Positions 1-64,000 of a DNA stretch of 64,000 nucleotides are shown here, piece after piece. Source of the DNA: Methanosarcina barkeri str. Wiesmoor (GTDB lineage: Archaea > Halobacteriota > Methanosarcinia > Methanosarcinales > Methanosarcinaceae); the NCBI RefSeq assembly GCF_000969985.1, contig NZ_CP009526.1:992001-1056000 (forward strand), written 5' to 3'. The number at the start of each line of letters is the position of its first letter. The first letter of the stretch is position 1. The notes below the pieces were generated by a model that made no database searches, had not been told where the DNA came from, and was given only the letters and a program-made list of their open reading frames with translations. The position numbers and the translations under genes are program-made.

Positions 1-1215
1 CCGAAGATCCGTATAGGCAAACTGGAAAAAGAACCGATCATGCTCCATAAAGGAAACTCTGTGACCCTTACGGTTGCCGAAACTACAGGAAATGAGACAC
101 GTATTCCTGTAAGCTACAAGCAACTTCCGGAAAGCGTGGTTCCAGGGAGCCTTATTTACTTAAGTGACGGTTTTATCCAGCTTCGATGCCTGGAAGTTTC
201 GGGAAAAGATGTGCTTTGTGAGGTTCTTATCGGAGGGCAGCTCTATTCTCATAAAGGGCTAAATCTACCAGGGGCAAAGATCTTAGTTGATTCTGTAACT
301 GGAAAGGATCTTGAAATTCTTGGGTTTGCCCTTAGTAAAGGGATCGACACTTTCAGCATTTCTTTCATAGAAAGTGCGGAAGATATTCGTAATGTCCGGA
401 ATTTTGCTGCAGCTAGAGGAAAGTCTGTATATATTGTTTCTAAAATCGAACGCAGGCAAGCTGTAGAGAATATCCAGGACATTCTAAAAGAAACCGATGC
501 TCTCATGATTGCCAGAGGGGACCTCGGGGTTGAAATACCTATTCAGGAAGTTCCTTCAGTCCAGAAGGAACTTATCCATAGTGCAAAACTTCTTGGAATT
601 CCGGTAATTACAGCCACTCAAATGCTGGCTTCAATGACTGATAATATAAGGCCTACCCGCGCAGAAGCAACCGATGTAGCCAACGCAATCCTTGACGGCA
701 CAGATGCGGTTATGCTTTCGGAAGAGACGGCAGTTGGTAATTATCCTGTGGAAGCTGTTGAAATGATGGCAAAAATTGCAAAAACCACAGAAGACTGGCG
801 TTCCGGGACAAAATGGGGACTAGATGCTATTATCAAGGGCATAACGGCAAGAGATATGTCAGTGGATGAGGTAATAACCCTCCAGGTGCATGAAGCCTTG
901 CAAAAGTTGCCGGTTGCGGCCGTACTGACTCCCACGAGAAGTGGAGCGACCCCCCGCAGGATCTCGCGCTTCAAGCCTGATACCTGGATCCTTGCTTTCA
1001 GCCGTGTCCCGAGAACCTGCGGCTTCCTCTCTTTATCCTATGGCGTTTATCCTATCACTGTGAATGAAAATATTGAAAGCTGGGAAAAAGAGACTACTGA
1101 GAAAGCCAAAGACCTTGGATTTGTAAAAAGCGGAGAGATTGTTATTTTCACCCAGGGTCCATCTTCAGGAAGCCCCGGAGGCACAAATATGCTTAAAATC
1201 CTTACCCTTAAATAA
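1..1215 (+). CDS. pyk: Pyruvate kinase, 5' end outside the window
   Basis: Transfers phosphate from phosphoenolpyruvate to ADP to give pyruvate and ATP, the last glycolytic step, in the cytoplasm. The reading frame is open to the first base of the window, so the true start lies upstream and the first ATG at 40 is internal. Counting from that ATG, residues 1-75 look like the small B domain; the TIM barrel carries the SKIER segment (134-138), the metal/PEP signature ARGDLGVEIP (158-167), TATQMLASM (191-199) and the long block from PTRAEATDVAN to MLSEET (205-230). The C-terminal domain ends in the family-typical NMLKILTLK. No truncation is visible at the 3' end. In methanogens the enzyme mainly serves catabolism of stored sugars; that role is inferred. 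Confidence 0.95.
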   Translation, partial: PKIRIGKLEKEPIMLHKGNSVTLTVAETTGNETRIPVSYKQLPESVVPGSLIYLSDGFIQLRCLEVSGKDVLCEVLIGGQLYSHKGLNLPGAKILVDSVTGKDLEILGFALSKGIDTFSISFIESAEDIRNVRNFAAARGKSVYIVSKIERRQAVENIQDILKETDALMIARGDLGVEIPIQEVPSVQKELIHSAKLLGIPVITATQMLASMTDNIRPTRAEATDVANAILDGTDAVMLSEETAVGNYPVEAVEMMAKIAKTTEDWRSGTKWGLDAIIKGITARDMSVDEVITLQVHEALQKLPVAAVLTPTRSGATPRRISRFKPDTWILAFSRVPRTCGFLSLSYGVYPITVNENIESWEKETTEKAKDLGFVKSGEIVIFTQGPSSGSPGGTNMLKILTLK

Positions 1216-1345
1216 AAAATGCGATATGTCTATTTGTGGTAGAGGGCTCCAGTTTAAACCCGCTTCTCTATCTGAGATCCAGTGTACTCGGTTTTATGAA
1301 ATAAATCTCAGGAAAAGTTCTTATCTCAACAAATATCAAATCATT

Positions 1346-1498
1346 ATGTTTAAGCCGATATATTTAGATACCAAGTACGTGATTTTTACCTTCAGAATGT
1401 TTAAGCTGATATATTTAGATATGAAGTGCATGATTTCTACTGTCAGAATGTTTAAGTCGACATGTTTAGATATCAGGTGCATGATTTCTACTGTCAGA
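1346..1498. repeat. 51-bp imperfect tandem repeat, three copies
   Basis: Three consecutive units start with ATGTTTAAG at 1346, 1397 and 1448, spaced exactly 51 bp. They lie between pyruvate kinase and the next gene. Because 51 is a multiple of three, both strands stay open across the array, giving repetitive ORFs with no sensible ribosome site or start. I read it as a non-coding minisatellite, which also fills most of the 314-base gap at 1216-1529. Confidence 0.8.
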
Positions 1499-1529
1499 AA
1501 AATTAACTTTATGTGATGAGGTTTCATTT

Positions 1530-2438
1530 ATGAAACAAAAGGACTCAGCAACAAAAAACCAGAGATATCTGGCTGTTTTTTTGGCATTAACAATGCTTTT
1601 GTCAGCCGGTGCGATCTTCTTTTCAGGTAACTCAAATAAAAATAATGAGAGTGATGATGTTTCCTCTTCCGGAAATATAGAGGAAAATAATACGATCGCT
1701 TTTTCTCAAATTCCTGGCAGGCAGGTCCACCATGAATTCAATTCCGTTGCGGATGGATTAAACATGTCTCCTGAAGGGGTAGTAAGTGCTTCATATGTAG
1801 ACCTGCAAAGAACGACAGGAACTCCATTTGAACAGGTCTTTGGGAATAAAACAATGATGTACTCTCTATATGGGGCAGACGTAACTAAGCGCTATGGAGC
1901 ACGTTATGCTGATGGTGAAGGGTTCGAACTCCACCAGATCCCGGAGCGGAAAATCTTAATGCCCTGGGGATTAGTCCAGTACGATAACTACAGTCTCCTT
2001 GCAAGGACAAACAATACTTATGACATTTGGAATGTAGTCGGAAGCCCTATGATCCTTGGCTCTCGCCAGAGCGTGCAAGATGTAATTGACGTGCTGGAAG
2101 GAAATGCAACTGCTTCAACCGAATATAATAGTCTTCTGAGCCAGGTGAGTCCTGAAGGAAGCCTCTACCAGGAATTGGCCACAAAGACGAATAATTCCAC
2201 TATCCAGGCCGATCAGTTATACATTGATCTCAGGAAATTGGATGACGGCAGTTACAGTCAGACGTCCCTTTACCTTAATCCCGATCCCGAATTTGCTGAG
2301 AAGATTAAGGCTTTCCAGGCAAACTCCACCGAACGCGGAGTAACCTACAATGTAACTACCTCAGGAAACATTACCAAAATGATAATTACTTCCGACTTTA
2401 GAAGCTTACTTAATGAAACAGAGATGCTTTCACAGTAA
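1530..2438 (+). CDS. Unknown membrane-anchored protein
   Basis: I do not recognise this 302-residue protein. After a basic start it has one hydrophobic stretch at about residues 14-32 (LAVFLALTMLLSAGAIFFSG), either an uncleaved anchor or a signal peptide, followed by a polar Asn/Ser-rich linker to about residue 55 and a soluble domain of about 245 residues. Several N-x-S/T sites (NATAS, NNST, NSTE, NVTTS) fit an extracellular, possibly glycosylated domain. No cysteines or catalytic motifs stand out. ATG 1530 follows GATGAGGTTTCATTT, an acceptable ribosome site. No co-directional neighbour is close, so it is probably transcribed alone. Confidence 0.75.
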   Translation: MKQKDSATKNQRYLAVFLALTMLLSAGAIFFSGNSNKNNESDDVSSSGNIEENNTIAFSQIPGRQVHHEFNSVADGLNMSPEGVVSASYVDLQRTTGTPFEQVFGNKTMMYSLYGADVTKRYGARYADGEGFELHQIPERKILMPWGLVQYDNYSLLARTNNTYDIWNVVGSPMILGSRQSVQDVIDVLEGNATASTEYNSLLSQVSPEGSLYQELATKTNNSTIQADQLYIDLRKLDDGSYSQTSLYLNPDPEFAEKIKAFQANSTERGVTYNVTTSGNITKMIITSDFRSLLNETEMLSQ

Positions 2439-2716
2439 GCTCCTAAATTTTTTCTTTTTTAACGCCTTAATTTTAAATATTCTGCATTCTCAATACTATT
2501 TCCGATGCCTGACTCTGTTTATGTTTATATTTTGCATCCCTAATGTTTTGATTTGACATCCTTCTTTTATTTCATGCCGTATTATTTTTATTCCAGATTT
2601 TTATTCCAGGTTTTTATCTCATTCTCCCCTTGCTACTCCAGCTAAAAGAATAATCATCTATTTCTACCTGTCAGACCAATCTTCTAGATAAGCAGTAATA
2701 CTAGGGAGTGATACTA

Positions 2717-3034
2717 TTGGGATTTCTAGACAGATTATTCAAAAAGAAAATTGAAGGCAAGACTGCAGAGGAATGGTACAGGCTTGCGACCAGCGAAACT
2801 GATCCCGAAAAAAAGATTGAATATTTCGATAAAGTTCTGAAGCTGAAGCCTGATTTTGCAGGAGTCTGGAACCTCAGAGGGCTTGAATATGTAATTCTCA
2901 AACGGTACGAAGAAGCTATTGCCTCGTTTGACAAAGCTCTTGAGATCCGACCTGTCTACCCAGAAGCAAGGTACAATAAAGAAGATGCAGAAACCGAATT
3001 AAGAAAGATGGAGATGTCCGAAGCAAAAACCTGA
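2717..3034 (+). CDS. Small tetratricopeptide-repeat protein
   Basis: About 105 residues with two TPR-like helix pairs: AEEWYRLATSETDPEKKIEYFDKVLKL and a canonical one, AGVWNLRGLEYVILKRYEEAIASFDKALEIRP, ending in the typical Y/P residues. TPR proteins act as protein-interaction scaffolds; no catalytic function is suggested and the partner is unknown. I choose TTG 2717 (MGFLDRLFKKK) because GGAG at 2705-2708 sits eight bases upstream and overlaps the alternative in-frame GTG at 2708. The N-terminal lysine-rich helix could be amphipathic. It is a single gene ending about 80 bases before the convergent 3' end of the flavoprotein on the other strand. Confidence 0.8.
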   Translation: MGFLDRLFKKKIEGKTAEEWYRLATSETDPEKKIEYFDKVLKLKPDFAGVWNLRGLEYVILKRYEEAIASFDKALEIRPVYPEARYNKEDAETELRKMEMSEAKT

Positions 3035-3113
3035 GAGAGAGGAGGGAAAACAATTACAGAAGAGAAAGAAACGTAACGGAAAAGGCCTGCCTCTTTTTCT
3101 TTTTTCATACCAG

Positions 3114-4304
3114 TTACTTCTTTCCACGGTTTAGTGCCTGGAGTCCAAGTTTTACGGGGCCTGGGAGTTTTCCGCATTGCATGACTTTCATCTGCTCAGG
3201 GGAAATAAATTTGAAAGCTGCATTCATGAGTGTATCGGATTTCATAATCCCATCCATGAGCTTCCTTGCCTGCACTGATGTTTCCAGTGCGGATCCGAAC
3301 TGAGCTCGCCAGCGACGGTCGTATTCTTCAAGCCTGCACTTTCCGGCTGCAAATTCAGCTGCCGTTTCTCCTGCTACTTTTCCCGCAATCATTGCAGGAG
3401 GAATCCCACCTCCGTTTGTTGCAAAAATATGGCCTGCTGCGTCTCCTACAATCAGCGTGTTTTCAGTTGCGGTTCTTTCAGGAGCGCCATTTACAGGGAT
3501 AATGCCTGCAATAACGTTCATAATTATGCAGTTTTTCAGTTTTGGTCCTGCAAGCGGATGGTTACGCATAAAACGGTGCAGGTACTCTTTTGCAGAGACC
3601 CCATTTTCAGCCACACCGCTTCGTATTCCTATTCCGATGTTTGCTCGGTCCTGACCTTCGGGAAAAATCCAGGCATAGCCGCCGGGAACAAAATCCTTTC
3701 CGAAATACATTTCCAGGGAAGAGGGATCAATATCCACATTTCTGATCTGGTATTCAAGAGCGACCGAGGTTTCCCTTGATTCGGGCTTAAGGGCAAGCCC
3801 TTTTAATTTTGCTACCAGGGAATTAGGGCCGTCAGCTCCGATAATCGCTTTCGCTTTAATTTTATATTTCCCAAAGACTCCTGAAGTTTCAACAGTCGTT
3901 CCTTCAATTTTCGTTACGCGAGTTTTAATCATCAGTTCAGCTCCTGCTATTGTTGCCTGCTCGGCAAGGAACTGGTCATACCTGCGCCGGTCAAGGACTG
4001 CCCCCTTGACAGCGAATTCTTTTATATTGCAGTTTGGAGTGACAATGCGCTGAGTATCAATTCTCTGCAGCACACAGGAATCAGGGTAGTTTTTCAGCGT
4101 ATCCGGAAGCCTTGCTTCATGGAGCAGGGCCTGGACTTCCGAAGCATCGGGAAGGAAACCAGCGCACTGAATAGGACTCCCTATTTCTCTTTTTTTATCA
4201 AGAAGAAGTACTGAGGCGCCGTTCTTTGCAGCATACAGGGCTGATGTGGAACCTGCGGGGCCTGCACCCACAATGACTACATCATAAGAGGCTTCAGGGA
4301 TCAT
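3114..4304 (-). CDS. Geranylgeranyl reductase family FAD-dependent oxidoreductase
   Basis: A 396-residue flavoprotein. It begins with an FAD-binding Rossmann motif (VVIVGAGPAGSTSA), followed by KREIGSPIQCAGF, the CxGx-type motif of geranylgeranyl reductases, then GGYAWIFPEG with NIGIGI, and the C-proximal FAD motif GDAAGHIFATNGGGI. In archaea this family saturates isoprenoid chains of membrane ether lipids (digeranylgeranylglycerophospholipid reductase) or related polyprenyl substrates. Methanosarcina carries several paralogs, so the substrate of this one cannot be read from sequence. ATG 4304 is preceded in frame by TTG 4307; either could initiate. It is transcribed divergently from nifH, about 195 bases away, with no obvious functional link. 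Confidence 0.85.
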   Translation of the reverse strand: MIPEASYDVVIVGAGPAGSTSALYAAKNGASVLLLDKKREIGSPIQCAGFLPDASEVQALLHEARLPDTLKNYPDSCVLQRIDTQRIVTPNCNIKEFAVKGAVLDRRRYDQFLAEQATIAGAELMIKTRVTKIEGTTVETSGVFGKYKIKAKAIIGADGPNSLVAKLKGLALKPESRETSVALEYQIRNVDIDPSSLEMYFGKDFVPGGYAWIFPEGQDRANIGIGIRSGVAENGVSAKEYLHRFMRNHPLAGPKLKNCIIMNVIAGIIPVNGAPERTATENTLIVGDAAGHIFATNGGGIPPAMIAGKVAGETAAEFAAGKCRLEEYDRRWRAQFGSALETSVQARKLMDGIMKSDTLMNAAFKFISPEQMKVMQCGKLPGPVKLGLQALNRGKK

Positions 4305-4421
4305 CAAAGGGTCTTCCTGTTATTCTTTTTAGTTTTACAATTTATGAGGAATTGTTTATTAATCCTTTCCCAAAACTCGCGAACAACGTCAATTAATTAT
4401 ATCATATATCCTAATTAATAG

Positions 4422-5321
<900 letters not shown>

Positions 5322-5377
5322 TGATTGAATTTGAAACTGTATAATTATAATTATAGAATGAAAAGGAGTTAAAAACT

Positions 5378-5695
5378 ATGCAGATGATACGTGCAATCAT
5401 CAGGCCAGGCATGGAAACTAAAGTTATCGAGTGCCTTGAAAAAGAGGGATGTATTTCCCTTACAAAAATGGAAGTCTTTGGTAGAGGGAAGCAGAAAGGG
5501 ATCCATATAGCAGACATCAACTACGATGAACTGCAGAAGACCATGCTTCTAATGGTGGTAAAAGACGAACATAAAGACAGGGCTATAAAGACTATAATGG
5601 AGTCCGCCAGGACCGGAAAATACGGAGATGGTAGGATCTTCGTAACCCCTGTGGAAGAAGCCTATACCATAAGGACTGGAAAACCAGGACTTTAA
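5378..5695 (+). CDS. nifI1: PII-like nitrogenase regulator NifI1
   Basis: 105-residue GlnB/PII-family protein. In methanogens NifI1 and NifI2 form a complex that binds NifDK and switches nitrogenase off when ammonium is available; 2-oxoglutarate relieves the block. PII features are the start [20 protein letters not shown], the T-loop region [20 protein letters not shown] (residues 33-52), and the C-terminal [19 protein letters not shown]. The T-loop differs from GlnK and has no Tyr at the uridylylation position. GGAG lies eight to nine bases before the ATG. Its place between nifH and nifD is the diagnostic archaeal arrangement. Confidence 0.94.
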
Positions 5696-5720
5696 AGCCG
5701 GATTTTCGGAGGAAAATCCT

Positions 5721-6098
5721 ATGAAAGAGATTACTGCGATAATTAGGATGAACAAAGCCCAGAGAACTAAAGATGTCCTGCTTGAATGCGGCTTTCCTTC
5801 ATTTACCGTAAGAAGGGTTATGGGCCGCGGGAAACAAAGAGGGCTTTGCCATGAATTTAATCCCCCTCTGCCAGATCCGGAAAAGGAAGCTGAGACCTGT
5901 ATTCGCTTTATCCCAAAACGAATGTTCACAATCGTTGTGGATGACGAAAATGTAAGTGAAGTGGTCCAGAAAATCATAGAAATTAACCAGACCGGAAATG
6001 CAGGAGATGGAAAAATTTTCGTTTCAGACGTTACTGAAGCAATCCGTATCCGGACTGGAGAAAGCGGAGAGGCGACAGTAAATAAGGAGCTGGTATGA
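5721..6098 (+). CDS. nifI2: PII-like nitrogenase regulator NifI2
   Basis: 125-residue second PII-family subunit, partner of NifI1 in post-translational control of nitrogenase. It shows the [20 protein letters not shown] start, [20 protein letters not shown] as an unusually long T-loop (residues 35-54), and [20 protein letters not shown] near the end. The longer T-loop distinguishes it from NifI1 and GlnK. A strong GGAGG site (about 5709-5713) precedes the ATG. Its stop overlaps the nifD start by four bases (ATGA), implying translational coupling. Confidence 0.93.
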
Positions 6099-7696
6099 TG
6101 GGAGCAGAAATAGATTCCAGAATTGAAGAAGAACAAAAGCTTGTCGATGATATGTTAAAAGTGCTCCCGGAAAAAGCTTCGAGAAACAGAAGAAAACACA
6201 TAGTTGTCAGGAATTGTTCCACTGAACAACACATCGAAGCCGACGACAAGGTAATTCCTGGCATCCTTACAAACCGCGGATGCGCTTTTGCAGGTACCAA
6301 GGGTGTGGTTTTCGGGCCGATTAAGGATATGGTACACCTCGTTCACGGTCCTATAGGCTGTGCATTCTATACCTGGGGCACCAGACGAAACTTTGCAAAG
6401 GCAGAAGAGGGTGGAGATAACTTCATGAATTACTGCGTATGCACTGACATGAAGGAAACCGATATTGTCTTTGGAGGAGAAAAGAAGCTCAAAACAGCTA
6501 TTGACGAAGTTGTGAAAATTTTCCATCCTGGAGCTATCACTATCTGCGCAACCTGTCCTGTAGGACTTATCGGAGATGACATTGAATCTGTTGCCAGAGA
6601 AGCTGAAATGGAGCATGGGATCAAGGTAATTCCCGCCCGTTGCGAGGGATACCGGGGAGTTAGCCAGTCGGCAGGCCACCATATCGCAAGCAACGCCCTG
6701 ATGGAACACCTCATTGGGACTGAAGAAATTAAAAGTCCAACACCTTTTGATATAAACGTCTTTGGAGAGTATAATATTGGAGGAGATCTCTGGGAAGTCA
6801 AACCAATTTTTGAAAAAATTGGGTACAGAATTGTCTCAAGTTTAACCGGAGACGGCTCATTCCACAGGATCTCACAGGCTCATCAGGCAAAACTAAGTAT
6901 TCTGCTTTGCCACCGTTCCATTAACTATACTAACCGGATGATGGAAGAAAAATACGGTGTTCCCTGGCTGAAAGTAAATTACATCGGTACGAAAGGAACT
7001 GAAAAATCCCTGCGGAAAATGGCAGAGTTCTTTGACGATCCGGAAATTACCCGGAAGACAGAAGAAGTCATTGCCGAAGAAAAAGCAAAATATGCAGATG
7101 ATATCGAAAAATACAGGAAAAAACTTCAGGGAAAAACTGCTTTCATCTATGCCGGAGGTTCTAGATCGCATCACTATATAAATCTCTTTGAGGAACTTGG
7201 CATGAAAGTGATTGCTGCAGGCTATCAATTTGCTCACAGAGACGACTATGAAGGCAGGCAGATTATCCCTCATATGAAAGAAAAAGCTCTTGGCTCAATT
7301 CTTGAAGATGTGCACTACGAAAGGGATGAAAACGTCAAATCCGCAGTCAGTCCTGAAAGGATTGAAGAACTGAAAACAAAAATTGGACTCATGGACTATA
7401 AAGGCCTTTTCCCGGATGCGGAAGACGGAACCATTGTTATTGATGATCTTAACCACCATGAGACTGAAGTCCTTGTAAAGACCCTTAAGCCGGATATTTT
7501 CTGCTCTGGAATCAAGGATAAGTACTGGGCTCAGAAACTTGGGGTCCCGTCAAGACAGATCCATTCGTACGATTACAGTGGAAGGTATACAGGTTTTTCC
7601 GGAGTTTTGAACTTTGCAAGGGACATTGACATGGCTCTGCACAGCCCAACCTGGAAGTTCATACGCCCACCCTGGAAAGCAGAAGATGTAGAATAA
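6095..7696 (+). CDS. nifD: Nitrogenase molybdenum-iron protein alpha chain NifD
   Basis: 533 residues; alpha subunit of dinitrogenase, carrying FeMo-cofactor and sharing the P-cluster with NifK. P-cluster Cys ligands match Cys63 ([10 protein letters not shown]), Cys89 ([15 protein letters not shown]) and Cys154 ([12 protein letters not shown]). The FeMo-cofactor Cys is in [12 protein letters not shown] (about residue 270) and the homocitrate/cofactor His in [13 protein letters not shown] (about 490). The HSYDYSG block and the absence of a vnf/anf-type small delta gene nearby support a molybdenum enzyme. Compared with proteobacterial NifD it carries extra sequence between about 350 and 470. 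It overlaps nifI2 and lies 11 bases before nifK. Confidence 0.96.
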
Positions 7697-7707
7697 GAGG
7701 GAGAAAA

Positions 7708-9078
7708 ATGTTAGACTATACCCCATGTGAAGAAGTAACCAGAGAAGCAGTAACCATTAACCCTGCAAAAACCTGCCAGCCAATAGGCGCAGTCTATGCA
7801 GCCCTTGGTGTACACAACTGCATGCCGCACAGTCACGGGTCCCAGGGATGCCTCTCCTATCTGCGTATGTGCTTAAGCAGACACTACCGAGAAGCTGCCC
7901 TGGCAACTACTAGCAGTTTTTCTGAAGGAACTGCCGTATTCGGAGGCGCTGCAAACCTTAAGGAAGCCCTCGTAAACCTGACTACAATATACAAACCTGA
8001 AGTAATCGCCATTCATACCACTTGCGTCGCAGAAACAATAGGGGACGACGTAGGGGTCATCTTAGAAGATGTAGAGGCCGAAGAACTCATAGACCCTTCT
8101 ATTAAGATCTGTGCAGCTTCTACTCCTAGTTACGTGGGCACCCATATTACCGGCTATGACAATATGGTAAAGTCCTTTGTAACCACCTTTACTAAAAAGA
8201 GCAAACCAAACGGGAAACTAAACATAATCCCCGGTTTTGTAGAACCTGGGGACATACGGGAAATAAAACGCATACTCTCAATAATGGGAATTTCCAGCAT
8301 TGTGTTTCCCGATACGACTGATGTCTTTGATGCTCCTCTGACCGGCGAACCTGGAATGTATCCAAAAGGTGGGACTCCTATAGGAGATATAGAGGATTCT
8401 GCAAACTCAGTCGGGACGATTGCTCTCTGCAGGATGGCAGGAGGCTCAGCTGCAAAGATCCTTGAAGGCCGCTACAAAGTCCCGGCAAAAATAGGGCCTA
8501 CTCCCATAGGGATAAGGAACACCGACCGTTTCGTAATGAACGCGGCAAAACTTGCTAATGTGGCAATTCCTCCCGAGCTTGAAGACGAGAGGGGAAGACT
8601 TGTGGATATGATGACCGATGCACATCCACACTACCACGGAAAAAAGGTAGCTATTTACGGAGATCCGGATATTCTTACAGGCTTGACCAGTCTTGTGATG
8701 GAAATGGGCATGGAGCCTGTTGTAGTACTTACAGGAACCAAGAATTCGGAGTTTGAAAAAGAAGTAGAAGAACTCATAGGTCCAGAGTACCCGGAGGCTG
8801 ATGTAATTTCCGGAGGGGACATGTTTACTCTTCACCAGATAATCAAGAGAAAGCCTGTGGATCTTCTTATAGGCAACACCTATGGGAAATTCATATCAAG
8901 GGCAGAGGATATACCCCTGGTCAGGGTAGGTTTCCCGATTATGGACAGGGCAAACCTGCATTACTTCCCAATCATGGGATACGCAGGAGCTGCAAGACTT
9001 GTAGAGCGTATAGGAAATATCCTGCTTGACAGGAAAGACAGAGATTCTCCTGATTGGCTGCTTGAAACCATCGAGTGA
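7708..9078 (+). CDS. nifK: Nitrogenase molybdenum-iron protein beta chain NifK
   Basis: 456 residues; beta subunit of dinitrogenase, bridging the P-cluster to NifD and docking NifH. P-cluster ligands are Cys23 (NPAKTCQPIGA), Cys48 (HSHGSQGCLSYLRM) and Cys106 (IHTTCVAETIGDDV). The protein lacks the long N-terminal arm of proteobacterial NifK, as expected for the shorter archaeal/clostridial type. AGAGGGAGAAAAATG gives a strong ribosome site. A 78-base gap follows before nifE, the largest in the operon after the nifH leader. Confidence 0.96.
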   Translation: MLDYTPCEEVTREAVTINPAKTCQPIGAVYAALGVHNCMPHSHGSQGCLSYLRMCLSRHYREAALATTSSFSEGTAVFGGAANLKEALVNLTTIYKPEVIAIHTTCVAETIGDDVGVILEDVEAEELIDPSIKICAASTPSYVGTHITGYDNMVKSFVTTFTKKSKPNGKLNIIPGFVEPGDIREIKRILSIMGISSIVFPDTTDVFDAPLTGEPGMYPKGGTPIGDIEDSANSVGTIALCRMAGGSAAKILEGRYKVPAKIGPTPIGIRNTDRFVMNAAKLANVAIPPELEDERGRLVDMMTDAHPHYHGKKVAIYGDPDILTGLTSLVMEMGMEPVVVLTGTKNSEFEKEVEELIGPEYPEADVISGGDMFTLHQIIKRKPVDLLIGNTYGKFISRAEDIPLVRVGFPIMDRANLHYFPIMGYAGAARLVERIGNILLDRKDRDSPDWLLETIE

Positions 9079-9156
9079 AGCCCTTTTCAAATAATTAATC
9101 GGATAACTGGAAAACTGCCGCAAACCTCAAAACCGAAGCAGAGGGGAGTGAAGGAA

Positions 9157-10713
9157 ATGAAAGAGAAAATTGGAATAGTGGATACTCTCGAAGAAAGGAA
9201 GCCATATATTACCAGAAAACAAGAAAAAGGGCAGGAAATTCCTCTTGCCTGTGATAATAACTCTCTTGCAGGAGCTATCAGCCAGCGAGCCTGTGTTTAT
9301 TCGGGAGCCAGGGTTGTCTTAAACCCTGTAACCGATGCCGTTCACCTTGTCCACGGCCCAATCGGCTGTGCAGGCTATACCTGGGACATAAGAGGTGCAA
9401 AGTCCAGTGGGATTGAAACAAACCGCACTAGCTTTAGCACGGATATGAAAGAGATCGATGTAGTCTTCGGAGGAGAGAAAAAGCTTTCAAGTGCAATTGA
9501 TGAACTGGTGGAGCTCTACCACCCTCCTGTTATTTTCGTTTATTCCACGTGCATAGTTGGAATCATTGGGGATGATCTGGAGTCCGTGTGCAAAACTGCA
9601 AGCCAGAAACACAATATCCATGTAATTCCTGTAAAATCCGAAGGATTCAAAGGCAATAAGTCCGACGGATATAAAGCTGCCTGTGACGCCTTAAAAAGGT
9701 TGATCAAAAGACCTTCCGAAGATGAAATTAAGAAGAAAGGTCCCAGAGTTCCTGATAACATAAAGCCAAAGATTAACATTTTAGGGGACTTTAACGTAGC
9801 CGGAGATGTCTGGCTCGTAAAGCCTCTCTTTGAGCAGATGGGAATTGAGGTTATAGTCTCAATGACAGGAGATTCAACTGCAAAAGCCATATCAAGGGCA
9901 GCTGAAGCTGACCTTAACCTTGTCCAGTGCAGTGGGTCCATGACCTATCTTGCAAAATGGATGCAGACGGAATATGGAATTCCCTACTTAAACGCAAGTT
10001 TCTTTGGAATTGAAGATATCTCCTTAGCCTTGCGAAGAACTGCGGATTATTTTGGTTCCGAAAAGATGAGAGAACGGGCTGATAGAATTCTGGAAGCTGA
10101 AATAAACCGTATAATGCCTGAAATTTCCAGAGTTCGGGAAAGGGTCAAAGGAAAGAAGGCCGCCATTTACATGGGAGGGCCTGCAAAAGCTCTCACGCTT
10201 ATCAAAGGTTTTGCCGAACTTGGCATGGAAGTCGTTATTATCGGGACCCAGACAGGGAAAAAAGAGGATTACGAGCAAATCAGTTATTCGGTAAGGGATG
10301 GGACAGTTATTGTTGATGATGCGAACCCCCTTGAACTTGCCGAACTGCTCATTAGACAGAAAGCTGACCTGATGGTTGCAGGCGTAAAGGAGAGATTTAT
10401 TGCATACAAGCTTGGAATTGCTTTCTGTGACTTCAACCATGACAGGGTGGTGGAGTTCGAAGGTTTTGATGGCTTTGTAAATTTTGCACGAGAAGTGGAC
10501 GCTTCCATCAGTAGCCCTGTATGGAAAGCTGTTAAAGAAAGAATTCTGAAACCCGAAGCAGTGGAATCAGAACAAAAATTAGGTAAAATAGAGAAAGTGG
10601 CAGTAAAAGACATGACTTCTGGAGAAAATTACGCAAAAGAGTGTAAAGGCATGCTTCTGAAACCTGAACTTTTGCACCAGAAATCCGAGGCTGCAGTTGA
10701 GAGTCAGGTATGA
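9157..10713 (+). CDS. nifE: FeMo-cofactor scaffold protein NifE
   Basis: 518 residues. NifE with NifN forms the scaffold on which the NifB-cofactor is matured to FeMo-co. It is a NifD paralog: [18 protein letters not shown] and VYSTCIVGIIGDDLESVC keep P-cluster-like Cys ligands, but the catalytic FeMo-co Cys/His pattern of NifD is not conserved (the QCSGSMTYLAKWM region replaces CHRSINY). An extended C-terminal tail of about 60 residues (after ERILKPEA) has no recognised domain. I prefer ATG 9157, behind GGGGAGTGAAGGAA, over the in-frame GTG at 9148. The next gene starts 12 bases downstream. Confidence 0.94.
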   Translation: MKEKIGIVDTLEERKPYITRKQEKGQEIPLACDNNSLAGAISQRACVYSGARVVLNPVTDAVHLVHGPIGCAGYTWDIRGAKSSGIETNRTSFSTDMKEIDVVFGGEKKLSSAIDELVELYHPPVIFVYSTCIVGIIGDDLESVCKTASQKHNIHVIPVKSEGFKGNKSDGYKAACDALKRLIKRPSEDEIKKKGPRVPDNIKPKINILGDFNVAGDVWLVKPLFEQMGIEVIVSMTGDSTAKAISRAAEADLNLVQCSGSMTYLAKWMQTEYGIPYLNASFFGIEDISLALRRTADYFGSEKMRERADRILEAEINRIMPEISRVRERVKGKKAAIYMGGPAKALTLIKGFAELGMEVVIIGTQTGKKEDYEQISYSVRDGTVIVDDANPLELAELLIRQKADLMVAGVKERFIAYKLGIAFCDFNHDRVVEFEGFDGFVNFAREVDASISSPVWKAVKERILKPEAVESEQKLGKIEKVAVKDMTSGENYAKECKGMLLKPELLHQKSEAAVESQV

Positions 10714-10725
10714 GGAGGCATTGAG

Positions 10726-12159
10726 ATGACGAAAAGAAACTATGCAACTGTGAACCCCTGTGTTATGTGCCAGCCTATGGGAAGTGCCCTTGCTTTTAAG
10801 GGAATTGAGAATACTATGGTTCTTTACCACGGTTCTCAGGGCTGCAGCACCTATATGCGTCTGCTTCTTGCTCATCACTTCAGGGAACCTGTAGACATCG
10901 CATCAAGCTCGCTCAGTGAAAAAGGAGCAGTATACGGGGGCAGGGAAAACCTGAAAAAAGGATTGAGAAACGTGATTAACAGGTACAATCCGAAAGTAAT
11001 CGGAGTTGCTACGACCTGCCTTGCCGAAACAATTGGGGACGATGTACCTGCAATAATCCGTGAGTTTAAAGAAGAACAAGAGATCGGAGACGATCCTGAA
11101 AAAGATATTATAATTATTCCGGTTTCAACTCCTAGCTATGGGGAAAGTCACGTAAGCGGATATATAAAAGCCTTAGACGCAGTTGTCAGGAAATTTACGG
11201 AAAAAACTGAAGAAGAAAAATCCGTAAAAATCCCAAATGGAAAGCTCAATGTCATCCCTGTTGAAAGTCTCTCCCCTGCTGATGTACGTGAACTCAAAGA
11301 GATCTTTGATGTTATGGCTGGAGATTATATTTTCCTGCCTGATATTTCCGAAACTTTTGACGCTCCGCTGAGAGAAGATCTACCAAAAATTGCGCCGGGT
11401 GGTACCCCACTTTCCGAAATTGCTGACATGCCAAACAGTCGAGCAAGCCTGGGCCTGGGTACAGTTAGTAAGAACTTAGCAGTTAAATATCTGGAAGAAT
11501 CACATGGAGTACCAGGATATGATGTTCCAATCCCAATAGGGCTTTCAAACACTGACCTTTTCTTCACTGAGCTGGTAAAGATTATTGGATGTCCCATACC
11601 TGAAAAATATCAGAAAGAAAGAGGTAGGCTCCTGGATGCTATGGTTGACGTGCACAAGTATCTCTATGGCGTAAAAGCCGCTGTTTATGGAGATCCCGAT
11701 TTTGTATTTAGCCTCACAACCTTCATGCTGGAACTCGGGATAAACCCGGTTCTAATAGCTACAGGAAGTAAAAGCCGGGACTTTGAAGCAAAAATCCGGC
11801 AAATAGTTGAAAAAATAAACCCGGAACTCGAACCTGAGGTTCTGAATGGAATTGACTTTGACACTCTTAACGATGCAGTCAGCCAATGTAATCCGGAAGT
11901 CCTTATAGGAAATTCCAACGGGAGATACATTGCAAAATCCCGGAACATCCCTCTTGTAAGGGTCGGCCTACCAATACATGACAGAGTCGGTGTACAGCGC
12001 ATCCTTAATATAGGTTATAGAGGGGCTATGGAATTACTGGACAGAATCACCAATACGATTCTGGAAGCTACCGATACTTTCACTGCACCGGTACAGACAG
12101 AACCAGCAGCATATACCGAGAAGAAAAGCGAAAAAGAATGTGTGGAAGGAATGCGATGA
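10726..12159 (+). CDS. nifN: FeMo-cofactor scaffold protein NifN
   Basis: 477 residues; NifK-like partner of NifE in cofactor assembly. Conserved elements are NPCVMCQPMGSALAFKG, YHGSQGCSTYMRLLLAHHFREPVD and ATTCLAETIGDDVPAIIREF. GAGGAGGCATTGAG lies just before the ATG. It is the last gene of the cluster; nifB is at 46.2 kb, and no nifV, nifX or nifU is seen. The C-terminal 25 residues (after ILEATDTF) are variable and acidic. No strong terminator is evident within the first 100 bases downstream. Confidence 0.93.
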   Translation: MTKRNYATVNPCVMCQPMGSALAFKGIENTMVLYHGSQGCSTYMRLLLAHHFREPVDIASSSLSEKGAVYGGRENLKKGLRNVINRYNPKVIGVATTCLAETIGDDVPAIIREFKEEQEIGDDPEKDIIIIPVSTPSYGESHVSGYIKALDAVVRKFTEKTEEEKSVKIPNGKLNVIPVESLSPADVRELKEIFDVMAGDYIFLPDISETFDAPLREDLPKIAPGGTPLSEIADMPNSRASLGLGTVSKNLAVKYLEESHGVPGYDVPIPIGLSNTDLFFTELVKIIGCPIPEKYQKERGRLLDAMVDVHKYLYGVKAAVYGDPDFVFSLTTFMLELGINPVLIATGSKSRDFEAKIRQIVEKINPELEPEVLNGIDFDTLNDAVSQCNPEVLIGNSNGRYIAKSRNIPLVRVGLPIHDRVGVQRILNIGYRGAMELLDRITNTILEATDTFTAPVQTEPAAYTEKKSEKECVEGMR

Positions 12160-13068
12160 ATAAAAAACCAGCGTTTCTATAGTCACGGGCCAAAATTTTT
12201 TACTTATCTCCAAAATTTATTCACCAATCTATGTGAAAGGTTAATCACAGAAAGCATGGAAAACACAGGATAAATGAAATAGGGGCACAATTCTTCCGGG
12301 CTTTCCGTGCCTTTCGTAGTTATAAAGTAAAATGCAAATACTTAAGTTAAGGACTATAATTATTGCAGCGGTTCTCTGCTTTGGTTTCTTTTCTCGCAGT
12401 TTTTTCTGAAGCGTGAACAACTACTACGCTAAACACTTAATGGCTTTTCATCTTTTTTCTAGGTAAAATCAATAACCTGCGGATAAGACCAGATTTTCAA
12501 ATTTGTTACAATCCTTTGATAATACTTTATTGGAGTCCTAAGGTATCGAATTTAAAATTTTTTAGATTTCATATTTTAAAACAATTTTACGCAGGCGCAT
12601 GCACAATTAACAGTAAGTTTCCATTCTTCGAACTCTTTAATTGATTACACCAATATAGTTAAAATTGGATAATTTATAAACAAAAAAGACTATATCTATT
12701 ATTCATTAACGTAAATAAGACTTATGTATCCTAAGATTAAATTATCTTTTCTTTTATACTTATTTTTAAACATGAGTCAAGGCATATACTTAAATAAATA
12801 ATTTGTGACCAAAACATCCAACAATCAAAGATTCTGAAATAATTAATGATTCGGAAAAAAGTATGAAAAACGGATAGTTTAATGATCTAGTGAAAACGTT
12901 TGTGGTTTATATATAATGTATTAGTAATAGTTTATGGAGTTCAAAAGTGCTTTCAGATGCTACCGAACTCCATAAAATCTACCCCGAAAGGCAGTTATCA
13001 TGTTTAGCTGTGCGAATATTTAAACTTGCCTGATTCTGCCTCCTAGGGAAAAATTTAGGAGTAATAAA
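12160..13068. other. Intergenic region between nifN and the C39-like gene
   Basis: No gene is supported in these 909 AT-rich bases. GAAAGCATGGAAAACAC near 12252 is complemented imperfectly by CTTTCCGTGCCTTTC near 12301, a hairpin-forming motif that could end nif transcription. A TATA-like tract (TTTATATATAATG, about 12906) and a perfect-arm hairpin at 12931-12976 precede the next gene. The region would also have room for a small RNA, but nothing identifies one. Confidence 0.5.
12931..12976 (+). promoter_or_regulatory. Stable hairpin at the 5' end of the C39-like gene leader
   Basis: TTTATGGAGTTC (12931-12942) and GAACTCCATAAA (12965-12976) are perfect 12-base complements with a 22-base loop. 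The hairpin begins about 15-20 bases after a TATA box, so it would form the very 5' end of a roughly 130-base leader. It could stabilise the mRNA or act as an operator at the DNA level. There is no U-tract, so it is not an obvious terminator. Confidence 0.5.
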
Positions 13069-14271
13069 ATGATTAAGGACAAAATTAGAGTAGGAACGCT
13101 AGTTTTAGCAATACTGCTGGTTGGTATGGCATTGATACCAGCTGTGAGTGCACAGAAAGAAGATAATTATTCTGTAACTGCTGAGGAAGCTTTTAAACAC
13201 GCAAATGCACACATGGCAAAATTTATTGCAACAGACGCACCCTATTTTGAGAACTGGACAGAGGCCACTATTGATCCAAAACCACTAGAACTTTATGATC
13301 CAAATGGTCAAAAACTGTATTATCAGTTTTCTGTGTATAAAAATAATAATCTAGTAGGTATAATCGATATTGGTGCAGATAAAAAACTTGGGCAAACTGT
13401 CCAACTTGTTGAGTGCAATCCAAAACCGTTTGATGCTACTAAAGCCATGAAAAAATCAATAGAAATCGCCATAAACGAACATCCAAATGGAAAAATAAAA
13501 TCAACACAAATGGTTGTATACGATTATCCTCTTATCGGAGCAATGACAGTGGTAAAGGACAAAATAACAGGGGATGAAGATCGGGTATTTGTAGACGTAT
13601 ATACTCTTGATATAGTACCAGATGAACCGGCAACTGAAACAAAGCGCGGAATTTGGTCAATATACGAGCAGAGATTGAAGAATGGAATAGACAAGAATTT
13701 AAAGAACTGGCAGGAAAGCGATAATCTTACGAAATCTGTGGAGTATAAAGCAGCTAATTTGGAGATCAACATATCTACACCAATCACTGAGGAACAGATG
13801 GGGAAACTGAGTAGTAATGTAGTGACAACAGCTACAACTAAAACACTCAATGTTCCTTTATATGGAGGCGAAAAAACTTATTATTGTGGGCCGGCAACTG
13901 CCAAAATGATTGCTAAATACTATGGGGTATCTCATACCCAAGATTACATTTATGGAATAATGGGTGCGACGGCTCCACAAGGGACTACTATTGATCAGCA
14001 GCTTACTTATTATAGATCCTCACAGGGATTAGCGAAAACAAATTCAGTAAAACGCACTAGTAGTCTGTATTTTGGTGACGTAGTCACCGAAATTAACAAT
14101 AATAGACCTTTCAGAAGTGGAGTTTCAGGTCATGCTCGAGCTTGTGTAGGATACTATTATGACACTGGGGAACAAATTTTGGCACTCAATGATCCATCGC
14201 CTCAGTGGTCTGGTAGTTATCAGCTGGAAGCATTTGGTTCAGAAATTAACCGTATATATGTGAGGAGCTAA
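13069..14271 (+). CDS. Secreted C39-like (papain-fold) peptidase family protein
   Basis: 400 residues. A signal peptide (IRVGTLVLAILLVGMALIPAVSAQ, cleavage near residue 29) predicts export. Residues 30-170 resemble a propeptide-like domain; residues 250-400 form a C39-type cysteine peptidase domain with the catalytic Cys in TYYCGPATAKMIAKYYG, His in VSGHARACVGYYYD and the following ALNDPSP aspartate/asparagine. Such proteins process or bind peptides at the cell surface; the substrate is unknown. The start follows TTAGGAGTAATAAA. The protein is not next to an ABC exporter, so a bacteriocin-processing role is unlikely. A decayed relative of its C-terminal domain lies downstream at about 14959-15200. 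Confidence 0.8.
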   Translation: MIKDKIRVGTLVLAILLVGMALIPAVSAQKEDNYSVTAEEAFKHANAHMAKFIATDAPYFENWTEATIDPKPLELYDPNGQKLYYQFSVYKNNNLVGIIDIGADKKLGQTVQLVECNPKPFDATKAMKKSIEIAINEHPNGKIKSTQMVVYDYPLIGAMTVVKDKITGDEDRVFVDVYTLDIVPDEPATETKRGIWSIYEQRLKNGIDKNLKNWQESDNLTKSVEYKAANLEINISTPITEEQMGKLSSNVVTTATTKTLNVPLYGGEKTYYCGPATAKMIAKYYGVSHTQDYIYGIMGATAPQGTTIDQQLTYYRSSQGLAKTNSVKRTSSLYFGDVVTEINNNRPFRSGVSGHARACVGYYYDTGEQILALNDPSPQWSGSYQLEAFGSEINRIYVRS

Positions 14272-14298
14272 AACTCCTCATCTTTTTTGGTGGTTGGT

Positions 14299-14859
14299 AT
14301 GAGAAAAATAAATGGGAAAATTGCTATTTTTATTTTTCTTCTAACTCTCGTAACGATTGTGGGATTATTTATAAAAGCTCCAATTAATAAAAACACTCTA
14401 AAGGATGCCGAAACTCCAGTTAAAGAATTACAAGTAAGTGGCTTAGCTATCGAATTTGAAGAAGGAATTACCGAACCAGAAGTTAAAACTATTCTTGAAA
14501 ATTATAACTTGACCATGTATAGGCTGAATTACAATGTGGAAGACATCGCAGATAACTACTATATAGAAGTAAAAAATAACGAAAATATCGTTATAGGAGA
14601 TGAGTTTAGATCTGCTCCTGATAAAAAAAAGGGAGACTACAACATAATTTCTTTATCCGAACAAGCTATCGAAAATGAAAGCTTTCTTGAAATTCTGGAT
14701 AAAAAAAATCTTCATATTAAAAAGTTCGTCTGGTGTGAACTTCATTTTGAAAACGGATCTATGAATTGGATTCCAGAGAAGGATGCAATTAAAATAAAAA
14801 ATGAGCTTGAAACGAATGAAATGGTTTTATTTGTAGCCCTTTACTATATAGATGGGTAA
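14299..14859 (+). CDS. UPF0228 family protein
   Basis: 186 residues from ATG 14299 (an in-frame TTG at 14287 is less likely; GGTGGTTGGT precedes the ATG). It has an N-terminal hydrophobic segment (IAIFIFLLTLVTIVGLFI, about residues 6-23) and then the block LAIEFEEGITEPEVKTILENYNLTM, KKGDYNIISLSEQAI and KKFVWCELHFENGS, which I recognise as the Methanosarcina UPF0228 family. The function of the family is not known. It lies 27 bases after the C39-like gene, so the two may be co-transcribed; both are predicted to face the outside. Confidence 0.75.
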   Translation: MRKINGKIAIFIFLLTLVTIVGLFIKAPINKNTLKDAETPVKELQVSGLAIEFEEGITEPEVKTILENYNLTMYRLNYNVEDIADNYYIEVKNNENIVIGDEFRSAPDKKKGDYNIISLSEQAIENESFLEILDKKNLHIKKFVWCELHFENGSMNWIPEKDAIKIKNELETNEMVLFVALYYIDG

Positions 14860-14958
14860 AAACGAGAATTATAGCTACTAACGCCTCGATTTCAAAATCA
14901 ATTCTTTATTTATTGGGAAAATCAGCGATCTTCGGACCATATTCAAAAGCCAAACTTT

Positions 14959-15204
14959 ATGAATTTACTTCTGAGCTGCAGTACTAGCTTTTCTGATAGT
15001 GGTACTACACCAGAAATTGAAAATGAGAGACAATTTTTCACTACGAGTTCACTCATTTTCGACTTTGTAGAGGATACAAAACTCAAAATGGGTATACATA
15101 TTTGCATGTTAATGATTCACTGCCTATTGGTCCGACCTATGGTAATCCAAGGTTACTTGAACTCACATACGGCAGTTCAAAGATCAAATGTATATGTAAG
15201 ATAA
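14959..15204 (+). pseudogene. Decayed C-terminal copy of the C39-like peptidase
   Basis: The frame around 15010-15060 reads EIENERQF at the place where the intact gene reads EINNNRPF, and further on a shifted frame reads LHVNDSLPIGPTYG where the intact gene has LALNDPSPQWSGSY; the end resembles the intact RIYVRS terminus. The catalytic His region (SGHARA) is replaced by unrelated residues. There is no plausible start or ribosome site. I read this as a frameshifted remnant of a tandem duplication of the 13069 gene. The similarity is modest and judged by eye. Confidence 0.45.
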
Positions 15205-15388
15205 AAATTCCTCAGAGGAGTTCGATAAACTTCTGATTTTCAACAGTTACCTATGAACCTATATAACAACCGACCAAGGATTAAGGTTTATCGAAACCTC
15301 CTTATTTATAGGGTGTTAGTATGAACAAATCCAGAAGGGAGCCGCTGATGTTGTCGCTTTTCAATGAGTCTATAAGTTGGGATTTAAG

Positions 15389-16552
15389 ATGGAAGAAATA
15401 ACATATGATAAAACATATCGAAAGCATACTCTCATAAGAGTTTTGGGAATAACTTCACTTACGATTTTAATATTAGCTGGTGTAGTAGGTGCATCGCCAT
15501 TTGCCTATATTACTAACTACGAAAGTAATAATATTTCTGTAATTGACATAACCACAAATAAGGTTACAGCCACAGTAGATGTAGGAGACCATCCTGCTGG
15601 AGTTACAGTCAGTCCAGATGGGAAAAAGGTATATGTGGTGAACGCAGGTAGCAACACTGTTTCTGTAATTGATACAGCAACAAATAAGGTTATACACACA
15701 GTGAAAGTGGGAACCGATCCTCAAAGAATTGCAATTAGTCCGGATGGGAAAAAAGCATATGTGACAAGTCTCAGCAACAACATTGTTTCTGTAATTGATA
15801 CGGCCACGAACAAAGTTACAGCCACAATAGATGTAGGAAACTTTCCTTTTGGAGTTGCATTCAGCCCGGATGGGAAAAAGGCATATGTGACAAATTCTGG
15901 CGGTGACTCAACTAACTTTACAGCTACAGTCTCTGTAATTGACACAGCCACAAACGCTGTTGCAGCCACGATATATACAGGGAACAACTCACTTGAAGTT
16001 GCATTCAGTCCGGACGGAACAAAGGCATATGTGATGAACTCCAATATTTACCATGACTCCACAGCTACTATTTTGATAATTGACACAACCACAAACGATG
16101 TTACAACTACAGTACATGTAGGAGACATTCCTCGCGGAGTTGCAGTCAGCCCAGATGGAAAAAAGGTATATGTAGCTATACAGTTTCCTGGACCTGATTC
16201 ACTTACGGGTGCTGTTAATATAATTGATACAGCCACAAACAAGGTTACAGCCACTGTGCCTGTAGGAAGGGCGCCTGGTGGAATCGAAGTTACTCCAGAT
16301 GGAACAAAGATATATGTGGTAAATTATGCAAGCCACACTGTCTCTGTAATTGACACAGCTACAAACAATGTTACAGATACAGTGAACGTAGGAAAATATC
16401 CTATTGAAATTGCCTTTGGGAACTTTGTAGATTCTAATATGACTGGTCAAAGCACAAGTGGAAACGAATCGAGTAAAAACTCTACACCAGGCTTTAGTTT
16501 ATTGGGAGGCTTGGCCTGCCTCTGTGGTGGGTGGAAGTTCAGGAAGAAGTAA
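15389..16552 (+). CDS. Surface YVTN beta-propeller protein
   Basis: 387 residues from ATG 15389 (an in-frame TTG at 15377 is the alternative). A hydrophobic export signal (VLGITSLTILILAGVVGAS) is followed by seven blades built on ISVIDTATNKVTATVxVG...SPDGKKVYVVN, each about 42-50 residues. A Ser/Asn-rich linker leads to the C-terminus TPGFSLLGGLACLCGGWKFR, a PGF-plus-hydrophobic-plus-basic tail that resembles archaeal surface sorting signals. YVTN propellers are structural surface-layer components in Methanosarcina. The DNA of the blades is itself repetitive, so copy number may vary between strains. An inverted repeat (15217-15230 / 15287-15301) lies upstream. Confidence 0.85.
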   Translation: MEEITYDKTYRKHTLIRVLGITSLTILILAGVVGASPFAYITNYESNNISVIDITTNKVTATVDVGDHPAGVTVSPDGKKVYVVNAGSNTVSVIDTATNKVIHTVKVGTDPQRIAISPDGKKAYVTSLSNNIVSVIDTATNKVTATIDVGNFPFGVAFSPDGKKAYVTNSGGDSTNFTATVSVIDTATNAVAATIYTGNNSLEVAFSPDGTKAYVMNSNIYHDSTATILIIDTTTNDVTTTVHVGDIPRGVAVSPDGKKVYVAIQFPGPDSLTGAVNIIDTATNKVTATVPVGRAPGGIEVTPDGTKIYVVNYASHTVSVIDTATNNVTDTVNVGKYPIEIAFGNFVDSNMTGQSTSGNESSKNSTPGFSLLGGLACLCGGWKFRKK

Positions 16553-17551
16553 GTAATACAGGGCTTGGATTGTCAGACAGTTGAATGGCATAATGTCTTT
16601 TTGCGTGTTTGTTTTCAGCCTCTTGAAGAAAAAAGGAAGGGTTAATCCCCATCATTTTAACGGCGAGATACAACCCGTAAACTTTAACAAAACAGCAAAC
16701 TTAAAATTTTATAATTCATAGGTTAAAACAATTTTATTCAATGTCCTCCTTTGGCCTGAATCCCCATACTCTACCTTTTAATTTTTTACATAATTTACCT
16801 TGATCAGCCAGTTGTATTAACCTATTTTTGTAAGTATTGGGTTGCACCCTACTTTCTCGGCAACCTCGGTTGCAGTGCAGGTAGCTTCAGCCATACATTC
16901 ATCTGACTTTCCGCAGATGTTCTCGAAAAAACAACAATTTTCTTGCTATCGGTTTTGGAGAATTTCTCAAAAATCTCTCGTTATTATCTCAACTGAAGCT
17001 TTGGTAAATCGAGTTGAAAGTTTTCATTGAAGGTAAAAATGCCGAAAATTGTAGAACATTTTAAAAATAATTCTTTAAACATCACATGCAATTAGCAGAA
17101 AAAACGATAGCAGAAAAAATTATGAAAATTGTACGGACATCTGCGGAAAGAGAGATATTAGCTAAAAAAATAGATAAATTTATCAGACATCTGCGGAAAG
17201 ACAGATAAATCCAGAACCAGATAGATTCCCCGAACAAATGGAGGCCCGGCGTATTATGATGCAAGAAGGTTCCCACTAGCTATTTGGATGAGTTCTCCTC
17301 TTGCATCATTTTCTTTTGTTCCTTTTATGCCTTCAATAGATTCATTGATTAGCTAGTGTTCTGGCAACTTAATTACGATACACAACGTAGACAGTTTCTC
17401 ATCAGCATAAAGTGATTTTATGATACACAACGTAACAGTTTCTCATCAGCATAAAATGATTTTGAGTTTAGTCAGGGGATTCATAATTAAATGGTTGAGA
17501 TACTAGATGGCGGAATGACTCAGGAAGCAAACGTGCTTTAGCCGCTGTAGT
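16553..17551. other. Intergenic region with decayed sequence and repeats
   Basis: No intact gene is supported. On the minus strand 16817-16945 reads a Cys-rich fragment (ENICGKSDECMAEATC...) with no start. On the plus strand 17086-17208 could encode a 40-residue charged helix made of two related halves (each with ACATCTGCGGAAAG), but it lacks a ribosome site. A 45-bp tandem duplication lies at 17377-17465. The stretch GAAGCAAACGTGCTTTAGCC around 17524 resembles the right end of an IS200/IS605-type (TnpB) element. Confidence 0.45.
17377..17465. repeat. 45-bp direct tandem duplication
   Basis: GATACACAACGTA(GA)CAGTTTCTCATCAGCATAAA(A/G)TGATTTT occurs at 17377-17421 and again from 17422, with a two-base indel and one substitution. 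It is non-coding and sits between the beta-propeller and the YdjM-like gene. Confidence 0.8.
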
Positions 17552-18214
17552 TCACAGTGCTATAATGGCTCTTACAGAAAGTAGTCCAAACACAAGGAAA
17601 CCTATGATATAAAACACGGTTGTTTCTACAGTCGGTTTTTCAGTATTCTCTTTTTTTATTTCCTCATCTTTAGAGATTGTTTTGCTCAAATTGTTTTTTA
17701 ACCAATTTAAAGTAAAAATAACTACTACCGCCATTCCTATTATCTCAGGAATAAAAGTGTGTTCAAGACTAAAACCTTGTGATAAGTTAAGTGTAAAAGA
17801 TTCTTTGAATAGCATTAATAAGAATGCGATCCCATTAGCAACGTCGTCTTTCGGAAAACTCCATCCAAGTAGAGGCCAGAATAAGGTTTTTGGAGTATTC
17901 CACATCTGATCTTCCATAAGATGGAAAAAAGAACCTGACGCAAGGGTAATAATTACTATATCGTTTCTTTTATTATAGACATATAAACCTATTAGGAAGA
18001 GAGTAATAGAAAATAATAATGTATGGCTTATCATGCGTCCATTTGAAATCGTTGATGCAAAGACAATCAGTCCTAATGGTTTATCTATCAAATCAGGCAG
18101 AAGAGCTCCAATAGCAAGATACCTTTTATCTATGATAGTCTTTAACTGTGGTGCAATATATGAAAATACAAAAAATATCCCAAGTGTAATACCAATATGT
18201 CCAAAGAGCAGCAT
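17552..18214 (-). CDS. YdjM-like (PF04307) membrane-bound metal-dependent hydrolase family protein
   Basis: 220 residues with about five hydrophobic segments. The family pattern is present: HIGITLGIFF near the N-terminus, GALLPDLIDKPLG (about 37-49), ISHTLLFSI (about 62-71) and GSFFHLMEDQMWNTP (about 93-108), giving the conserved His/Asp residues that are thought to bind a metal at the membrane. The C-terminal third has a charged loop (SKDEEIKKENTEK) and a last membrane helix. Bacterial relatives include the LexA-regulated YdjM. The physiological substrate is unknown. It is transcribed alone, convergent with the plus-strand genes before it. Confidence 0.75.
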   Translation of the reverse strand: MLLFGHIGITLGIFFVFSYIAPQLKTIIDKRYLAIGALLPDLIDKPLGLIVFASTISNGRMISHTLLFSITLFLIGLYVYNKRNDIVIITLASGSFFHLMEDQMWNTPKTLFWPLLGWSFPKDDVANGIAFLLMLFKESFTLNLSQGFSLEHTFIPEIIGMAVVVIFTLNWLKNNLSKTISKDEEIKKENTEKPTVETTVFYIIGFLVFGLLSVRAIIAL

Positions 18215-18494
18215 GGTAACACAAAGAAATCCTTTCTAAATATATAAAAATGTTCGCATTAAACAAAATTATTAGCTAATTAAATGATAAAAAGATAACA
18301 GATAATATTAAGATTCTGGGCAGTGTCTCGAATTTGCTGTAAATTTGAAGCCACGTTTTTGTGTAATGTGGGGAAAATGGATCTTCCAATGTGGAATTTT
18401 TGATCCAATACCTTTTTGAAATTTGTGATTTTACAGAAAAATCGGCATACTACCCACATTCCTTTTTACAGAATTTATTCTCTTCTTGTAGGGT

Positions 18495-19376
18495 TTATTC
18501 TCTTTTTACAGCTTTCATAATCGCTGCCCCTTCCTGGCTCTCAACCTCTATTGCGAAGCCAACGTCTTCGAAAAGCTCTTGCCATCCGGCTTCCGAAAGT
18601 TGGGGGCCGTGGTGGTGTTGTTCTGCAAGCGGTTCAACTGCTATCAACAGGCCGCCGTTTTTAAGCACTCTCTTTATCTCAAACAGGGCAAATTTAATGT
18701 CTTCCAGGTGGTGAAGCATTAAAAAACAGGTAGCTACATCCATCGAACCGGCTTCAAAAGGAAGTGAATAAGCGCTTCCGGTCTTGAATTTCACATTCGA
18801 CACGCCAAGGACATCAGCATTCATCTGCGACTGGCCTGTAAGAGAATCATGAAGATCGATTCCGTAGACTTTCGAATCAGGATTGTTTCTTGCAAGCTCT
18901 ATGGTAAGGCTTCCAAAGCCGCTACCAATATCGAGAATTGTTTCTCCTTTTATGTCAGGAAGCACAGAAGGAAGCACTTTTGATCGCACGCGTACCATGT
19001 GGTCTTCAGGAAATGTTGCTATCTTTGCTTTTTCTGCATCTATTTTCATAAAAGGCAGGATAGCATAGACTTTTGATCCGTTGATTGCCATAAGTCCTCT
19101 TACGTAAATTTGATCAGTTTCGGTTACGATGCGTTCAACAACCGAAACTCCGACATCCCTGCAAAAACGCATATTCAATTCTTCCCTCCTCTCAGGGAAC
19201 CGGAAATTCAGGGGAGTATGGACTATGATGTAATGAGAATACTCCGGCTTGAAATAATCTGATATGGATTCAGGTTCATTCAGGCAAATTTCACTGATGC
19301 TGTCCCTGAAAAGGGATAAAATTTGCAGTGCAGTCTCATCCGCCTTGCTTTTTACACTTCCAATTTCTCCAAACAT
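18495..19376 (-). CDS. Class I SAM-dependent methyltransferase
   Basis: 293 residues. The first 130 residues form a domain without a clear assignment (LFRDSISEICLNEPESISDYF...), followed by a Rossmann methyltransferase domain: motif I ETILDIGSGFGSLTIELA, motif II KVYGIDLHDS, motif IV DVATCFLMLHHLED and post-motif LKNGGLLIAVEPLAE, the methyltransferase-11 pattern. The acceptor substrate is unknown. It diverges from the glnK-amtB operon across about 265 bases; no functional link is visible. Confidence 0.82.
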   Translation of the reverse strand: MFGEIGSVKSKADETALQILSLFRDSISEICLNEPESISDYFKPEYSHYIIVHTPLNFRFPERREELNMRFCRDVGVSVVERIVTETDQIYVRGLMAINGSKVYAILPFMKIDAEKAKIATFPEDHMVRVRSKVLPSVLPDIKGETILDIGSGFGSLTIELARNNPDSKVYGIDLHDSLTGQSQMNADVLGVSNVKFKTGSAYSLPFEAGSMDVATCFLMLHHLEDIKFALFEIKRVLKNGGLLIAVEPLAEQHHHGPQLSEAGWQELFEDVGFAIEVESQEGAAIMKAVKRE

Positions 19377-19595
19377 ACCTCTAAATTTGCTTTCACTAAA
19401 TAAAAGCTCTCTGACAGAAATGTTTGAAAACAGGAAAAGAAACTCACGCTAGATAACCAGAATTCCTATTTTTAATATACAGTAATAATGTCGAGAGGAA
19501 AAACTGATATTAGGCTCCTTAATTGGAGAAAAACTCCCTCTATTCTCGTTTTTTTGGATGAGACTGTTTTATTATTCAATAGCAAGATAGGCAGA

Positions 19596-19627
19596 TTTAA
19601 ATATCAAGAAACCGGATACAAGATACC
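19596..19627 (+). promoter_or_regulatory. glnK promoter with putative nitrogen operator
   Basis: TTTAAATAT (19596-19604) is the TATA box. Fifteen bases after its AAATA lies GGATACAAGATACC (19614-19627), a GGAT-N6-TACC dyad preceded by ACC, so that it reads ACCGGATACAAGATACC. The spacing matches the nifH promoter within one base, and the TACC half-site is identical. This suggests shared repression, probably by NrpR; the regulator assignment is inference. Confidence 0.5.
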
Positions 19628-19641
19628 TATTGGTGGTCGTG

Positions 19642-19986
19642 ATGAAATACATAATTGCTATGATAAGGCCGGAAAGACTCGATGCAGTCAAAAGAGAACT
19701 TCAGAAACTTGAGGTAAATAGACTAACAGTATCATCGGTCGCTGGCTATGGTGCACAAAAGGGGCATTTAGAGATTTACAGGGCAACTGAACATGAAGCA
19801 AATCTTCTTGAAAAGGTCAAGATTGAAATTGCAGTGGAAGATCATTTCCTGAAATCGGTTATTGAAGCAATAAAGACCGGAGCAAAAGGCAAGGACGGTT
19901 ACATCGGAAGCGGCAAGATATTTGTGCTACCTTTAGAGAACGTAATAAGGATTCGCACAAACGAAACCGGACCAGAAGCTCTATGA
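19642..19986 (+). CDS. glnK: PII signal-transduction protein GlnK
   Basis: 114 residues from ATG 19642, behind GGTGGTCGTG. GlnK senses 2-oxoglutarate and ATP/ADP and plugs the ammonium channel encoded next to it. PII signatures: MKYIIAMIRPERLDAVKREL, T-loop start GYGAQKGHLEIYRATEHEAN (residues 35-54), KVKIEIAVEDHF, and GSGKIFVLPLENVIRIRTNETG. Aligned without gaps to the classic PII N-terminus, the uridylylation residue Tyr51 is His51 here, so control by GlnD-type uridylylation is not expected. amtB starts four bases after the stop, forming a glnK-amtB operon. Confidence 0.93.
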   Translation: MKYIIAMIRPERLDAVKRELQKLEVNRLTVSSVAGYGAQKGHLEIYRATEHEANLLEKVKIEIAVEDHFLKSVIEAIKTGAKGKDGYIGSGKIFVLPLENVIRIRTNETGPEAL

Positions 19987-19990
19987 GGGA

Positions 19991-21190
19991 ATGAGTATGA
20001 CTATTGAAGCAGCAGACACAGTATGGGTACTCATCTCGTCTGCACTTGTATTGTTAATGCTTCCCGGACTTGCACTGTTCTATGGCGGGCTTGTCCAGCG
20101 TAAAAACGTTTTGAGCAGCATGATGCATTCATTTGTTGCAATGGGCGTCATGGCTCTGGAATGGGTATTGATAGGTTACTCACTTGCATTTGCAGACGGT
20201 AACTGGTTTGTAGGTGGCCTTGGACATGTATTCCTGAAAGGGATAGATGTATATTCAGTAACTGGTACAATTCCGACTTATGCATATGTTGCGTTTCAGG
20301 GAATGTTTGCAATAATTACACCTGCTCTGATTTCAGGTGCAATTGTAGGACGTGTGAAGTTTAAATCTTATATCGCATTCATTGCTCTCTGGGGACTTAT
20401 CGTATATGCACCTGTCTGCCACTGGGTCTGGGGTGGTGGGTTCCTTACAGGGGAAGCTCTTGACTTTGCAGGCGGTACAGTTGTGCACATAACCTCAGGT
20501 GTCTCCTCACTTGCAATTCTTACATACCTTGGAAAGAGACGTGGTTTTGGGGTAGATTCATTAAAGCCACATAATGTTACTTTGACGCTTCTTGGAACTG
20601 GTCTTCTCTGGTTCGGATGGTTCGGGTTTAACGCAGGTTCATCACTTGCTGCAAATGAGATTGCATCTCTCGCATTCATTACAACACTTGTAGCCCCAGC
20701 AGCTGCAGGATTTATCTGGATGGCCCTTGAATGGTATCACTTAGGGTATCCAACAGCTCTGGGATTTGCAACAGGGATTCTTGCAGGACTTGTTGCAATA
20801 ACTCCAAGTGCAGGCTTTGTCACGCCAATGGCAGCAATTCCTATAGGTGCGATCACAAGTTTCGTGTGCTACAATGCTGTAGGACTCAAAGAAAGGCTTG
20901 GATATGATGACTCGCTGGATGCCTTTGGAGTACATGGTGTTGGTGGAATAGTAGGCGCACTCCTAGTAGGTGTATTTGCAAGTGTAGGAGGGACCGGTCT
21001 CTTACTTGGGAATTCCAGCCAAATGTTAATCCAGCTTCAAGGCGTTGTCGTCACAATTGTTTATGCAGCTGTCGGGACTCTCCTTATTGGATTCATACTT
21101 AACAGAACTATAGGGCTTAAAGTCAGCGAAAGTGAAGAAAACATCGGACTTGACAAGACGCAGCATGGTGAAGTTGCATATAACATCTGA
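19991..21190 (+). CDS. amtB1: Ammonium transporter AmtB (glnK-linked copy)
   Basis: 399 residues with 11 predicted membrane helices. Conserved Amt features are LPGLALFYGGLVQRKNVLSSMM near the N-terminus, the twin pore histidines in FAGGTVVHITSG and FGVHGVGG, and the C-terminal cytoplasmic tail ending IGLDKTQHGEVAYNI that contacts GlnK. It conducts ammonium or ammonia across the cytoplasmic membrane under nitrogen limitation. Start ATG 19991 or ATG 19997; the second is better spaced from GAGGGA. A perfect stem-loop with a T-rich tail follows directly after the stop. Confidence 0.95.
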   Translation: MSMTIEAADTVWVLISSALVLLMLPGLALFYGGLVQRKNVLSSMMHSFVAMGVMALEWVLIGYSLAFADGNWFVGGLGHVFLKGIDVYSVTGTIPTYAYVAFQGMFAIITPALISGAIVGRVKFKSYIAFIALWGLIVYAPVCHWVWGGGFLTGEALDFAGGTVVHITSGVSSLAILTYLGKRRGFGVDSLKPHNVTLTLLGTGLLWFGWFGFNAGSSLAANEIASLAFITTLVAPAAAGFIWMALEWYHLGYPTALGFATGILAGLVAITPSAGFVTPMAAIPIGAITSFVCYNAVGLKERLGYDDSLDAFGVHGVGGIVGALLVGVFASVGGTGLLLGNSSQMLIQLQGVVVTIVYAAVGTLLIGFILNRTIGLKVSESEENIGLDKTQHGEVAYNI

Positions 21191-21226
21191 GTACAGGCAA
21201 AACTTTACCTGTACTTTTCTAATTTT
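21191..21226 (+). terminator. Intrinsic-type terminator after amtB1
   Basis: GTACAGG (21191-21197) pairs perfectly with CCTGTAC (21208-21214) across a 10-base loop, followed by TTTTCTAATTTT. It begins at the base after the amtB1 stop codon. Confidence 0.6.
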
Positions 21227-21405
21227 AGGTTTTCTTAGGATTTTTCCTCATTGAGAAACCCATCTTAGCCATTTCTATCCTGAAAGTCTTTTTAAATATA
21301 TTTCGTGCAACGTCAAGGTAGAAATGGTTATGTATAATAACATGGGAAGAAGGTAAGATATTTGAGATTTCCTAGTTATTGTATAAATATAGATGGGATG
21401 ATATT

Positions 21406-22623
21406 ATGTTAAATACTGGCTCTACAGGCTTTATGCTGCTTGCGACAAGTCTTGTGATGCTAATGACTCCTGGTCTGGCATTTTTCTATGGAGGACTTTC
21501 CTGTAAGCGGAATATTTTAGGAATTATGATGCAAAGCTTTGTTTCGATGGGAGCAACGACTGTTTTATGGTTTTTTATCGGGTATTCTCTATGTTTCAGC
21601 GGGGGAGAAGGTGCCATCATAGGAAACCTGGACAAAATGTTTTTACACGGGATTACCCCAACTACAATAATCAAAGATATGGGGTTTCCAGAAATTGTAT
21701 TTGTAGCTTATCAGATGATGTTTGCAATTATTACCCCTGCCTTGATTACTGGAGCATTTGCAAACCGGGTTACTTTTAAAGCTTATCTTATTTTCCTTGT
21801 TCTCTGGCAGCTTTTTGTTTACTATCCTTTTGTTCATATGGTCTGGGGAGGCGGTCTGCTTGCACAGATGGGAGTTCTTGATTTTGCAGGAGGAATTGTT
21901 GTTCATGCTACAGCCGGATTTGCAGCTCTTGCTTCGGTCTTTTACGTAGGCTCAAGAAAGTACAACAAAATAACAAAACCAAACAATATTCCGTTAATGG
22001 CTATAGGGACTGCTCTTTTGTGGTTTGGATGGTACGGGTTTAACGCTGGAAGTGAACTGAATGTAGATGGGATTACCTCACTTGCATTCTTGAACAGTGA
22101 CATTGCAGCTTCTTTTGCGGCAATCACCTGGATGATAATAGAATGGTATAAGGAAAGAAAACCAAAGTTTGTAGGGCTTATGACAGGAGCAGTTGCAGGC
22201 CTTGCAACAATTACTCCTGCAGCAGGTCTTGTTGCTTTACCCGTGGCTGCAATAATGGGCATCCTCGGATCAGTTGTCTGTTATTTTGCCGTACATCTTA
22301 AAAACAAGATGGAATGGGACGATGCTCTTGATGTATGGGGTGTCCATGGAATTGGGGGCGTTACCGGCACAATTCTACTTGGAGTCTTTGCCTCGACGGC
22401 TATAAACCCGGTAGGAGCTGACGGACTGCTTTACGGTGGCACAGCATTCTTTATTAAAGAAGTTGTGGTTGTTGCAGCTACTTCAGTCTATGCATTTGTG
22501 TTTACCTACATTATGTTGATGCTAATAAACACAATAACTCCGGTCAAAGTTACGGACGAAGAACAACTTATAGGCCTTGATATTTCTATGCACGGAGAAT
22601 GTGCCTACGACACTATTCACTGA
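21406..22623 (+). CDS. amtB2: Second ammonium transporter AmtB
   Basis: 405 residues from ATG 21406, chosen because GGGATGAT (21395-21402) precedes it. It is a full-length Amt paralog: MTPGLAFFYGGLSCKRNILGIMM, pore histidines in FAGGIVVHATAG and WGVHGIGG, and a C-terminal tail ending GLDISMHGECAYDTIH. A Cys in the N-terminal segment (SCKRN) replaces the Gln of AmtB1, and loops are longer. Unlike AmtB1 it has no adjacent glnK; it may use the GlnK encoded 2 kb upstream. It has its own promoter region (TTTTTAAATATATTT near 21290), where I cannot make out the nif/glnK-type dyad, so it may be regulated differently. Confidence 0.93.
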   Translation: MLNTGSTGFMLLATSLVMLMTPGLAFFYGGLSCKRNILGIMMQSFVSMGATTVLWFFIGYSLCFSGGEGAIIGNLDKMFLHGITPTTIIKDMGFPEIVFVAYQMMFAIITPALITGAFANRVTFKAYLIFLVLWQLFVYYPFVHMVWGGGLLAQMGVLDFAGGIVVHATAGFAALASVFYVGSRKYNKITKPNNIPLMAIGTALLWFGWYGFNAGSELNVDGITSLAFLNSDIAASFAAITWMIIEWYKERKPKFVGLMTGAVAGLATITPAAGLVALPVAAIMGILGSVVCYFAVHLKNKMEWDDALDVWGVHGIGGVTGTILLGVFASTAINPVGADGLLYGGTAFFIKEVVVVAATSVYAFVFTYIMLMLINTITPVKVTDEEQLIGLDISMHGECAYDTIH

Positions 22624-22872
22624 GGAAAACAGGTTTATTCAGTTAACGAAAAAGTTAGGGGCCTTCTCAACTCTTTTTTTTTCTTTTTCAGCCCCTCATT
22701 TTTTCAGAATAGTTTTTTTCTTCGAATAGTTTTTTCTTCGAATAGTTGTTTTTCAGAATAGTTTTTTCAAAACAGTTTTTTCTTTAAATATTTTCTCAGT
22801 ACAGTTTTTTCTTTGAATATTTTATTCAGTACAGTTTTTTCAGAATATTTCTTTTCTTAGAACTATTTTTTC
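22624..22872. repeat. Low-complexity tract of degenerate CAGTTTTTTCTT(T)GAATA repeats
   Basis: After amtB2 the plus strand holds a T-run (22671-22685), likely terminating amtB2, then about eight degenerate units of 14-20 bases built on GAATAGTTTTTTCTTCG / CAGTTTTTTCTTTGAATA up to the 3' end of the corA-like gene. No coding potential is seen. Confidence 0.7.
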
Positions 22873-23808
22873 TTAGAACAGTTGTTTCCTTAGCATTGTT
22901 ATAGCTAGAATCATCGAGAAAAACAATGTCATTATGAAAATGATCACAAATGCATGAGGGTTATTTTCGAATGGGACGTCAACATTCATTCCAAAAAAGC
23001 TTGCAACCATTGTTGGGACTGACAGAACGATTGTAACTGAAGTCAGGAATTTCATAACAATGTTTAAGTTGTTGGAAATAACCGAAGCATATGCATCCAT
23101 TGTTCCGGTCAAGATATTGCTATAAATATTTGCCATTTCAATCGCCTGCTTGTTTTCTACGATAACATCTTCAAGAAGATCCGTATCGTCAGGATACATC
23201 TTAACAGGAGTGGATCTCAGGATTTTCTCAAGGACTATTTCATTGCTTTTTAAAGATGTAGAGAAATATACAAGGCTTTTTTCCAGCTCGAGAAGCTGGA
23301 TTAATTCCTTATTTTTCAGGGATTTATGCAATTTGGACTCGATCTTATCACTTGCTTTATCGATATGCCTGAGATATTGAAGATATAACTTTGAGTTTCG
23401 ATACAGGATCTGTAAAAGAAAACGTGTTTTTTTGAATGTATAAAAGGATTTTATTCTCTGTTCGATAAAACTTTTAATAACGTAATTCTCCTGAAGAGAG
23501 ACTGTTACAATGTTTTTGCCAGTAATTATAATCCCAAGGGGGATTGTATAAAAAATTCCTCCGTCCTGCAGGTTAGCATTCGGTACAGGTATATCTATTA
23601 ATACAACAGTACAGCCTTCATCAACTTCAATTCTGGAGCGTTCCTCTTCATCAAGTGCAGCTTTAAGATGTTCAGCAGGAATATTCAGGTCTTTTGAAAT
23701 TAAAAGAATTTCCTGCTCGTTTGGATTTACAATATTAATCCATGCGCCGTCTTCAACCTGGTCAAGAGTTGTCAGTCCGGAATCTGTCGATTTGAATATC
23801 TGAAGCAT
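22873..23808 (-). CDS. CorA-family divalent cation transporter
   Basis: 311 residues from ATG 23808, which follows GGGAGAGGAACATCC on the minus strand; the frame opens slightly further upstream (23844) but without a ribosome site. The soluble N-terminal funnel domain is followed by a long helical region (KASDKIESKLHKSLKNKELIQLLELEKSL) and two C-terminal membrane helices. The pore signature GMN is present in ASFFGMNVDVPFEN at the end of the first helix. CorA proteins form pentamers that import Mg2+ (or Co2+/Ni2+). The specific cation cannot be deduced. It is monocistronic. Confidence 0.9.
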   Translation of the reverse strand: MLQIFKSTDSGLTTLDQVEDGAWINIVNPNEQEILLISKDLNIPAEHLKAALDEEERSRIEVDEGCTVVLIDIPVPNANLQDGGIFYTIPLGIIITGKNIVTVSLQENYVIKSFIEQRIKSFYTFKKTRFLLQILYRNSKLYLQYLRHIDKASDKIESKLHKSLKNKELIQLLELEKSLVYFSTSLKSNEIVLEKILRSTPVKMYPDDTDLLEDVIVENKQAIEMANIYSNILTGTMDAYASVISNNLNIVMKFLTSVTIVLSVPTMVASFFGMNVDVPFENNPHAFVIIFIMTLFFSMILAITMLRKQLF

Positions 23809-24045
23809 GGATGTTCCTCTCCCTGTCGGCAGTATAGAATACATTCACTCAAAATGAGAATAGGATTTACAGGGCTTCAAGCAGACCGCTTATCTATAAA
23901 TATATTTTCATAATAAATATTTTTTGTACATTTATTACTGTACTAAACTTTCTCTTCTCTTTGTTTTTCCTGTTTTTCCTAATTTCTTATTTGAAAATGC
24001 CTGCAAGGATAATTTAATTTGAGAACCAACCAGACTGGGTTTTAA

Positions 24046-24100
24046 TTCAAATTGTTTTGAAATAGGAAATTTTATATAGATTGTTTCAAATATATTTGAA
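24046..24100 (+). promoter_or_regulatory. Two identical-arm dyads before the thioredoxin-like gene
   Basis: TTCAAA-TTGT-TTTGAA (24046-24061) and TTCAAA-TATA-TTTGAA (24085-24100) have the same perfect 6-base arms and 4-base spacer, 39 bases apart. A TATA box (TTTATATA, 24070-24077) lies between them, so the second copy covers the likely start site: the arrangement of a repressor operator. A one-mismatch copy occurs upstream of the second DGC gene (41867-41882). The arm type is compatible with an ArsR-like winged-helix repressor; none is encoded nearby. Confidence 0.6.
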
Positions 24101-24124
24101 ATAAGAACTATTGAGGTGAACACG

Positions 24125-24358
24125 ATGAAAATCGAAATACTTGGTACAGGATGTTCAAAATGTAACAAAACAAAAGAAATGGTAGAGAAAGCTGTAAAAG
24201 AAGCAGGTGTAGATGCTGAAATTGTCAAGGTAGAGGATTTCGATATAATTCTGGGATACGGAGTCATGGTCACTCCTGCTCTTGTAATTGACGGAGATGT
24301 TAAAGTCGCAGGTAAAGTTCCAAGCGTTGATGATATCAAAAAATGGATCAAAAAATAA
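24125..24358 (+). CDS. Small thioredoxin-like redox protein (CSKC active site)
   Basis: 77 residues from ATG 24125, behind GAGGTGA (the in-frame GTG 24116 overlaps this ribosome site). The fold is the minimal thioredoxin/glutaredoxin type (TRX2 / MTH895-like): IEILGTGCSKCNKTKEMV with the CxxC at residues 10-13, and the cis-Pro motif VMVTPALVIDGDVKVAG. Such proteins reduce disulfides or pass electrons or metal/thiol ligands to partners. They are typically encoded with PF03773 permeases, DGC proteins and ArsR regulators, as here. Regulation is probably by the double dyad upstream. Confidence 0.88.
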   Translation: MKIEILGTGCSKCNKTKEMVEKAVKEAGVDAEIVKVEDFDIILGYGVMVTPALVIDGDVKVAGKVPSVDDIKKWIKK

Positions 24359-24494
24359 ACCTGTCAAAATGGACTGAAGCATTAGCCCGGAACTAAAAAC
24401 TAAAATAATAATTCCTTTAGGAGAAATCCAGGATACATTTTTACTTTAAGATAAATCCAGGATACAGTTACTTTGAGATAAATCCAAGGTCAGT

Positions 24495-24887
24495 GTGAAA
24501 AACATGCCAGAAGAAGCAAAATGTGCATGCGGCTCGGCGAATGTGGCAATTTTCCCATGCGCGGGAGCAGCAAATGTCGGTCAGCTTTCAAACAGAATCG
24601 CAATTGAACTCGAAAAGCAGGGCATAGGAAATCTTATGTGCACTGTCGGGATCGGTGCAAGAGCTCCGGGACTTATGAAGTCTGCCGAAGCTTCTGATCG
24701 TATTATAGCAATTGACGGTTGTCCTGTAAACTGCTCTAGCAAGACCCTTGAACTTGCAGGGTTTAAAGTTGATAGACAGATCGTAATTTCCAAACTTGGG
24801 ATCAAGAAAAGTAAGGAAAAAGACCTCAAAGACCAGGAAGTAACAGATACTCTCGGGAAAGTTATGGAAATTCTTCAATCCGAATGA
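24495..24887 (+). CDS. DGC-domain (putative zinc-binding) protein
   Basis: 130 residues. The family signature is clear: FPCAGAANVGQLSNR (residues 19-33), RAPGLMKSAEASDRIIAIDGCPVNCSSKTLELAGF with the name-giving DGC, and IVISKLGI. Extra Cys residues in EAKCACGSANVA at the N-terminus form a possible metal site. The function of the family is uncertain; a role in metal or metalloid/thiol homeostasis is inferred from its company. Start GTG 24495 is four bases after AAGGT; ATG 24504 is the alternative. It lies 136 bases after the thioredoxin-like gene and is probably in the same unit. A second DGC protein is at 41.3-41.7 kb. Confidence 0.82.
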   Translation: MKNMPEEAKCACGSANVAIFPCAGAANVGQLSNRIAIELEKQGIGNLMCTVGIGARAPGLMKSAEASDRIIAIDGCPVNCSSKTLELAGFKVDRQIVISKLGIKKSKEKDLKDQEVTDTLGKVMEILQSE

Positions 24888-25176
24888 TCTCCCATTTTAA
24901 TCTTTTATTTCTTAATTTGAAGTATTTCCCTTAAACTCTAAACAAAAACACTCTGCATAAAATAGCTGACAAAAATTTAAGCTTGTTTACATGGTTATTT
25001 AACCTTCTAATGTCTGGTTTCGGTCATTAAAACTTTTTGGTGCTAATTTTTCCTTTTTAATCGGTTTTAATGGCCGATTTATCTTTCTTATTTAAAGAAT
25101 AGAGTCAACAGGGATCTGGAGGAAATTATAGAGCAAAGAAAAGTGAAAGTAAATTGCAATATGTCTGAAAATAGAC

Positions 25177-25335
25177 TCATTTGCAACAGTCGCATCTGTC
25201 ACATGAAGGAAAGAGATTTTTGTTGCTGCTTTCTACTTCCCAGCATTCAAAACAGAGATTTATTAGGCCAAGTTTCCTGTGCTTTGCTCTAATAAGTGAG
25301 GTTTCATCCTTTCCACAAATAGAACATTTAACCAT
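25177..25335 (-). CDS. 52-residue Cys-rich, zinc-ribbon-like protein
   Basis: A gene too short for usual cut-offs. It reads MVKCSICGKDETSLIRAKHR at the N-terminus, continues through a CFEC pair and ends SCDRCDCCK. The CxxC at residues 4-7 and CFEC at 28-31 are spaced as in a zinc ribbon, and the C-terminal C-x2-C-x-CC cluster adds a second possible metal or thiol site. GAGGG lies eight bases before the ATG on the minus strand. It sits between the DGC gene and the permease in opposite orientation. I do not recognise a named family. A metal-sensing or metallothionein-like role is only a guess from composition and neighbours. Confidence 0.72.
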   Translation of the reverse strand: MVKCSICGKDETSLIRAKHRKLGLINLCFECWEVESSNKNLFPSCDRCDCCK

Positions 25336-25626
25336 ACTTGAAACCCTCAGTTAGTGCATTTACAATTCAGTTTTGATAATGTTTGAGCTTTAAATTATTG
25401 TTTTCGTACCAGTATTGAATGTCGGTGTGACAATGTCTCTCGGTGTGACAATGTCTCTCGGTGTGACAATGTCTCAATCTAATTTCACTCTAATCCAAGT
25501 ATTATTATATATATTTACTTAGAACGACAAATTTATATCTGTTAACAATTATATATTCATATATTGATATGATGCTAGTGTGAAATCTACAAAATAAGTG
25601 TGAACAACTGGAAGAAGGAACTCAAA

Positions 25627-26598
25627 ATGGTCGATATATTTTACCCTCTTCAATGGATTGCAGACAAATTAACATACGAGGTTTTCGGGATTGCACCTGA
25701 TACGCACCTTGCAGCGAGTGTTAACTTTGTTATTTACGATGTGATGAAAATTTTCTTGCTGCTTGCAGTAATGATTTTTTTCATTTCTTATCTCAGAACC
25801 TATATTACTACTGAAAGAACCCGTAAAGTACTTGGAAACAAAAAAGGGATTAAGTATCACATCCTTGCGTCTCTTCTTGGAACAATTACTCCTTTTTGCT
25901 CGTGTTCATCCGTTCCGATTTTCATTGGGTTTGTAGAGGCAGGCATACCTCTTGGAATTACTTTTTCCTTCCTGATAACCTCACCTCTTGTAAATGAAGC
26001 TGCAGTTGCTGCTCTCTGGGCAACTCTAGGTCTTAAGGCAACATTAATCTATATAGTTTCAGGGATTATACTGGGAGTTCTTGGAGGTGTTTTAATTGGC
26101 TTCCTTAAGCTGGAGAGGTACGTGGAGGATTTTGTTTATAAGATAAAAGTGGGACCGCAGACTGCAAAACCCGAAGAGTTAACCGTAAAGGAACGAGCAA
26201 ATATTGCCTTTGAAAACGTAAAAGACATTGTGGGAAGAGTATGGATCTATGTAATTATAGGCGTTAGCATAGGAGGCATTTTCCACGGATATGCACCTGA
26301 GGGAATTTTAGAGAAATATGCAGGTAAGGATAATCTGCTTGCGGTGCCAGTTGCCGTTCTGATTGGAGTTCCACTGTACTCAAATGTTATGGCAATGATT
26401 CCTATCATAGAAAGCTTGATTGGGAAAGGTCTTCCCATAGGAACTTCTCTTGCGTTCCTCATGTCCGTTACTGCCGTTTCCCTTCCTGAAATGGTTATCC
26501 TTAAAAAGGTGCTGAAAAAAGAGCTAATAGCAATTTTTGTCTTAATCGTGGGAGTTTCGATAATCTTTACAGGATATCTATTCAATATACTGTTATAA
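25627..26598 (+). CDS. PF03773-type permease (UPF0718 family)
   Basis: 323 residues, eight or so membrane helices. The family hallmark CSCSSVPIFIGFVEAGIPLG (about residues 92-111) is followed by SFLITSPLVNEAAV; the second half repeats the pattern with GVPLYSNVMAMIPIIESLIGKGLPIGTSLAFLMSVTAVSLPEMVIL. The two halves point to an internal duplication. Relatives are found with thioredoxin-like CxxC proteins and ArsR regulators and are suspected exporters of metalloid or thiol compounds, though the substrate is not established. ATG 25627 follows AAGAAGGAACTCAAA; the frame opens at GTG 25600. TTCAAA-type dyads are not evident directly upstream, so its regulation may differ from that of the thioredoxin-like gene. 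Confidence 0.85.
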   Translation: MVDIFYPLQWIADKLTYEVFGIAPDTHLAASVNFVIYDVMKIFLLLAVMIFFISYLRTYITTERTRKVLGNKKGIKYHILASLLGTITPFCSCSSVPIFIGFVEAGIPLGITFSFLITSPLVNEAAVAALWATLGLKATLIYIVSGIILGVLGGVLIGFLKLERYVEDFVYKIKVGPQTAKPEELTVKERANIAFENVKDIVGRVWIYVIIGVSIGGIFHGYAPEGILEKYAGKDNLLAVPVAVLIGVPLYSNVMAMIPIIESLIGKGLPIGTSLAFLMSVTAVSLPEMVILKKVLKKELIAIFVLIVGVSIIFTGYLFNILL

Positions 26599-27495
26599 CC
26601 AGTACTTAGGCTCCTTTCTTCCTATCTTTTTACTTTATTTTTTAATTAGAAGCATTTATGAAATAAGCTGTCAAGTTCTTTCTATATTCGTAGTATAATA
26701 ATCCTTATTATTACAGTGTAATTATCTCTTTCCATATATAATGCGATTAATTTGAAAAACATAACAAAATTATTATAAAAAGCTATACGAAAATTAATAT
26801 ACTGGATATATCTAAATTAATATAAATATAGAGTTAAAATCACTTTCTTTAAATATCATTTTGTTATATTAATTATTGTAATAATTTGATATTATTATTT
26901 CTCGTTTATTTTGGCATTTTAATTTAAAACTGTGATTTTCACAGGTTATTCAATAAATGGGTCTCAGGAGCAATACAAAAGTAAATTAAAATCAGTATGT
27001 TTAAATATAGCTTTGTTCATGCTAATTTATACTACTTAAGTAGTACTGGGATTATTTGGTAGTATTTATTAACACTCAGTAATATTTATAACGAGGATGT
27101 AAACAAGAAAAAAACAATATTTGGGGGCTATTTTGTCCATTATTCTCGTTAGTAATATAAAAGTAAAAAGAAAATCACTATCTTTAAATATGCCTTTGTT
27201 ATAATAAGAATTGGCAACATGTCGAATTTATATCGACATTATTCGCATATTATTATTTCTTGTAATTTTGATATAAGAATACTATAATATTTGTGGAATA
27301 TTAGTCCATATTCTTATATACTCAGGAATTGCGCAGTTGAACTGGAAAATCAATATATCAAGTCATTCGAGTATATAGAAAATAGGTTACAAAAACGTCC
27401 AAGATATTGGATTCTGTTTTTCAGCTGCATAAGTTCCAGCATCATAAGTCAGAGAATAACAGATCGGAGGATTAATAGATCGGAGGATACGCTGT
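26599..27495. other. Very AT-rich leader/promoter region of the ech operon
   Basis: No coding sequence is supported. Three diverged copies of AAAATCACT(T/A)TCTTTAAATAT followed by TTTGTTATA-like sequence start at 26836, 26988 and 27171. Just before echA, AGATCGGAGGAT is duplicated (27461-27472 and 27477-27488), giving two tandem ribosome-site-like motifs; the second is correctly spaced for the ATG at 27496. Confidence 0.6.
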
Positions 27496-29415
27496 ATGAT
27501 AGAAAACACCGTTATGCTATTAATTATAGTACCCCTACTGTTTTCGTTATTATTTGTAGCTCTTCCCAAATCGCTATACAGGTATTTGGCTTGGGCTTTT
27601 TTCATAATTGGAGTAGCTTTATCAGTTAGTTTGGTATTAGGTGGTACTGGAGTAGTTCCGGTTGAAGGACCAAATTTCGCAATGTATGAAAACATTGTCC
27701 TTTTACTCGAAGTACTGGTAATACTATATATTCTTGCTGTGTCAGCAAAATATAAAAACTGGCCTACACTTGGACTTGGAATAATTTCAGCAGCCTTATT
27801 TGCTTACACTTATGCCAATGTTCCAGGTGCCGAGGGTGCTTCTTTTAATATTGATCCACTGGCTCAGCTCATGATCTTAATTGTGAATATAGTCGGTACT
27901 GCGATTATTTTATTCGCAACTGGATACATGGACCAGTATGAGGAGCACAGACATCTTAATAGACAAAAGATATTTTACTTTACAATGAGCTTCTTCCTGG
28001 CAGCCATGAATGGTCTGGTAATGTCTGACACACTAGGATGGCTGTATCTTTTCTGGGAACTAACAACTCTGTGTTCATTCGTGTTGATCTCATACAACAT
28101 GGATGAAGAAGGAATCAACAACGGTTTCAGGGCTCTGTCTTTAAACCTGGTTGGCGGAGTTGCTATGTCTATAGGCATAATTCTGCTTGCAACTAACTAT
28201 AATATAAGTTCCCTTACTGGGATTGCAACTTACGCTGGAACTGATGCAGTAGCTTTGGCCGCTTTAGCCCTTCCTGTTGCTTTACTCTGTATTGGAGGCT
28301 TTGCGAAATCTGCTCAGATGCCTTTCCATAGCTGGCTCTTAGGCGCAATGGTAGCTCCAACTCCTGTTTCTGCTTTACTACACTCAAGCACGATGGTAAA
28401 TGCCGGTGTGTTTTTAGTTGTCAAGCTTGTACCAGCTTATGCTAATACCTCCCTCGGAACAGCTATTGCAGTTTACGGTAGCTTCACCTTCGTTATCTGT
28501 TCAGCTTTAGCCTTATCTCAAAGAAACGCTAAAAGAGTGCTTGCTTATTCAACTATTGCAAACCTGGGATTAATTATCGCAAGCGCCGGGATAGGCACAC
28601 CTCTGGCTGTAGCTGCTTCGATGATGCTTATTCTGTTCCACGCCATATCGAAAGGTCTCTTATTCCTGTGCACAGGTGAAATTGAGCACACCATAGGAAG
28701 CAGAGATATCGAGGATATGTCAGGATTAATTAAGAAGGCTCCTCTTCTCACTTCCATTGCAGCTCTGGGAATGGTATCCATGCTATTGCCTCCTTTTGGG
28801 GTATTGCTTACAAAATGGGTATCAATGGAAGCTGCTTCAAACAATCCTGTTGTGATAATATTCATAGTACTTGGAAGTGCACTTACCACAGTTTATTACT
28901 CTAAATGGCTTGGAACAATCTTATCAACCAGCATGGATAAAAATGCAGTTCCCCATAAAAAACTGGAAACATATTTCCCACTATCGGTCCTTGGGTTATC
29001 CATTATAGGTACAAGTATCTTCATATTTTCAATATATGATTACTTCATTAGACCTCAGGTAGAAATTCTACTCAAAGTTGCTCCTGCTGTTACAGGACAG
29101 GCTGGGCAGTTTACCTCTGAAATAGGGGCATTTGCTTATGCAGCAATATTTGCAGTGCTTGCTCTGGCTATTCTGATCTATCTCGCTACCAAGAACATGT
29201 TCACACCTCGTACAGCTGGCTATTATATGTGTGGGGAGAACAACCTTGAAAAGGACAGATTAATGTTTAGAAATGGACTTTGCAGTTACGAAAAATGTAG
29301 TGTCTCCAACATCTATCTCCAGAATATTTTTGGAGAAAGTAAACTTACAACATTTGGATACGCAATTTCCATAATTCTGATTGTAATTGCATTAGCAGGA
29401 GGAGTCGGATTATGA
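27496..29415 (+). CDS. echA: Ech hydrogenase subunit A (NuoL-like ion pump subunit)
   Basis: 639 residues with about 16 membrane helices. It belongs to the Mrp/NuoL antiporter family: the proton-channel core LYLFWELTTLCSFVLI, GFAKSAQMPFHSWLLGAMVAPTPVSALLHSSTMVNAGVFL and a later HAISKGLLFLCTGEIEH are typical. In the Ech complex this subunit translocates ions coupled to electron transfer between ferredoxin and H2. The start follows GGAGG with a nine-base spacer. It overlaps echB by four bases, opening the six-gene operon. Confidence 0.94.
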   Translation: MIENTVMLLIIVPLLFSLLFVALPKSLYRYLAWAFFIIGVALSVSLVLGGTGVVPVEGPNFAMYENIVLLLEVLVILYILAVSAKYKNWPTLGLGIISAALFAYTYANVPGAEGASFNIDPLAQLMILIVNIVGTAIILFATGYMDQYEEHRHLNRQKIFYFTMSFFLAAMNGLVMSDTLGWLYLFWELTTLCSFVLISYNMDEEGINNGFRALSLNLVGGVAMSIGIILLATNYNISSLTGIATYAGTDAVALAALALPVALLCIGGFAKSAQMPFHSWLLGAMVAPTPVSALLHSSTMVNAGVFLVVKLVPAYANTSLGTAIAVYGSFTFVICSALALSQRNAKRVLAYSTIANLGLIIASAGIGTPLAVAASMMLILFHAISKGLLFLCTGEIEHTIGSRDIEDMSGLIKKAPLLTSIAALGMVSMLLPPFGVLLTKWVSMEAASNNPVVIIFIVLGSALTTVYYSKWLGTILSTSMDKNAVPHKKLETYFPLSVLGLSIIGTSIFIFSIYDYFIRPQVEILLKVAPAVTGQAGQFTSEIGAFAYAAIFAVLALAILIYLATKNMFTPRTAGYYMCGENNLEKDRLMFRNGLCSYEKCSVSNIYLQNIFGESKLTTFGYAISIILIVIALAGGVGL

Positions 29416-30275
29416 ACGATATTCTAACAATTATTCTTGTCTTAATTGGTGCTCCTATCATCGGCTGTTTAGCCTCAGGAATAGACAGGAAAATCACTGC
29501 AAGATTGCAGGGTAGAGTAGGGCCTCCTCTTTTGCAGCCATACTATGATGTTAAGAAGCTCCTTAGCAAAGACAATATGGTTGTAAATCCATCTCAAAAC
29601 TTTTACGTGGTCGTGTACCTCGCCTTTATCATTTTGAGTCTCTTTATGTTGGTCTTCAAACAAGACTTCTTGATGATAATATTCGTCTACACAGTAGCTT
29701 CGGTAGCTCTAGTTGTAGGAGGAATGAGCACTGGTTCTCCGTACGCTAGAATAGGAAGTTCAAGGGAAATAATGGCTATACTGTCCTATGAACCAGTTTT
29801 AATATTATATGCTCTTGCAATTTACTTGCTTACCGGCACTTTCAAGTTATCAGCTTTGTTAGACGCATCATCCCCTCTGCTAATGTATACACCTCTTATA
29901 TTCATAGCAATGATAGTTGTTCTGAATATAAAATTGAAAAAATCACCCTTTGACTACTCAACCTCTCACCATGGTCACCAGGAGCTGATTAAAGGTATGA
30001 CGACCGAATATGGTGGGCCAGGGTTTGCTACCATTGAGATTGCACACTTTTATGAGTATGTGTTTTTAACAGGGCTCATATTCTTATTCTGGGCATCAAC
30101 CCCAGTAATAGGTGTGCTTATAGGTATCATTGCTTACTTGCTTGTAATTGTTATAGATAACATTACTGCAAGAGTGTACTGGCAGTGGATGCTCAAACTG
30201 AGTTGGACAATCCTGCTAGTTATTTCGCTTGTGAACATAGCATACCTGTACGTTAGTGGAGTCAAATTAGTTTAA
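29412..30275 (+). CDS. echB: Ech hydrogenase subunit B (NuoH-like)
   Basis: 287 residues, about eight membrane helices; the membrane anchor of the hydrogenase module, homologous to complex I NuoH. Recognisable blocks are GIDRKITARLQGRVGPPLLQPYYDVKKLLSKD at residues 24-55 and KKSPFDYSTSHHGHQELIKGMTTEYGGPGFATIEIAHFYEY, the conserved quinone-cavity loop of NuoH relatives, here serving the hydrogenase. ATGA overlap with echA indicates coupled translation. Confidence 0.94.
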   Translation: MNDILTIILVLIGAPIIGCLASGIDRKITARLQGRVGPPLLQPYYDVKKLLSKDNMVVNPSQNFYVVVYLAFIILSLFMLVFKQDFLMIIFVYTVASVALVVGGMSTGSPYARIGSSREIMAILSYEPVLILYALAIYLLTGTFKLSALLDASSPLLMYTPLIFIAMIVVLNIKLKKSPFDYSTSHHGHQELIKGMTTEYGGPGFATIEIAHFYEYVFLTGLIFLFWASTPVIGVLIGIIAYLLVIVIDNITARVYWQWMLKLSWTILLVISLVNIAYLYVSGVKLV

Positions 30276-30289
30276 AAAGAGGGACACTT

Positions 30290-30760
30290 ATGAGTTTGGC
30301 AAAATCCCCATGGATTATACATGTTAACTGTAACAGTTGCAACGGTTGTGATATTGAAGTAGTGGCCTGTCTTACTCCTCTATATGATGCTGAAAGATTT
30401 GGCGTTTTAAACATTGGTACTCCCAAGCAAGCTGATATAATGGTGGTTACAGGCTCGGTGAATTATAAGAATGTAAATGTGCTTAAGAACATTTATAATC
30501 AGATTCCTGATCCTAAAGTCGTTCTGGCTGTAGGCGCCTGCGCATCTACAGGTGGGATATTCCATGATTGCTATAATGTGATAGGTGGTGTGGATCAGGT
30601 CATACCAGTAGATGCATATGTTCCCGGATGTTGCCCAAGGCCTGAAGCCATACTTGACGGAGTAGTGGCAGCACTTTCAATACTTGAAAATAAGAAGAAA
30701 GGGAATATCAAAGGAAAAGAAGTAAAATTGAAAGGAAACGAGGTGCCATCAAATGCTTGA
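30290..30760 (+). CDS. echC: Ech hydrogenase small subunit C (NuoB-like)
   Basis: 156 residues. Carries the proximal [4Fe-4S] cluster next to the NiFe site. The ligand cysteines lie in NCNSCNGCDIEVVAC (the first pair and the flanking residues), AVGACASTGGIFHDC and VPGCCPRPEAILDG, the NuoB/NiFe small-subunit pattern. The C-terminal tail is Lys-rich. It overlaps echD by eight bases. Confidence 0.94.
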   Translation: MSLAKSPWIIHVNCNSCNGCDIEVVACLTPLYDAERFGVLNIGTPKQADIMVVTGSVNYKNVNVLKNIYNQIPDPKVVLAVGACASTGGIFHDCYNVIGGVDQVIPVDAYVPGCCPRPEAILDGVVAALSILENKKKGNIKGKEVKLKGNEVPSNA

Positions 30761-31094
30761 GAATGAGGTAGAAATTAAAAACAGTGATGAGCTGCTAAAA
30801 ACCGTTGAGGGTTTAAAAAATGATGGCTATCGAAATGTTACTATGATATGCCTGAAAGCTAACGAAGGTCACGAATTCATATATGTCTTTGAAAAAGACT
30901 ACCAACTAAAAAATCTAAGGTACTTCTTGAAACCAGGCGAGAAGCCAAAGAGTATATCAGGCATTTATCTATGTGCACTTTTGATTGAGAATGAGTACCA
31001 GGATCTCTTCGGATTGACTTTCGAAGGTTTAGCAATAGACTACAAGGGCCACCTCTACTTAACGCCAAACAGTCCGAAAGCTCCTTTAGCTTAA
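30753..31094 (+). CDS. echD: Ech hydrogenase subunit D (NuoC-like)
   Basis: 113 residues, soluble, homologous to complex I NuoC. The characteristic stretch is ALLIENEYQDLFGLTFEGLAIDYKG near the C-terminus (NuoC E-R-E-x-x-D-x-F-G-I pattern). It has no cofactor ligands and helps hold the large and small subunits together. It starts inside the end of echC. Confidence 0.92.
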   Translation: MLENEVEIKNSDELLKTVEGLKNDGYRNVTMICLKANEGHEFIYVFEKDYQLKNLRYFLKPGEKPKSISGIYLCALLIENEYQDLFGLTFEGLAIDYKGHLYLTPNSPKAPLA

Positions 31095-31116
31095 AGCAAT
31101 TTGAGAGGAGAATCAT

Positions 31117-32193
31117 ATGACAACTGTAATACCTTTTGGTCCTCAACACCCCGTTTTACCCGAACCAGTATCGTTAAAACTTGAAATTGACGACGATGTT
31201 GTTGTTGGAGTACTTCCCTCATTGGGCTATGTTCACAGAGGGCTTGAGACATTTATAAACACAAAGGACTTTAATCAAACAACTTATGTTTGTGAGAGAA
31301 TATGCGGAATATGCAGCGCTCTCCATGGTATAACTTATACACGGACAGTAGAAAAATTGTTTGACACTGAAATCCCTGAAAGAGCACAATATATAAGAGT
31401 AATAGTTGGTGAACTTAATAGACTTCACAGTCACCTCCTCTGGCTTGGCCTGTTTGCCGATGGTTTTGGGTTTGAAAGCCTTTTTTACGAATGCTGGAAG
31501 TACAGAGAAGAAGTACTGGATGTAGCGGAAAGAATTTGCGGAAACAGAGTCATACATTCAATATCCAAAGTTGGAGGAGTTACTAGAGATCTGACTAAGG
31601 AACATATTGATATGCTTTTGAAAATGTGTGATTCACTGGAAACTGAAATTAAAAATATTGAAAAAGTTTTCGTAAACAATTACACGGTTAAGCAAAGACT
31701 TGTGGGATTAGCTACATTGTCAAAGCAAGTTGCATACGAAGTTGGAACCGCTGGTCCTACACTTAGAGGAAGTGGGAACGCTATTGACGTGCGGGAAACA
31801 CCAGATTGGGATATCTATAAGGATCTCGGTTTTAAGACGGCTGTTGAAAAGGATGGAGATTGTTACGCCAGAACTAAAGTAAGAATTACTGAGCTATTAA
31901 ATTCTCTTACTATTATAAGAAATGCAATCTCCAAGATGCCTGAGGGTGAGATTGAAGTACGTGTAAAGGGCTTCCCTACGGGCGAAGCGATTATGAGAAC
32001 AGAGCAGCCCAGAGGTGAAGTCATATACTACGTGAAAGGTAATGGCACCAAAAAACTGGAAAGACTTAAAGTAAGGACGCCTACCTTTGCAAACATACCT
32101 TCACTGTTACTTATGTTACCGGGCGTCAAACTCGCTGACGTACCTATAGTTGTACTTACTATAGATCCCTGCGTTAGCTGCACTGAAAGATAA
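31117..32193 (+). CDS. echE: Ech hydrogenase large subunit E (NiFe site)
   Basis: 358 residues; binds the catalytic NiFe centre. The N-terminal ligand motif is ERICGICSALHG (residues about 60-71) and the C-terminal one is DPCVSCTER, which forms the very end of the protein. Most NiFe large subunits carry a peptide beyond DPCxxCxxH/R that an endopeptidase removes; none is encoded here, so maturation cleavage is not needed. NuoD homology covers the whole length. GAGAGGAGAATCAT gives a good ribosome site. Confidence 0.95.
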   Translation: MTTVIPFGPQHPVLPEPVSLKLEIDDDVVVGVLPSLGYVHRGLETFINTKDFNQTTYVCERICGICSALHGITYTRTVEKLFDTEIPERAQYIRVIVGELNRLHSHLLWLGLFADGFGFESLFYECWKYREEVLDVAERICGNRVIHSISKVGGVTRDLTKEHIDMLLKMCDSLETEIKNIEKVFVNNYTVKQRLVGLATLSKQVAYEVGTAGPTLRGSGNAIDVRETPDWDIYKDLGFKTAVEKDGDCYARTKVRITELLNSLTIIRNAISKMPEGEIEVRVKGFPTGEAIMRTEQPRGEVIYYVKGNGTKKLERLKVRTPTFANIPSLLLMLPGVKLADVPIVVLTIDPCVSCTER

Positions 32194-32201
32194 AGAAGAG
32201 G

Positions 32202-32579
32202 GTGATATTAATGGGCATGTTAAACCTTGTACTAACAAATATTTCTCGTAAACCTGCTACCAGACTTTACCCCTTCGAGATAAGGGAACCTTTTAAGGAG
32301 TTTAAAGGGAGGATTGTTTTTGACCCTGAGAACTGTATTCTCTGCGGACTATGTCAAAAGAAATGCCCGCCTGATGCAATAACAGTTACTAAGGCCGATA
32401 AAACATGGGAGCTCAACTTATTTAGATGCATAATGTGCACTGAATGCGTTAACGGCTGTCCAAAGGGCTGTCTTTCAATCTCTAATGAAAGAGCAAAGAC
32501 TGGCGCTAAGGAAGTTATTAAGATAGCGGTTCCAATAGTAGACAAGCCAAAAGCTCCAAAAGCAGCACCTTCAAAATAA
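32202..32579 (+). CDS. echF: Ech hydrogenase subunit F (2x[4Fe-4S] ferredoxin-like, NuoI-like)
   Basis: 125 residues with two tetracysteine motifs: CILCGLCQKKCPPDA (about residues 47-61) and CIMCTECVNGCPKG (about 78-91). It is the electron entry subunit that exchanges electrons with soluble ferredoxin. A Lys/Pro/Ala-rich tail ends the protein. It is the last gene of the operon; a stem-loop with a T-run begins directly after the stop. Confidence 0.94.
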   Translation: MILMGMLNLVLTNISRKPATRLYPFEIREPFKEFKGRIVFDPENCILCGLCQKKCPPDAITVTKADKTWELNLFRCIMCTECVNGCPKGCLSISNERAKTGAKEVIKIAVPIVDKPKAPKAAPSK

Positions 32580-32607
32580 GAACTAATTTTTAAATTAATT
32601 CTTTTTT
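32580..32607 (+). terminator. Terminator-like stem-loop after echF
   Basis: GAACTAATTT (32580-32589) pairs 9 of 10 with AAATTAATTC (32592-32601), followed by TTTTTT. It adjoins the echF stop and fits the 3' end of the ech operon. The rest of the gap to 32985 is AT-rich, with two short direct repeats (TTTTTTGACTTCT; AGAGAATTTAGTTAAGCT) and no gene. Confidence 0.55.
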
Positions 32608-32985
32608 GATACTGCTTTTTTAATTTTTTTTTCAAATTTTTACTTGAAAAACAATACTGAATGTTCTCCGGTCTAAATTTGGCAGTTAAGGAAATCCACT
32701 AAGGGATTTCCAAAAGCCATTCAGGCAGAAAAAGCATTTTCCTCTTGACTTCTGTTTTTTTTGACTTCTGTTTTTTTGACTTCTATTTTAAATGAGGTAA
32801 AATAACTGATGGATTAAACAAACTACGGTAAGTGTGGATACAGTAGGCCAAATGAGAGTTTAGAAAAAACATATGCGCTCCGTGTTTTACTTCTTAAGAA
32901 ACATCCAGAAAACACATTATAAAGCTAGAGAATTTAGTTAAGCTCTGCCAGAGAATTTAGTTAAGCTTTTATTCTTTCCTCTTAC

Positions 32986-33465
32986 ATGTTAATAATGAAA
33001 AAAGGCAAAAATGAACCGGAGATGAGCTGGCTGACGAGTAAAATTCCTTTTTCCAATACAGGGCCGGAAACTAATTTTGATAAACAATGGGCTTTTGAGA
33101 TTGCTTACTTTACTCAGCATATAGGGACTGATCTCAGGAACCTTGGGGATCTTCTGAATTCAAGGGATTATGTTGAGTCACGTTTCCTGGTCTCAGAAAT
33201 GAAGCAGAGAGCAGAATATGAAAAAACTGTTCAGCCCGATTTCAGGACTTCGGACGGCCTTACAAAAGCCCGCAAGTTGTTCAACAGCTTTCTGGATGAG
33301 TGTGTTAATTTTGCCGAGCTTTTGAGGATTACAACAATACAGGAAGAAACCGGGTGTGAAGAAGTAATGGATAAGCCCGAACAGATCAGGAACTCGATAG
33401 AGAGACTGAACCTTCTTAAAGAAATGTTAACTGATGAGCTTTGTTTTCACGGCTGGTATTACTGA
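32986..33465 (+). CDS. Conserved hypothetical soluble protein
   Basis: 159 residues, unrecognised. It is largely alpha-helical by composition, acidic, without membrane segments or metal-binding clusters; recognisable stretches are NFDKQWAFEIAYFTQHIGTDLRNLG and ECVNFAELLRITTIQEETGCEE. There is no ribosome site before ATG 32986, and a TATA-like AGCTTTTATT about 25 bases upstream suggests a leaderless transcript; ATG 32995 is an alternative start. No functional context: it stands alone between the ech operon and a gene-poor stretch. Confidence 0.65.
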   Translation: MLIMKKGKNEPEMSWLTSKIPFSNTGPETNFDKQWAFEIAYFTQHIGTDLRNLGDLLNSRDYVESRFLVSEMKQRAEYEKTVQPDFRTSDGLTKARKLFNSFLDECVNFAELLRITTIQEETGCEEVMDKPEQIRNSIERLNLLKEMLTDELCFHGWYY

Positions 33466-34436
33466 ACAGGCAGTATCTGAATATTTTCCCAGTCTTGTAA
33501 TTAATGCGTATACCTTTATTAATCACAGCTAATACCTTTATTAATCACAGCTAATACCTGTATTGTAATTGCTACCTGTGAACTGTGCCCTAAGCTAAAG
33601 ACTTCTGGGCTTCCTGAGTCATCCTCCCAACCAATGTTGACGAGTCGTACAGGCTCTACACCTCTTTCCGAAGGTGAAATAGAATCTGAGCATGAGATTA
33701 TACTTGAGATGTCTTTCGACTTCCGGTTTTCTCCGGCTTAATGTCCTCGATCCCTTCAGGTATGAGATATACTCTGTTCTCCAACTTCTTCAACTTGGTT
33801 TTCGTATTTTGGGCTGTGGTGTCTGTATCTATAAAACTAATAATGTTAATAATACAAGTAAGTTCACAGAATCAATGCCAGAAGACCGTGAAAATGTGGA
33901 TGTCTATATCCCCCAAGCTAAAGATTCAGGGGTTTTACGTTTCTTCCTATAAACGGTTTTTCTGGAAATCGATGTCATTCGGCTCAGGGGCTTTTCCTGA
34001 TGATAGAAAGCTTTATTATTAAAAACTTCATTAGGGGAGTTGCAAAGGGTTATATACAGGAATGGGTAACAGGGTAGCTATTCAAATTAAAGGTTATCTA
34101 ACCTAATATTATTTAATTTAATAATTCCGTCTGCCTGTATCACAGGGAATAACTCAAAAAAGCGTCCGGAACTTATCCAAGAAAATCGAATTTTTGCTGT
34201 ATAAGTTTTATGTATCTCGGTTGTGAATTTCCCTGGTCCTTAGGCACCTTCTCGCATTCCCGGGGAATATTAACCATTTATACGGCGTGTTTACCTGTTT
34301 TTAGCTGGTATCATGTACTGGTTTAAATAAATGGCCTCTTCCGTAAAGGATACTGTCGGGTATGCGGCAGAGTATGTAAGCAGCAGACCTGCAAATTGAG
34401 CGATCTGTAAAAAAATGTTAATATTAGAGTGAGTAC
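33466..34436. other. Gene-poor region with IS200/IS605-type end-like hairpins and helicase leader
   Basis: No intact gene is seen. Hairpins GCCCTAAG-ctaaaga-CTTCTGGGC (33587-33610) and CCCCCAAG-ctaaaga-TTCAGGGG (33910-33932) share the stem-CTAAAGA-stem form typical of the right ends of TnpB-type insertion sequences. The frame between them is short and decayed. The last 350 bases before the helicase gene hold an AGGTTA-TC-TAACCT dyad (34091-34104) and would form a long leader. Confidence 0.4.
33587..33932 (+). mobile_element. Possible remnant of an IS200/IS605-type (TnpB) element
   Basis: Two subterminal-like hairpins with the shared loop core AAGCTAAAGA lie 320 bases apart. Elements of this group end in such imperfect palindromes and often leave only the right end and the guide-RNA region behind. 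No tnpA or tnpB reading frame of useful length is left between them. The call rests on hairpin form alone. Confidence 0.3.
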
Positions 34437-36176
34437 ATGGAAAAATTAGCAAAATTTAAGGCATTGGGGCTTTCAGACAGTATGTTAAAAGCCCTTAAAA
34501 AGAAAGGGTTTGAAGAACCAACCCCAATTCAGGAAAAAGTCATCCCGCTTTTTTTGAAAGGAGAATGTGATATTATAGGGCAGGCTCAGACCGGAACCGG
34601 GAAAACAACGGCTTTCGGAGCCCCCATTATAGAAAAAATTCCGGAAAAATCAGGAAAGGTGCAGGCTATAGTCCTGACCCCGACTCGAGAATTAGCAATC
34701 CAGGTCTCAGAAGAACTTAACTCTCTGAAAGGAGACAAAAAGCTGCATATTGTCCCGATTTATGGGGGACAGTCCATGACCCAGCAGTTCAGAATGCTGA
34801 AAAGCGGAGTTGATATTGTCGTGGGAACTCCAGGAAGGGTCATCGATCACCTTGAGCGGAAGAGCTTGAATCTTGAGAACATTGCTTATTTCGTACTGGA
34901 TGAAGCTGATGAAATGCTCAATATGGGCTTTATTGATGATATTAAGGAAATCTTAAAGGCAACTGGGCCTGATAAGAGAATGCTTTTCTTTTCAGCTACA
35001 ATGCCAAAGCCTATCCTTGGCATCATCAAGAAACACATGAAGAACTATGAATATGTTGCTATTAAGAAAGAAGATCTTGATGTGAACCTTACTGAGCAGA
35101 TTTATTTCGAAGTCAAGGAAAGCGACAAATTTGAAGCCCTGTGCAGGATTATCGATATTGAAGACGAATTCTACGGGCTTGTGTTCTGCAGAACAAAAAC
35201 CGATACCTCCCAACTTGCCCAGAAGCTTGGAGACCGGGGATATGCAGCCGATGCTCTGCACGGTGATCTTTCCCAGCGTGAAAGGGAAAAGATACTGAAC
35301 AGGTTCAGAAAACAAAAGATTAACATCCTCGTAGCAACCGATGTTGCAGCTCGAGGTATCGATATCATGGACCTGACCCACGTAATTAACTATTCTCTTC
35401 CGCAAGACCCCGAGTCTTACGTACACAGGATAGGAAGAACCGGTAGGGCAGGAAAGCAGGGAACTGCAATTACTTTCGTTACATCTACGGAATACAGGCG
35501 GCTCACATACATAAAAAAGACTTCAAAATCCGCAATGAAGAGGGGCCGAATTCCTGAGATAAAAGATGTAATTAAAGCTAAAAGGGCAAGAGTAAAAGCC
35601 GAACTCGAAGAAACTATAAAAAACGAGGAGTACGGAGACTGTCTTGAGATGAGTGAAAAGTTCCTTGAAGAATACCCGGCCGAGAAAATCCTGGCTGCTC
35701 TCCTGAAGTACTCTTTCAAAGAGATGTTCGACGAAAGCATGTACACAGAGATCTCCGGAAGTTCATATGTCGACCGGAAAGGCAAAACCAGGCTTTTCAT
35801 CGCAATGGGAAAAGCTGACGGCATGACCCCTGAGAAGCTCTGCGAGTTTATACAGGAAGAAACCGGAGTAAGCGACCTTAAAATAAGGGATGCAGAAATT
35901 TTCCCGCACTTCTCCTTCGTAACTGTACCTTTTGCCCAGGCTTCAGCCCTGCTTGAAATCTTCAAAGACAAAAAGAGAGGTCGAAAACCCTTTATAGAGC
36001 TTGCCCAGAAATCAAAGAGAAGAAGCTCAAAGAGTGCGGATGAATATCGTGGTGGCACTCGTAATGGCTCCAGGAGTTATTCTAGAAATGACTCCTGGAA
36101 TGGCTCTCGCAATACGAACAGCAAAAGTTATACAAGAGATACACGAACTGCGAAGAAAAAATATTCTTCGTACTAA
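34437..36176 (+). CDS. DEAD-box ATP-dependent RNA helicase
   Basis: 579 residues. Complete set of helicase motifs: Q motif GFEEPTPIQ (25-33), motif I AQTGTGKTT, Ia PTRELAIQ, Ib TPGRVID, II DEAD, III SAT, and in the second RecA domain ARGID and HRIGRTGRAG. A linker and a DbpA-type RNA-binding domain (about 420-510, YVDRKGKTRLFIAMGKADGM) follow. The tail after residue 535 is a Ser/Arg/Asn/Gly-rich low-complexity stretch (GGTRNGSRSYSRNDSWNGSR), probably a disordered RNA-binding region. Likely role: ribosome assembly or mRNA unwinding, often cold-induced in Methanosarcina; the long upstream leader would fit such control. GAGTGAG precedes the start. Confidence 0.93.
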   Translation: MEKLAKFKALGLSDSMLKALKKKGFEEPTPIQEKVIPLFLKGECDIIGQAQTGTGKTTAFGAPIIEKIPEKSGKVQAIVLTPTRELAIQVSEELNSLKGDKKLHIVPIYGGQSMTQQFRMLKSGVDIVVGTPGRVIDHLERKSLNLENIAYFVLDEADEMLNMGFIDDIKEILKATGPDKRMLFFSATMPKPILGIIKKHMKNYEYVAIKKEDLDVNLTEQIYFEVKESDKFEALCRIIDIEDEFYGLVFCRTKTDTSQLAQKLGDRGYAADALHGDLSQREREKILNRFRKQKINILVATDVAARGIDIMDLTHVINYSLPQDPESYVHRIGRTGRAGKQGTAITFVTSTEYRRLTYIKKTSKSAMKRGRIPEIKDVIKAKRARVKAELEETIKNEEYGDCLEMSEKFLEEYPAEKILAALLKYSFKEMFDESMYTEISGSSYVDRKGKTRLFIAMGKADGMTPEKLCEFIQEETGVSDLKIRDAEIFPHFSFVTVPFAQASALLEIFKDKKRGRKPFIELAQKSKRRSSKSADEYRGGTRNGSRSYSRNDSWNGSRNTNSKSYTRDTRTAKKKYSSY

Positions 36177-36395
36177 TTTCATTTCTTTTTAAGGATTTCG
36201 GGGGCTACAAAGTTTCAGAAGTTTCAAAAAATTCTGAGAATTCTGAGAACATAATTTTACCCCGAATACTTTATTCAAACTTCGGATTTTTTACTCAGGC
36301 CTTTTAGTTTATTTTTCAGATTTATGTTGAAATCAAAACCAATAGACTAATTTTGCATAGGTCGAATAACTAATGATATTCTAGGAGTGGAATTC

Positions 36396-36758
36396 TTATT
36401 TTCCCAAAAAGGTCTTTATTCCTATTAAAATAACAAATATACCAAAAGCTTTTCTCAACACATCCATCGGGAGCGTATTTGCGAATTGTGCTCCGAATTT
36501 AGCACCAATAACCATAGCAATACAAATGATTATACCCGCATATAAATCGGTGTTTCCTCTTTTATAGTATTCAAGAAAAGCAAGTATGCCAACAGGTGGG
36601 AGCAGTGCAACTAGAGAAGTTCCCTGGGCTTTTATTTGAGAAAATCCCTGTAAAACAACTAGTGCAGGAATAATTATAACCCCACCACCGATACCAAATA
36701 GTCCACTTAAAATACCTGCTGCAGCACCAATCAGTAAATAAATTATTAAATCTTCCAT
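36396..36758 (-). CDS. Half-size TauE/SafE family membrane protein
   Basis: 120 residues with four membrane helices; one TauE/SafE repeat: GILSGLFGIGGGVIIIPALVV (residues 14-34), KAQGTSLVALLPPVGILAF and GAKFGAQFANTLPMDVLRKAFGIFVILIGI. Typical family members contain two such repeats in about 250 residues, so this half-size form must dimerise if it transports. The family exports sulfite, sulfoacetate and other organosulfur anions; the substrate here is unknown. It is complete, with an ATG start and stop, not visibly truncated. Transcribed alone. Confidence 0.85.
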   Translation of the reverse strand: MEDLIIYLLIGAAAGILSGLFGIGGGVIIIPALVVLQGFSQIKAQGTSLVALLPPVGILAFLEYYKRGNTDLYAGIIICIAMVIGAKFGAQFANTLPMDVLRKAFGIFVILIGIKTFLGK

Positions 36759-36929
36759 AAAGTTTTACCGCCAAAATATGTTTCCAATGAATCTTCGACG
36801 TGTTCTGTTTTTCGTCACAAAAACAGACGCTGAATGAATATTAATATCATTTCATTAATAAAAAAATTATCTTGTTTATTAATAAGATAGAGGTCGTCAG
36901 CTGATTAGTGTAATTTTAAATCTGTGATC

Positions 36930-37220
36930 GAAGAATAAGGAGAAATAGAATAAGTAAGAGAATAAGAAAGAGAATAAGAAATAGAATAAGAAGTAGAATA
37001 AGAAATAGAATAAGAAAGAGAATAAGAAATAGAATAAGTAAGAGAATAAGAAAGAGAATAAGAAAGAGAATAAGTAAGAGAATAAGAAAGAGAATAAGAA
37101 AGAGAATAAGTAAGAGAATAAGAAGTAGAATAAGAAGCAAAATCAGAAATAGAATAAGAAATAGAATAAGAAGTAGAATAAGAAAGCGAATAAGAATAAG
37201 TAAGAGAATAAGAAATGGAA
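36930..37220. repeat. 12-bp minisatellite (AATAAGAAAGAG-type), more than 20 copies
   Basis: The unit AATAAG(A/T)A(A/G)(A/T/G)AG repeats almost without interruption. On the minus strand it is open in more than one frame, giving YSLSYS-type or LILFLIL-type runs, which I take to be artefacts of composition. It separates the TauE-like gene from a methyltransferase gene, both on the minus strand, and lies just past the 3' end of the latter. Confidence 0.9.
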
Positions 37221-37245
37221 TAAAAAATAAAAAACAAAATAGTAA

Positions 37246-37947
37246 TTATTTTATACAGTAAAAGCCAGCCTGCATGTAAGAATACCAGAATAATTCCACG
37301 GTTCTAAATCCTGTTTTTCTTAAGAGTTCAAGGTGTTCTTCAACAGTTATTGGAAAATATTCGGTATCAAAACGCTTCAGATGCTCCTTTATTTCTTTAT
37401 CAGTCCTGCCATGGTCTAACTGGAAATTGCGCCAGTACCTTTTCCCTACAATTATTCCTTCTTCTGTTAGCGGTCTGATATTTTCAAATGTAATATAAAC
37501 TCCGCCTTCTTTTAGAAGATTATAGCACATACCAGTGGCCCTGGCCCTTTCTTCGCGGCTAAGATAGTGATGGCACTGTATCGCAGTGATGATATCTGGT
37601 TTTTCCTCCAATTCCTGAGAGAATTCCTGAGTAGAGGAAGCTTTCAGGAGTTCCAGCCGGTTAGCAGGGCAGGATGAAAGTTTTTTCTTTGCCTGGTTCA
37701 GCATGCCTTCTGAGGGATCAAGTAAAAGAAACTTTGTAGTCGGAAATTCCTCAATTGCTTTATTAACCAGGGATCCTGTTCCGCATCCGGTATCCAGCCA
37801 AATTCTTGGGATTGATGGCATGGACTTGATGAAATTGATAGTTTCCTGATGAAAACAGGAGTAGTAAGGGAGAACTCCGGAAATTCGGGAATCAAAGTCC
37901 TCAGGAAGATGAGGAGTGGCATTTTGGAAAGGCTTTGCAGAAGTCAT
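37246..37947 (-). CDS. Class I SAM-dependent methyltransferase
   Basis: 233 residues. Motif I is RIWLDTGCGTGSLVNKAIEEF (about 47-67), motif II TKFLLLDPSEGMLNQAKKKL, motif IV DIITAIQCHHYLSREE, and the later LLKEGGVYITFENIRP. This is the methyltransferase-11/12 pattern with a C-terminal part (EHLELLRKTGFRTVELFWYSYMQAGFYCIK) typical of small-molecule methylases. The substrate is unknown. The DNA directly downstream of its stop is the 12-bp minisatellite. Confidence 0.82.
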   Translation of the reverse strand: MTSAKPFQNATPHLPEDFDSRISGVLPYYSCFHQETINFIKSMPSIPRIWLDTGCGTGSLVNKAIEEFPTTKFLLLDPSEGMLNQAKKKLSSCPANRLELLKASSTQEFSQELEEKPDIITAIQCHHYLSREERARATGMCYNLLKEGGVYITFENIRPLTEEGIIVGKRYWRNFQLDHGRTDKEIKEHLKRFDTEYFPITVEEHLELLRKTGFRTVELFWYSYMQAGFYCIK

Positions 37948-38550
37948 GTTACTGGAATCCTTTTTAATTGTTATCTAAGTTGAAAATTCATATCTTTTTT
38001 CGGAAACAAGGGTAATTAATTGTTTTGTCTCGAAAAGTGAATATTAAGCAACTTCTTACAAGATATACTGAAGCTTTTTTAATATTTCCAAAGGGCGTTA
38101 TAACTCTTAATTATTTCAAATTATTATGTATTTTATCCCAAAATTATTTCGAGTTTTTAATTTCTTTTATTGCAGCTATAGCTATATATTGTATACAGGT
38201 GATCCATTATTTTACTTCAACTTCGAATTTGTTTCATCTTACGTAATCGTTCCACAATACCAATATAGAATTGGAATTTACTCAATGTTTAACCTTTTGC
38301 GTTGCCTGCTGTTGTATTATGTATTTGCCTTTCAAATGGTTTTGAGTCTGCGAAATCATTTCAAAATACAACATTTCAAATTATTATGAAATAAGTAGAT
38401 ATTTATAATTTTAGATATTATTGCTTTAAGACTATATTGTTTTATTAAATCAGTTTTTAATTCCTAATAGTTTTTCCTGACAGTAAATAAGGAAAAGAAA
38501 GATTTGTCAAAAGATATTTCAAGAAAAAGAAAAAAGGAGTCATTCTCAAT
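37948..38550. other. Intergenic AT-rich region upstream of the hydantoinase-like gene
   Basis: No gene is supported. The 15-base sequence TTTCAAATTATTATG occurs at 38114-38128 and 38374-38388, and related TTTCAAA stretches lie between; it could be a regulatory repeat. AAAAAGGAG lies upstream of the next start. Confidence 0.45.
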
Positions 38551-40485
38551 ATGCATTACAGTCTTGGGATTGATGCTGGAGGTACTTATACCGATGCAGC
38601 GCTTGTAAGGGATTCGGACGGAGAGATTGTAGATTCAAATAAAGCGCTTACTACCTACCCCGACCCCATTACAGGCATTAAAAACGTAATTGATGGGCTC
38701 AATCCTGAATATCTTGAAAACGTAAAGCTGGTTTCGGTCTCAACGACCCTTTCCACCAATACCATCCTTGAAGGCACAGGTTTTCCTGTAGCCCTTATCC
38801 TTATAGGTGACCATCCGGTTGATAAAGAGTTACCAGCCGAACATGTGCTTTTTGCTGCTGGCGGGCACAACCATAATGGGGAGGAGGTCACTGCCCTTGA
38901 TACTAAGGCTATCGAGGAATTTGCTTTGCAGGTCAAGGATAAGGTTTCAGCTTTTGCGATATCGTCTTACTTTAGCACAAGAAATCCTGAACACGAAATA
39001 AGGGCCAGAGACCTGGTTCTTGAACTTACAGGGCTGCCTGCGGTTTGCGGCCACGAGCTTTCCCAGGAACTGGGAGCTTACGAAAGGGCTGTGACGGCTT
39101 TTCTCAATGCCCAGCTCATCCCTATTACAAGACAGTTCGTGAAGTCCGTTATTTCAGATATCACGAAACGCGGGATTAACGCACGGCTCCTTATGCTCAA
39201 ATGCGATGGCTCGGTAGTGGGGATAAGAGACGCCCTGAAAAAACCCATTGAAACTATCTTTTCAGGCCCTGCAGCAAGCCTTGTAGGAGCATCCCATCTT
39301 TCAGGGCTCAAGACCTGTGAGGTTGTGGATGTAGGAGGCACGAGCACGGACATCTCCTCAATCTGTATGGGTGTTCCAGACCTTAGCGATGAAGGGGCTG
39401 TCGTAGGCGGCTGGAAGACCCGCGTCCGGGCAATCAGGATGGAGACAACAGCTACAGGAGGGGATAGCCATATCTGGACCGTTAACAAGGAACTTTTCCT
39501 TGGGCCCAGGCGAGTCATCCCCCTGGCAGTAGCTGCAGTAAAATACCCGAGCTTTTTGAATAACCTCAAAAGAACGCCCGTACCTTTCAGAGAAGATCTG
39601 GGAGAGAACATCCAGCCCACAAAATTTTTTGTAAGATCCGGTTATCAGGTTGGAGAATTAAGCAGGACTGAAGCTGAGGTAATGAAGGTCATTGGGGAAG
39701 AACCCGTTTCGGTACCTGAAATCAATGTCCTTCTCCGAAAAGACGTCTATCCTCAGACATTAGATTCTCTTATCAGAAAACGCCTTATTCAGGCAGTTGG
39801 TTTCACTCCTACTGACGCTCTGCATGTACTTGGGGAATACACAGAATGGGATGTCGAAGCTTCACAAATAGGCGCAGAAAGGCTTGCGAGGCTCATGCAT
39901 ATGATCCCAGGAGAGTTCTGCACTGCCGTAAAAAAGCGGGTTGCAAGGAGTATGGCACTTCATCTGCTGTCTTATATCTTTTCAGACGTTCCATATGCAT
40001 CCATTGAGAAGATCCTTGACGGAAACTATCCTGCTAAATTTAAGCTGGACATTCCGGTTGTGCTGCTTGGAGGTCCTGTCCGGGCGTATAGGGAAGATCT
40101 GAAGGCAATCATTGATGCAGAAATCCTCGTTCCTCCACATGCCGAGGTAGGAAACGCGGTCGGAGCCCTTGTGGGAAAAGGCATTAAAAGAGTTGAAATT
40201 ATGATACGGCCAGCAAGCCTCATGTCCCCAGATAAAGATTTCCTGGTCTTTGCTCCGGGCAGCAGGCTGAAATTTGATACGTATTCGGAAGCCCTTGATA
40301 CTGCAACCAAACTTGGGAAAAAGCTTGCTATGGATTACATGCGCGACTGCGGCCTTAGCGGAAACCAGGTTGAAATTTCCGTTGAGAAAAAAACGATTTC
40401 ACCTGATGGCTGGAACTATCCACCTATGGAAACTAATTTACTGGTAATGGGAATAGGCATACGTGGGTTACATATTAAGGAATAA
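38551..40485 (+). CDS. Hydantoinase/oxoprolinase (HyuA-like) family protein
   Basis: 644 residues. The N-terminal domain begins YSLGIDAGGTYTDAALV (ASKHA-type ATP/phosphate motif) and contains VSVSTTLSTNTILEG; the central domain has the family block FSGPAASLVGASHLSGLKTCEVVDVGGTSTDIS and ATGGDSHIW. Family members hydrolyse N-methylhydantoin or 5-oxoproline using ATP, or act as acetone-carboxylase subunits; the methanogen forms are uncharacterised. The partner HyuB-type subunit is not present nearby, and the C-terminal 200 residues diverge from bacterial HyuA, so the reaction remains open. Probably in one unit with the phosphoesterase that starts 94 bases downstream. Confidence 0.8.
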   Translation: MHYSLGIDAGGTYTDAALVRDSDGEIVDSNKALTTYPDPITGIKNVIDGLNPEYLENVKLVSVSTTLSTNTILEGTGFPVALILIGDHPVDKELPAEHVLFAAGGHNHNGEEVTALDTKAIEEFALQVKDKVSAFAISSYFSTRNPEHEIRARDLVLELTGLPAVCGHELSQELGAYERAVTAFLNAQLIPITRQFVKSVISDITKRGINARLLMLKCDGSVVGIRDALKKPIETIFSGPAASLVGASHLSGLKTCEVVDVGGTSTDISSICMGVPDLSDEGAVVGGWKTRVRAIRMETTATGGDSHIWTVNKELFLGPRRVIPLAVAAVKYPSFLNNLKRTPVPFREDLGENIQPTKFFVRSGYQVGELSRTEAEVMKVIGEEPVSVPEINVLLRKDVYPQTLDSLIRKRLIQAVGFTPTDALHVLGEYTEWDVEASQIGAERLARLMHMIPGEFCTAVKKRVARSMALHLLSYIFSDVPYASIEKILDGNYPAKFKLDIPVVLLGGPVRAYREDLKAIIDAEILVPPHAEVGNAVGALVGKGIKRVEIMIRPASLMSPDKDFLVFAPGSRLKFDTYSEALDTATKLGKKLAMDYMRDCGLSGNQVEISVEKKTISPDGWNYPPMETNLLVMGIGIRGLHIKE

Positions 40486-40578
40486 AATAGAGGAATCTAA
40501 AGGGGAAAACAAAGAGAAATTATGAGAATAAAGAGAAAAAAGCCAAAAACAGAGTGAATGAAGTGAGAGGGGGAAAAT

Positions 40579-41280
40579 ATGAGAATTCTGCTGATTGCCG
40601 ACATCCACGCAAATTATGAAGCTTTAGAGACTGTTCTGGAAATCCCTCATGATAGAGCCATCTGTCTCGGAGATATTGTTGACTATGGACCTGATCCGGA
40701 CAAATGTATTGACCTTCTACGCATGAAAGGAATTCCCGTAATAAGAGGAAACCATGATAATGCGGTTGCTTTCAAGGTAGACTGCCAGTGCGGGTACAAA
40801 TATAAGCACCTTTCTATTGCGACTAGGGAATACACCTGGGAAATCCTTGATAGATCCGGAATAGAATACCTTCAGAAACTCCCTCTCCTAATTAGAGAGG
40901 AAATCGATGGAACAAGGCTCTATTTAACCCATGCAAGCCCTCGCTCTATGTTCGAATACATAAAACCCGAAACCACGGACGAAGAGATCCAGAATATGAT
41001 TAACGAAGCAATGGAGCCCATGGAAGCAGAATTTCTTGTTGTCGGTCACTCTCATATCCCCATGGACAGGAAACTCGGAAACCTGACAATAATAAACCCG
41101 GGTTCAGTCGGACAGCCAAGGGACGGAGATCCCCGGGCAAGCTGTGCCGTTTTTGACACCGAAAACGGAAAAGTAGAGCACCTGCACCTCGATTACGATA
41201 TCGATTCGGTCTGCTCAAAAATTAGGGAACGAATGCCCCATGCAGAGGAATTGATAGCTATTCTCAGGCGGGGATACTGA
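40579..41280 (+). CDS. Calcineurin-like metallophosphoesterase
   Basis: 233 residues. All metal-ligand blocks are present: LIADIHANYEAL (D-x-H), CLGDIVDYGPDPD (GDxxDxG), IRGNHDNAV (GNHD), YLTHASP and VVGHSHIPM (GHxH). It belongs to the YfcE/protein-phosphatase-like group with two metal ions. Substrate not predictable from sequence; a phosphodiesterase is likely. GAGAGGGGGAAAAT gives the ribosome site. A second, shorter member of the superfamily is encoded at 42025-42525 on the other strand. Confidence 0.88.
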   Translation: MRILLIADIHANYEALETVLEIPHDRAICLGDIVDYGPDPDKCIDLLRMKGIPVIRGNHDNAVAFKVDCQCGYKYKHLSIATREYTWEILDRSGIEYLQKLPLLIREEIDGTRLYLTHASPRSMFEYIKPETTDEEIQNMINEAMEPMEAEFLVVGHSHIPMDRKLGNLTIINPGSVGQPRDGDPRASCAVFDTENGKVEHLHLDYDIDSVCSKIRERMPHAEELIAILRRGY

Positions 41281-41320
41281 TATAAAACAAGGAATTTAAA
41301 GTAATGCTGGGGAGTTGAAC

Positions 41321-41734
41321 TCAGGCTTCTTTTATAGCTCTGACAATTTTTTCCACATATTCGGGCTTCACATCCGAAGACCTTGTTTTCTCGATCCCAA
41401 GTTCCGTAACCATCAGATATACATCAGCTTTCATTCCGGCTTCATCGAGCTTTTTTGTGGCACAGCGGTCCGTGCAGCCGTCCAGGGCAATAATTTTAAA
41501 GCCGTCTGATACTGCATCTTCAACCGCATCAACTCCTTTGTGAGCAGCTGCAGCCCTGTACAGATTAGGCCTCCGGAAAGCAAGAGTTGAAGCTGCCTGC
41601 ATTGTAAGTTTTCCGGTGTTAGAAAGACCAGAGCAGGCAAAAATGAGGGTACTTTTCCTTTTTCCGGAAGATTTTTTCATTTCATCTGTCTTGCCAGGTA
41701 AAGAGTTTATAGATTCCGTTCCTGCTGATTCCAT
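41321..41734 (-). CDS. Second DGC-domain (putative zinc-binding) protein
   Basis: 137 residues. A variable 24-residue N-terminus leads to STLIFACSGLSNTGKLTMQAA, matching FPCAGAANVGQLS in the 24495 paralog, then KIIALDGCTDRCATKKLDEAG with the DGC motif, and YLMVTELGIEK. The additional N-terminal Cys pair of the first paralog is missing. Start ATG 41734 or an internal ATG (MKKSSGKRK). The promoter region carries two 25-bp repeats and a dyad like those before the thioredoxin-like gene, suggesting the two DGC genes share a regulator. Function of the family is not established. Confidence 0.8.
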   Translation of the reverse strand: MESAGTESINSLPGKTDEMKKSSGKRKSTLIFACSGLSNTGKLTMQAASTLAFRRPNLYRAAAAHKGVDAVEDAVSDGFKIIALDGCTDRCATKKLDEAGMKADVYLMVTELGIEKTRSSDVKPEYVEKIVRAIKEA

Positions 41735-41815
41735 GGATATTACAACCTTTTATGAGAAAGCTAAACATTAGTGGGAAATACAATCGTTATGAGTAATACA
41801 ACCTTTAATGAAATG

Positions 41816-41882
41816 TTTCATAACCTTTAATGAAAAACTGTTTCATAACCTTTAATGATAAGTTGTTTCAAAAATAATTGAA
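41816..41882 (-). promoter_or_regulatory. 25-bp repeats and TTCAAA-N4-ATTGAA dyad before the DGC gene
   Basis: TTTCATAACCTTTAATGA occurs at 41816 and 41841, and a third register at 41866 begins TTTCA and continues as the dyad TTCAAA-AATA-ATTGAA (41867-41882), one mismatch from the dyads at 24046 and 24085. On the minus strand a TATA-like TTATATTA (about 41911-41904) lies upstream of the dyad. The recurrence at 25-bp intervals suggests cooperative binding sites. Confidence 0.5.
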
Positions 41883-42024
41883 ATGAAAACGGTGAGAAAG
41901 CTAATATAATTTCCGATATTACTGCCAGCTAATTAGGCTCAGTTTGCCTGTCCCAAAAACGCCAAAAAATGCCAAAAAAATGCCAATAACACTTATCACG
42001 CTAAAAAATAAGAGAGGAGTAAAA

Positions 42025-42525
42025 TTAGTCCAGCTCAAGCTGCATTATCTCAACGTTAAGGTTTGCTATTTCAAGAATGGCAACTGTTTGCTTTCCTGAA
42101 AGCACACCTGAGGCTTCCCCTGGATTTATCACAGGAACCCCTTCAATGATTTTGACACCCGGATCATGAGTATGGCCCCGGACTACCACGTCAAATTCCC
42201 CTGATCTGGCAAGCGCTTTAACCAGGACTTCATTTGTCCCGTGCAGAAGGCCAATATGCAGTCCATCAATTGTCAGGTCTCCAAAGTTCCCACAGGAAAT
42301 AGCTCCGATTTCTTCAAACCGCTTCGTAAGCGTCACTTTATCTCCATCATTGTTTCCAAATACAAAGTAAAGTTTTGACTCCAAATCCTTAAAGGCTCCC
42401 GCGGTAAACGGAGAAATGAGATCTCCAGCATGCAGCACTGCTTTTACTTTTTTTTCATTAAAAAACTCTACTGACTTCCGGATAGCATTCATGTTATCGT
42501 GTGAGTCCGAAATAATTCCAATCAA
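42025..42525 (-). CDS. YfcE/MJ0936-type metallophosphodiesterase
   Basis: 166 residues, the compact member of the calcineurin-like superfamily. Ligand blocks: GIISDSHDNMNAI (residues 3-15), LHAGDLISP, VFGNNDGDK, GLLHGTNE and VVRGHTHDPG, and the C-terminal PVINPGEASG. MJ0936 and YfcE relatives are Mn/Ni-dependent phosphodiesterases active on cyclic or aryl phosphodiesters; the biological substrate is unknown. The start follows GAGGTGGGAATACTTG on the minus strand. Monocistronic. Confidence 0.9.
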   Translation of the reverse strand: MIGIISDSHDNMNAIRKSVEFFNEKKVKAVLHAGDLISPFTAGAFKDLESKLYFVFGNNDGDKVTLTKRFEEIGAISCGNFGDLTIDGLHIGLLHGTNEVLVKALARSGEFDVVVRGHTHDPGVKIIEGVPVINPGEASGVLSGKQTVAILEIANLNVEIMQLELD

Positions 42526-43264
42526 GTATTCCCACCTCTTCGACTAGCTTTCCCTATTTAATATATGGTGCGGTTTGCTAAAAAGAATTTGGTAAAACAG
42601 ATTTTTTAGAGCCTTCTTCAAGAATTGAAATTTTAAAATTAAAGTTTATAATCAGACTTTTTAATCGAAATTTAGAGCGAACCTTACTAAGTTTAAACCT
42701 TGACAGGAACTGCTTTTACCCTGAACTCTGAATGCTTTCTCGCTTGCACCTATAATGAATCTGGAGCAACACAAATCCACAGGTTGCGCCTTAACTCCTA
42801 TCAAGAAGACAGCTACTTTTAAATATGAGTTACTGGTATTATTGAAATAATCTTTGAAGAGCATTCTGGGAATACTGGGCGAATAAGCCTGGGTAATCCT
42901 GAGTCAATAAACCTGGATAATCTTGTAATCACAAATTCAAAAAATTCCCTATTGAGTTTAAATGATAAGTTTAGTTCCCTATTAAATTTAAAATAATCAA
43001 TTAAATTTCATGTTAAGTTTCAATAATCAATTAAATTTCATGTTAAGTTTCAATAATCAATTAAATTTCATGTTAAGTTTCAATACTCAGTTAAATTACC
43101 GGTTAAGTTTCAATAATCAGTTAAATTACCGGTTAAGTTTCAATAATCAGTTAAATTACCGGTTAAGTTTCAATAATCAGTTAAATTACCGGTTAAGTTT
43201 AAAAAATGAGTTTAATTAGAGAGTTAGAATCTTGAGTGAAAATAAAGTTAATTAGTGAGTGAAA
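42526..43264. other. Intergenic region with a 30-bp tandem array before queC
   Basis: The array at 42991-43200 is listed separately. The segment 42660-42860 is richer in G+C than its surroundings and is open on the minus strand for 67 codons without a ribosome site. I cannot assign it; a small RNA is possible but not shown. Confidence 0.4.
42991..43200. repeat. 30-bp tandem repeat, seven units
   Basis: Seven head-to-tail units of CAATAATCA(A/G)TTAAATT followed by TCATG or ACCGG and TTAAGTTT start at 42991, 43021, 43051, 43081, 43111, 43141 and 43171. The first three carry TTCATG and the last four TACCGG, so the array grew by duplication of two variants. There are no spacers, so it is not a CRISPR. 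It ends about 65 bases before queC and may contain its promoter. Confidence 0.92.
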
Positions 43265-43960
43265 ATGAAGGCTATAACCCTCCTGAGCAGCGGGCTTGAT
43301 TCAGTTGCAGCGCTCGCAATCGCAGCGGAAGATTTTGACATTGAAATGGCTATTACCTTTGATTATGGGCAGAGAGCCAGAGAGAGGGAAATTGAGTACT
43401 CACGAAAGGTATGCGAATATTTCGGAATTGAGCACAGGGTTATAAAACTGGACTGGCTTTCGGAAATAACATCCACCTCTCTCGTTAACAGGGATGTTGA
43501 AGTCCCATCTTTATCGTTTGAGGACATTGGCGAAGCGGCCCCTGCAGAAATCACAGACGCTTCAGCAAAAGCTGTCTGGGTCCCTAACAGAAATGGGGTG
43601 ATGCTCAATATAGCAGGAAGCTTTGCCGAAAGCAGGGAATGTGAGTATCTCGTAGTGGGTTTTAACGGGGAAGAGGCAGGCACTTTCCCTGACAATTCCC
43701 TTGACTACGTGAAGGCAATGGACAGGGCTTTTTTCTATTCCACTCAAAACGGGGTAAAAATACTGGCTCCTCTGATTGAACTTGGGAAAACGGAAATAGT
43801 CAGAAGGGCTCTGGAAGCAAAAGCTCCTCTTGAGTACAGCTGGAGCTGCTATCGCGGAGAAGAAATTCCCTGCGGAGAATGCGAAAGCTGCGTGCGCAGG
43901 GCACGTGCGTTTAAAAACGCAGGTGTAAAAGATCCTCTTCTGGAAAGACTTGGAATTTGA
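43265..43960 (+). CDS. queC: 7-cyano-7-deazaguanine (preQ0) synthase QueC
   Basis: 231 residues. Converts 7-carboxy-7-deazaguanine to preQ0 with ATP and ammonia; in archaea preQ0 is inserted into tRNA position 15 and becomes archaeosine. The PP-loop ATP site is [12 protein letters not shown] (residues 6-17), followed by [12 protein letters not shown]; the zinc-binding Cys cluster lies in [22 protein letters not shown] near the C-terminus. ATG 43265 is preceded by GTGAGTG; GTG 43259 is in frame but weaker. It heads the queC-DUF366-queE-queD gene group. Confidence 0.95.
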
Positions 43961-44108
43961 GCCTAAAGGAAACGCCTGATCTGAATCGACATAATCGGAC
44001 AGGATGCCGGCCAACAAAGTGTATTAAGAAAGAATTAAGAAAGAATTAAGAAAGAATTAAGAAGGAGTTTGCAGAAAAACTTGCAGAAAAACTTGCAGAG
44101 AGAATTCT

Positions 44109-44669
44109 ATGAAATGCATTGTTTTACCTGAGAAATTTGATTATGACGGGAGCCAGATTTCCTCTCTATGGGCCTACAACAGTTTTGGAGTTCAGGAAGA
44201 CTCGGTTGTAGTTTTCAGAGGAGCCTGCGACGTAAAAATCGAGCACATGATCGACCTGGAAGACCGACGGGCAAATGAATCTATTTGGTCCGAAGATATG
44301 GTGAGTTTCATTATCGAACATTTTGATTCTACGGATCTGAAACTTATCTATGCACGGCAGCGTTTTTTCACAGCTCTTGTAAGAGAATACCTTGCAGATC
44401 TCGGTGTGCATGCAACACGGGAAGGAGATGACCTTTTCCTGAAAGGAAAGAAACTGACAGTTTCGATTGCCAGTACCTCGGCAGTTTCCCAGAAGATCCA
44501 TTTCGGCATCAACGTCTCTCACGATGTATATGGAAATCTGAAAGATGCAGGGATAGGAGAAGACAAACAGGTTGAAAGCTTTATGCAGGCAGTAGGAGAA
44601 GCCTATGTCCGCGAATTTGAGGATATAGAAAAGGACCTGAGAAAGTCCAGACCTCTGGGGGCTATATAA
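44109..44669 (+). CDS. DUF366 family protein in the preQ0 gene group
   Basis: 186 residues. I recognise the archaeal DUF366 family: ISSLWAYNSFGVQEDSVVVFRGACDV, the D-x-E-D-R-R stretch and SIASTSAVSQKIHFGINVSHDVYG. No function is established. Its position between queC and queE, with its stop overlapping the queE start (TAATG), argues for a role in 7-deazaguanine or archaeosine metabolism, perhaps in preparing or handling the deazapurine; this is inference. Short direct repeats (GAATTAAGAAA about four times; TTGCAGAAAAAC about three times) fill the 148 bases before the start. Confidence 0.8.
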   Translation: MKCIVLPEKFDYDGSQISSLWAYNSFGVQEDSVVVFRGACDVKIEHMIDLEDRRANESIWSEDMVSFIIEHFDSTDLKLIYARQRFFTALVREYLADLGVHATREGDDLFLKGKKLTVSIASTSAVSQKIHFGINVSHDVYGNLKDAGIGEDKQVESFMQAVGEAYVREFEDIEKDLRKSRPLGAI

Positions 44670-45445
44670 TGGCAGCTTCTGACTCTGTTTCTGCTCCGAT
44701 AAGGGAGGTCTTTTGCTCTGTGCAGGGCGAAGGACCATATGTTGGAGCAAGGCAGGCTTTTGTCCGCTTTTCTGGCTGTAATCTCAATTGCAATTACTGT
44801 GATACGGATTTTTCAAACCCCGGAACTTGTAACTATGAGCAGGTGGAAGGGAGCGGAATTTTTGAGAAAATCAAAAATCCTGTGAGTATCAGCCAGCTGG
44901 AATCTATGATACGGCCTTTCAATAAGCTCCATTCAGTTTCCCTGACAGGAGGAGAACCCCTCATGCATGCGGATTTTATAGAAAAATTGAATCTGACTTC
45001 GCCGCTTTACCTTGAGTCCAATATGACCTTGCCTGAGCAGGCCAGAAAACTGACTGAAAAGGTTGCTTATGTGTCCGGAGACTTCAAACTTCCCGACTCA
45101 CTCCGGGGTATTGGGGCTGAAGCCCGGGAAACCCATATGGAGAATACAGTTGAGTGCTTCAAGCTCCTGAGAAAAAACCACTCAAGGGATTGTTTTTGCA
45201 AGATTGTTGTAGATAGCAGCACGGAATTAGAAACTGTAACTCCGGCTGTAGAGTCTATAGCACCTTATGTATCCTGTGTGATACTCCAGCCTGAAACCCC
45301 TATTGGACGTGACGTGACAAATCCGCGACCTTCGCGATCTATACAGGCATCCGTCCAGAATATAATGGAACTGCAGAAAAGTCTGCTTGAAATTATAGAT
45401 ACACGAGTTATCCCCCAGACTCACAGGATGTGGGGTTGTTTATAA
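44669..45445 (+). CDS. queE: 7-carboxy-7-deazaguanine synthase QueE (radical SAM)
   Basis: 258 residues. Rearranges 6-carboxy-tetrahydropterin to 7-carboxy-7-deazaguanine. FCSVQGEGPYVGARQAFVRFSGCNLNCNYCDTDF holds the cluster ligands in the C-x3-C-x2-C form (CNLNCNYC), and VSLTGGEPLMHADF is the SAM-binding GGE motif. The C-terminus ends PQTHRMWGCL. The initiation codon overlaps the upstream stop by one base, implying coupled translation. Confidence 0.94.
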   Translation: MAASDSVSAPIREVFCSVQGEGPYVGARQAFVRFSGCNLNCNYCDTDFSNPGTCNYEQVEGSGIFEKIKNPVSISQLESMIRPFNKLHSVSLTGGEPLMHADFIEKLNLTSPLYLESNMTLPEQARKLTEKVAYVSGDFKLPDSLRGIGAEARETHMENTVECFKLLRKNHSRDCFCKIVVDSSTELETVTPAVESIAPYVSCVILQPETPIGRDVTNPRPSRSIQASVQNIMELQKSLLEIIDTRVIPQTHRMWGCL

Positions 45446-45544
45446 CCGGAATTAAAGAGAACAAAGAACGCACTGAGATGTGAATAAACTCCAGATGTGA
45501 AAAATTCTTGAAAAAACATATTTATTGAAAACGGAGTGTACCAG

Positions 45545-45898
45545 ATGACAAAAATGAGATTGGGAGTTATTGACTATATTGATAGTGCCCATTACCTTCC
45601 TGGACATGGAAAATGTGGAAGAGTACACGGTCACACTTATAAAATTGAGGTCTTGGTAGAAGGGGAAGTCAGGGAAAATGGAATGGTTATCGACTTTTAC
45701 GATCTGAAGAAAGGAATTAAAGAAACTCTTGAAGAATATGACCATATCCTATTAAATGAAATCCTTGAATTTCCAAGTTCCGAACATCTCTGCCAGCACA
45801 TTCACTCCCGACTCTACAAGAGATTTGGCTTTCCCCTTCAGGTAAGGGTCTGGGAAGGGGAAGGCAAATGGTGTGAAATGGATAATTTCTCGGAATGA
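45545..45898 (+). CDS. queD: 6-carboxytetrahydropterin synthase QueD
   Basis: 117 residues from ATG 45545, behind CGGAGTG. Family features: DSAHYLPGHGKCGRVHGHTYKIEV with zinc ligands (His of SAHY; HGH) and the nucleophilic Cys in GKCGRVHGH, GMVIDFYDLK, DHILLNE and SSEHLCQHIH. It converts dihydroneopterin triphosphate (or the related archaeal dihydroneopterin compound) into the pterin used by QueE. The catalytic Cys is kept, so it is QueD rather than a Cys-less PTPS-like protein. It lies 99 bases after queE. Confidence 0.92.
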   Translation: MTKMRLGVIDYIDSAHYLPGHGKCGRVHGHTYKIEVLVEGEVRENGMVIDFYDLKKGIKETLEEYDHILLNEILEFPSSEHLCQHIHSRLYKRFGFPLQVRVWEGEGKWCEMDNFSE

Positions 45899-46220
45899 TC
45901 AAATCCGACGATGTTTGTCCTGATTACATTTAATTATTAGTTACTTTACCCAGGATTTTTGAGAAATAATCTACCGAATGTATATAAATTCGCTTAAAGC
46001 CCGCTATACCATACTGAGCTTTTATATAATTAAAGGGATTTTATATCTTATTAAAATTTAAAACTGTAGGAACTCGGAGGAAACAGCTAAAAATTCTCTG
46101 GATTCCATATAAATTCACAACGTATATCAAGGGGGTCATCATAAACTGGTTAGACATCCTGAAATCCCCCTGCATTGAGGTTCTGCTGTACTTCTAAACT
46201 CTGAAAGGAGGAGAACACAT
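45899..46220. promoter_or_regulatory. nifB promoter and long leader
   Basis: A TATA box (TATATAAATT, 45981-45990) lies about 230 bases before the nifB start, predicting a leader of about 210 bases. The leader contains GGGGG (46131-46135) and CCCCC (46166-46170), the only strongly G/C blocks in it, which could close a hairpin, and a GGAGGAAAC sequence at 46076 without a following start. TACC occurs at 46007-46010, but a full GGTA/TACC dyad like that of nifH is not clear. AAAGGAGGAGAACACAT is the ribosome site. Confidence 0.45.
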
Positions 46221-47186
46221 TTGCCAGAAGACAATCCTATAAATGACATAAATCGCCCTGAATTTGACGAAGGGCTCCTGAGAAAAATTGCCGAACATCC
46301 CTGCTACGACAGGAAAGCCCAGCATAAGTATGGGAGAATTCACCTGGCTGTGGCTCCTTCATGCAATATCCAGTGTAATTTCTGCGTCAGGGAATTTGAC
46401 TGCGTAAACGAGAGCCGCCCAGGAGTTACGAGTAAGGTTCTTACTCCACAGGAAGCCCTTGAAAAGACAAGGCAGATCATAAAAGATTATCCCTTTATCA
46501 AGGTTGTCGGAATTGCAGGCCCGGGTGATCCCCTGGACAATAAAGAGACCTTTGAAACCTTTGAGCTGATCAAAAACGAATTTCCTGATCTCACACTCTG
46601 TATGAGTACAAACGGGCTCATGCTTCCCGAAAAGCTGGAGGATATTCTGCGCGTAGGAGTTTCTACATTAACGGTAACAATAAATGCGATCGACCCTGAA
46701 ATTCAGGCAAAAATCGTGGACCATGTAGTTTATCACGGAAAGATCTACAAAGGAATCGAAGGCGCAAGAATCCAGATAAAGAACCAGCTTGAGGGCGTTA
46801 AAGCGGCTGTAGATGCGGGCATTGTTGTCAAGGTAAACACCGTACTTGTCCCGGGCATTAATGATAAACATGTGGTTGAGATTGCCAAAAAACTCAACGA
46901 ACTTGGGGTCTACATCATGAATATCATGCCTCTTATTAGCCAGGGAGCTTTTGCAAACACTGAACCGCCTACCGCAGAAGAAAGAAAAGCTGCCCAGCAG
47001 GCGTGTGAACCTTACGTCTTGCAGATGCGCCATTGCAGGCAGTGTAGAGCTGATGCGTATGGACTCCTTTCTCAGGACATGTCGCAGATGAGCGAAGAGC
47101 GCAGAAAGCTCATAAAAATCCAGACAAAAGAGGATATCGAAAGAGCAAGAAAAATCCTTAAGGAAAATGGGGAGCAGGAAGCCTGA
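46221..47186 (+). CDS. nifB: Nitrogenase cofactor biosynthesis protein NifB (radical SAM)
   Basis: 321 residues, TTG start behind GGAGGAG. NifB fuses two [4Fe-4S] clusters and inserts carbide to make the NifB-cofactor precursor of FeMo-co. The radical-SAM ligands are in APSCNIQCNFCVREFDC (C-x3-C-x2-C), followed by ESRPG, and HPCYDRKAQHKYGRIHLAVAP at the N-terminus carries the His/Cys near K1/K2 cluster sites; RHCRQCRADAYGLL near the end holds the C-x2-C pair. It lacks the C-terminal NifX-like domain of many bacterial NifBs, as usual in methanogens. It is 34 kb from the nif operon, with its own promoter and the que genes just upstream. Confidence 0.93.
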   Translation: MPEDNPINDINRPEFDEGLLRKIAEHPCYDRKAQHKYGRIHLAVAPSCNIQCNFCVREFDCVNESRPGVTSKVLTPQEALEKTRQIIKDYPFIKVVGIAGPGDPLDNKETFETFELIKNEFPDLTLCMSTNGLMLPEKLEDILRVGVSTLTVTINAIDPEIQAKIVDHVVYHGKIYKGIEGARIQIKNQLEGVKAAVDAGIVVKVNTVLVPGINDKHVVEIAKKLNELGVYIMNIMPLISQGAFANTEPPTAEERKAAQQACEPYVLQMRHCRQCRADAYGLLSQDMSQMSEERRKLIKIQTKEDIERARKILKENGEQEA

Positions 47187-47404
47187 AAAGAGCCGAAACT
47201 CCAGGCTTAAGAATTACTTCTCCAGTAGCATGAGTAATTTTTAGCTCTGGAATCAAAAAAAGCTTTTAAATAAGAATTCAAGTAAGAGTTCTGGCTTCAA
47301 AACCTATAAAAAGAATGCTGAACCAATAACTGAAAAGTCGGAGTAAGAGTACTCCGCTTCTCAGATCTATTCTAAAAGCGTACTTAAAATTGCACTTGTA
47401 AATA

Positions 47405-47581
47405 TTACTCGATTGTGATTGCGTTGTTCGGGCAGGCATCTTCGCATGCACCACAATCAAGGCACTCATTTTCATCGACAACTGCAATATCGTTGTCGTT
47501 GAGAGAGATTGCAGCTGCTGGACATTCATCTACACAAGTTCCACAGCCTGTACAGGAATCGGCATTAACTTTTGCTACCAT
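47405..47581 (-). CDS. 2x[4Fe-4S] ferredoxin
   Basis: 58 residues from ATG 47581, behind GGAGTGAAAAAA (an in-frame GTG lies nine bases upstream). Two complete tetracysteine motifs: [15 protein letters not shown] (about 11-25) and [15 protein letters not shown] (about 41-55). A clostridial-type low-potential electron carrier. Convergent with nifB and next to it, it could serve NifB/nitrogenase or Ech and formyl-methanofuran metabolism; context does not decide. Confidence 0.93.
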
Positions 47582-48002
47582 TTTTTTCACTCCTTTTTAA
47601 CAGTATGGGATTTTTATTTGTCTATACTTATATTAAGTTACTTTTATAAGATTGAATTACTTAATAAAAAGCTGTCGCTTCTTCTATATGAAACAAAGAA
47701 CAAAAAAGATAAAGGATAAAAGAATAGGTACTCGCGAAAATACCTCAAGATTCTTTCATAAAAGAAGTTTCGTAATCTATTTATTCTCATCGATAGCGTA
47801 ATACTAATATTATCTGTATTACTAGCATGCTCTTATACTTGTACACTATTGATTACTCGTATTTACGCTGCTGAAATCTCGTATTTACGCTGCTGAAATC
47901 TCGTATTTATACTACTGATTATTCGTATTTGTACTGTTAATATTTGTATCTGTACTACTGAAATATTTATATGAATTTTAAAAAACAAAAGGAAGCCTGA
48001 CA
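47582..48002. other. Intergenic region with a 22-bp tandem repeat
   Basis: CGTATTTACGCTGCTGAAATCT starts at 47858, 47880 and, increasingly degenerate, 47902, 47924 and about 47946: a 22-bp period over about 110 bases, ending some 40 bases before the next start codon. No gene is seen in the gap. Confidence 0.75.
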
Positions 48003-48983
48003 TTGAACCTGGAAGAGCTCGCAGCAAGGATAAAAAACTTCGAAGGGGTTACCCGAAAAAAACAGATTGAGGACATTGTTTCAGTTTTCGAAGCCGTTCG
48101 TCCTGAGTATCAGAACGCGATCGTTGATTTTGGAGACGATGCGGCAGTTATTGACATAGGAGGAGATGATGTTATCCTCTTTGCAGCAGATGGAATCTGG
48201 GGAAGGTTACTGGATGCCAGTCCCTGGTGGGCAGGTTATGGAGCTGTAGTTGTTAACGTAAACGATATCGCAGCAATGGGGGGAAAGCCTCTTGCTATGG
48301 TAGATATTGCTTCTTCAAGCTCCGAGACAGCCTGTAAGGAACTCATGGAAGGCCTGGCTGAAGGAGTTCGAAAATTCGGGGTTCCGCTTGTAGGTGGGCA
48401 CGTTCATCCTGATACTGATTATAACTCTATTTCAGTTGCTATTATCGGGATAGTGAAGAAAGATTGTGTAATCCGGAGCGACACTGCCCGGTCCGGAGAC
48501 CTGGTTATTGCAGCTTACGATATGGACGGAAAAATAGGGCCAAATTCCCCTTATAGCTGGGATACAACATCTTTTAAAGATCCGGCAGTGCTCAGGAAGA
48601 GCTATCTAGTAACCCAGGAAATTGCAAAACGAAAACTTGCTACAGCAGGAAAAGACATAAGCAACCCAGGGCTTATAGGGACACTTGGCATGCTCTGTGA
48701 AACAAGCAGAGTTGGTGCATCTGTAGACCTTGAAAAAGTCCCGAGGGCCAAAAACGTGGATTTTGAGCAGTGGCTAAAAGTGCATCCCGGAACAGGATAT
48801 GTGTTTACTGCAGATCCGGAAAAGGCAGAAGAATGCAGAAAGGTCTTTGAAGAAGCCGGGCTTACGGCTGCTATTATCGGAAAAATCGAGGCAGGATTAA
48901 AACTCGATATTCATGATAAAACAGGTAGAGTTACAGTATTTGATTTTTCAAGGGAAAGCATTACAGGCATCTGTTCCGAATAA
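48003..48983 (+). CDS. AIR-synthase-related protein, methanogenesis marker 2 type
   Basis: 326 residues with a TTG start behind GGAAGCCTGACA. It has the PurM/SelD/HypE ATP-binding architecture: an N-terminal domain with VDFGDDAAVIDIG and VNVNDIAAMGGKPLAMVDI (metal and ATP ligands) and VPLVGGHVHPDTDY, and a C-terminal domain with PGLIGTLGMLCETSRVGASVDLEK. This combination matches the methanogenesis marker protein 2 family, found in methanogens and of unknown reaction. The 22-bp repeat array lies in its upstream region. Monocistronic. Confidence 0.82.
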   Translation: MNLEELAARIKNFEGVTRKKQIEDIVSVFEAVRPEYQNAIVDFGDDAAVIDIGGDDVILFAADGIWGRLLDASPWWAGYGAVVVNVNDIAAMGGKPLAMVDIASSSSETACKELMEGLAEGVRKFGVPLVGGHVHPDTDYNSISVAIIGIVKKDCVIRSDTARSGDLVIAAYDMDGKIGPNSPYSWDTTSFKDPAVLRKSYLVTQEIAKRKLATAGKDISNPGLIGTLGMLCETSRVGASVDLEKVPRAKNVDFEQWLKVHPGTGYVFTADPEKAEECRKVFEEAGLTAAIIGKIEAGLKLDIHDKTGRVTVFDFSRESITGICSE

Positions 48984-49263
48984 TAGAGGTTTTCCTGTCC
49001 TCTTTTCTTTTTTAATGTCTTTTATTTTTTATCTTTTAAAGCTTAATCTTTTTAAGTTTATGTCTTTAAAGTTCACATCTTTAAAGTTTACATTTTTAAA
49101 GTTTACACCTTCGTATTTTCGTCAAAAAAGATTAATTTTCATTATTGTTTTTCAATCCGGAATTTTATTTTCTTCATGCTACTGGCCCGAAGAGATTTTA
49201 CCGGATTGAGAAAACTTGCGGGATTATTTGTGAAATCTAGCCGAATTGAGAGTCTTTAATTAG

Positions 49264-49572
49264 TTACGGGTTTTCTATCCAGGCTTTCATTTCTTCATAG
49301 AGGAATTTTTCAGCAGCCTGAACTTTCTCCAGAGGGCCACGGAGAACCAGGAGTTCTCTTTCTTCGCTGTTTGCTATGCCTACGAACATCTTTCTGGTGA
49401 CAGGTTCAAGCCCGAACTCTTCAACAATATCGTAAATAATAGATACAACCGTGCCTGGGGGGATTATTAGATCATACAGTTCTTCAATTTTAAAATCCTC
49501 GCATCCTTTCTCTTTTTCCTTTTCAAGTTGCTTTGAGGCAATTAATTCTTCCAGATTAAGTGTCTTGTGCAT
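49264..49572 (-). CDS. Small conserved protein, unrecognised
   Basis: 102 residues, soluble and acidic. The N-terminus is a charged helix (LEELIASKQLEKEKEKGCEDF); then IPPGTVVSIIYDIVEEFGLEP and ERELLVLRGPLEKVQAAEKFLYEEMKAW, which could form a small alpha/beta fold of the kind seen in methanogen-specific DUF proteins (a DUF1894-like assignment came to mind but cannot be supported here). The ATG follows AGGTGACCCCAGGATG-like sequence on the minus strand, a good ribosome site. It is convergent with the marker-2 gene, and the gap between them contains three 15-bp TTTAAAGTT(C/T)ACA repeats. Confidence 0.7.
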   Translation of the reverse strand: MHKTLNLEELIASKQLEKEKEKGCEDFKIEELYDLIIPPGTVVSIIYDIVEEFGLEPVTRKMFVGIANSEERELLVLRGPLEKVQAAEKFLYEEMKAWIENP

Positions 49573-50276
49573 CCTGGGGTCACCTTCTTATTTTTCCTTC
49601 TTATTTTTCTATTTGTAGCTTCTATCAGTTTCGATTAGCTTCAATAAAAAGAAGCAGGTTTAGTAAAGTGGAAAGGCTTTTTGTTTGTGCATTGTTAAAG
49701 TAACGTACATTGTTAAAGTAATGGATATTGTTAAAGTAATGGATAAGGTAAATCAAACTAAGCATTAAACGATGTTAAACGTTAAGATCTCTCAGGTAGT
49801 TAATCAGATCTTTTTATATCAACTTATGATAGGTATAATCATATTTATGATTGATTCTCATGGGCATTATCTGTTATGACCTGAATATTTAATTCAAATT
49901 ACATAATCATTAGATTATAATATTGTTTCATAATTCATGAAGCTATTATGACTCTGGATATAATTAGATGCGAACTTGGACGAAAGTAGAGAAAAACATA
50001 TTCTGGACTCCCGTATTAGAAATATCTGAGAAATTATTCTATCTCATGTCAAATTATAACCAATGTTAAATATGAGCAGAGTTAAAGTACTAGAGGTACA
50101 ATTTGAAAAAATAGTAACGTCTCCTTTACTTATTATGATGTACTGTAACGTAAGTAAGCATACTGCAATTTAAATAAATATATAAAAATGTAAGGGAATG
50201 TGAGGGAAAAGGTACTAAGCAGACCGATTCTAAGCAAACTTTATCTGAGATGAAACTCTCTTATAAGAGGATAGCA
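49573..50276. other. Intergenic region with an 18-bp triple repeat
   Basis: ATTGTTAAAGTAA(CGTAC/TGGAT) occurs three times in tandem at 49691, 49709 and 49727. Beyond that the region is AT-rich with TATA-like stretches (for example near 50175) upstream of the next gene; no gene is seen. Confidence 0.65.
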
Positions 50277-50591
50277 ATGCAGAAGTATAAATTGAAGCGC
50301 GGTTTTAAGCCTGATATTGACAGGATTTATTCTGTAATGGCGGAGTGTTTTCCAGGGGAGATTTCCAGAAATGAAGGAGTCCTTGAAACTTCCTATGGTG
50401 CTATGTCAAAGATACAAGTCCGGATTGAAAATAAAATGCTCTCTGTGGACACGGTTTCCGATGACACCGTAACTGATGATGAAACTGTCCTGCAGACCAA
50501 TAAGGCCTTCCGGGATTTCCTGTATAAGGCTACCGGCTACACAGCAAAAGAGCGAGTAAAAAATGCCAAGAAAGAAGTCAGTGGGAAGTAA
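50277..50591 (+). CDS. DUF5611-like small archaeal protein
   Basis: 104 residues from ATG 50277, behind AGAGGATAGCA; the frame opens at 50250 but without a ribosome site. The sequence MQKYKLKRGFKPDIDRIYSVM...ECFPGEI and DETVLQTNKAFRDFLYKATGYTAKERVKNAKK resembles the euryarchaeal DUF5611 family; function unknown. The basic C-terminal helix might contact nucleic acid. It lies 66 bases before the chorismate-lyase-like gene and is probably co-transcribed with it. Confidence 0.7.
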   Translation: MQKYKLKRGFKPDIDRIYSVMAECFPGEISRNEGVLETSYGAMSKIQVRIENKMLSVDTVSDDTVTDDETVLQTNKAFRDFLYKATGYTAKERVKNAKKEVSGK

Positions 50592-50657
50592 AACTCCTGA
50601 CTACTTAACCTTATTTTGAAATTTTTTCTACCTAACACCCTACCATGAGGCATCTTT

Positions 50658-51170
50658 TTGAGTGGCGATTTTCTGGAAAAACTGAAGAGCTTTGAGATTC
50701 CCACCTGCCTGCGGGTCTGCTGCGGAACCGACGGTTCGGTGACCTTTCTGCTGGAAATAATGACACGAAAGCCGGTAAGTGTAATAACTGAGTCCCAGTA
50801 TACCATTAAGGCTGACAAAACGATTGCTGCCCTTCTGGGCGTGGAAGAAGGCAGCGAGGTAAACGATAGAATAGTCAGGCTCTCTGCAGGGGGCACAACC
50901 TTTGTCCATGCAAGGTCCCTCTCTCCGCTGGAACGCATGCCTGATACCATGAAGGAACAGCTCATGAGGGCAGACATCCCTATCGGCCGGATCCTGCGCA
51001 GCCATAACCTTGAAACCAGGCGCGATATGGCTGAACTTGAAATCCTGGAAGGAGAACCAACTTTTGGTGGCATACCTATCCTTTCCCGTTCCTACAAAAT
51101 AGTCCACAACAACCACGTCCTTATGTGGATTAACGAGCGCTTCCCTATCGATGAGCGCTGGAATTTATAA
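50658..51170 (+). CDS. Chorismate pyruvate-lyase-like (DUF98) protein
   Basis: 170 residues with a TTG start behind GAGG (50647-50650). Family features: FLLEIMTRKPVSVITESQYTIKAD, VNDRIVRLSAGGTTFVHARSLSPLERMP, IPIGRILRSHNLETRRDMAEL and PILSRSYKIVHNNHVLMWINERFP. Relatives remove pyruvate from chorismate to give 4-hydroxybenzoate, which methanogens can use as an aromatic precursor for methanopterin-type cofactors; this use is an inference. All conserved Arg and Glu positions of the pocket that I know by eye (ARS, GRILR, ExxxG-type) are present. Confidence 0.75.
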   Translation: MSGDFLEKLKSFEIPTCLRVCCGTDGSVTFLLEIMTRKPVSVITESQYTIKADKTIAALLGVEEGSEVNDRIVRLSAGGTTFVHARSLSPLERMPDTMKEQLMRADIPIGRILRSHNLETRRDMAELEILEGEPTFGGIPILSRSYKIVHNNHVLMWINERFPIDERWNL

Positions 51171-51368
51171 GGGGATATCTCAGGGAATGACAAACTAAGC
51201 AATAAAATTGGAACAAAATAGCTTTTTTGAAACATGCCTTCCTATTTTATTTAAAACAAACTTGCAAATTTTATAGCAGTCTGGGAGAAAATCCCACCTA
51301 TTTCTGCTTTCAGTCGAAACCTTTATATCTCTGCTGTGATATTTTGGAGATGCTCTTTGAGCATCAGT

Positions 51369-51440
51369 GCCTTGGTGGCTTAGGGGTATAGCGCGTCCTT
51401 GGTAAGGACGAGGTCGCGGGTTCAAATCCCGCCCGAGGCT
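51369..51440 (+). tRNA. tRNA-Thr (anticodon GGT)
   Basis: A complete cloverleaf of 72 nt. Acceptor GCCTTGG pairs with CCGAGGC (one G-U), anticodon stem CGTCC/GGACG encloses TTGGTAA with anticodon GGT, and T-stem GCGGG/CCCGC encloses TTCAAAT. The discriminator base is T and CCA is not encoded. A box A-like CCTTTATATC lies about 40 bases upstream. Its last 14 bases plus one are duplicated 5.3 kb downstream, marking it as an integration site. Confidence 0.95.
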
Positions 51441-51520
51441 TACTACTACCAGTTTAAAGCCTTACTTTCACTTTGCTTGGATTTTGTGTATATAATATAG
51501 TTTCCAAGAAGGTAGATAGT

Positions 51521-52257
51521 ATGAGCATATATGATCATGATAAGGCTTTAAACGCAGTAGAAAATAGGGTAGAGCAGGCAAATTACTGTGCTGACAATAT
51601 AAAGCTGATTTTTAAATTTGAGAATTACTTTTTTGCCAATGGCTTATCCAATGTTCAGGTTTTGAAATACTTGTCACATCTTAACGTGATTGCAGGATGG
51701 ACAGATACCAGCTTTTCGTCGATGGAGCTTGAAGAAGTTCAGGCTATTGTTGCAAGGATTGAACGTTCAGATTGGGCTGAATGGACAAAACACGACTATA
51801 AGCTTACCGTAAAACGTCTTTTTACATGGCTTGGTATGGAAGAGAAAATCAAATGGATTAGAATTTCCATGAAGATGAACTCTTCCAAGTTGCCTGAAGA
51901 ACTTATTTCAGAAGACGAAATTAAGCGAATGATCGAGGCTGCCGAGCACCCGCGGAATAAAGCAATTGTAGCAGTTCTCTATGATACAGGAGCACGTATT
52001 GGTGAGATGGGTTCGCTTAAGATTAAGCTATTGTCTTTGACCAATATGGTGCCATCCTGACTGTTAACGGGAAAACTGGGATGAGACGTGTCCGGACTAT
52101 ATTCTCTGTCCCTTATCTTGCTGCATGGCTTGACATCCATCCTAAAAAGAATAACCCAGACGCCTACCTCATGCGTGAGCCTTTGGATCATGAGGGTTTC
52201 TACAGAGCCCGAATATTGTATATGCAGCAGGTTGATAATTTATCGCCAGGTGTATAG
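51521..52257 (+). pseudogene. int: Tyrosine recombinase/integrase, frameshifted and truncated
   Basis: The N-terminal SAM-like core-binding domain (residues 1-120: KYLSHLNVIAGWTD, WTKHDYKLTVKRLFTWLG) and the start of the catalytic domain (ELISEDEIKRMIEAAEHPRNKA, DTGARIGEM with the first catalytic Arg) are intact up to about 52020. There a frameshift occurs: the next frame continues FDQYGAILTVNGKTGMRRVR, then PYLAAWLDIHPKKNNPDAYLM, and ends at 52257. The HxxR and Tyr catalytic motifs are missing. ATG 51521 follows AAGAAGGTAGATAGT. It reads away from the tRNA, 80 bases downstream of it. Confidence 0.85.
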
Positions 52258-52480
52258 TCTACATTTCTTTACACCATAGTTTACTTGAAGTTTTCAGGAT
52301 TGTTGGTCCGGTATCATCCCTGTTAAAACATCACAAAATCAAGTGGTAAAAGTGCAAAACACGCCTTATTCTCCCCTAGATTAACTAATGTAATTATGAG
52401 TTAGTTAACAATTTAAATCTGAAAACAATTTCGGAAAAACTATAATATGTGGAAGATATACTACCTAAAAAGGTGTAAAA

Positions 52481-54313
52481 ATGAAATTTAGATCTTTGAC
52501 CTTTTTTCTCCTGTTGTCAATTTTGGCACTTCTCTTGCTGTCAACGACAGTTCAGGCAGCTGAATACAGAGAAGTTAATACCAAAGTTAAAGCAGAGGAT
52601 ATCCTGAAAAATATAGAGAGTGGGAAAGATATATACCTTGAAAATTGTCGTATAGTCGGTGAACTCAATTTAAGTAATGTTGAACTTAAAAAGGTCTCTA
52701 AATATAATCGGATACCTTGGTACTATTACGAAGAGGACCCTGATCCAACTGATAGTGAAGAAGGAGTTGTTGAAGGCAACATCACATTCATTAACTGTAG
52801 TTTTGATAGTGACCTCGATTTCTCAAAAGCTCTATTTAGTAGATCTGTTTTATTTCATGAAGTAAATTGTTCTTCCAATGCTACTTTCGGAGCATCCTTT
52901 TTTAATGGAACTTCCAACTTTTATAAGACAACTTTTAATAGAACCTCAAATTTCACCTCTACGAATTTTAATGATAATGCAAACTTTTCTTTTACAACAT
53001 TTAGAGGTCAAACATCCTTCAAGGGAGCGGATTTTAATGATACAGCCTACTTCAATAAAGTCATTTTTGGAAGTAATAGTAATGAAATAACTGACTTCTG
53101 CGATGTGGGTTTTCGCCATTCTGTCTATTTTGAGGAAACAACTTTTAACGATATTACTAACTTTGATAGTACTTTATTTGATGGTTTTGCCAGTTTTCAA
53201 GGGTCGATATTTAACAATACGACCTCCTTCAATGAAGCTAATTTTCATGATTTTACCAGTTTTCAAGGGTCGATATTTAACAATACGACCTCCTTCAATG
53301 AGACTAATTTTCATGATTTTGCCAGTTTTGAAAGGTCAACTTCTAAAGTAGGGTCAACTTCTGCAGTAGATACTTATTTCAATATGGACTCTTTTGATGG
53401 TACTATCAGCTTCAAAAATGTGATTTTTAAAGGCACTTCCGAGTTCTTGAACGCTTCTTTTGATAGTCCTACAGAATTTACTAGTGTACTTTTTAATAAT
53501 GATGCATTATTCCAAGGTGTAAAGTTCAATGATCGTGTCAAATTTACTCTTGTAAAATTTCAAAGTTCTACAGATTTCTCAGATGTGGCTTTTAATGATA
53601 TTAGCAGCTTTTACGGAGTAAGTTTTAAAGGTCCTACCTATTTCGGAAATGGAACTTGGGGGTATTCCACCCATAGTACAACTTTTAAATATTGTAACTT
53701 TTATGAAGTTACTTTCAATAATAATGCCGACTTTGTGGGACCTTACTCACCTCGAAATATATATTCAGATGGAGAAAGTAGTCAGACATTTATTGAATAT
53801 TACAAAAGATTCGGGAAATATGACGAAGCGGATACTATATATTATAACTACCGAGATTCATCTCTAAAACATAAATTAATTTACGCTGCAAAATCAAAAT
53901 CTATCTATGATACCCCACTTTTGATAGACTTTCTTACTTTAATTACTTGTGGTTACGGTGTAAGACCTTTAAATTCACTCTATTTTGGAATGATTATGAC
54001 TTTCTTATTTTCCATAATCTATGCAAAAGGTCCAACTATATCTTTGGTAAGTACTAGTACCGAAACAACGCCTATTAAATTTCGTTTTCAGGGACCAGGA
54101 ATAGTGCGAACAGATGCTTCTGAAAATCAGCATCAGAAAGTTTCCTTTTGGGATGCTTTGAATTTTAGCATAACCACGTTCATTTTTATGAGTCATAATA
54201 ACTGGGATGCTAAAGATAACTTCAGGAAATGGGCTACCCTTGAAGGAGTTATTGGTTGGATAACCCTTGCAATTTTTATGGCTACTCTTACCAATGTGCT
54301 GATAAGGACTTAA
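52481..54313 (+). CDS. Pentapeptide-repeat membrane protein with ion-channel-like C-terminus
   Basis: 610 residues. A signal peptide (FLLLSILALLLLSTTVQAAE) is followed by a short domain, then about 20 or more pentapeptide-type strands (A/F at every fifth position, e.g. ATFGASFFNGTSNFYKTTF) from about residue 90 to 430, predicting a right-handed quadrilateral beta-helix outside the membrane. Residues 460-610 hold two or three hydrophobic segments (LNSLYFGMIMTFLFSIIYA; VIGWITLAIFMATLTNVLI) flanking DALNFSITTFIFMSH, which has the outline of a two-helix pore module without the K+-channel GYG filter. Internal 69-bp duplications occur near 53190-53330. Carried by the integrated element; function unknown. 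Confidence 0.78.
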   Translation: MKFRSLTFFLLLSILALLLLSTTVQAAEYREVNTKVKAEDILKNIESGKDIYLENCRIVGELNLSNVELKKVSKYNRIPWYYYEEDPDPTDSEEGVVEGNITFINCSFDSDLDFSKALFSRSVLFHEVNCSSNATFGASFFNGTSNFYKTTFNRTSNFTSTNFNDNANFSFTTFRGQTSFKGADFNDTAYFNKVIFGSNSNEITDFCDVGFRHSVYFEETTFNDITNFDSTLFDGFASFQGSIFNNTTSFNEANFHDFTSFQGSIFNNTTSFNETNFHDFASFERSTSKVGSTSAVDTYFNMDSFDGTISFKNVIFKGTSEFLNASFDSPTEFTSVLFNNDALFQGVKFNDRVKFTLVKFQSSTDFSDVAFNDISSFYGVSFKGPTYFGNGTWGYSTHSTTFKYCNFYEVTFNNNADFVGPYSPRNIYSDGESSQTFIEYYKRFGKYDEADTIYYNYRDSSLKHKLIYAAKSKSIYDTPLLIDFLTLITCGYGVRPLNSLYFGMIMTFLFSIIYAKGPTISLVSTSTETTPIKFRFQGPGIVRTDASENQHQKVSFWDALNFSITTFIFMSHNNWDAKDNFRKWATLEGVIGWITLAIFMATLTNVLIRT

Positions 54314-55152
54314 TATTTGGACAATCAATAAAATAGGGTCCTTCCAAATCAGTACTAAAACTAAGGGCATAAAATGCTTATTTTGGATAATAGGTATGCA
54401 TTTAGAGTTTCCCCAATTAAGGTACATTCTAAAAATCAATTTTTTATATAAATAATCCATAATACTCTTTTAAATCAAGAAAAAAGCGAGATAAATACTT
54501 TATTCTTTTACAATTTATGTTTATCTATAAATAAGGCATCTGATGTCATTTTCATCCATACAAAATTCAATGTTAAAAGTAAGGATAAATCAACGTTTAA
54601 TTTTCCAATTAAAGTACTTAAGTCATTTAAACAGCAAACAGATCATTTAATGAATGTACCTTAACTGGGGGAGAGCTGACACTATATTATATTTGGAAAA
54701 TAAGTTTAATATCCCTTAAAAAACTAATCCTTTTTCAAGGGGTCTAAATAAAAAGCTTCTAAATCCAACTAAAATATAATCAACAGTAACTCTAAAATGA
54801 AATTTAAGCGTTCTAACTAATTACATTATGTATATCCAATCAGCTAGAGTCTACATCACGTATGAAACAGGTCTAGTTGTTTCATCTTGTCCTCTCAAGT
54901 CCGTAAGCAGGTTCGGTCTCCCCATCCACCTCTATCTCTTATTCAGTTACATATAGGTAGACATTTATAAAAAGTTCCCCACTCCTTTTATGCTTGACCT
55001 TTTTATTTTTTAATTTAAATCCTTATTATCTTTTCACCGTTATGTAATTGGACATTGTTTTCATGTTACTACCGTTAGCAGTCTCTGCTACTAAGCTCAC
55101 AGTATATTTTCCCTTTTTACTTATTTTTGCACAGGGTTCTTGGTTTCGCATT
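54314..55152. other. Gene-free stretch of the integrated element
   Basis: Contains the inverted-repeat unit at 54411-54670. The remainder is AT-rich, with no reading frame that has both a start and a ribosome site. Confidence 0.5.
54411..54670. repeat. 260-bp MITE-like unit with 19-bp terminal inverted repeats
   Basis: CCCCAATTAAGGTACATTC (54411-54429) is the inverted copy, 18 of 19 bases, of GAATGTACCTTAACTGGGG (54652-54670). The interior is AT-rich and non-coding. The size and the terminal arms fit a miniature inverted-repeat element; a clear target duplication is not seen, so the call is tentative. Confidence 0.5.
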
Positions 55153-56292
55153 TTAAATAGCGACCATGTAAACGTAGTATTTATTATCAACTTCATATTC
55201 CCATACTATTTTATTACCAAAAATAGCAGGATATGTTGATCCACTAGCGCTAATTCTCATTTTCTTATTAGTGGAAATGTCATATATGTAGATAGGCTGG
55301 TATACTGATCCACTAGCGCTAATTCTCGTTTTCTTATTAGTGGAAATGTCATACATGTAGATTCCATGATTTGTATAAACAGCATCTTTTCCACCATCCT
55401 CTTCCCACACTATCTTGTCACCGTAGATATCAGGCGATGTTTGATCATCTAGACTAGAGGTAATCTGAGTTTCCTTTTTAGTAGAAAGATCATACATGTA
55501 GATGTTATGATCTTCAACTTCGTTCCCATATCCATTGGAATAAAAGGTGGTATTTTCCCATACTATCCTGTCCTTATAGATAGAAGGATGATCTGCTGGT
55601 CCATTATTGCTAATTTTCATTTTCTTATTCGTAGAAAGGTTATATATGTATATACCATGTAGCCAATCATCGTTTCCATCTCGTTTATCGGTGTATACTA
55701 TCCTATTGCCATAAATAGCAGGACTAATTGCTGATCCACTGTTGGTTATTTGAATTTCCTTTTTAGTGGAAAGGTTATACATGTAGATATCAACTTTTTG
55801 GTTGTGTATTTCTTGCCACACTATCTTATCCCCGTAGATATCAGGATTTATCCATGCTTTCCCACTAGTGGTTATTTGAGTTTCCTTTTTGGTGGAGAGA
55901 TCATACATGTAAATATCATGCAAGTAAATATCTTCTTTTGTGGAATACGCGAGAGCATTGCGATTATCGATGTACACTATCCTGTCACCATAAATATCAG
56001 GATCGTATGCACTTCCACTGGTGGTAATCTGAGTTTCCTTGGAAGTGTAGAAATCATACATGTAGATGTTATTACCACTATTGCTGTACCGTTCTCCCCA
56101 TACTATCTTATCATCAAAGATTTTAGGCTCGTTTTCATATACACATCCGTTTTCATGTACACATCCACTGGCAGTTATCCGAGTTTCATTGGTCTGAACT
56201 GTATTATCTGTATTATCATTCACAGCAGCTGCTAATACTACAGAAAAAACCAAAAGCAAAAGCATAATATGTATTTTATTCACTACGCTCAT
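55153..56292 (-). CDS. Secreted TolB-like beta-propeller surface protein
   Basis: 379 residues. An N-terminal signal peptide (IHIMLLLLVFSVVLAAAV) precedes about seven blades of the pattern xPDIYGDKIVWEE...NIYMYDLSTKKETQITTSGSA, each 45-55 residues, as in TolB-like surface propellers that are abundant in Methanosarcina. Two consecutive near-identical units at the C-terminus (ISTNKKTRISASGSVYQPIY and ISTNKKMRISASGSTYPAIF) show recent duplication; the first of these is shorter than a normal blade, so it may be partly deleted. Likely role: cell-envelope structure or adhesion. It is the last gene before attR, reading toward the integrase. Confidence 0.82.
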   Translation of the reverse strand: MSVVNKIHIMLLLLVFSVVLAAAVNDNTDNTVQTNETRITASGCVHENGCVYENEPKIFDDKIVWGERYSNSGNNIYMYDFYTSKETQITTSGSAYDPDIYGDRIVYIDNRNALAYSTKEDIYLHDIYMYDLSTKKETQITTSGKAWINPDIYGDKIVWQEIHNQKVDIYMYNLSTKKEIQITNSGSAISPAIYGNRIVYTDKRDGNDDWLHGIYIYNLSTNKKMKISNNGPADHPSIYKDRIVWENTTFYSNGYGNEVEDHNIYMYDLSTKKETQITSSLDDQTSPDIYGDKIVWEEDGGKDAVYTNHGIYMYDISTNKKTRISASGSVYQPIYIYDISTNKKMRISASGSTYPAIFGNKIVWEYEVDNKYYVYMVAI

Positions 56293-57559
56293 CTCGGATT
56301 TTAACTTAGAAATATAATTCAGTTAATTAGGTATAAGGCACCGTACTTAACTTTTTTCTTTTAACCCATAATCTATAAATGGGCTGCCGAGAAGATGCTT
56401 GACGAGACAGTAGAGTGACGTAACTAATAAAGAGTAGACAAATCAATCTTGCAATCAGACAGTAGAGTGATGTAACTGATAAAGAGTAGACAAATCAATC
56501 TTGCAATCAGTGTGCAGTAATCTCTGCTTATTGCTACGACATGATAAGGAATGTCAGTCGGAATTGGATTATGATAGCCAGGAAGGGAGAAATATTCATA
56601 AATCAATTAAATATATGTTTATCCTTAAACTTTACATCCAAGATAAAGGATAAATATATAAACTCATACATCCAATTGGATAAAAAGGCTTTTAACTGGA
56701 AGGCGATTTCCCGCCCGAGGCTTTTTTGCTTTTTTTCAATTTTTTCAATTTTTTCTTTATATATGAGGTTCAAACCTAAGTTCCGCATTTTTAGGCGCAT
56801 AAATGTCTCCTGATATCTAAGTATGCGCTTAAATTTAAGCACATGATCTTTGTATTAGAATTTCAAGATCATGACCTATTGACTTCATGTATTTTTATTA
56901 CAACACATATGCGCTTAATATTTGGGAACTAAGGTTCAAAACCCATTTTCCATTGGAAAGTCTCCGGATGATGGTAGGTATATAAACTAAATGTTTCTGC
57001 ACGTTTGGGATCTATAGAAAATTTTGCTATTTCTGAAAGGAACAAAGAGTTAATTTCAATCGAATTTATTTATGTTATTATTTCCTTTTACGGAATTTGG
57101 AGCGGTGGCGCAAACACAACTCATTGCTTGCAGTAGGGTGCGCCAGCGCAACTTTGATTCTATGTCATATAAGAATTTAGAATTAAGAATCTAGGATTCA
57201 TGATCGATTACTGGAGACTTTAGAGCAAAATCGTTTTGAGAGAGATATCAAGTCTAAAAATAAGCCTTTTGATAGCTGTTTACTGTTTCTTATTTTTACT
57301 TCTACTTACTTAAGTGATACACGAAATATTAATAGTTTAAATTAATAATTCATATGAAAGGCTTTTATATTTTTGTTATAATATGCTTATATTGTGGAGA
57401 TGGATAATGCGGGGCTGTTAAGTGATTTTTTTTCAACTTTCTTGAGGTTCTGTCAAGTTATGGAAGCTAAGGAATTTTTCAGCTATAGTTAAACCTATAA
57501 AATGGTCAGCCCTCGTAAACTCAAAAACACAGTAAATTATATAAAGAGGTGAAGTCTTA
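56293..57559. other. Intergenic region spanning attR
   Basis: Holds a 52-bp tandem duplication (56409-56512), attR with its T-rich tail (56709 on), a perfect palindrome GCTTAAATTTAAGC (56827-56840), and a small G+C-rich island where TGGCGCA and TGCGCCA can pair (about 57105-57146). No gene is supported before the small HTH protein. Confidence 0.5.
56409..56512. repeat. 52-bp tandem duplication
   Basis: AGTAGAGTGA(C/T)GTAACT(A/G)ATAAAGAGTAGACAAATCAATCTTGCAATCAG occurs at 56409 and 56461 with two differences. It lies within the integrated element, upstream of the propeller gene. Confidence 0.85.
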
Positions 57560-57733
57560 ATGAGTGATCGATTTCCTCCGAAAAAGAGAGGTCAGAAACC
57601 AAAATTCGATCATGAAAAAATCGAAGAACTACTCAAAGCAGGTGAGAAACCCTTTAAGATTATGCTTATGTTGGGTTGTTCTTATGGGGTTTTACGGTAT
57701 GTACGAAAGAAAATGGGAAGAAAGAAAGTATAA
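57560..57733 (+). CDS. 57-residue helix-turn-helix protein
   Basis: A short gene in a frame different from the longer overlapping ORF. It starts MSDRFPPKKRGQKPKFDHEK, then IEELLKAGEKPFKIMLMLGC, and ends with SYGVLRYVRKKMGRKK. The segment from IEELL to RKKMG has the form of a resolvase- or homeodomain-like helix-turn-helix (leucine helix, gly/lys turn, a Cys-Ser-x-G recognition turn). AGAGGTGA eight bases before the ATG is a very strong ribosome site. Highly basic, so likely DNA-binding. It may be a mobile-element regulator. The sequence just after its stop recurs at about 60987. Confidence 0.75.
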   Translation: MSDRFPPKKRGQKPKFDHEKIEELLKAGEKPFKIMLMLGCSYGVLRYVRKKMGRKKV

Positions 57734-57849
57734 TTTTGAAAAGATATTCATTTGTATTCGGTTAAGATACGATCTATAAGAAATGTGTTGCTTTTAATGC
57801 ATTTTCCTGTTAACCTATTAAGTTTATTGAGTCATTGAGGGTGAAAAAT

Positions 57850-58158
57850 ATGGCTAAAAGACTATTTGCAATCATTTGTACCTTCTTATTTATAATAGGT
57901 CATATGTTCAAGCGATGGAAACATATGCAAAAATCTGTTGTCTGGAGAGGATTTTTAAGTGAATCTATGTGGGTAGATGACTACAAAAATCTATCACTTT
58001 TCAAGAAGTTGGTTTTTTGGGTGAATTATCCTTTCTCTTATGCTAAATTTTTATGGGTTATCGTATGGGATCGTATTGACAGATTATGCTTTAGGGATTC
58101 AAGAGCAAGATATACTAAAGTAAGGATGAAATTCCATAAATCCTGTAAAATGCAATAA
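57850..58158 (+). CDS. Small membrane protein of unknown function
   Basis: 102 residues from ATG 57850, behind GAGGGTGAAAAAT; the frame opens at TTG 57835. One N-terminal hydrophobic helix (LFAIICTFLFIIGHMF) and a second hydrophobic, aromatic-rich stretch (LVFWVNYPFSYAKFLWVIVW) are separated by a basic loop; the C-terminus is strongly basic. Trp/Phe content is high. No homologous family is recognised. It lies 116 bases after the HTH gene on the same strand and may form a unit with it. Confidence 0.62.
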   Translation: MAKRLFAIICTFLFIIGHMFKRWKHMQKSVVWRGFLSESMWVDDYKNLSLFKKLVFWVNYPFSYAKFLWVIVWDRIDRLCFRDSRARYTKVRMKFHKSCKMQ

Positions 58159-58390
58159 TATGAAAAGTTATCAGTTATCTCGTATCAATAACCATTCTTC
58201 CATTTTCAACATTATCTGCAGTCCTTTCAGTATTATCTGCAGTCCTCAAACTTTTCTCAAGGATTGGAAATTGGGGAATTTTAACCGTCGAAAATGGTGA
58301 ATTCTTAATCACCGTTGTCAACTTTTAAAGTTAACGTTGTCCACTATCAATTTATTAATGAATTTAGTCTTGGCAAGTAAACAAATTTTT

Positions 58391-59041
58391 TCACATAGAT
58401 TTCTGTGCCTTAAATCTTACAGTATAATTCCAGAGATTTCCTTCAACTTTATCCAGGACAAAGCCAGCTTTTTCTCCTAACTTAATAGTAGTAGATTTTA
58501 ACGGGTAATCTGGATCAGGTAAAAACTCTGTTACTGCAAGAATTCCGCCGGGCTTTAGGACTCTTTTTATCTCCTTTAAAGCCCTATTTCTGTCTGGGAG
58601 TTCCTGAAGAACTGTTACCGTATATACCAAATCGAATGAATTGTCATCAAAGGGCAGTTTATGCACATCTCCTTCTACAAGTTTGATATTTTTTATATCT
58701 CTGTTTTCTGGTCTGGATAGTTTCTTCTTTAGCTGCAGTAACATTTTTGGTTGAATATCAAGAGCGTATACTTCTCCTTTAATTCCACTAGCCTTTGCAG
58801 CAAAAGTTGTAAACGCTCCGCTTCCGCATCCAACCTCCAGAATACGCATTCCTTCTGTTATCCCACTTCGTTTTATCACTTTATCAGGAGACTGCAATTT
58901 TCTTCTAAAATCGCTATCTAAAAAAGGTCCCACAAATGCTGGCGGTGAACATGCATAAAATCTTTTTATAATTCTTAATGCAATTTGCAATAAAACAAAA
59001 AAACCTAAAATTTTTAGTAAAATCGTTGTAAGTACCCGCAT
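58391..59041 (-). CDS. Membrane-anchored SAM-dependent methyltransferase
   Basis: 216 residues. The N-terminal hydrophobic helix (TILLKILGFFVLLQIALRII) is followed by the methyltransferase core: MRILEVGCGSGAFTTFAAKA (motif I, residues 65-84), EVYALDIQPKM (II), NSFDLVYTVTVLQELPD (IV) and LKPGGILAVTEFLPDPDYPL. The anchor suggests a membrane-lipid or quinone-like substrate (for example methanophenazine-related), but this is inference. Monocistronic, with an AT-rich upstream region; 59042-59533 holds no other gene that I can support. Confidence 0.82.
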   Translation of the reverse strand: MRVLTTILLKILGFFVLLQIALRIIKRFYACSPPAFVGPFLDSDFRRKLQSPDKVIKRSGITEGMRILEVGCGSGAFTTFAAKASGIKGEVYALDIQPKMLLQLKKKLSRPENRDIKNIKLVEGDVHKLPFDDNSFDLVYTVTVLQELPDRNRALKEIKRVLKPGGILAVTEFLPDPDYPLKSTTIKLGEKAGFVLDKVEGNLWNYTVRFKAQKSM

Positions 59042-59533
59042 ATCTAACCACTTTTAGAATATCAATAGTTCTGAATTTCTGTAGTTCTAACATCCATTTT
59101 TACAAACGGAGATATTATCAAAAAAGGGCATTGAAGAATATGGAACCATTTGTCATAAAACCTAAAAGCAATTTCATGTTTGATGTAAGCGCAGCTAGTT
59201 TGTTAGACGTATCTTCAGAATTGTTTAGTATCGCTAATATAATAGTTTTATCTGCGATATAAATTCCATAATGTAATTTAAAAATAGTAAAATTGGTTAG
59301 TTGAAATTATACATAACTTTTACTTCAGAACTTTGCAATGTTGAATTTTCTAGAGGATATTATCAAAAGTGGTAGATTATCTATCCTTGTCTTCTAAAAT
59401 TGGATTTGACCCTACTAAATTTTGTTTGGTTTATCAAATAACCATTTAATCCTAAACAAAAGGTAGATTTTTAATTTGAAAAATCGATTAATGTTGACCT
59501 TAAATGAGTAGATAATAAAGGAGAAGCTTATGT

Positions 59534-60466
59534 ATGGAAATACCTGAAAATACAGAGAAAGAGTTCAACAATATGAACAAAATGTTTAAGGAAATAACAG
59601 GACCAGGCAGCAAGACAGCCATGGCAGTTTTACTTGTCAGATACTTTGAATCGCAGAAGCCCGAAGACGAACGAATCTGTTATGACCCATATGCAGTCTA
59701 TTTCATCAACCAGGAGATTCTGGAGTGGGGAACTCGCCATCCAGATGAAGCAAGAATAATGCAGGAGCAGCTGGACAGATTTTTTCCGGGAAGAAATAAC
59801 TCAATCGTTGCTAGAGTCCGATTTTTTGACGATTTTGTGAAAAAATCAATCGATGAAGGTATCGAGCAACTGGTTATATTGGGTGCAGGATATGATTCAC
59901 GGGCCTATCGGATTGAAGGATTGGAGAAGATCAAAACTTTTGAGGTAGATCATCCTGCTACACAAAATATAAAAATGGAAAAAATAAGAATGATCTTTGG
60001 CAGTTTGCCAGATCATGTTGTCTATGTTCCTTCCGATTTAGAAACCGAAAACTTTGGTCAAAAGTTGATAAATATGGGATATGACCGACACATTAAGACT
60101 CTCTTCTTAATGGAAGGGCTCTTAATGTACCTTCAGCCAGAGGTGGTAGATGAAATCCTATCCTTTATTGTAAAGAACTCAGGTAAGAACAGTAGTATTC
60201 TCTTTGATTATTTTCCTCAGTCTGCAGTTGATGGAAGTTCTAAGCTTGAGACGGGGAGGAATATTCGGAATCAAGTGTCACAGTTGGGAGAACCTTTTAA
60301 GTTTGGTATAAAGGAAGGAGCAATTGAGGCATTCCTTACGCAGCGTGGATTTACACAAGCATGCAATGTAACCATTGAAGATTGTAAAAGAGTCTATTTT
60401 CAAGGAATAAATGAAAACAGAATAGTTGATAGCCTGAAGTCGTTCGTCCACGCCGTTGTTCAATAA
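59534..60466 (+). CDS. Leucine-carboxyl-methyltransferase-family SAM methyltransferase
   Basis: 310 residues, PPM1/LCM family. The SAM site is LVILGAGYDSRAYRIEG (about 115-131), followed by EVDHPATQNIKMEKI, and FLMEGLLMYLQPEVVDEIL is the family's second signature. Bacterial relatives methylate small acids in secondary metabolism rather than protein phosphatase; archaeal substrates are unknown. AAGGAG lies about ten bases before ATG 59534. Its position beside a MITE-like unit and repeats suggests an accessory, possibly acquired gene. Confidence 0.82.
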   Translation: MEIPENTEKEFNNMNKMFKEITGPGSKTAMAVLLVRYFESQKPEDERICYDPYAVYFINQEILEWGTRHPDEARIMQEQLDRFFPGRNNSIVARVRFFDDFVKKSIDEGIEQLVILGAGYDSRAYRIEGLEKIKTFEVDHPATQNIKMEKIRMIFGSLPDHVVYVPSDLETENFGQKLINMGYDRHIKTLFLMEGLLMYLQPEVVDEILSFIVKNSGKNSSILFDYFPQSAVDGSSKLETGRNIRNQVSQLGEPFKFGIKEGAIEAFLTQRGFTQACNVTIEDCKRVYFQGINENRIVDSLKSFVHAVVQ

Positions 60467-60539
60467 ATTTATTGTATCGGCTAAATAGAGACGGCAACTG
60501 AAAGGGCATAAGTAAATCGATAGGAAACTGGAGATAATT

Positions 60540-60668
60540 ATGAGCCTATCCGAAAGTCAACGCATATAGTAAAGTCGCGACTGGTCTGTAATATCCAATA
60601 CCAATCTAAGTATGAAACTGTTAACCGTGAAAATATAGTAGATCACAACGCTTTTCGGATAGACTCAT
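60540..60668. repeat. 129-bp MITE-like unit with 16-17 bp terminal inverted repeats
   Basis: ATGAGCCTATCCGAAAG at the left end (60540-60556) is mirrored by CTTTTCGGATAGACTCAT at the right end (60651-60668); the arms match except for one transition and a one-base offset. The interior has no coding capacity. Arms of the GAGYCTATCCGAAA type are known to me from IS5-like transposons of archaea, so the unit was probably mobilised in trans by such a transposase. Confidence 0.65.
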
Positions 60669-60718
60669 TTTTAAAAGCCTTTGACATTATGAAGTTATGT
60701 AAATGAATCAAATGTCAA

Positions 60719-60841
60719 TAAGTAGTTAGTTTGTTATAAGTAGTTAGTTTGTTATAAGTAGTTAGTTTGTTATAAGTAGTTAGTTTGTTATAAGTAGTTA
60801 GTTTGTTATAAGTAGTTAGTTTGTTATAAGTAGTTAGTTTG
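60719..60841. repeat. 18-bp tandem repeat, seven copies
   Basis: AAGTAGTTAGTTTGTTAT is repeated with exact 18-bp spacing; the AGTAGTTAGTTTG core starts at 60721, 60739, 60757, 60775, 60793, 60811 and 60829. The perfect identity of units suggests recent expansion. Confidence 0.92.
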
Positions 60842-61984
60842 TCCAGTGATATATAGCAATGTAAAAAAATCTATGTGTATACTTATAGTCACGCATGTGA
60901 TTATTGCAATAAAACCATCATTGTACCTCAATTGAACAGTTGCATTATTTATTCTCGTGACTACACATGAAGCAGTATACGTTGTCCATTTGTATTCGGT
61001 TAAGATGCGATCTATACGAAGTCTGTTATTCTTGTTGCCATCTTTGTAAACCCATAAATGTAAATCAAGATGCGTAAATGACCGCAGTAGTTATTTTAAC
61101 ATTAATAGATTCCTTACCCGATATGGTAATGAAACGTCTCATGTTGTAGACGAAATTCCCAGCTATATGAAAGTTTCCTAAAGTCCTTAAAGTGGCAGAC
61201 TTTTGTGAAATCTTCGTTACCTGGCCATTTAAACTTAAGGATACTGATACTAATACTCAAATTCCACTTAGGAATAATTGAATAATAAACTCAAGTTTTA
61301 ACTTTGGTCACTTTGGTAATAGCCATATAATTTCATTTCCTAAATAACTTTCAAAGACAATGTCTGTATATAAACAATTGAAATTATATTTTCTTCATCT
61401 CTTAGAAATCAATAAATGGCATCATTCAATTTTCACTAAGTGCCATTAAAAATCAAATTAATTTAATCTACTTCAAAAGTGCTATCAGAAAATATATTGA
61501 TTTTCAAAAAAGTACTGTGGAGCATGGAATCTTCAGCCGAATATCTAAAAAAATTTGAAATAATAATTAATATTTAAATGTTGTTTGCTAAAAAAACATT
61601 TGACCTGAAAATATTATTTGTTCAGAACCAATTTTTCATATAATTTATTTTAAATAAGTTTGGGAATAATTATAGATTGTAACCCCATAAAAAGAAATGA
61701 ACAGATTAAAACGAACGGATCAAAGCGAATGAATTTATGCCACCAAAAAACGGATGGATCAACAAAAACGAGCACCAAAAAATTGAAGCTGTAATAGAAG
61801 ACATCTACTTGCTTCGGTGCAACTATTGATCGCATGCAATGGTTCATGGACATAATATGGCCATGAACCTTGTTCTTTCCATAATTTTTGTGTGTAAAGT
61901 CATTTTCTATTTGCAAATTTATTCTACTAAATATAAATTTAAGTATATATGGTAGTTGTCGGTGATCTTATTATTCAGAATTTT

Positions 61985-62386
61985 ATCCTGGTCGTAATGA
62001 TTGCCTGAACAGCTAAAACATTATTCATTATTTCTACAAAAGAATAAGGGATGCTGCAAGTGAGGCATTTCTTAAAGCGGAGCCAGCTGAACTTAAAGGC
62101 ATTCTAGGAGAGCATTCTCCAACTAAAAAGAGTTCAGTGAAGGTGGATTTCTACATTATGAGCTTCAAAAAAGGTTCTTGGATTGTTTGATACCCGAGTC
62201 TGGTAAGTATCTATCCTAAAGAGAGGACAATATAAGGGCGAATCTTGAACTAAAAGCAGTTTATGTGCTTTCTTAGAACTCGCTGATAAAGGTAATGCAA
62301 GGATTGTTTTTATATCAACAGATTTCAACGGAGGCTCTCAACTTATGATAACTTTTGGTGGAATTGCTGCAATTCATCATATATAG
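61985..62386 (+). pseudogene. Decayed archaeal release factor 1 (aRF1/eRF1) paralog, C-terminal half
   Basis: In successive frames the DNA reads HYFYKRIRDAASEAFLKAEP with AELKGILGEHSPTK (aRF1/eRF1 central domain: FYKRxGDAAxEAFL...LKGILIGGPxPTK), then in another frame EGGFLHYELQKRFLDCLIPE (FLHYELQKKVLGLFDTG), then LADKGNARIVFISTDFNGGS with QLMITFGGIAAIHHI, the family's C-terminal end. Stops and frameshifts interrupt it at least twice, the catalytic GGQ domain is unreadable or lost, and part of domain 3 is deleted. It is therefore a relic. Its stop is the TAG at 62384. The similarity is judged from memory of the family. Confidence 0.68.
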
Positions 62387-62907
62387 AACAGGGATGTAGG
62401 TTAGTTCAGAAGTTTATTAGTTAATGAATTTCATTAATTATATAATATTTGATTCTGTGATGTCTACGAGGAATAGCCAATTTTATGGATTCGACAGCTG
62501 GAAAAACTCTTATTTTTCTGTATTGCCAGTGGCTGCTCGATATCTGCTCACTTCGCAATCATGCGAACTTGGAGGTAAATTTTCAGGGGAGTTGATTTCC
62601 AAAAAATGTGCAATAAAATTTAGGTTTATGTTCCAATTAAGGTTGCAAGAAACTGTAAATTTTATTGAAAAAGACGTACGATTTTGCTCTGACAAATTCT
62701 GTCCAAAATTACTGTTCTTTAGCCGTACTTTTAGTGGGGAGAACTGCGGGCTACATTATTAGGTAAATGAAACAGTTACAAGTCATTTCTACGTAAAGAA
62801 ATAAAATGGATGATAGTAATTGTTAAATAATAATAAATATCATTTAGTAACAGATATCATGTATATCTGAGTAAACCTGTTTTCACAGGTAATTTAGGTG
62901 GACGGCA
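62387..62907. other. Intergenic region upstream of the Fur-family gene
   Basis: An open frame at 62424-62762 has no ribosome site and no recognisable features, so I do not call it. The last 60 bases carry a TATA-like TAATAAATAT and two dyads described separately. Confidence 0.45.
62851..62890 (+). promoter_or_regulatory. Two dyads in the Fur-family gene leader
   Basis: CAGATAT-CATGT-ATATCTG (62851-62869) lies about 15 bases after a TATA-like sequence, where the start site should fall, and fits an autoregulatory operator. ACCTGT-TTTC-ACAGGT (62875-62890) follows and ends seven bases before the AGGTGG ribosome site; it could act as an operator or as an RNA hairpin close to the translation start. 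Confidence 0.55.
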
Positions 62908-63372
62908 ATGAAGCCCACAGAGAAAGCTGACATGAAATACACAAATCAGAGAGTCGAAATACTTGCTTTCCTGCGCGAACATGATGGTCATCCCACTGTA
63001 GATGAAGTTTATGATGGGGTTAGAAAAAAACTGACGCGTATAAGCAAGGCTACCGTATATAAAAATCTCAGATTCCTTACGGAGAAAGGGTTACTGGAGG
63101 AGGTGAATGTAAAAGGGGTCTCAAGATTTGAAGCTAATTTCATTCCACACCACCATCTAATCTGCCGGGAGTGTGGAAGGATGGAGGATTTCGATTCAGA
63201 ACAATTGTTGGATTACTCGATGAAGATAGCTGAGGAAATAGAAGGATTTACTATTGTTTCAACGAGCACTAACTTTTATGGTATCTGTAAAATGTGTGAG
63301 GCGTCTAAGAAACCTAAGGAGTTTAAGGAGCCTAAGGAGTCTAAGGAGCCTAAGGAGTCTGAGGAAACATAA
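62908..63372 (+). CDS. Fur-family metalloregulator (PerR-like)
   Basis: 154 residues. Winged-helix domain (TNQRVEILAFLREHDGHPTVDEVYDGV, SKATVYKNLRFLTEKGLLEEV) with the family motif HHHLICRECGRMEDFD; the structural zinc site is formed by CREC and CKMC. Metal-sensing His residues are in IPHHHL. The C-terminal 25 residues are a KEPKES repeat (about four copies), coded by a repeated AAGGAGYCT, an unusual low-complexity tail. ATG follows TTAGGTGGACGGCA. The cytochrome bd gene downstream suggests a peroxide/oxygen role (PerR) rather than iron alone; this is an inference. Confidence 0.9.
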   Translation: MKPTEKADMKYTNQRVEILAFLREHDGHPTVDEVYDGVRKKLTRISKATVYKNLRFLTEKGLLEEVNVKGVSRFEANFIPHHHLICRECGRMEDFDSEQLLDYSMKIAEEIEGFTIVSTSTNFYGICKMCEASKKPKEFKEPKESKEPKESEET

Positions 63373-63422
63373 CTTGAGCAGAATATCAGGGGGAAACAGT
63401 ATGTCATCCGGGTGTACAATGA

Positions 63423-63593
63423 TATATCCTTCAGATAGTCAAAGATAAAGATCCGGTGACATATAGCATTGTGCTTCAGATTCTCACTGATGAGATTGAG
63501 TATGAAGATGATCTGCAAGCCGTGAATGTAAGACATCGGCTTGCTTCAGCACAAATACTATCTTGTGCAGTAGTGAAAAAAGGGGATAATTAA
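63423..63593 (+). pseudogene. C-terminal remnant of a ferritin-like (DPSL/bacterioferritin) protein
   Basis: The frame from the TGA at 63420 to the stop at 63593 reads YILQIVKDKDPVTYSIVLQI followed by LTDEIEYEDDLQAV, which is the C-terminal helix of ferritin-like DPS-type proteins (DPVTYxLxLxILxDEIEHEDDL with di-iron Glu/Asp/His positions). About 110 N-terminal residues, including the first ligand helices, are missing, the usual His of EIEH is Tyr, and the last 20 residues diverge. There is no start codon with a ribosome site. Its stop overlaps the cydA start, so the remnant may still serve as the cydA leader. An alternative is an independent short unknown ORF. Confidence 0.55.
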
Positions 63594-64000
63594 TGATTGA
63601 ATTGCTTTTATTAAGCCGGCTTCAGTTTGCCATAACAGCTGCGTTCCATTTCCTATTCGTTCCACTAACTTTGGGATTAGCATTATTAGTGGCAGTCATG
63701 GAAACAATGTACTACAGGAACAAAGATGAAACCTGGCGAAAAATGGCTGACTTCTGGGGTAATATATTCAAGATAAACTTTGCAATAGGTCTAGTATCAG
63801 GTATTACACTGACTTTTCAGTTAGGTACTAACTGGGGTGCCTATGCAGAATTCATGGGAGATGTCTTTGGACCACCTTTGGCTATGGAAGCGTTATTTGC
63901 TTTCTTCCTTGAAGGGACTTTCCTTGGAGCATGGATATTCTTGGGCCATAACCGTCAGAAATTAAAGGCATTTTCCATGTGGATGGTCGCTCTAGGTACT
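63593..64000 (+). CDS. cydA: Cytochrome bd oxidase subunit I, 3' end outside the window
   Basis: First 136 residues of a membrane oxidase subunit: IELLLLSRLQFAITAAFHFLFVPLTLGLALL (haem-ligand His19 in AFHFLFVPLT), METMYYRNKDETW, FWGNIFKINFAIGLVSGITLTFQLGTNW and ALFAFFLEGTFLGAWIFLG. Helices 1-3 of CydA are recognisable with no break. The enzyme reduces O2 to water with electrons from a quinol or the phenazine pool; in an anaerobe it most likely removes oxygen. The ATG overlaps the preceding stop (TAATG) and AAAGGGGATAATTA supplies the ribosome site. The gene continues past the window, presumably with cydB. Confidence 0.94.
   Translation, partial: MIELLLLSRLQFAITAAFHFLFVPLTLGLALLVAVMETMYYRNKDETWRKMADFWGNIFKINFAIGLVSGITLTFQLGTNWGAYAEFMGDVFGPPLAMEALFAFFLEGTFLGAWIFLGHNRQKLKAFSMWMVALGT

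Follow-up and report, generated by a model that had tools for sequence, protein, structure and literature searches.

Does a shared control element join two DGC-protein loci of this Methanosarcina chromosome, and what kind of regulator would read it? The question arises in the window, a stretch of 64,000 nucleotides (chromosome 992001-1056000 of the 4.9-Mb genome G000), where a pair of dyads at one promoter and a single dyad at another lie about 17.8 kb apart. At the first promoter, putative operator dyad 1 (TTCAAATTGTTTTGAA, 24046-24061) is directly followed by a BRE/TATA region (GGAAATTTTATATAG, 24065-24079, plus strand), and putative operator dyad 2 lies between the TATA box and the predicted transcription start (TTCAAATATATTTGAA at 24085-24100, or TTTCAAATATATTTGAAA when taken as 24084-24101); neither dyad is assigned to a strand. 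The exact sequence separating TTCAAATTGTTTTGAA from TTCAAATATATTTGAA is TTTATATAG, and the dyad-to-dyad register is 39 bp with BRE and TATA inside. Both 7-mer arms of dyad 2, TCAAATA and TATTTGA, stand back to back. The initial annotation had described perfect-arm dyads with equal spacers flanking this TATA box, and both proved exact. Behind the pair come a small thioredoxin-like gene of the Thioredoxin_3 / MTH895-ArsE family (24125-24358, plus strand) and then DGC-domain gene 1 (DGC1; 24504-24887, plus strand), an order that relatives keep. Two genomes (G004 and G028; loci L062 and L063) have tandem copies of a half-site unit, ATTTGAAATAGAGAATGTT, in the stretch from the operator pair to the thioredoxin start.

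The second locus is DGC-domain gene 2 (DGC2; PF08859; 41321-41734, minus strand). Its putative operator dyad (gene strand TTTCAATTATTTTTGAAA, 41866-41883, minus strand) lies at the predicted transcription start, about 16 nt 3' of a conserved TATA region (gene strand GGAAATTATATTAGC, 41900-41914, minus strand); both loci place dyads on the core promoter or predicted start, with the thioredoxin copies bracketing their TATA box. Alignment of DGC2 promoters across Methanosarcina gives ATTTCAA-N6-TTGAAA at a constant distance 3' of the TATA box. The copy at 41867-41882 had been reported as a one-mismatch form, which it is when compared with TTCAAA-N4-TTTGAA; against TTTCAA-N6-TTGAAA it has zero mismatches. 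Conservation gives the latter arms in place of the motif first proposed, with ATTTCAAATA/TATTTGAAAT as the genus consensus. Among Methanosarcina genomes with a match to DGC2, 23 of 29 retain the dyad before it (22 at no more than one mismatch, plus G008 in a near form), and three of the six genomes that are without it (G006, G009 and G029) have truncated or broken DGC2 matches. At 22 loci the dyad stands at one position relative to the TATA box, where simulated sequences with matched dinucleotide composition predict 0.31; this comparison is biased, since those loci had been picked for having the dyad, and a fair one sets 23 of 29 beside an expectation of roughly 0.4. A fourth DGC gene (chromosome 4561953) has no such dyad in its promoter. 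Short tandem repeats occur nearby, with GTTTCATAACCTTTAATGA units in the DGC2 leader (window 41800-41870) and TTAAGTTTCAATAATCAATTAAATT-like units before a queC-like gene at 43265 (window 42960-43200).

How far do counts of the motif distinguish these sites from chance? Within the window, five sites match TTCAAA-N4-TTTGAA at no more than one mismatch against 1.32 expected, and 3 of 100 shuffles reach five. Two of these near-matches (38331 and 38375) lie inside or at the border of a dispersed repeat (window 38200-38390), which has approximately 78% identical copies at chromosome 1354585, 1967740, and 2969916, and we discarded them as regulon sites. Genome-wide pattern searches found 10 exact sites for TTCAAA-N4-TTTGAA and 2 for the reversed control. 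Only a few of the 10 lie at promoters of plausible members: two are the thioredoxin pair, three arise from the dispersed repeat, and the others are mixed. We did not retain TTCAAA-N4-TTTGAA as the defining motif. TTTCAA-N6-TTGAAA has four exact sites in 4.9 Mb, namely dyad 2 of the thioredoxin promoter, the DGC2 dyad, and two that are coding (by their translations, in genes resembling a CBS-domain protein and an indolepyruvate oxidoreductase), which leaves the two DGC loci of the window as the only exact non-coding sites in the genome. A dyad before citrate synthase in several species was set aside as a piece of a larger AGAGGATT...AATCCTCT palindrome, a different element; the full conserved form, AGAGGATT-N8-TTCAAAGTTTTTTGAA-AATCCTCT, precedes citrate synthase in several Methanosarcina (loci L126, L124, L129, L131, and L122, near 1502) and looks like a separate operator or a 5' UTR hairpin.

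Conservation in register carries the argument where raw counts do not. The paired module, with its 39-bp register and the TATA box inside, is near-identical in 17 Methanosarcina genomes, in which the dyads average 1.75 and 1.81 bits per column and the TATA spacer 1.72, compared with 0.49 and 0.58 in the flanks; two further Methanosarcina genomes have a 40-bp register, and in another only one dyad is present. Across 186 Methanosarcinales genomes, about 35 exact pairs with AT-rich, TATA-like spacers were found, both within Methanosarcina and in other genera of its family; the reversed control matched in only 7 of the 186, even at two mismatches. Upstream of the related permease genes of named genomes, the pair was found at 54 of 65 usable Methanosarcinales loci (52 of them at 36 to 40 bp), while the reversed control gave 0 at the same loci, with about 0 expected. 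These loci include Methanolobus, Methanococcoides, Methanohalophilus, Methanomethylovorans, and ANME-2; permease relatives in Methanothermococcus and Asgard have no pair upstream. The distance from dyad to TATA box is kept where the distance to the start codon varies. Judged by this cross-species conservation at the sequence level, the arrangement is far beyond chance. The claim that the three sites exceed chance holds on these grounds and not on the window count, and the proposal of a shared operator linking the two DGC loci is supported by conservation at both.

The gene behind the module changes while the module persists. It precedes the thioredoxin gene in six genomes, the clade of the window (G000, G003, G004, G026, G028, and G030), and in other Methanosarcina it precedes a 350-amino-acid ArsP_1 permease gene, with thioredoxin and DGC genes behind it and, in some genomes, an ArsR gene as well. 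None of the ArsP_1 matches in the genome under study lies at the module position. The arrangement in the window is therefore best read, from these comparisons, as a permease lost and a promoter retained; the operator ancestrally belongs to the ArsP_1 permease operon. The ArsP_1-family permease gene of the window itself (323 amino acids; 25627-26598, plus strand) has no TTTCAA-type dyad and is probably a separate transcription unit. Relatives of that gene (loci L155, L156, and L152) carry a different, one-base-shifted operator class, ATATCAA-N6-TTGATAT, where the window has only a weak, degenerate site (ATATATTCATATATTGATAT, 25551-25570, no strand assigned). The same second class, and not the TTTCAA class, stands in front of a paralogous ArsP_1-Trx-DGC operon (L046 2636-2720) in an ars island at 3.945-3.967 Mb, together with the arsenite methyltransferase ArsM, the ACR3 arsenite exporter, and several ArsR genes. 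In the genome under study, the promoter with this ATATCAA-type element lies near C2 3958700. Elsewhere on the chromosome, an ArsP_1 permease gene is broken into two pieces by an in-frame TGA (G000:C2:566434-567512).

The encoded proteins were assigned to families by score. The thioredoxin reaches 109.5 bits against TIGR00412 MTH895/ArsE (curated cut-off 62), and its closest solved structure is MTH895 (1ilo). The two DGC proteins of the window score 114.9 and 93.3 bits against PF08859 (gathering cut-off 27); a structure model of DGC1 (mean pLDDT 78.5) found no significant PDB match. Against PF03773 ArsP_1 (gathering cut-off 32.3), the window permease scores 239.5 bits and the 350-amino-acid permease 263.7, and neither the SO_0444 Cu/Zn efflux nor the SaoE equivalog applies (about 100 to 111 bits against cut-offs of 300 and 325). 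Similarly, the operon ArsR does not qualify as a BigR sulfite-sensing repressor (35.3 bits against an equivalog cut-off of 155). These assignments and the paralogous operon of the ars island point to a metal(loid) or thiol detoxification role, as far as gene content can indicate, and make a metal or redox signal plausible. Other genes with the operator include a TauE/SafE gene beside DsrE/F/H-like genes, preceded by a second pair in two genomes (G007 and G009); a SAM-methyltransferase-like gene with a single dyad in G008 and G020 and a one-mismatch form in the genome under study; and a carboxymuconolactone-decarboxylase-like gene with a single dyad in the genome under study, G023, and G025. 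G020 has a further pair, at L306:5764-7609, before a permease-like gene whose N- and C-terminal halves appear to be separate.

What would read these dyads? From the observed sequence, position, conservation, and gene content, we infer that they are probably operators of a single ArsR/SmtB-family repressor, a winged-helix dimer unlinked in this genome, which would block promoter or start and come off in response to a thiophilic metal(loid) or to thiol stress. The BRE/TATA region of the thioredoxin-DGC promoter would be flanked by two dimers, the first adjoining it upstream and the second lying between TATA and start, and both TBP/TFB and polymerase would be excluded; at DGC2, initiation would be blocked by a dimer on the start itself. 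A ligand binding to repressor cysteines, most likely arsenite or an organoarsenical, or else thiol/persulfide stress, would cause release and induce a small detoxification/redox regulon comprising the ArsP_1 permease (lost in the clade of the window), the ArsE-type thioredoxin, DGC1, and DGC2, as well as the TauE/SafE, methyltransferase, and carboxymuconolactone-decarboxylase-like genes in some species. The ArsR/SmtB assignment draws on the match of the arms to the consensus core of the family, on ArsR genes placed divergently across the operators in ANME-2 and Methanolobus, on an ArsR at 581 kb that falls in that clade, and on the paralogous operon of the ars island. It is weakened by differences among the linked ArsR types, half-sites that are 2 bp closer than in the known operators, the lack of a dyad at the 581-kb candidate's own promoter, a long branch in the tree, and the hybrid site of the second candidate, a CACEI-type ArsR.

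The initial annotation had expected an unlinked repressor, and the search for ArsR-family genes gave none close to the window locus, the nearest being approximately 0.43 Mb away. The chromosome has no ArsR match between 581 kb and 1,460 kb, so the reader, if an ArsR, is unlinked. The best candidate on comparative grounds appears to be the ArsR at chromosome 581354-581719 (G000:C2), which adjoins a nikR-like gene and joins the clade of operator-linked ArsRs (tree support 99/97, with a long-branch warning). Within ANME-2c, an exact-dyad pair separates the permease from a divergent ArsR gene, whose start it immediately precedes; in Methanolobus and Methanomethylovorans, a DUF6951-ArsR unit is on one side of the pair and the permease on the other. 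A second candidate would be the CACEI-type ArsR of the ars island (3945749-3946063), a type present in 27 of 31 genomes and located within the operon in eight Methanosarcina genomes. An ArsR gene with the exact dyad in its own promoter had also been anticipated; none was found in this genome, and a related ArsR has the hybrid ATTCAA-N6-TTGATAT. In most genomes the CACEI-type promoter carries this hybrid, ATTCAA-N6-TTGATATG, right after the TATA box. Because of this hybrid site and the ATATCAA-N6-TTGATAT element at the paralogous ArsP_1 operon, the CACEI-type ArsR more likely reads the second class, with cross-talk possible. In a long form of this protein, the CAC motif is preceded by a cysteine-rich insertion such as ECKCKENNCSDCKGE, which is absent from the operon-borne short form (L045:5750-6064, L046:3104-3403, and orthologues). 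We tentatively suggest, at somewhat less than an even chance, that one ArsR clade reads a compact operator with no central spacer, usually as a TATA-bracketing pair, in parallel to the ATATCAA-N6-TTGATAT class on the paralogous ArsP_1 operon, and that near-identical export/thioredoxin operons are insulated from each other by a one-base change per arm.

A version of the ArsR reading in which a different ArsR acts, with the CACEI-type protein as single repressor of both TTTCAA-N6-TTGAAA and ATATCAA-N6-TTGATAT, seems to us rather doubtful. Its gene lies within the permease-trx-DGC operon of eight Methanosarcina genomes, its own promoter mixes both classes, and G017 and G019 have neither this ArsR nor the DGC2 dyad; however, G012 has the ArsR and no DGC2 dyad, in Methanolobus, Methanococcoides, and ANME-2 no CACEI-type gene was seen 5 kb or less from the pair, and the two operator classes remain distinct, each before different genes. 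The linked ArsR type varies by lineage (CACEI, MKIP, MNRK, or none), so the reader may be a third regulator that is unlinked. The constancy of the operator while the linked ArsR types change, and the many loci that have no ArsR in the 5 kb to either side, could even suit a regulator outside the ArsR family, e.g., a MarR/TrmB-type protein or an MsvR-like redox sensor, conserved and unlinked throughout Methanosarcinales, and the thioredoxin, DsrE, and TauE neighbors would fit a redox or sulfur signal. We regard such a regulator as unlikely, since the arms match the ArsR/SmtB consensus core and ArsR genes lie divergently across the operators in two distant lineages and within the operon in eight Methanosarcina genomes.

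Two further explanations dispense with a DNA-binding regulator. Transcripts would include part of any dyad near or past the start, and palindromes fold as RNA too, so the elements might be hairpins or processing signals of a 5' UTR. This is highly improbable: dyad 1 is upstream of the TATA box and hence not transcribable from the thioredoxin promoter, the arms are presumably too AT-rich for a stable hairpin, and it is the distance to the TATA box, not to the start codon, that is kept. Chance AT-rich palindromes would be compatible with a window count that is only mildly unusual and includes two of five near-matches in a dispersed repeat, but conservation in register across tens of genomes and the zero reversed-control pairs at permease loci refute this explanation and leave it a negligible probability.

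Operators of the ArsR/SmtB type are well described. Those of arsRBC, cadCA, smt, zia, and czr share the core TAxAxTCAAATA-xx-TATTTGAxTxTA (PMC6555750) and are known as "12-2-12" repeats (PMC8790569). Their TCAAATA/TATTTGA half-sites are identical to those of the dyads here, and in both cases one or two copies lie at the promoter or start, efflux and redox genes follow, and the regulator gene is divergent or unlinked. They differ in having N8 between TCAA and TTGA, with a 2-bp center, whereas every conserved copy here has N6, and here two copies bracket an archaeal BRE/TATA region in a fixed 36- to 40-bp register. The AzuR-nmtA system of Anabaena likewise has an unlinked ArsR/SmtB repressor and an inverted repeat in the target promoter (PMC8790569), as predicted here, but with a bacterial promoter, a metallothionein target, and 12-2-12 spacing. 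The ArsEFG organoarsenical system (function as cited in PMC9144182; the name ArsE comes from NCBIfam TIGR00412, "MTH895/ArsE family") also combines an ArsE-family thioredoxin with an efflux-type permease in one operon, a comparison drawn solely through the ArsE family; here the permease is ArsP_1 (Pfam), the third gene encodes a DGC protein, and the hosts are methanogens and ANME. MM2441 of Methanosarcina mazei is an ArsR-family regulator from the same genus linked to methylamine methyltransferase genes, and the text describing it mentions no palindrome, thioredoxin, or permease (PMC3510493). The open-access papers searched, a scope that excludes most subscription journals, gave no account of this operator or regulon. 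The operator type is already known, and the compact spacing, the fixed TATA bracket, the order-wide conservation, and the parallel second class were not found in that literature.

To our knowledge, mapped operators that keep a fixed geometry around BRE/TATA exist for only a few archaeal regulators, and methanogens and ANME-2 methane oxidizers have few known regulons for metal(loid) or thiol stress. The conserved pair offers a promoter ready for testing, with predicted targets and two repressors proposed by name, and a single-base difference in each arm would supply a natural specificity switch. It also places the poorly understood DGC and DUF6951 proteins in a likely stress regulon. A control element kept across Methanosarcinales, including ANME-2, before metal(loid)-type export genes points to a stress-response switch in methane-cycling archaea.
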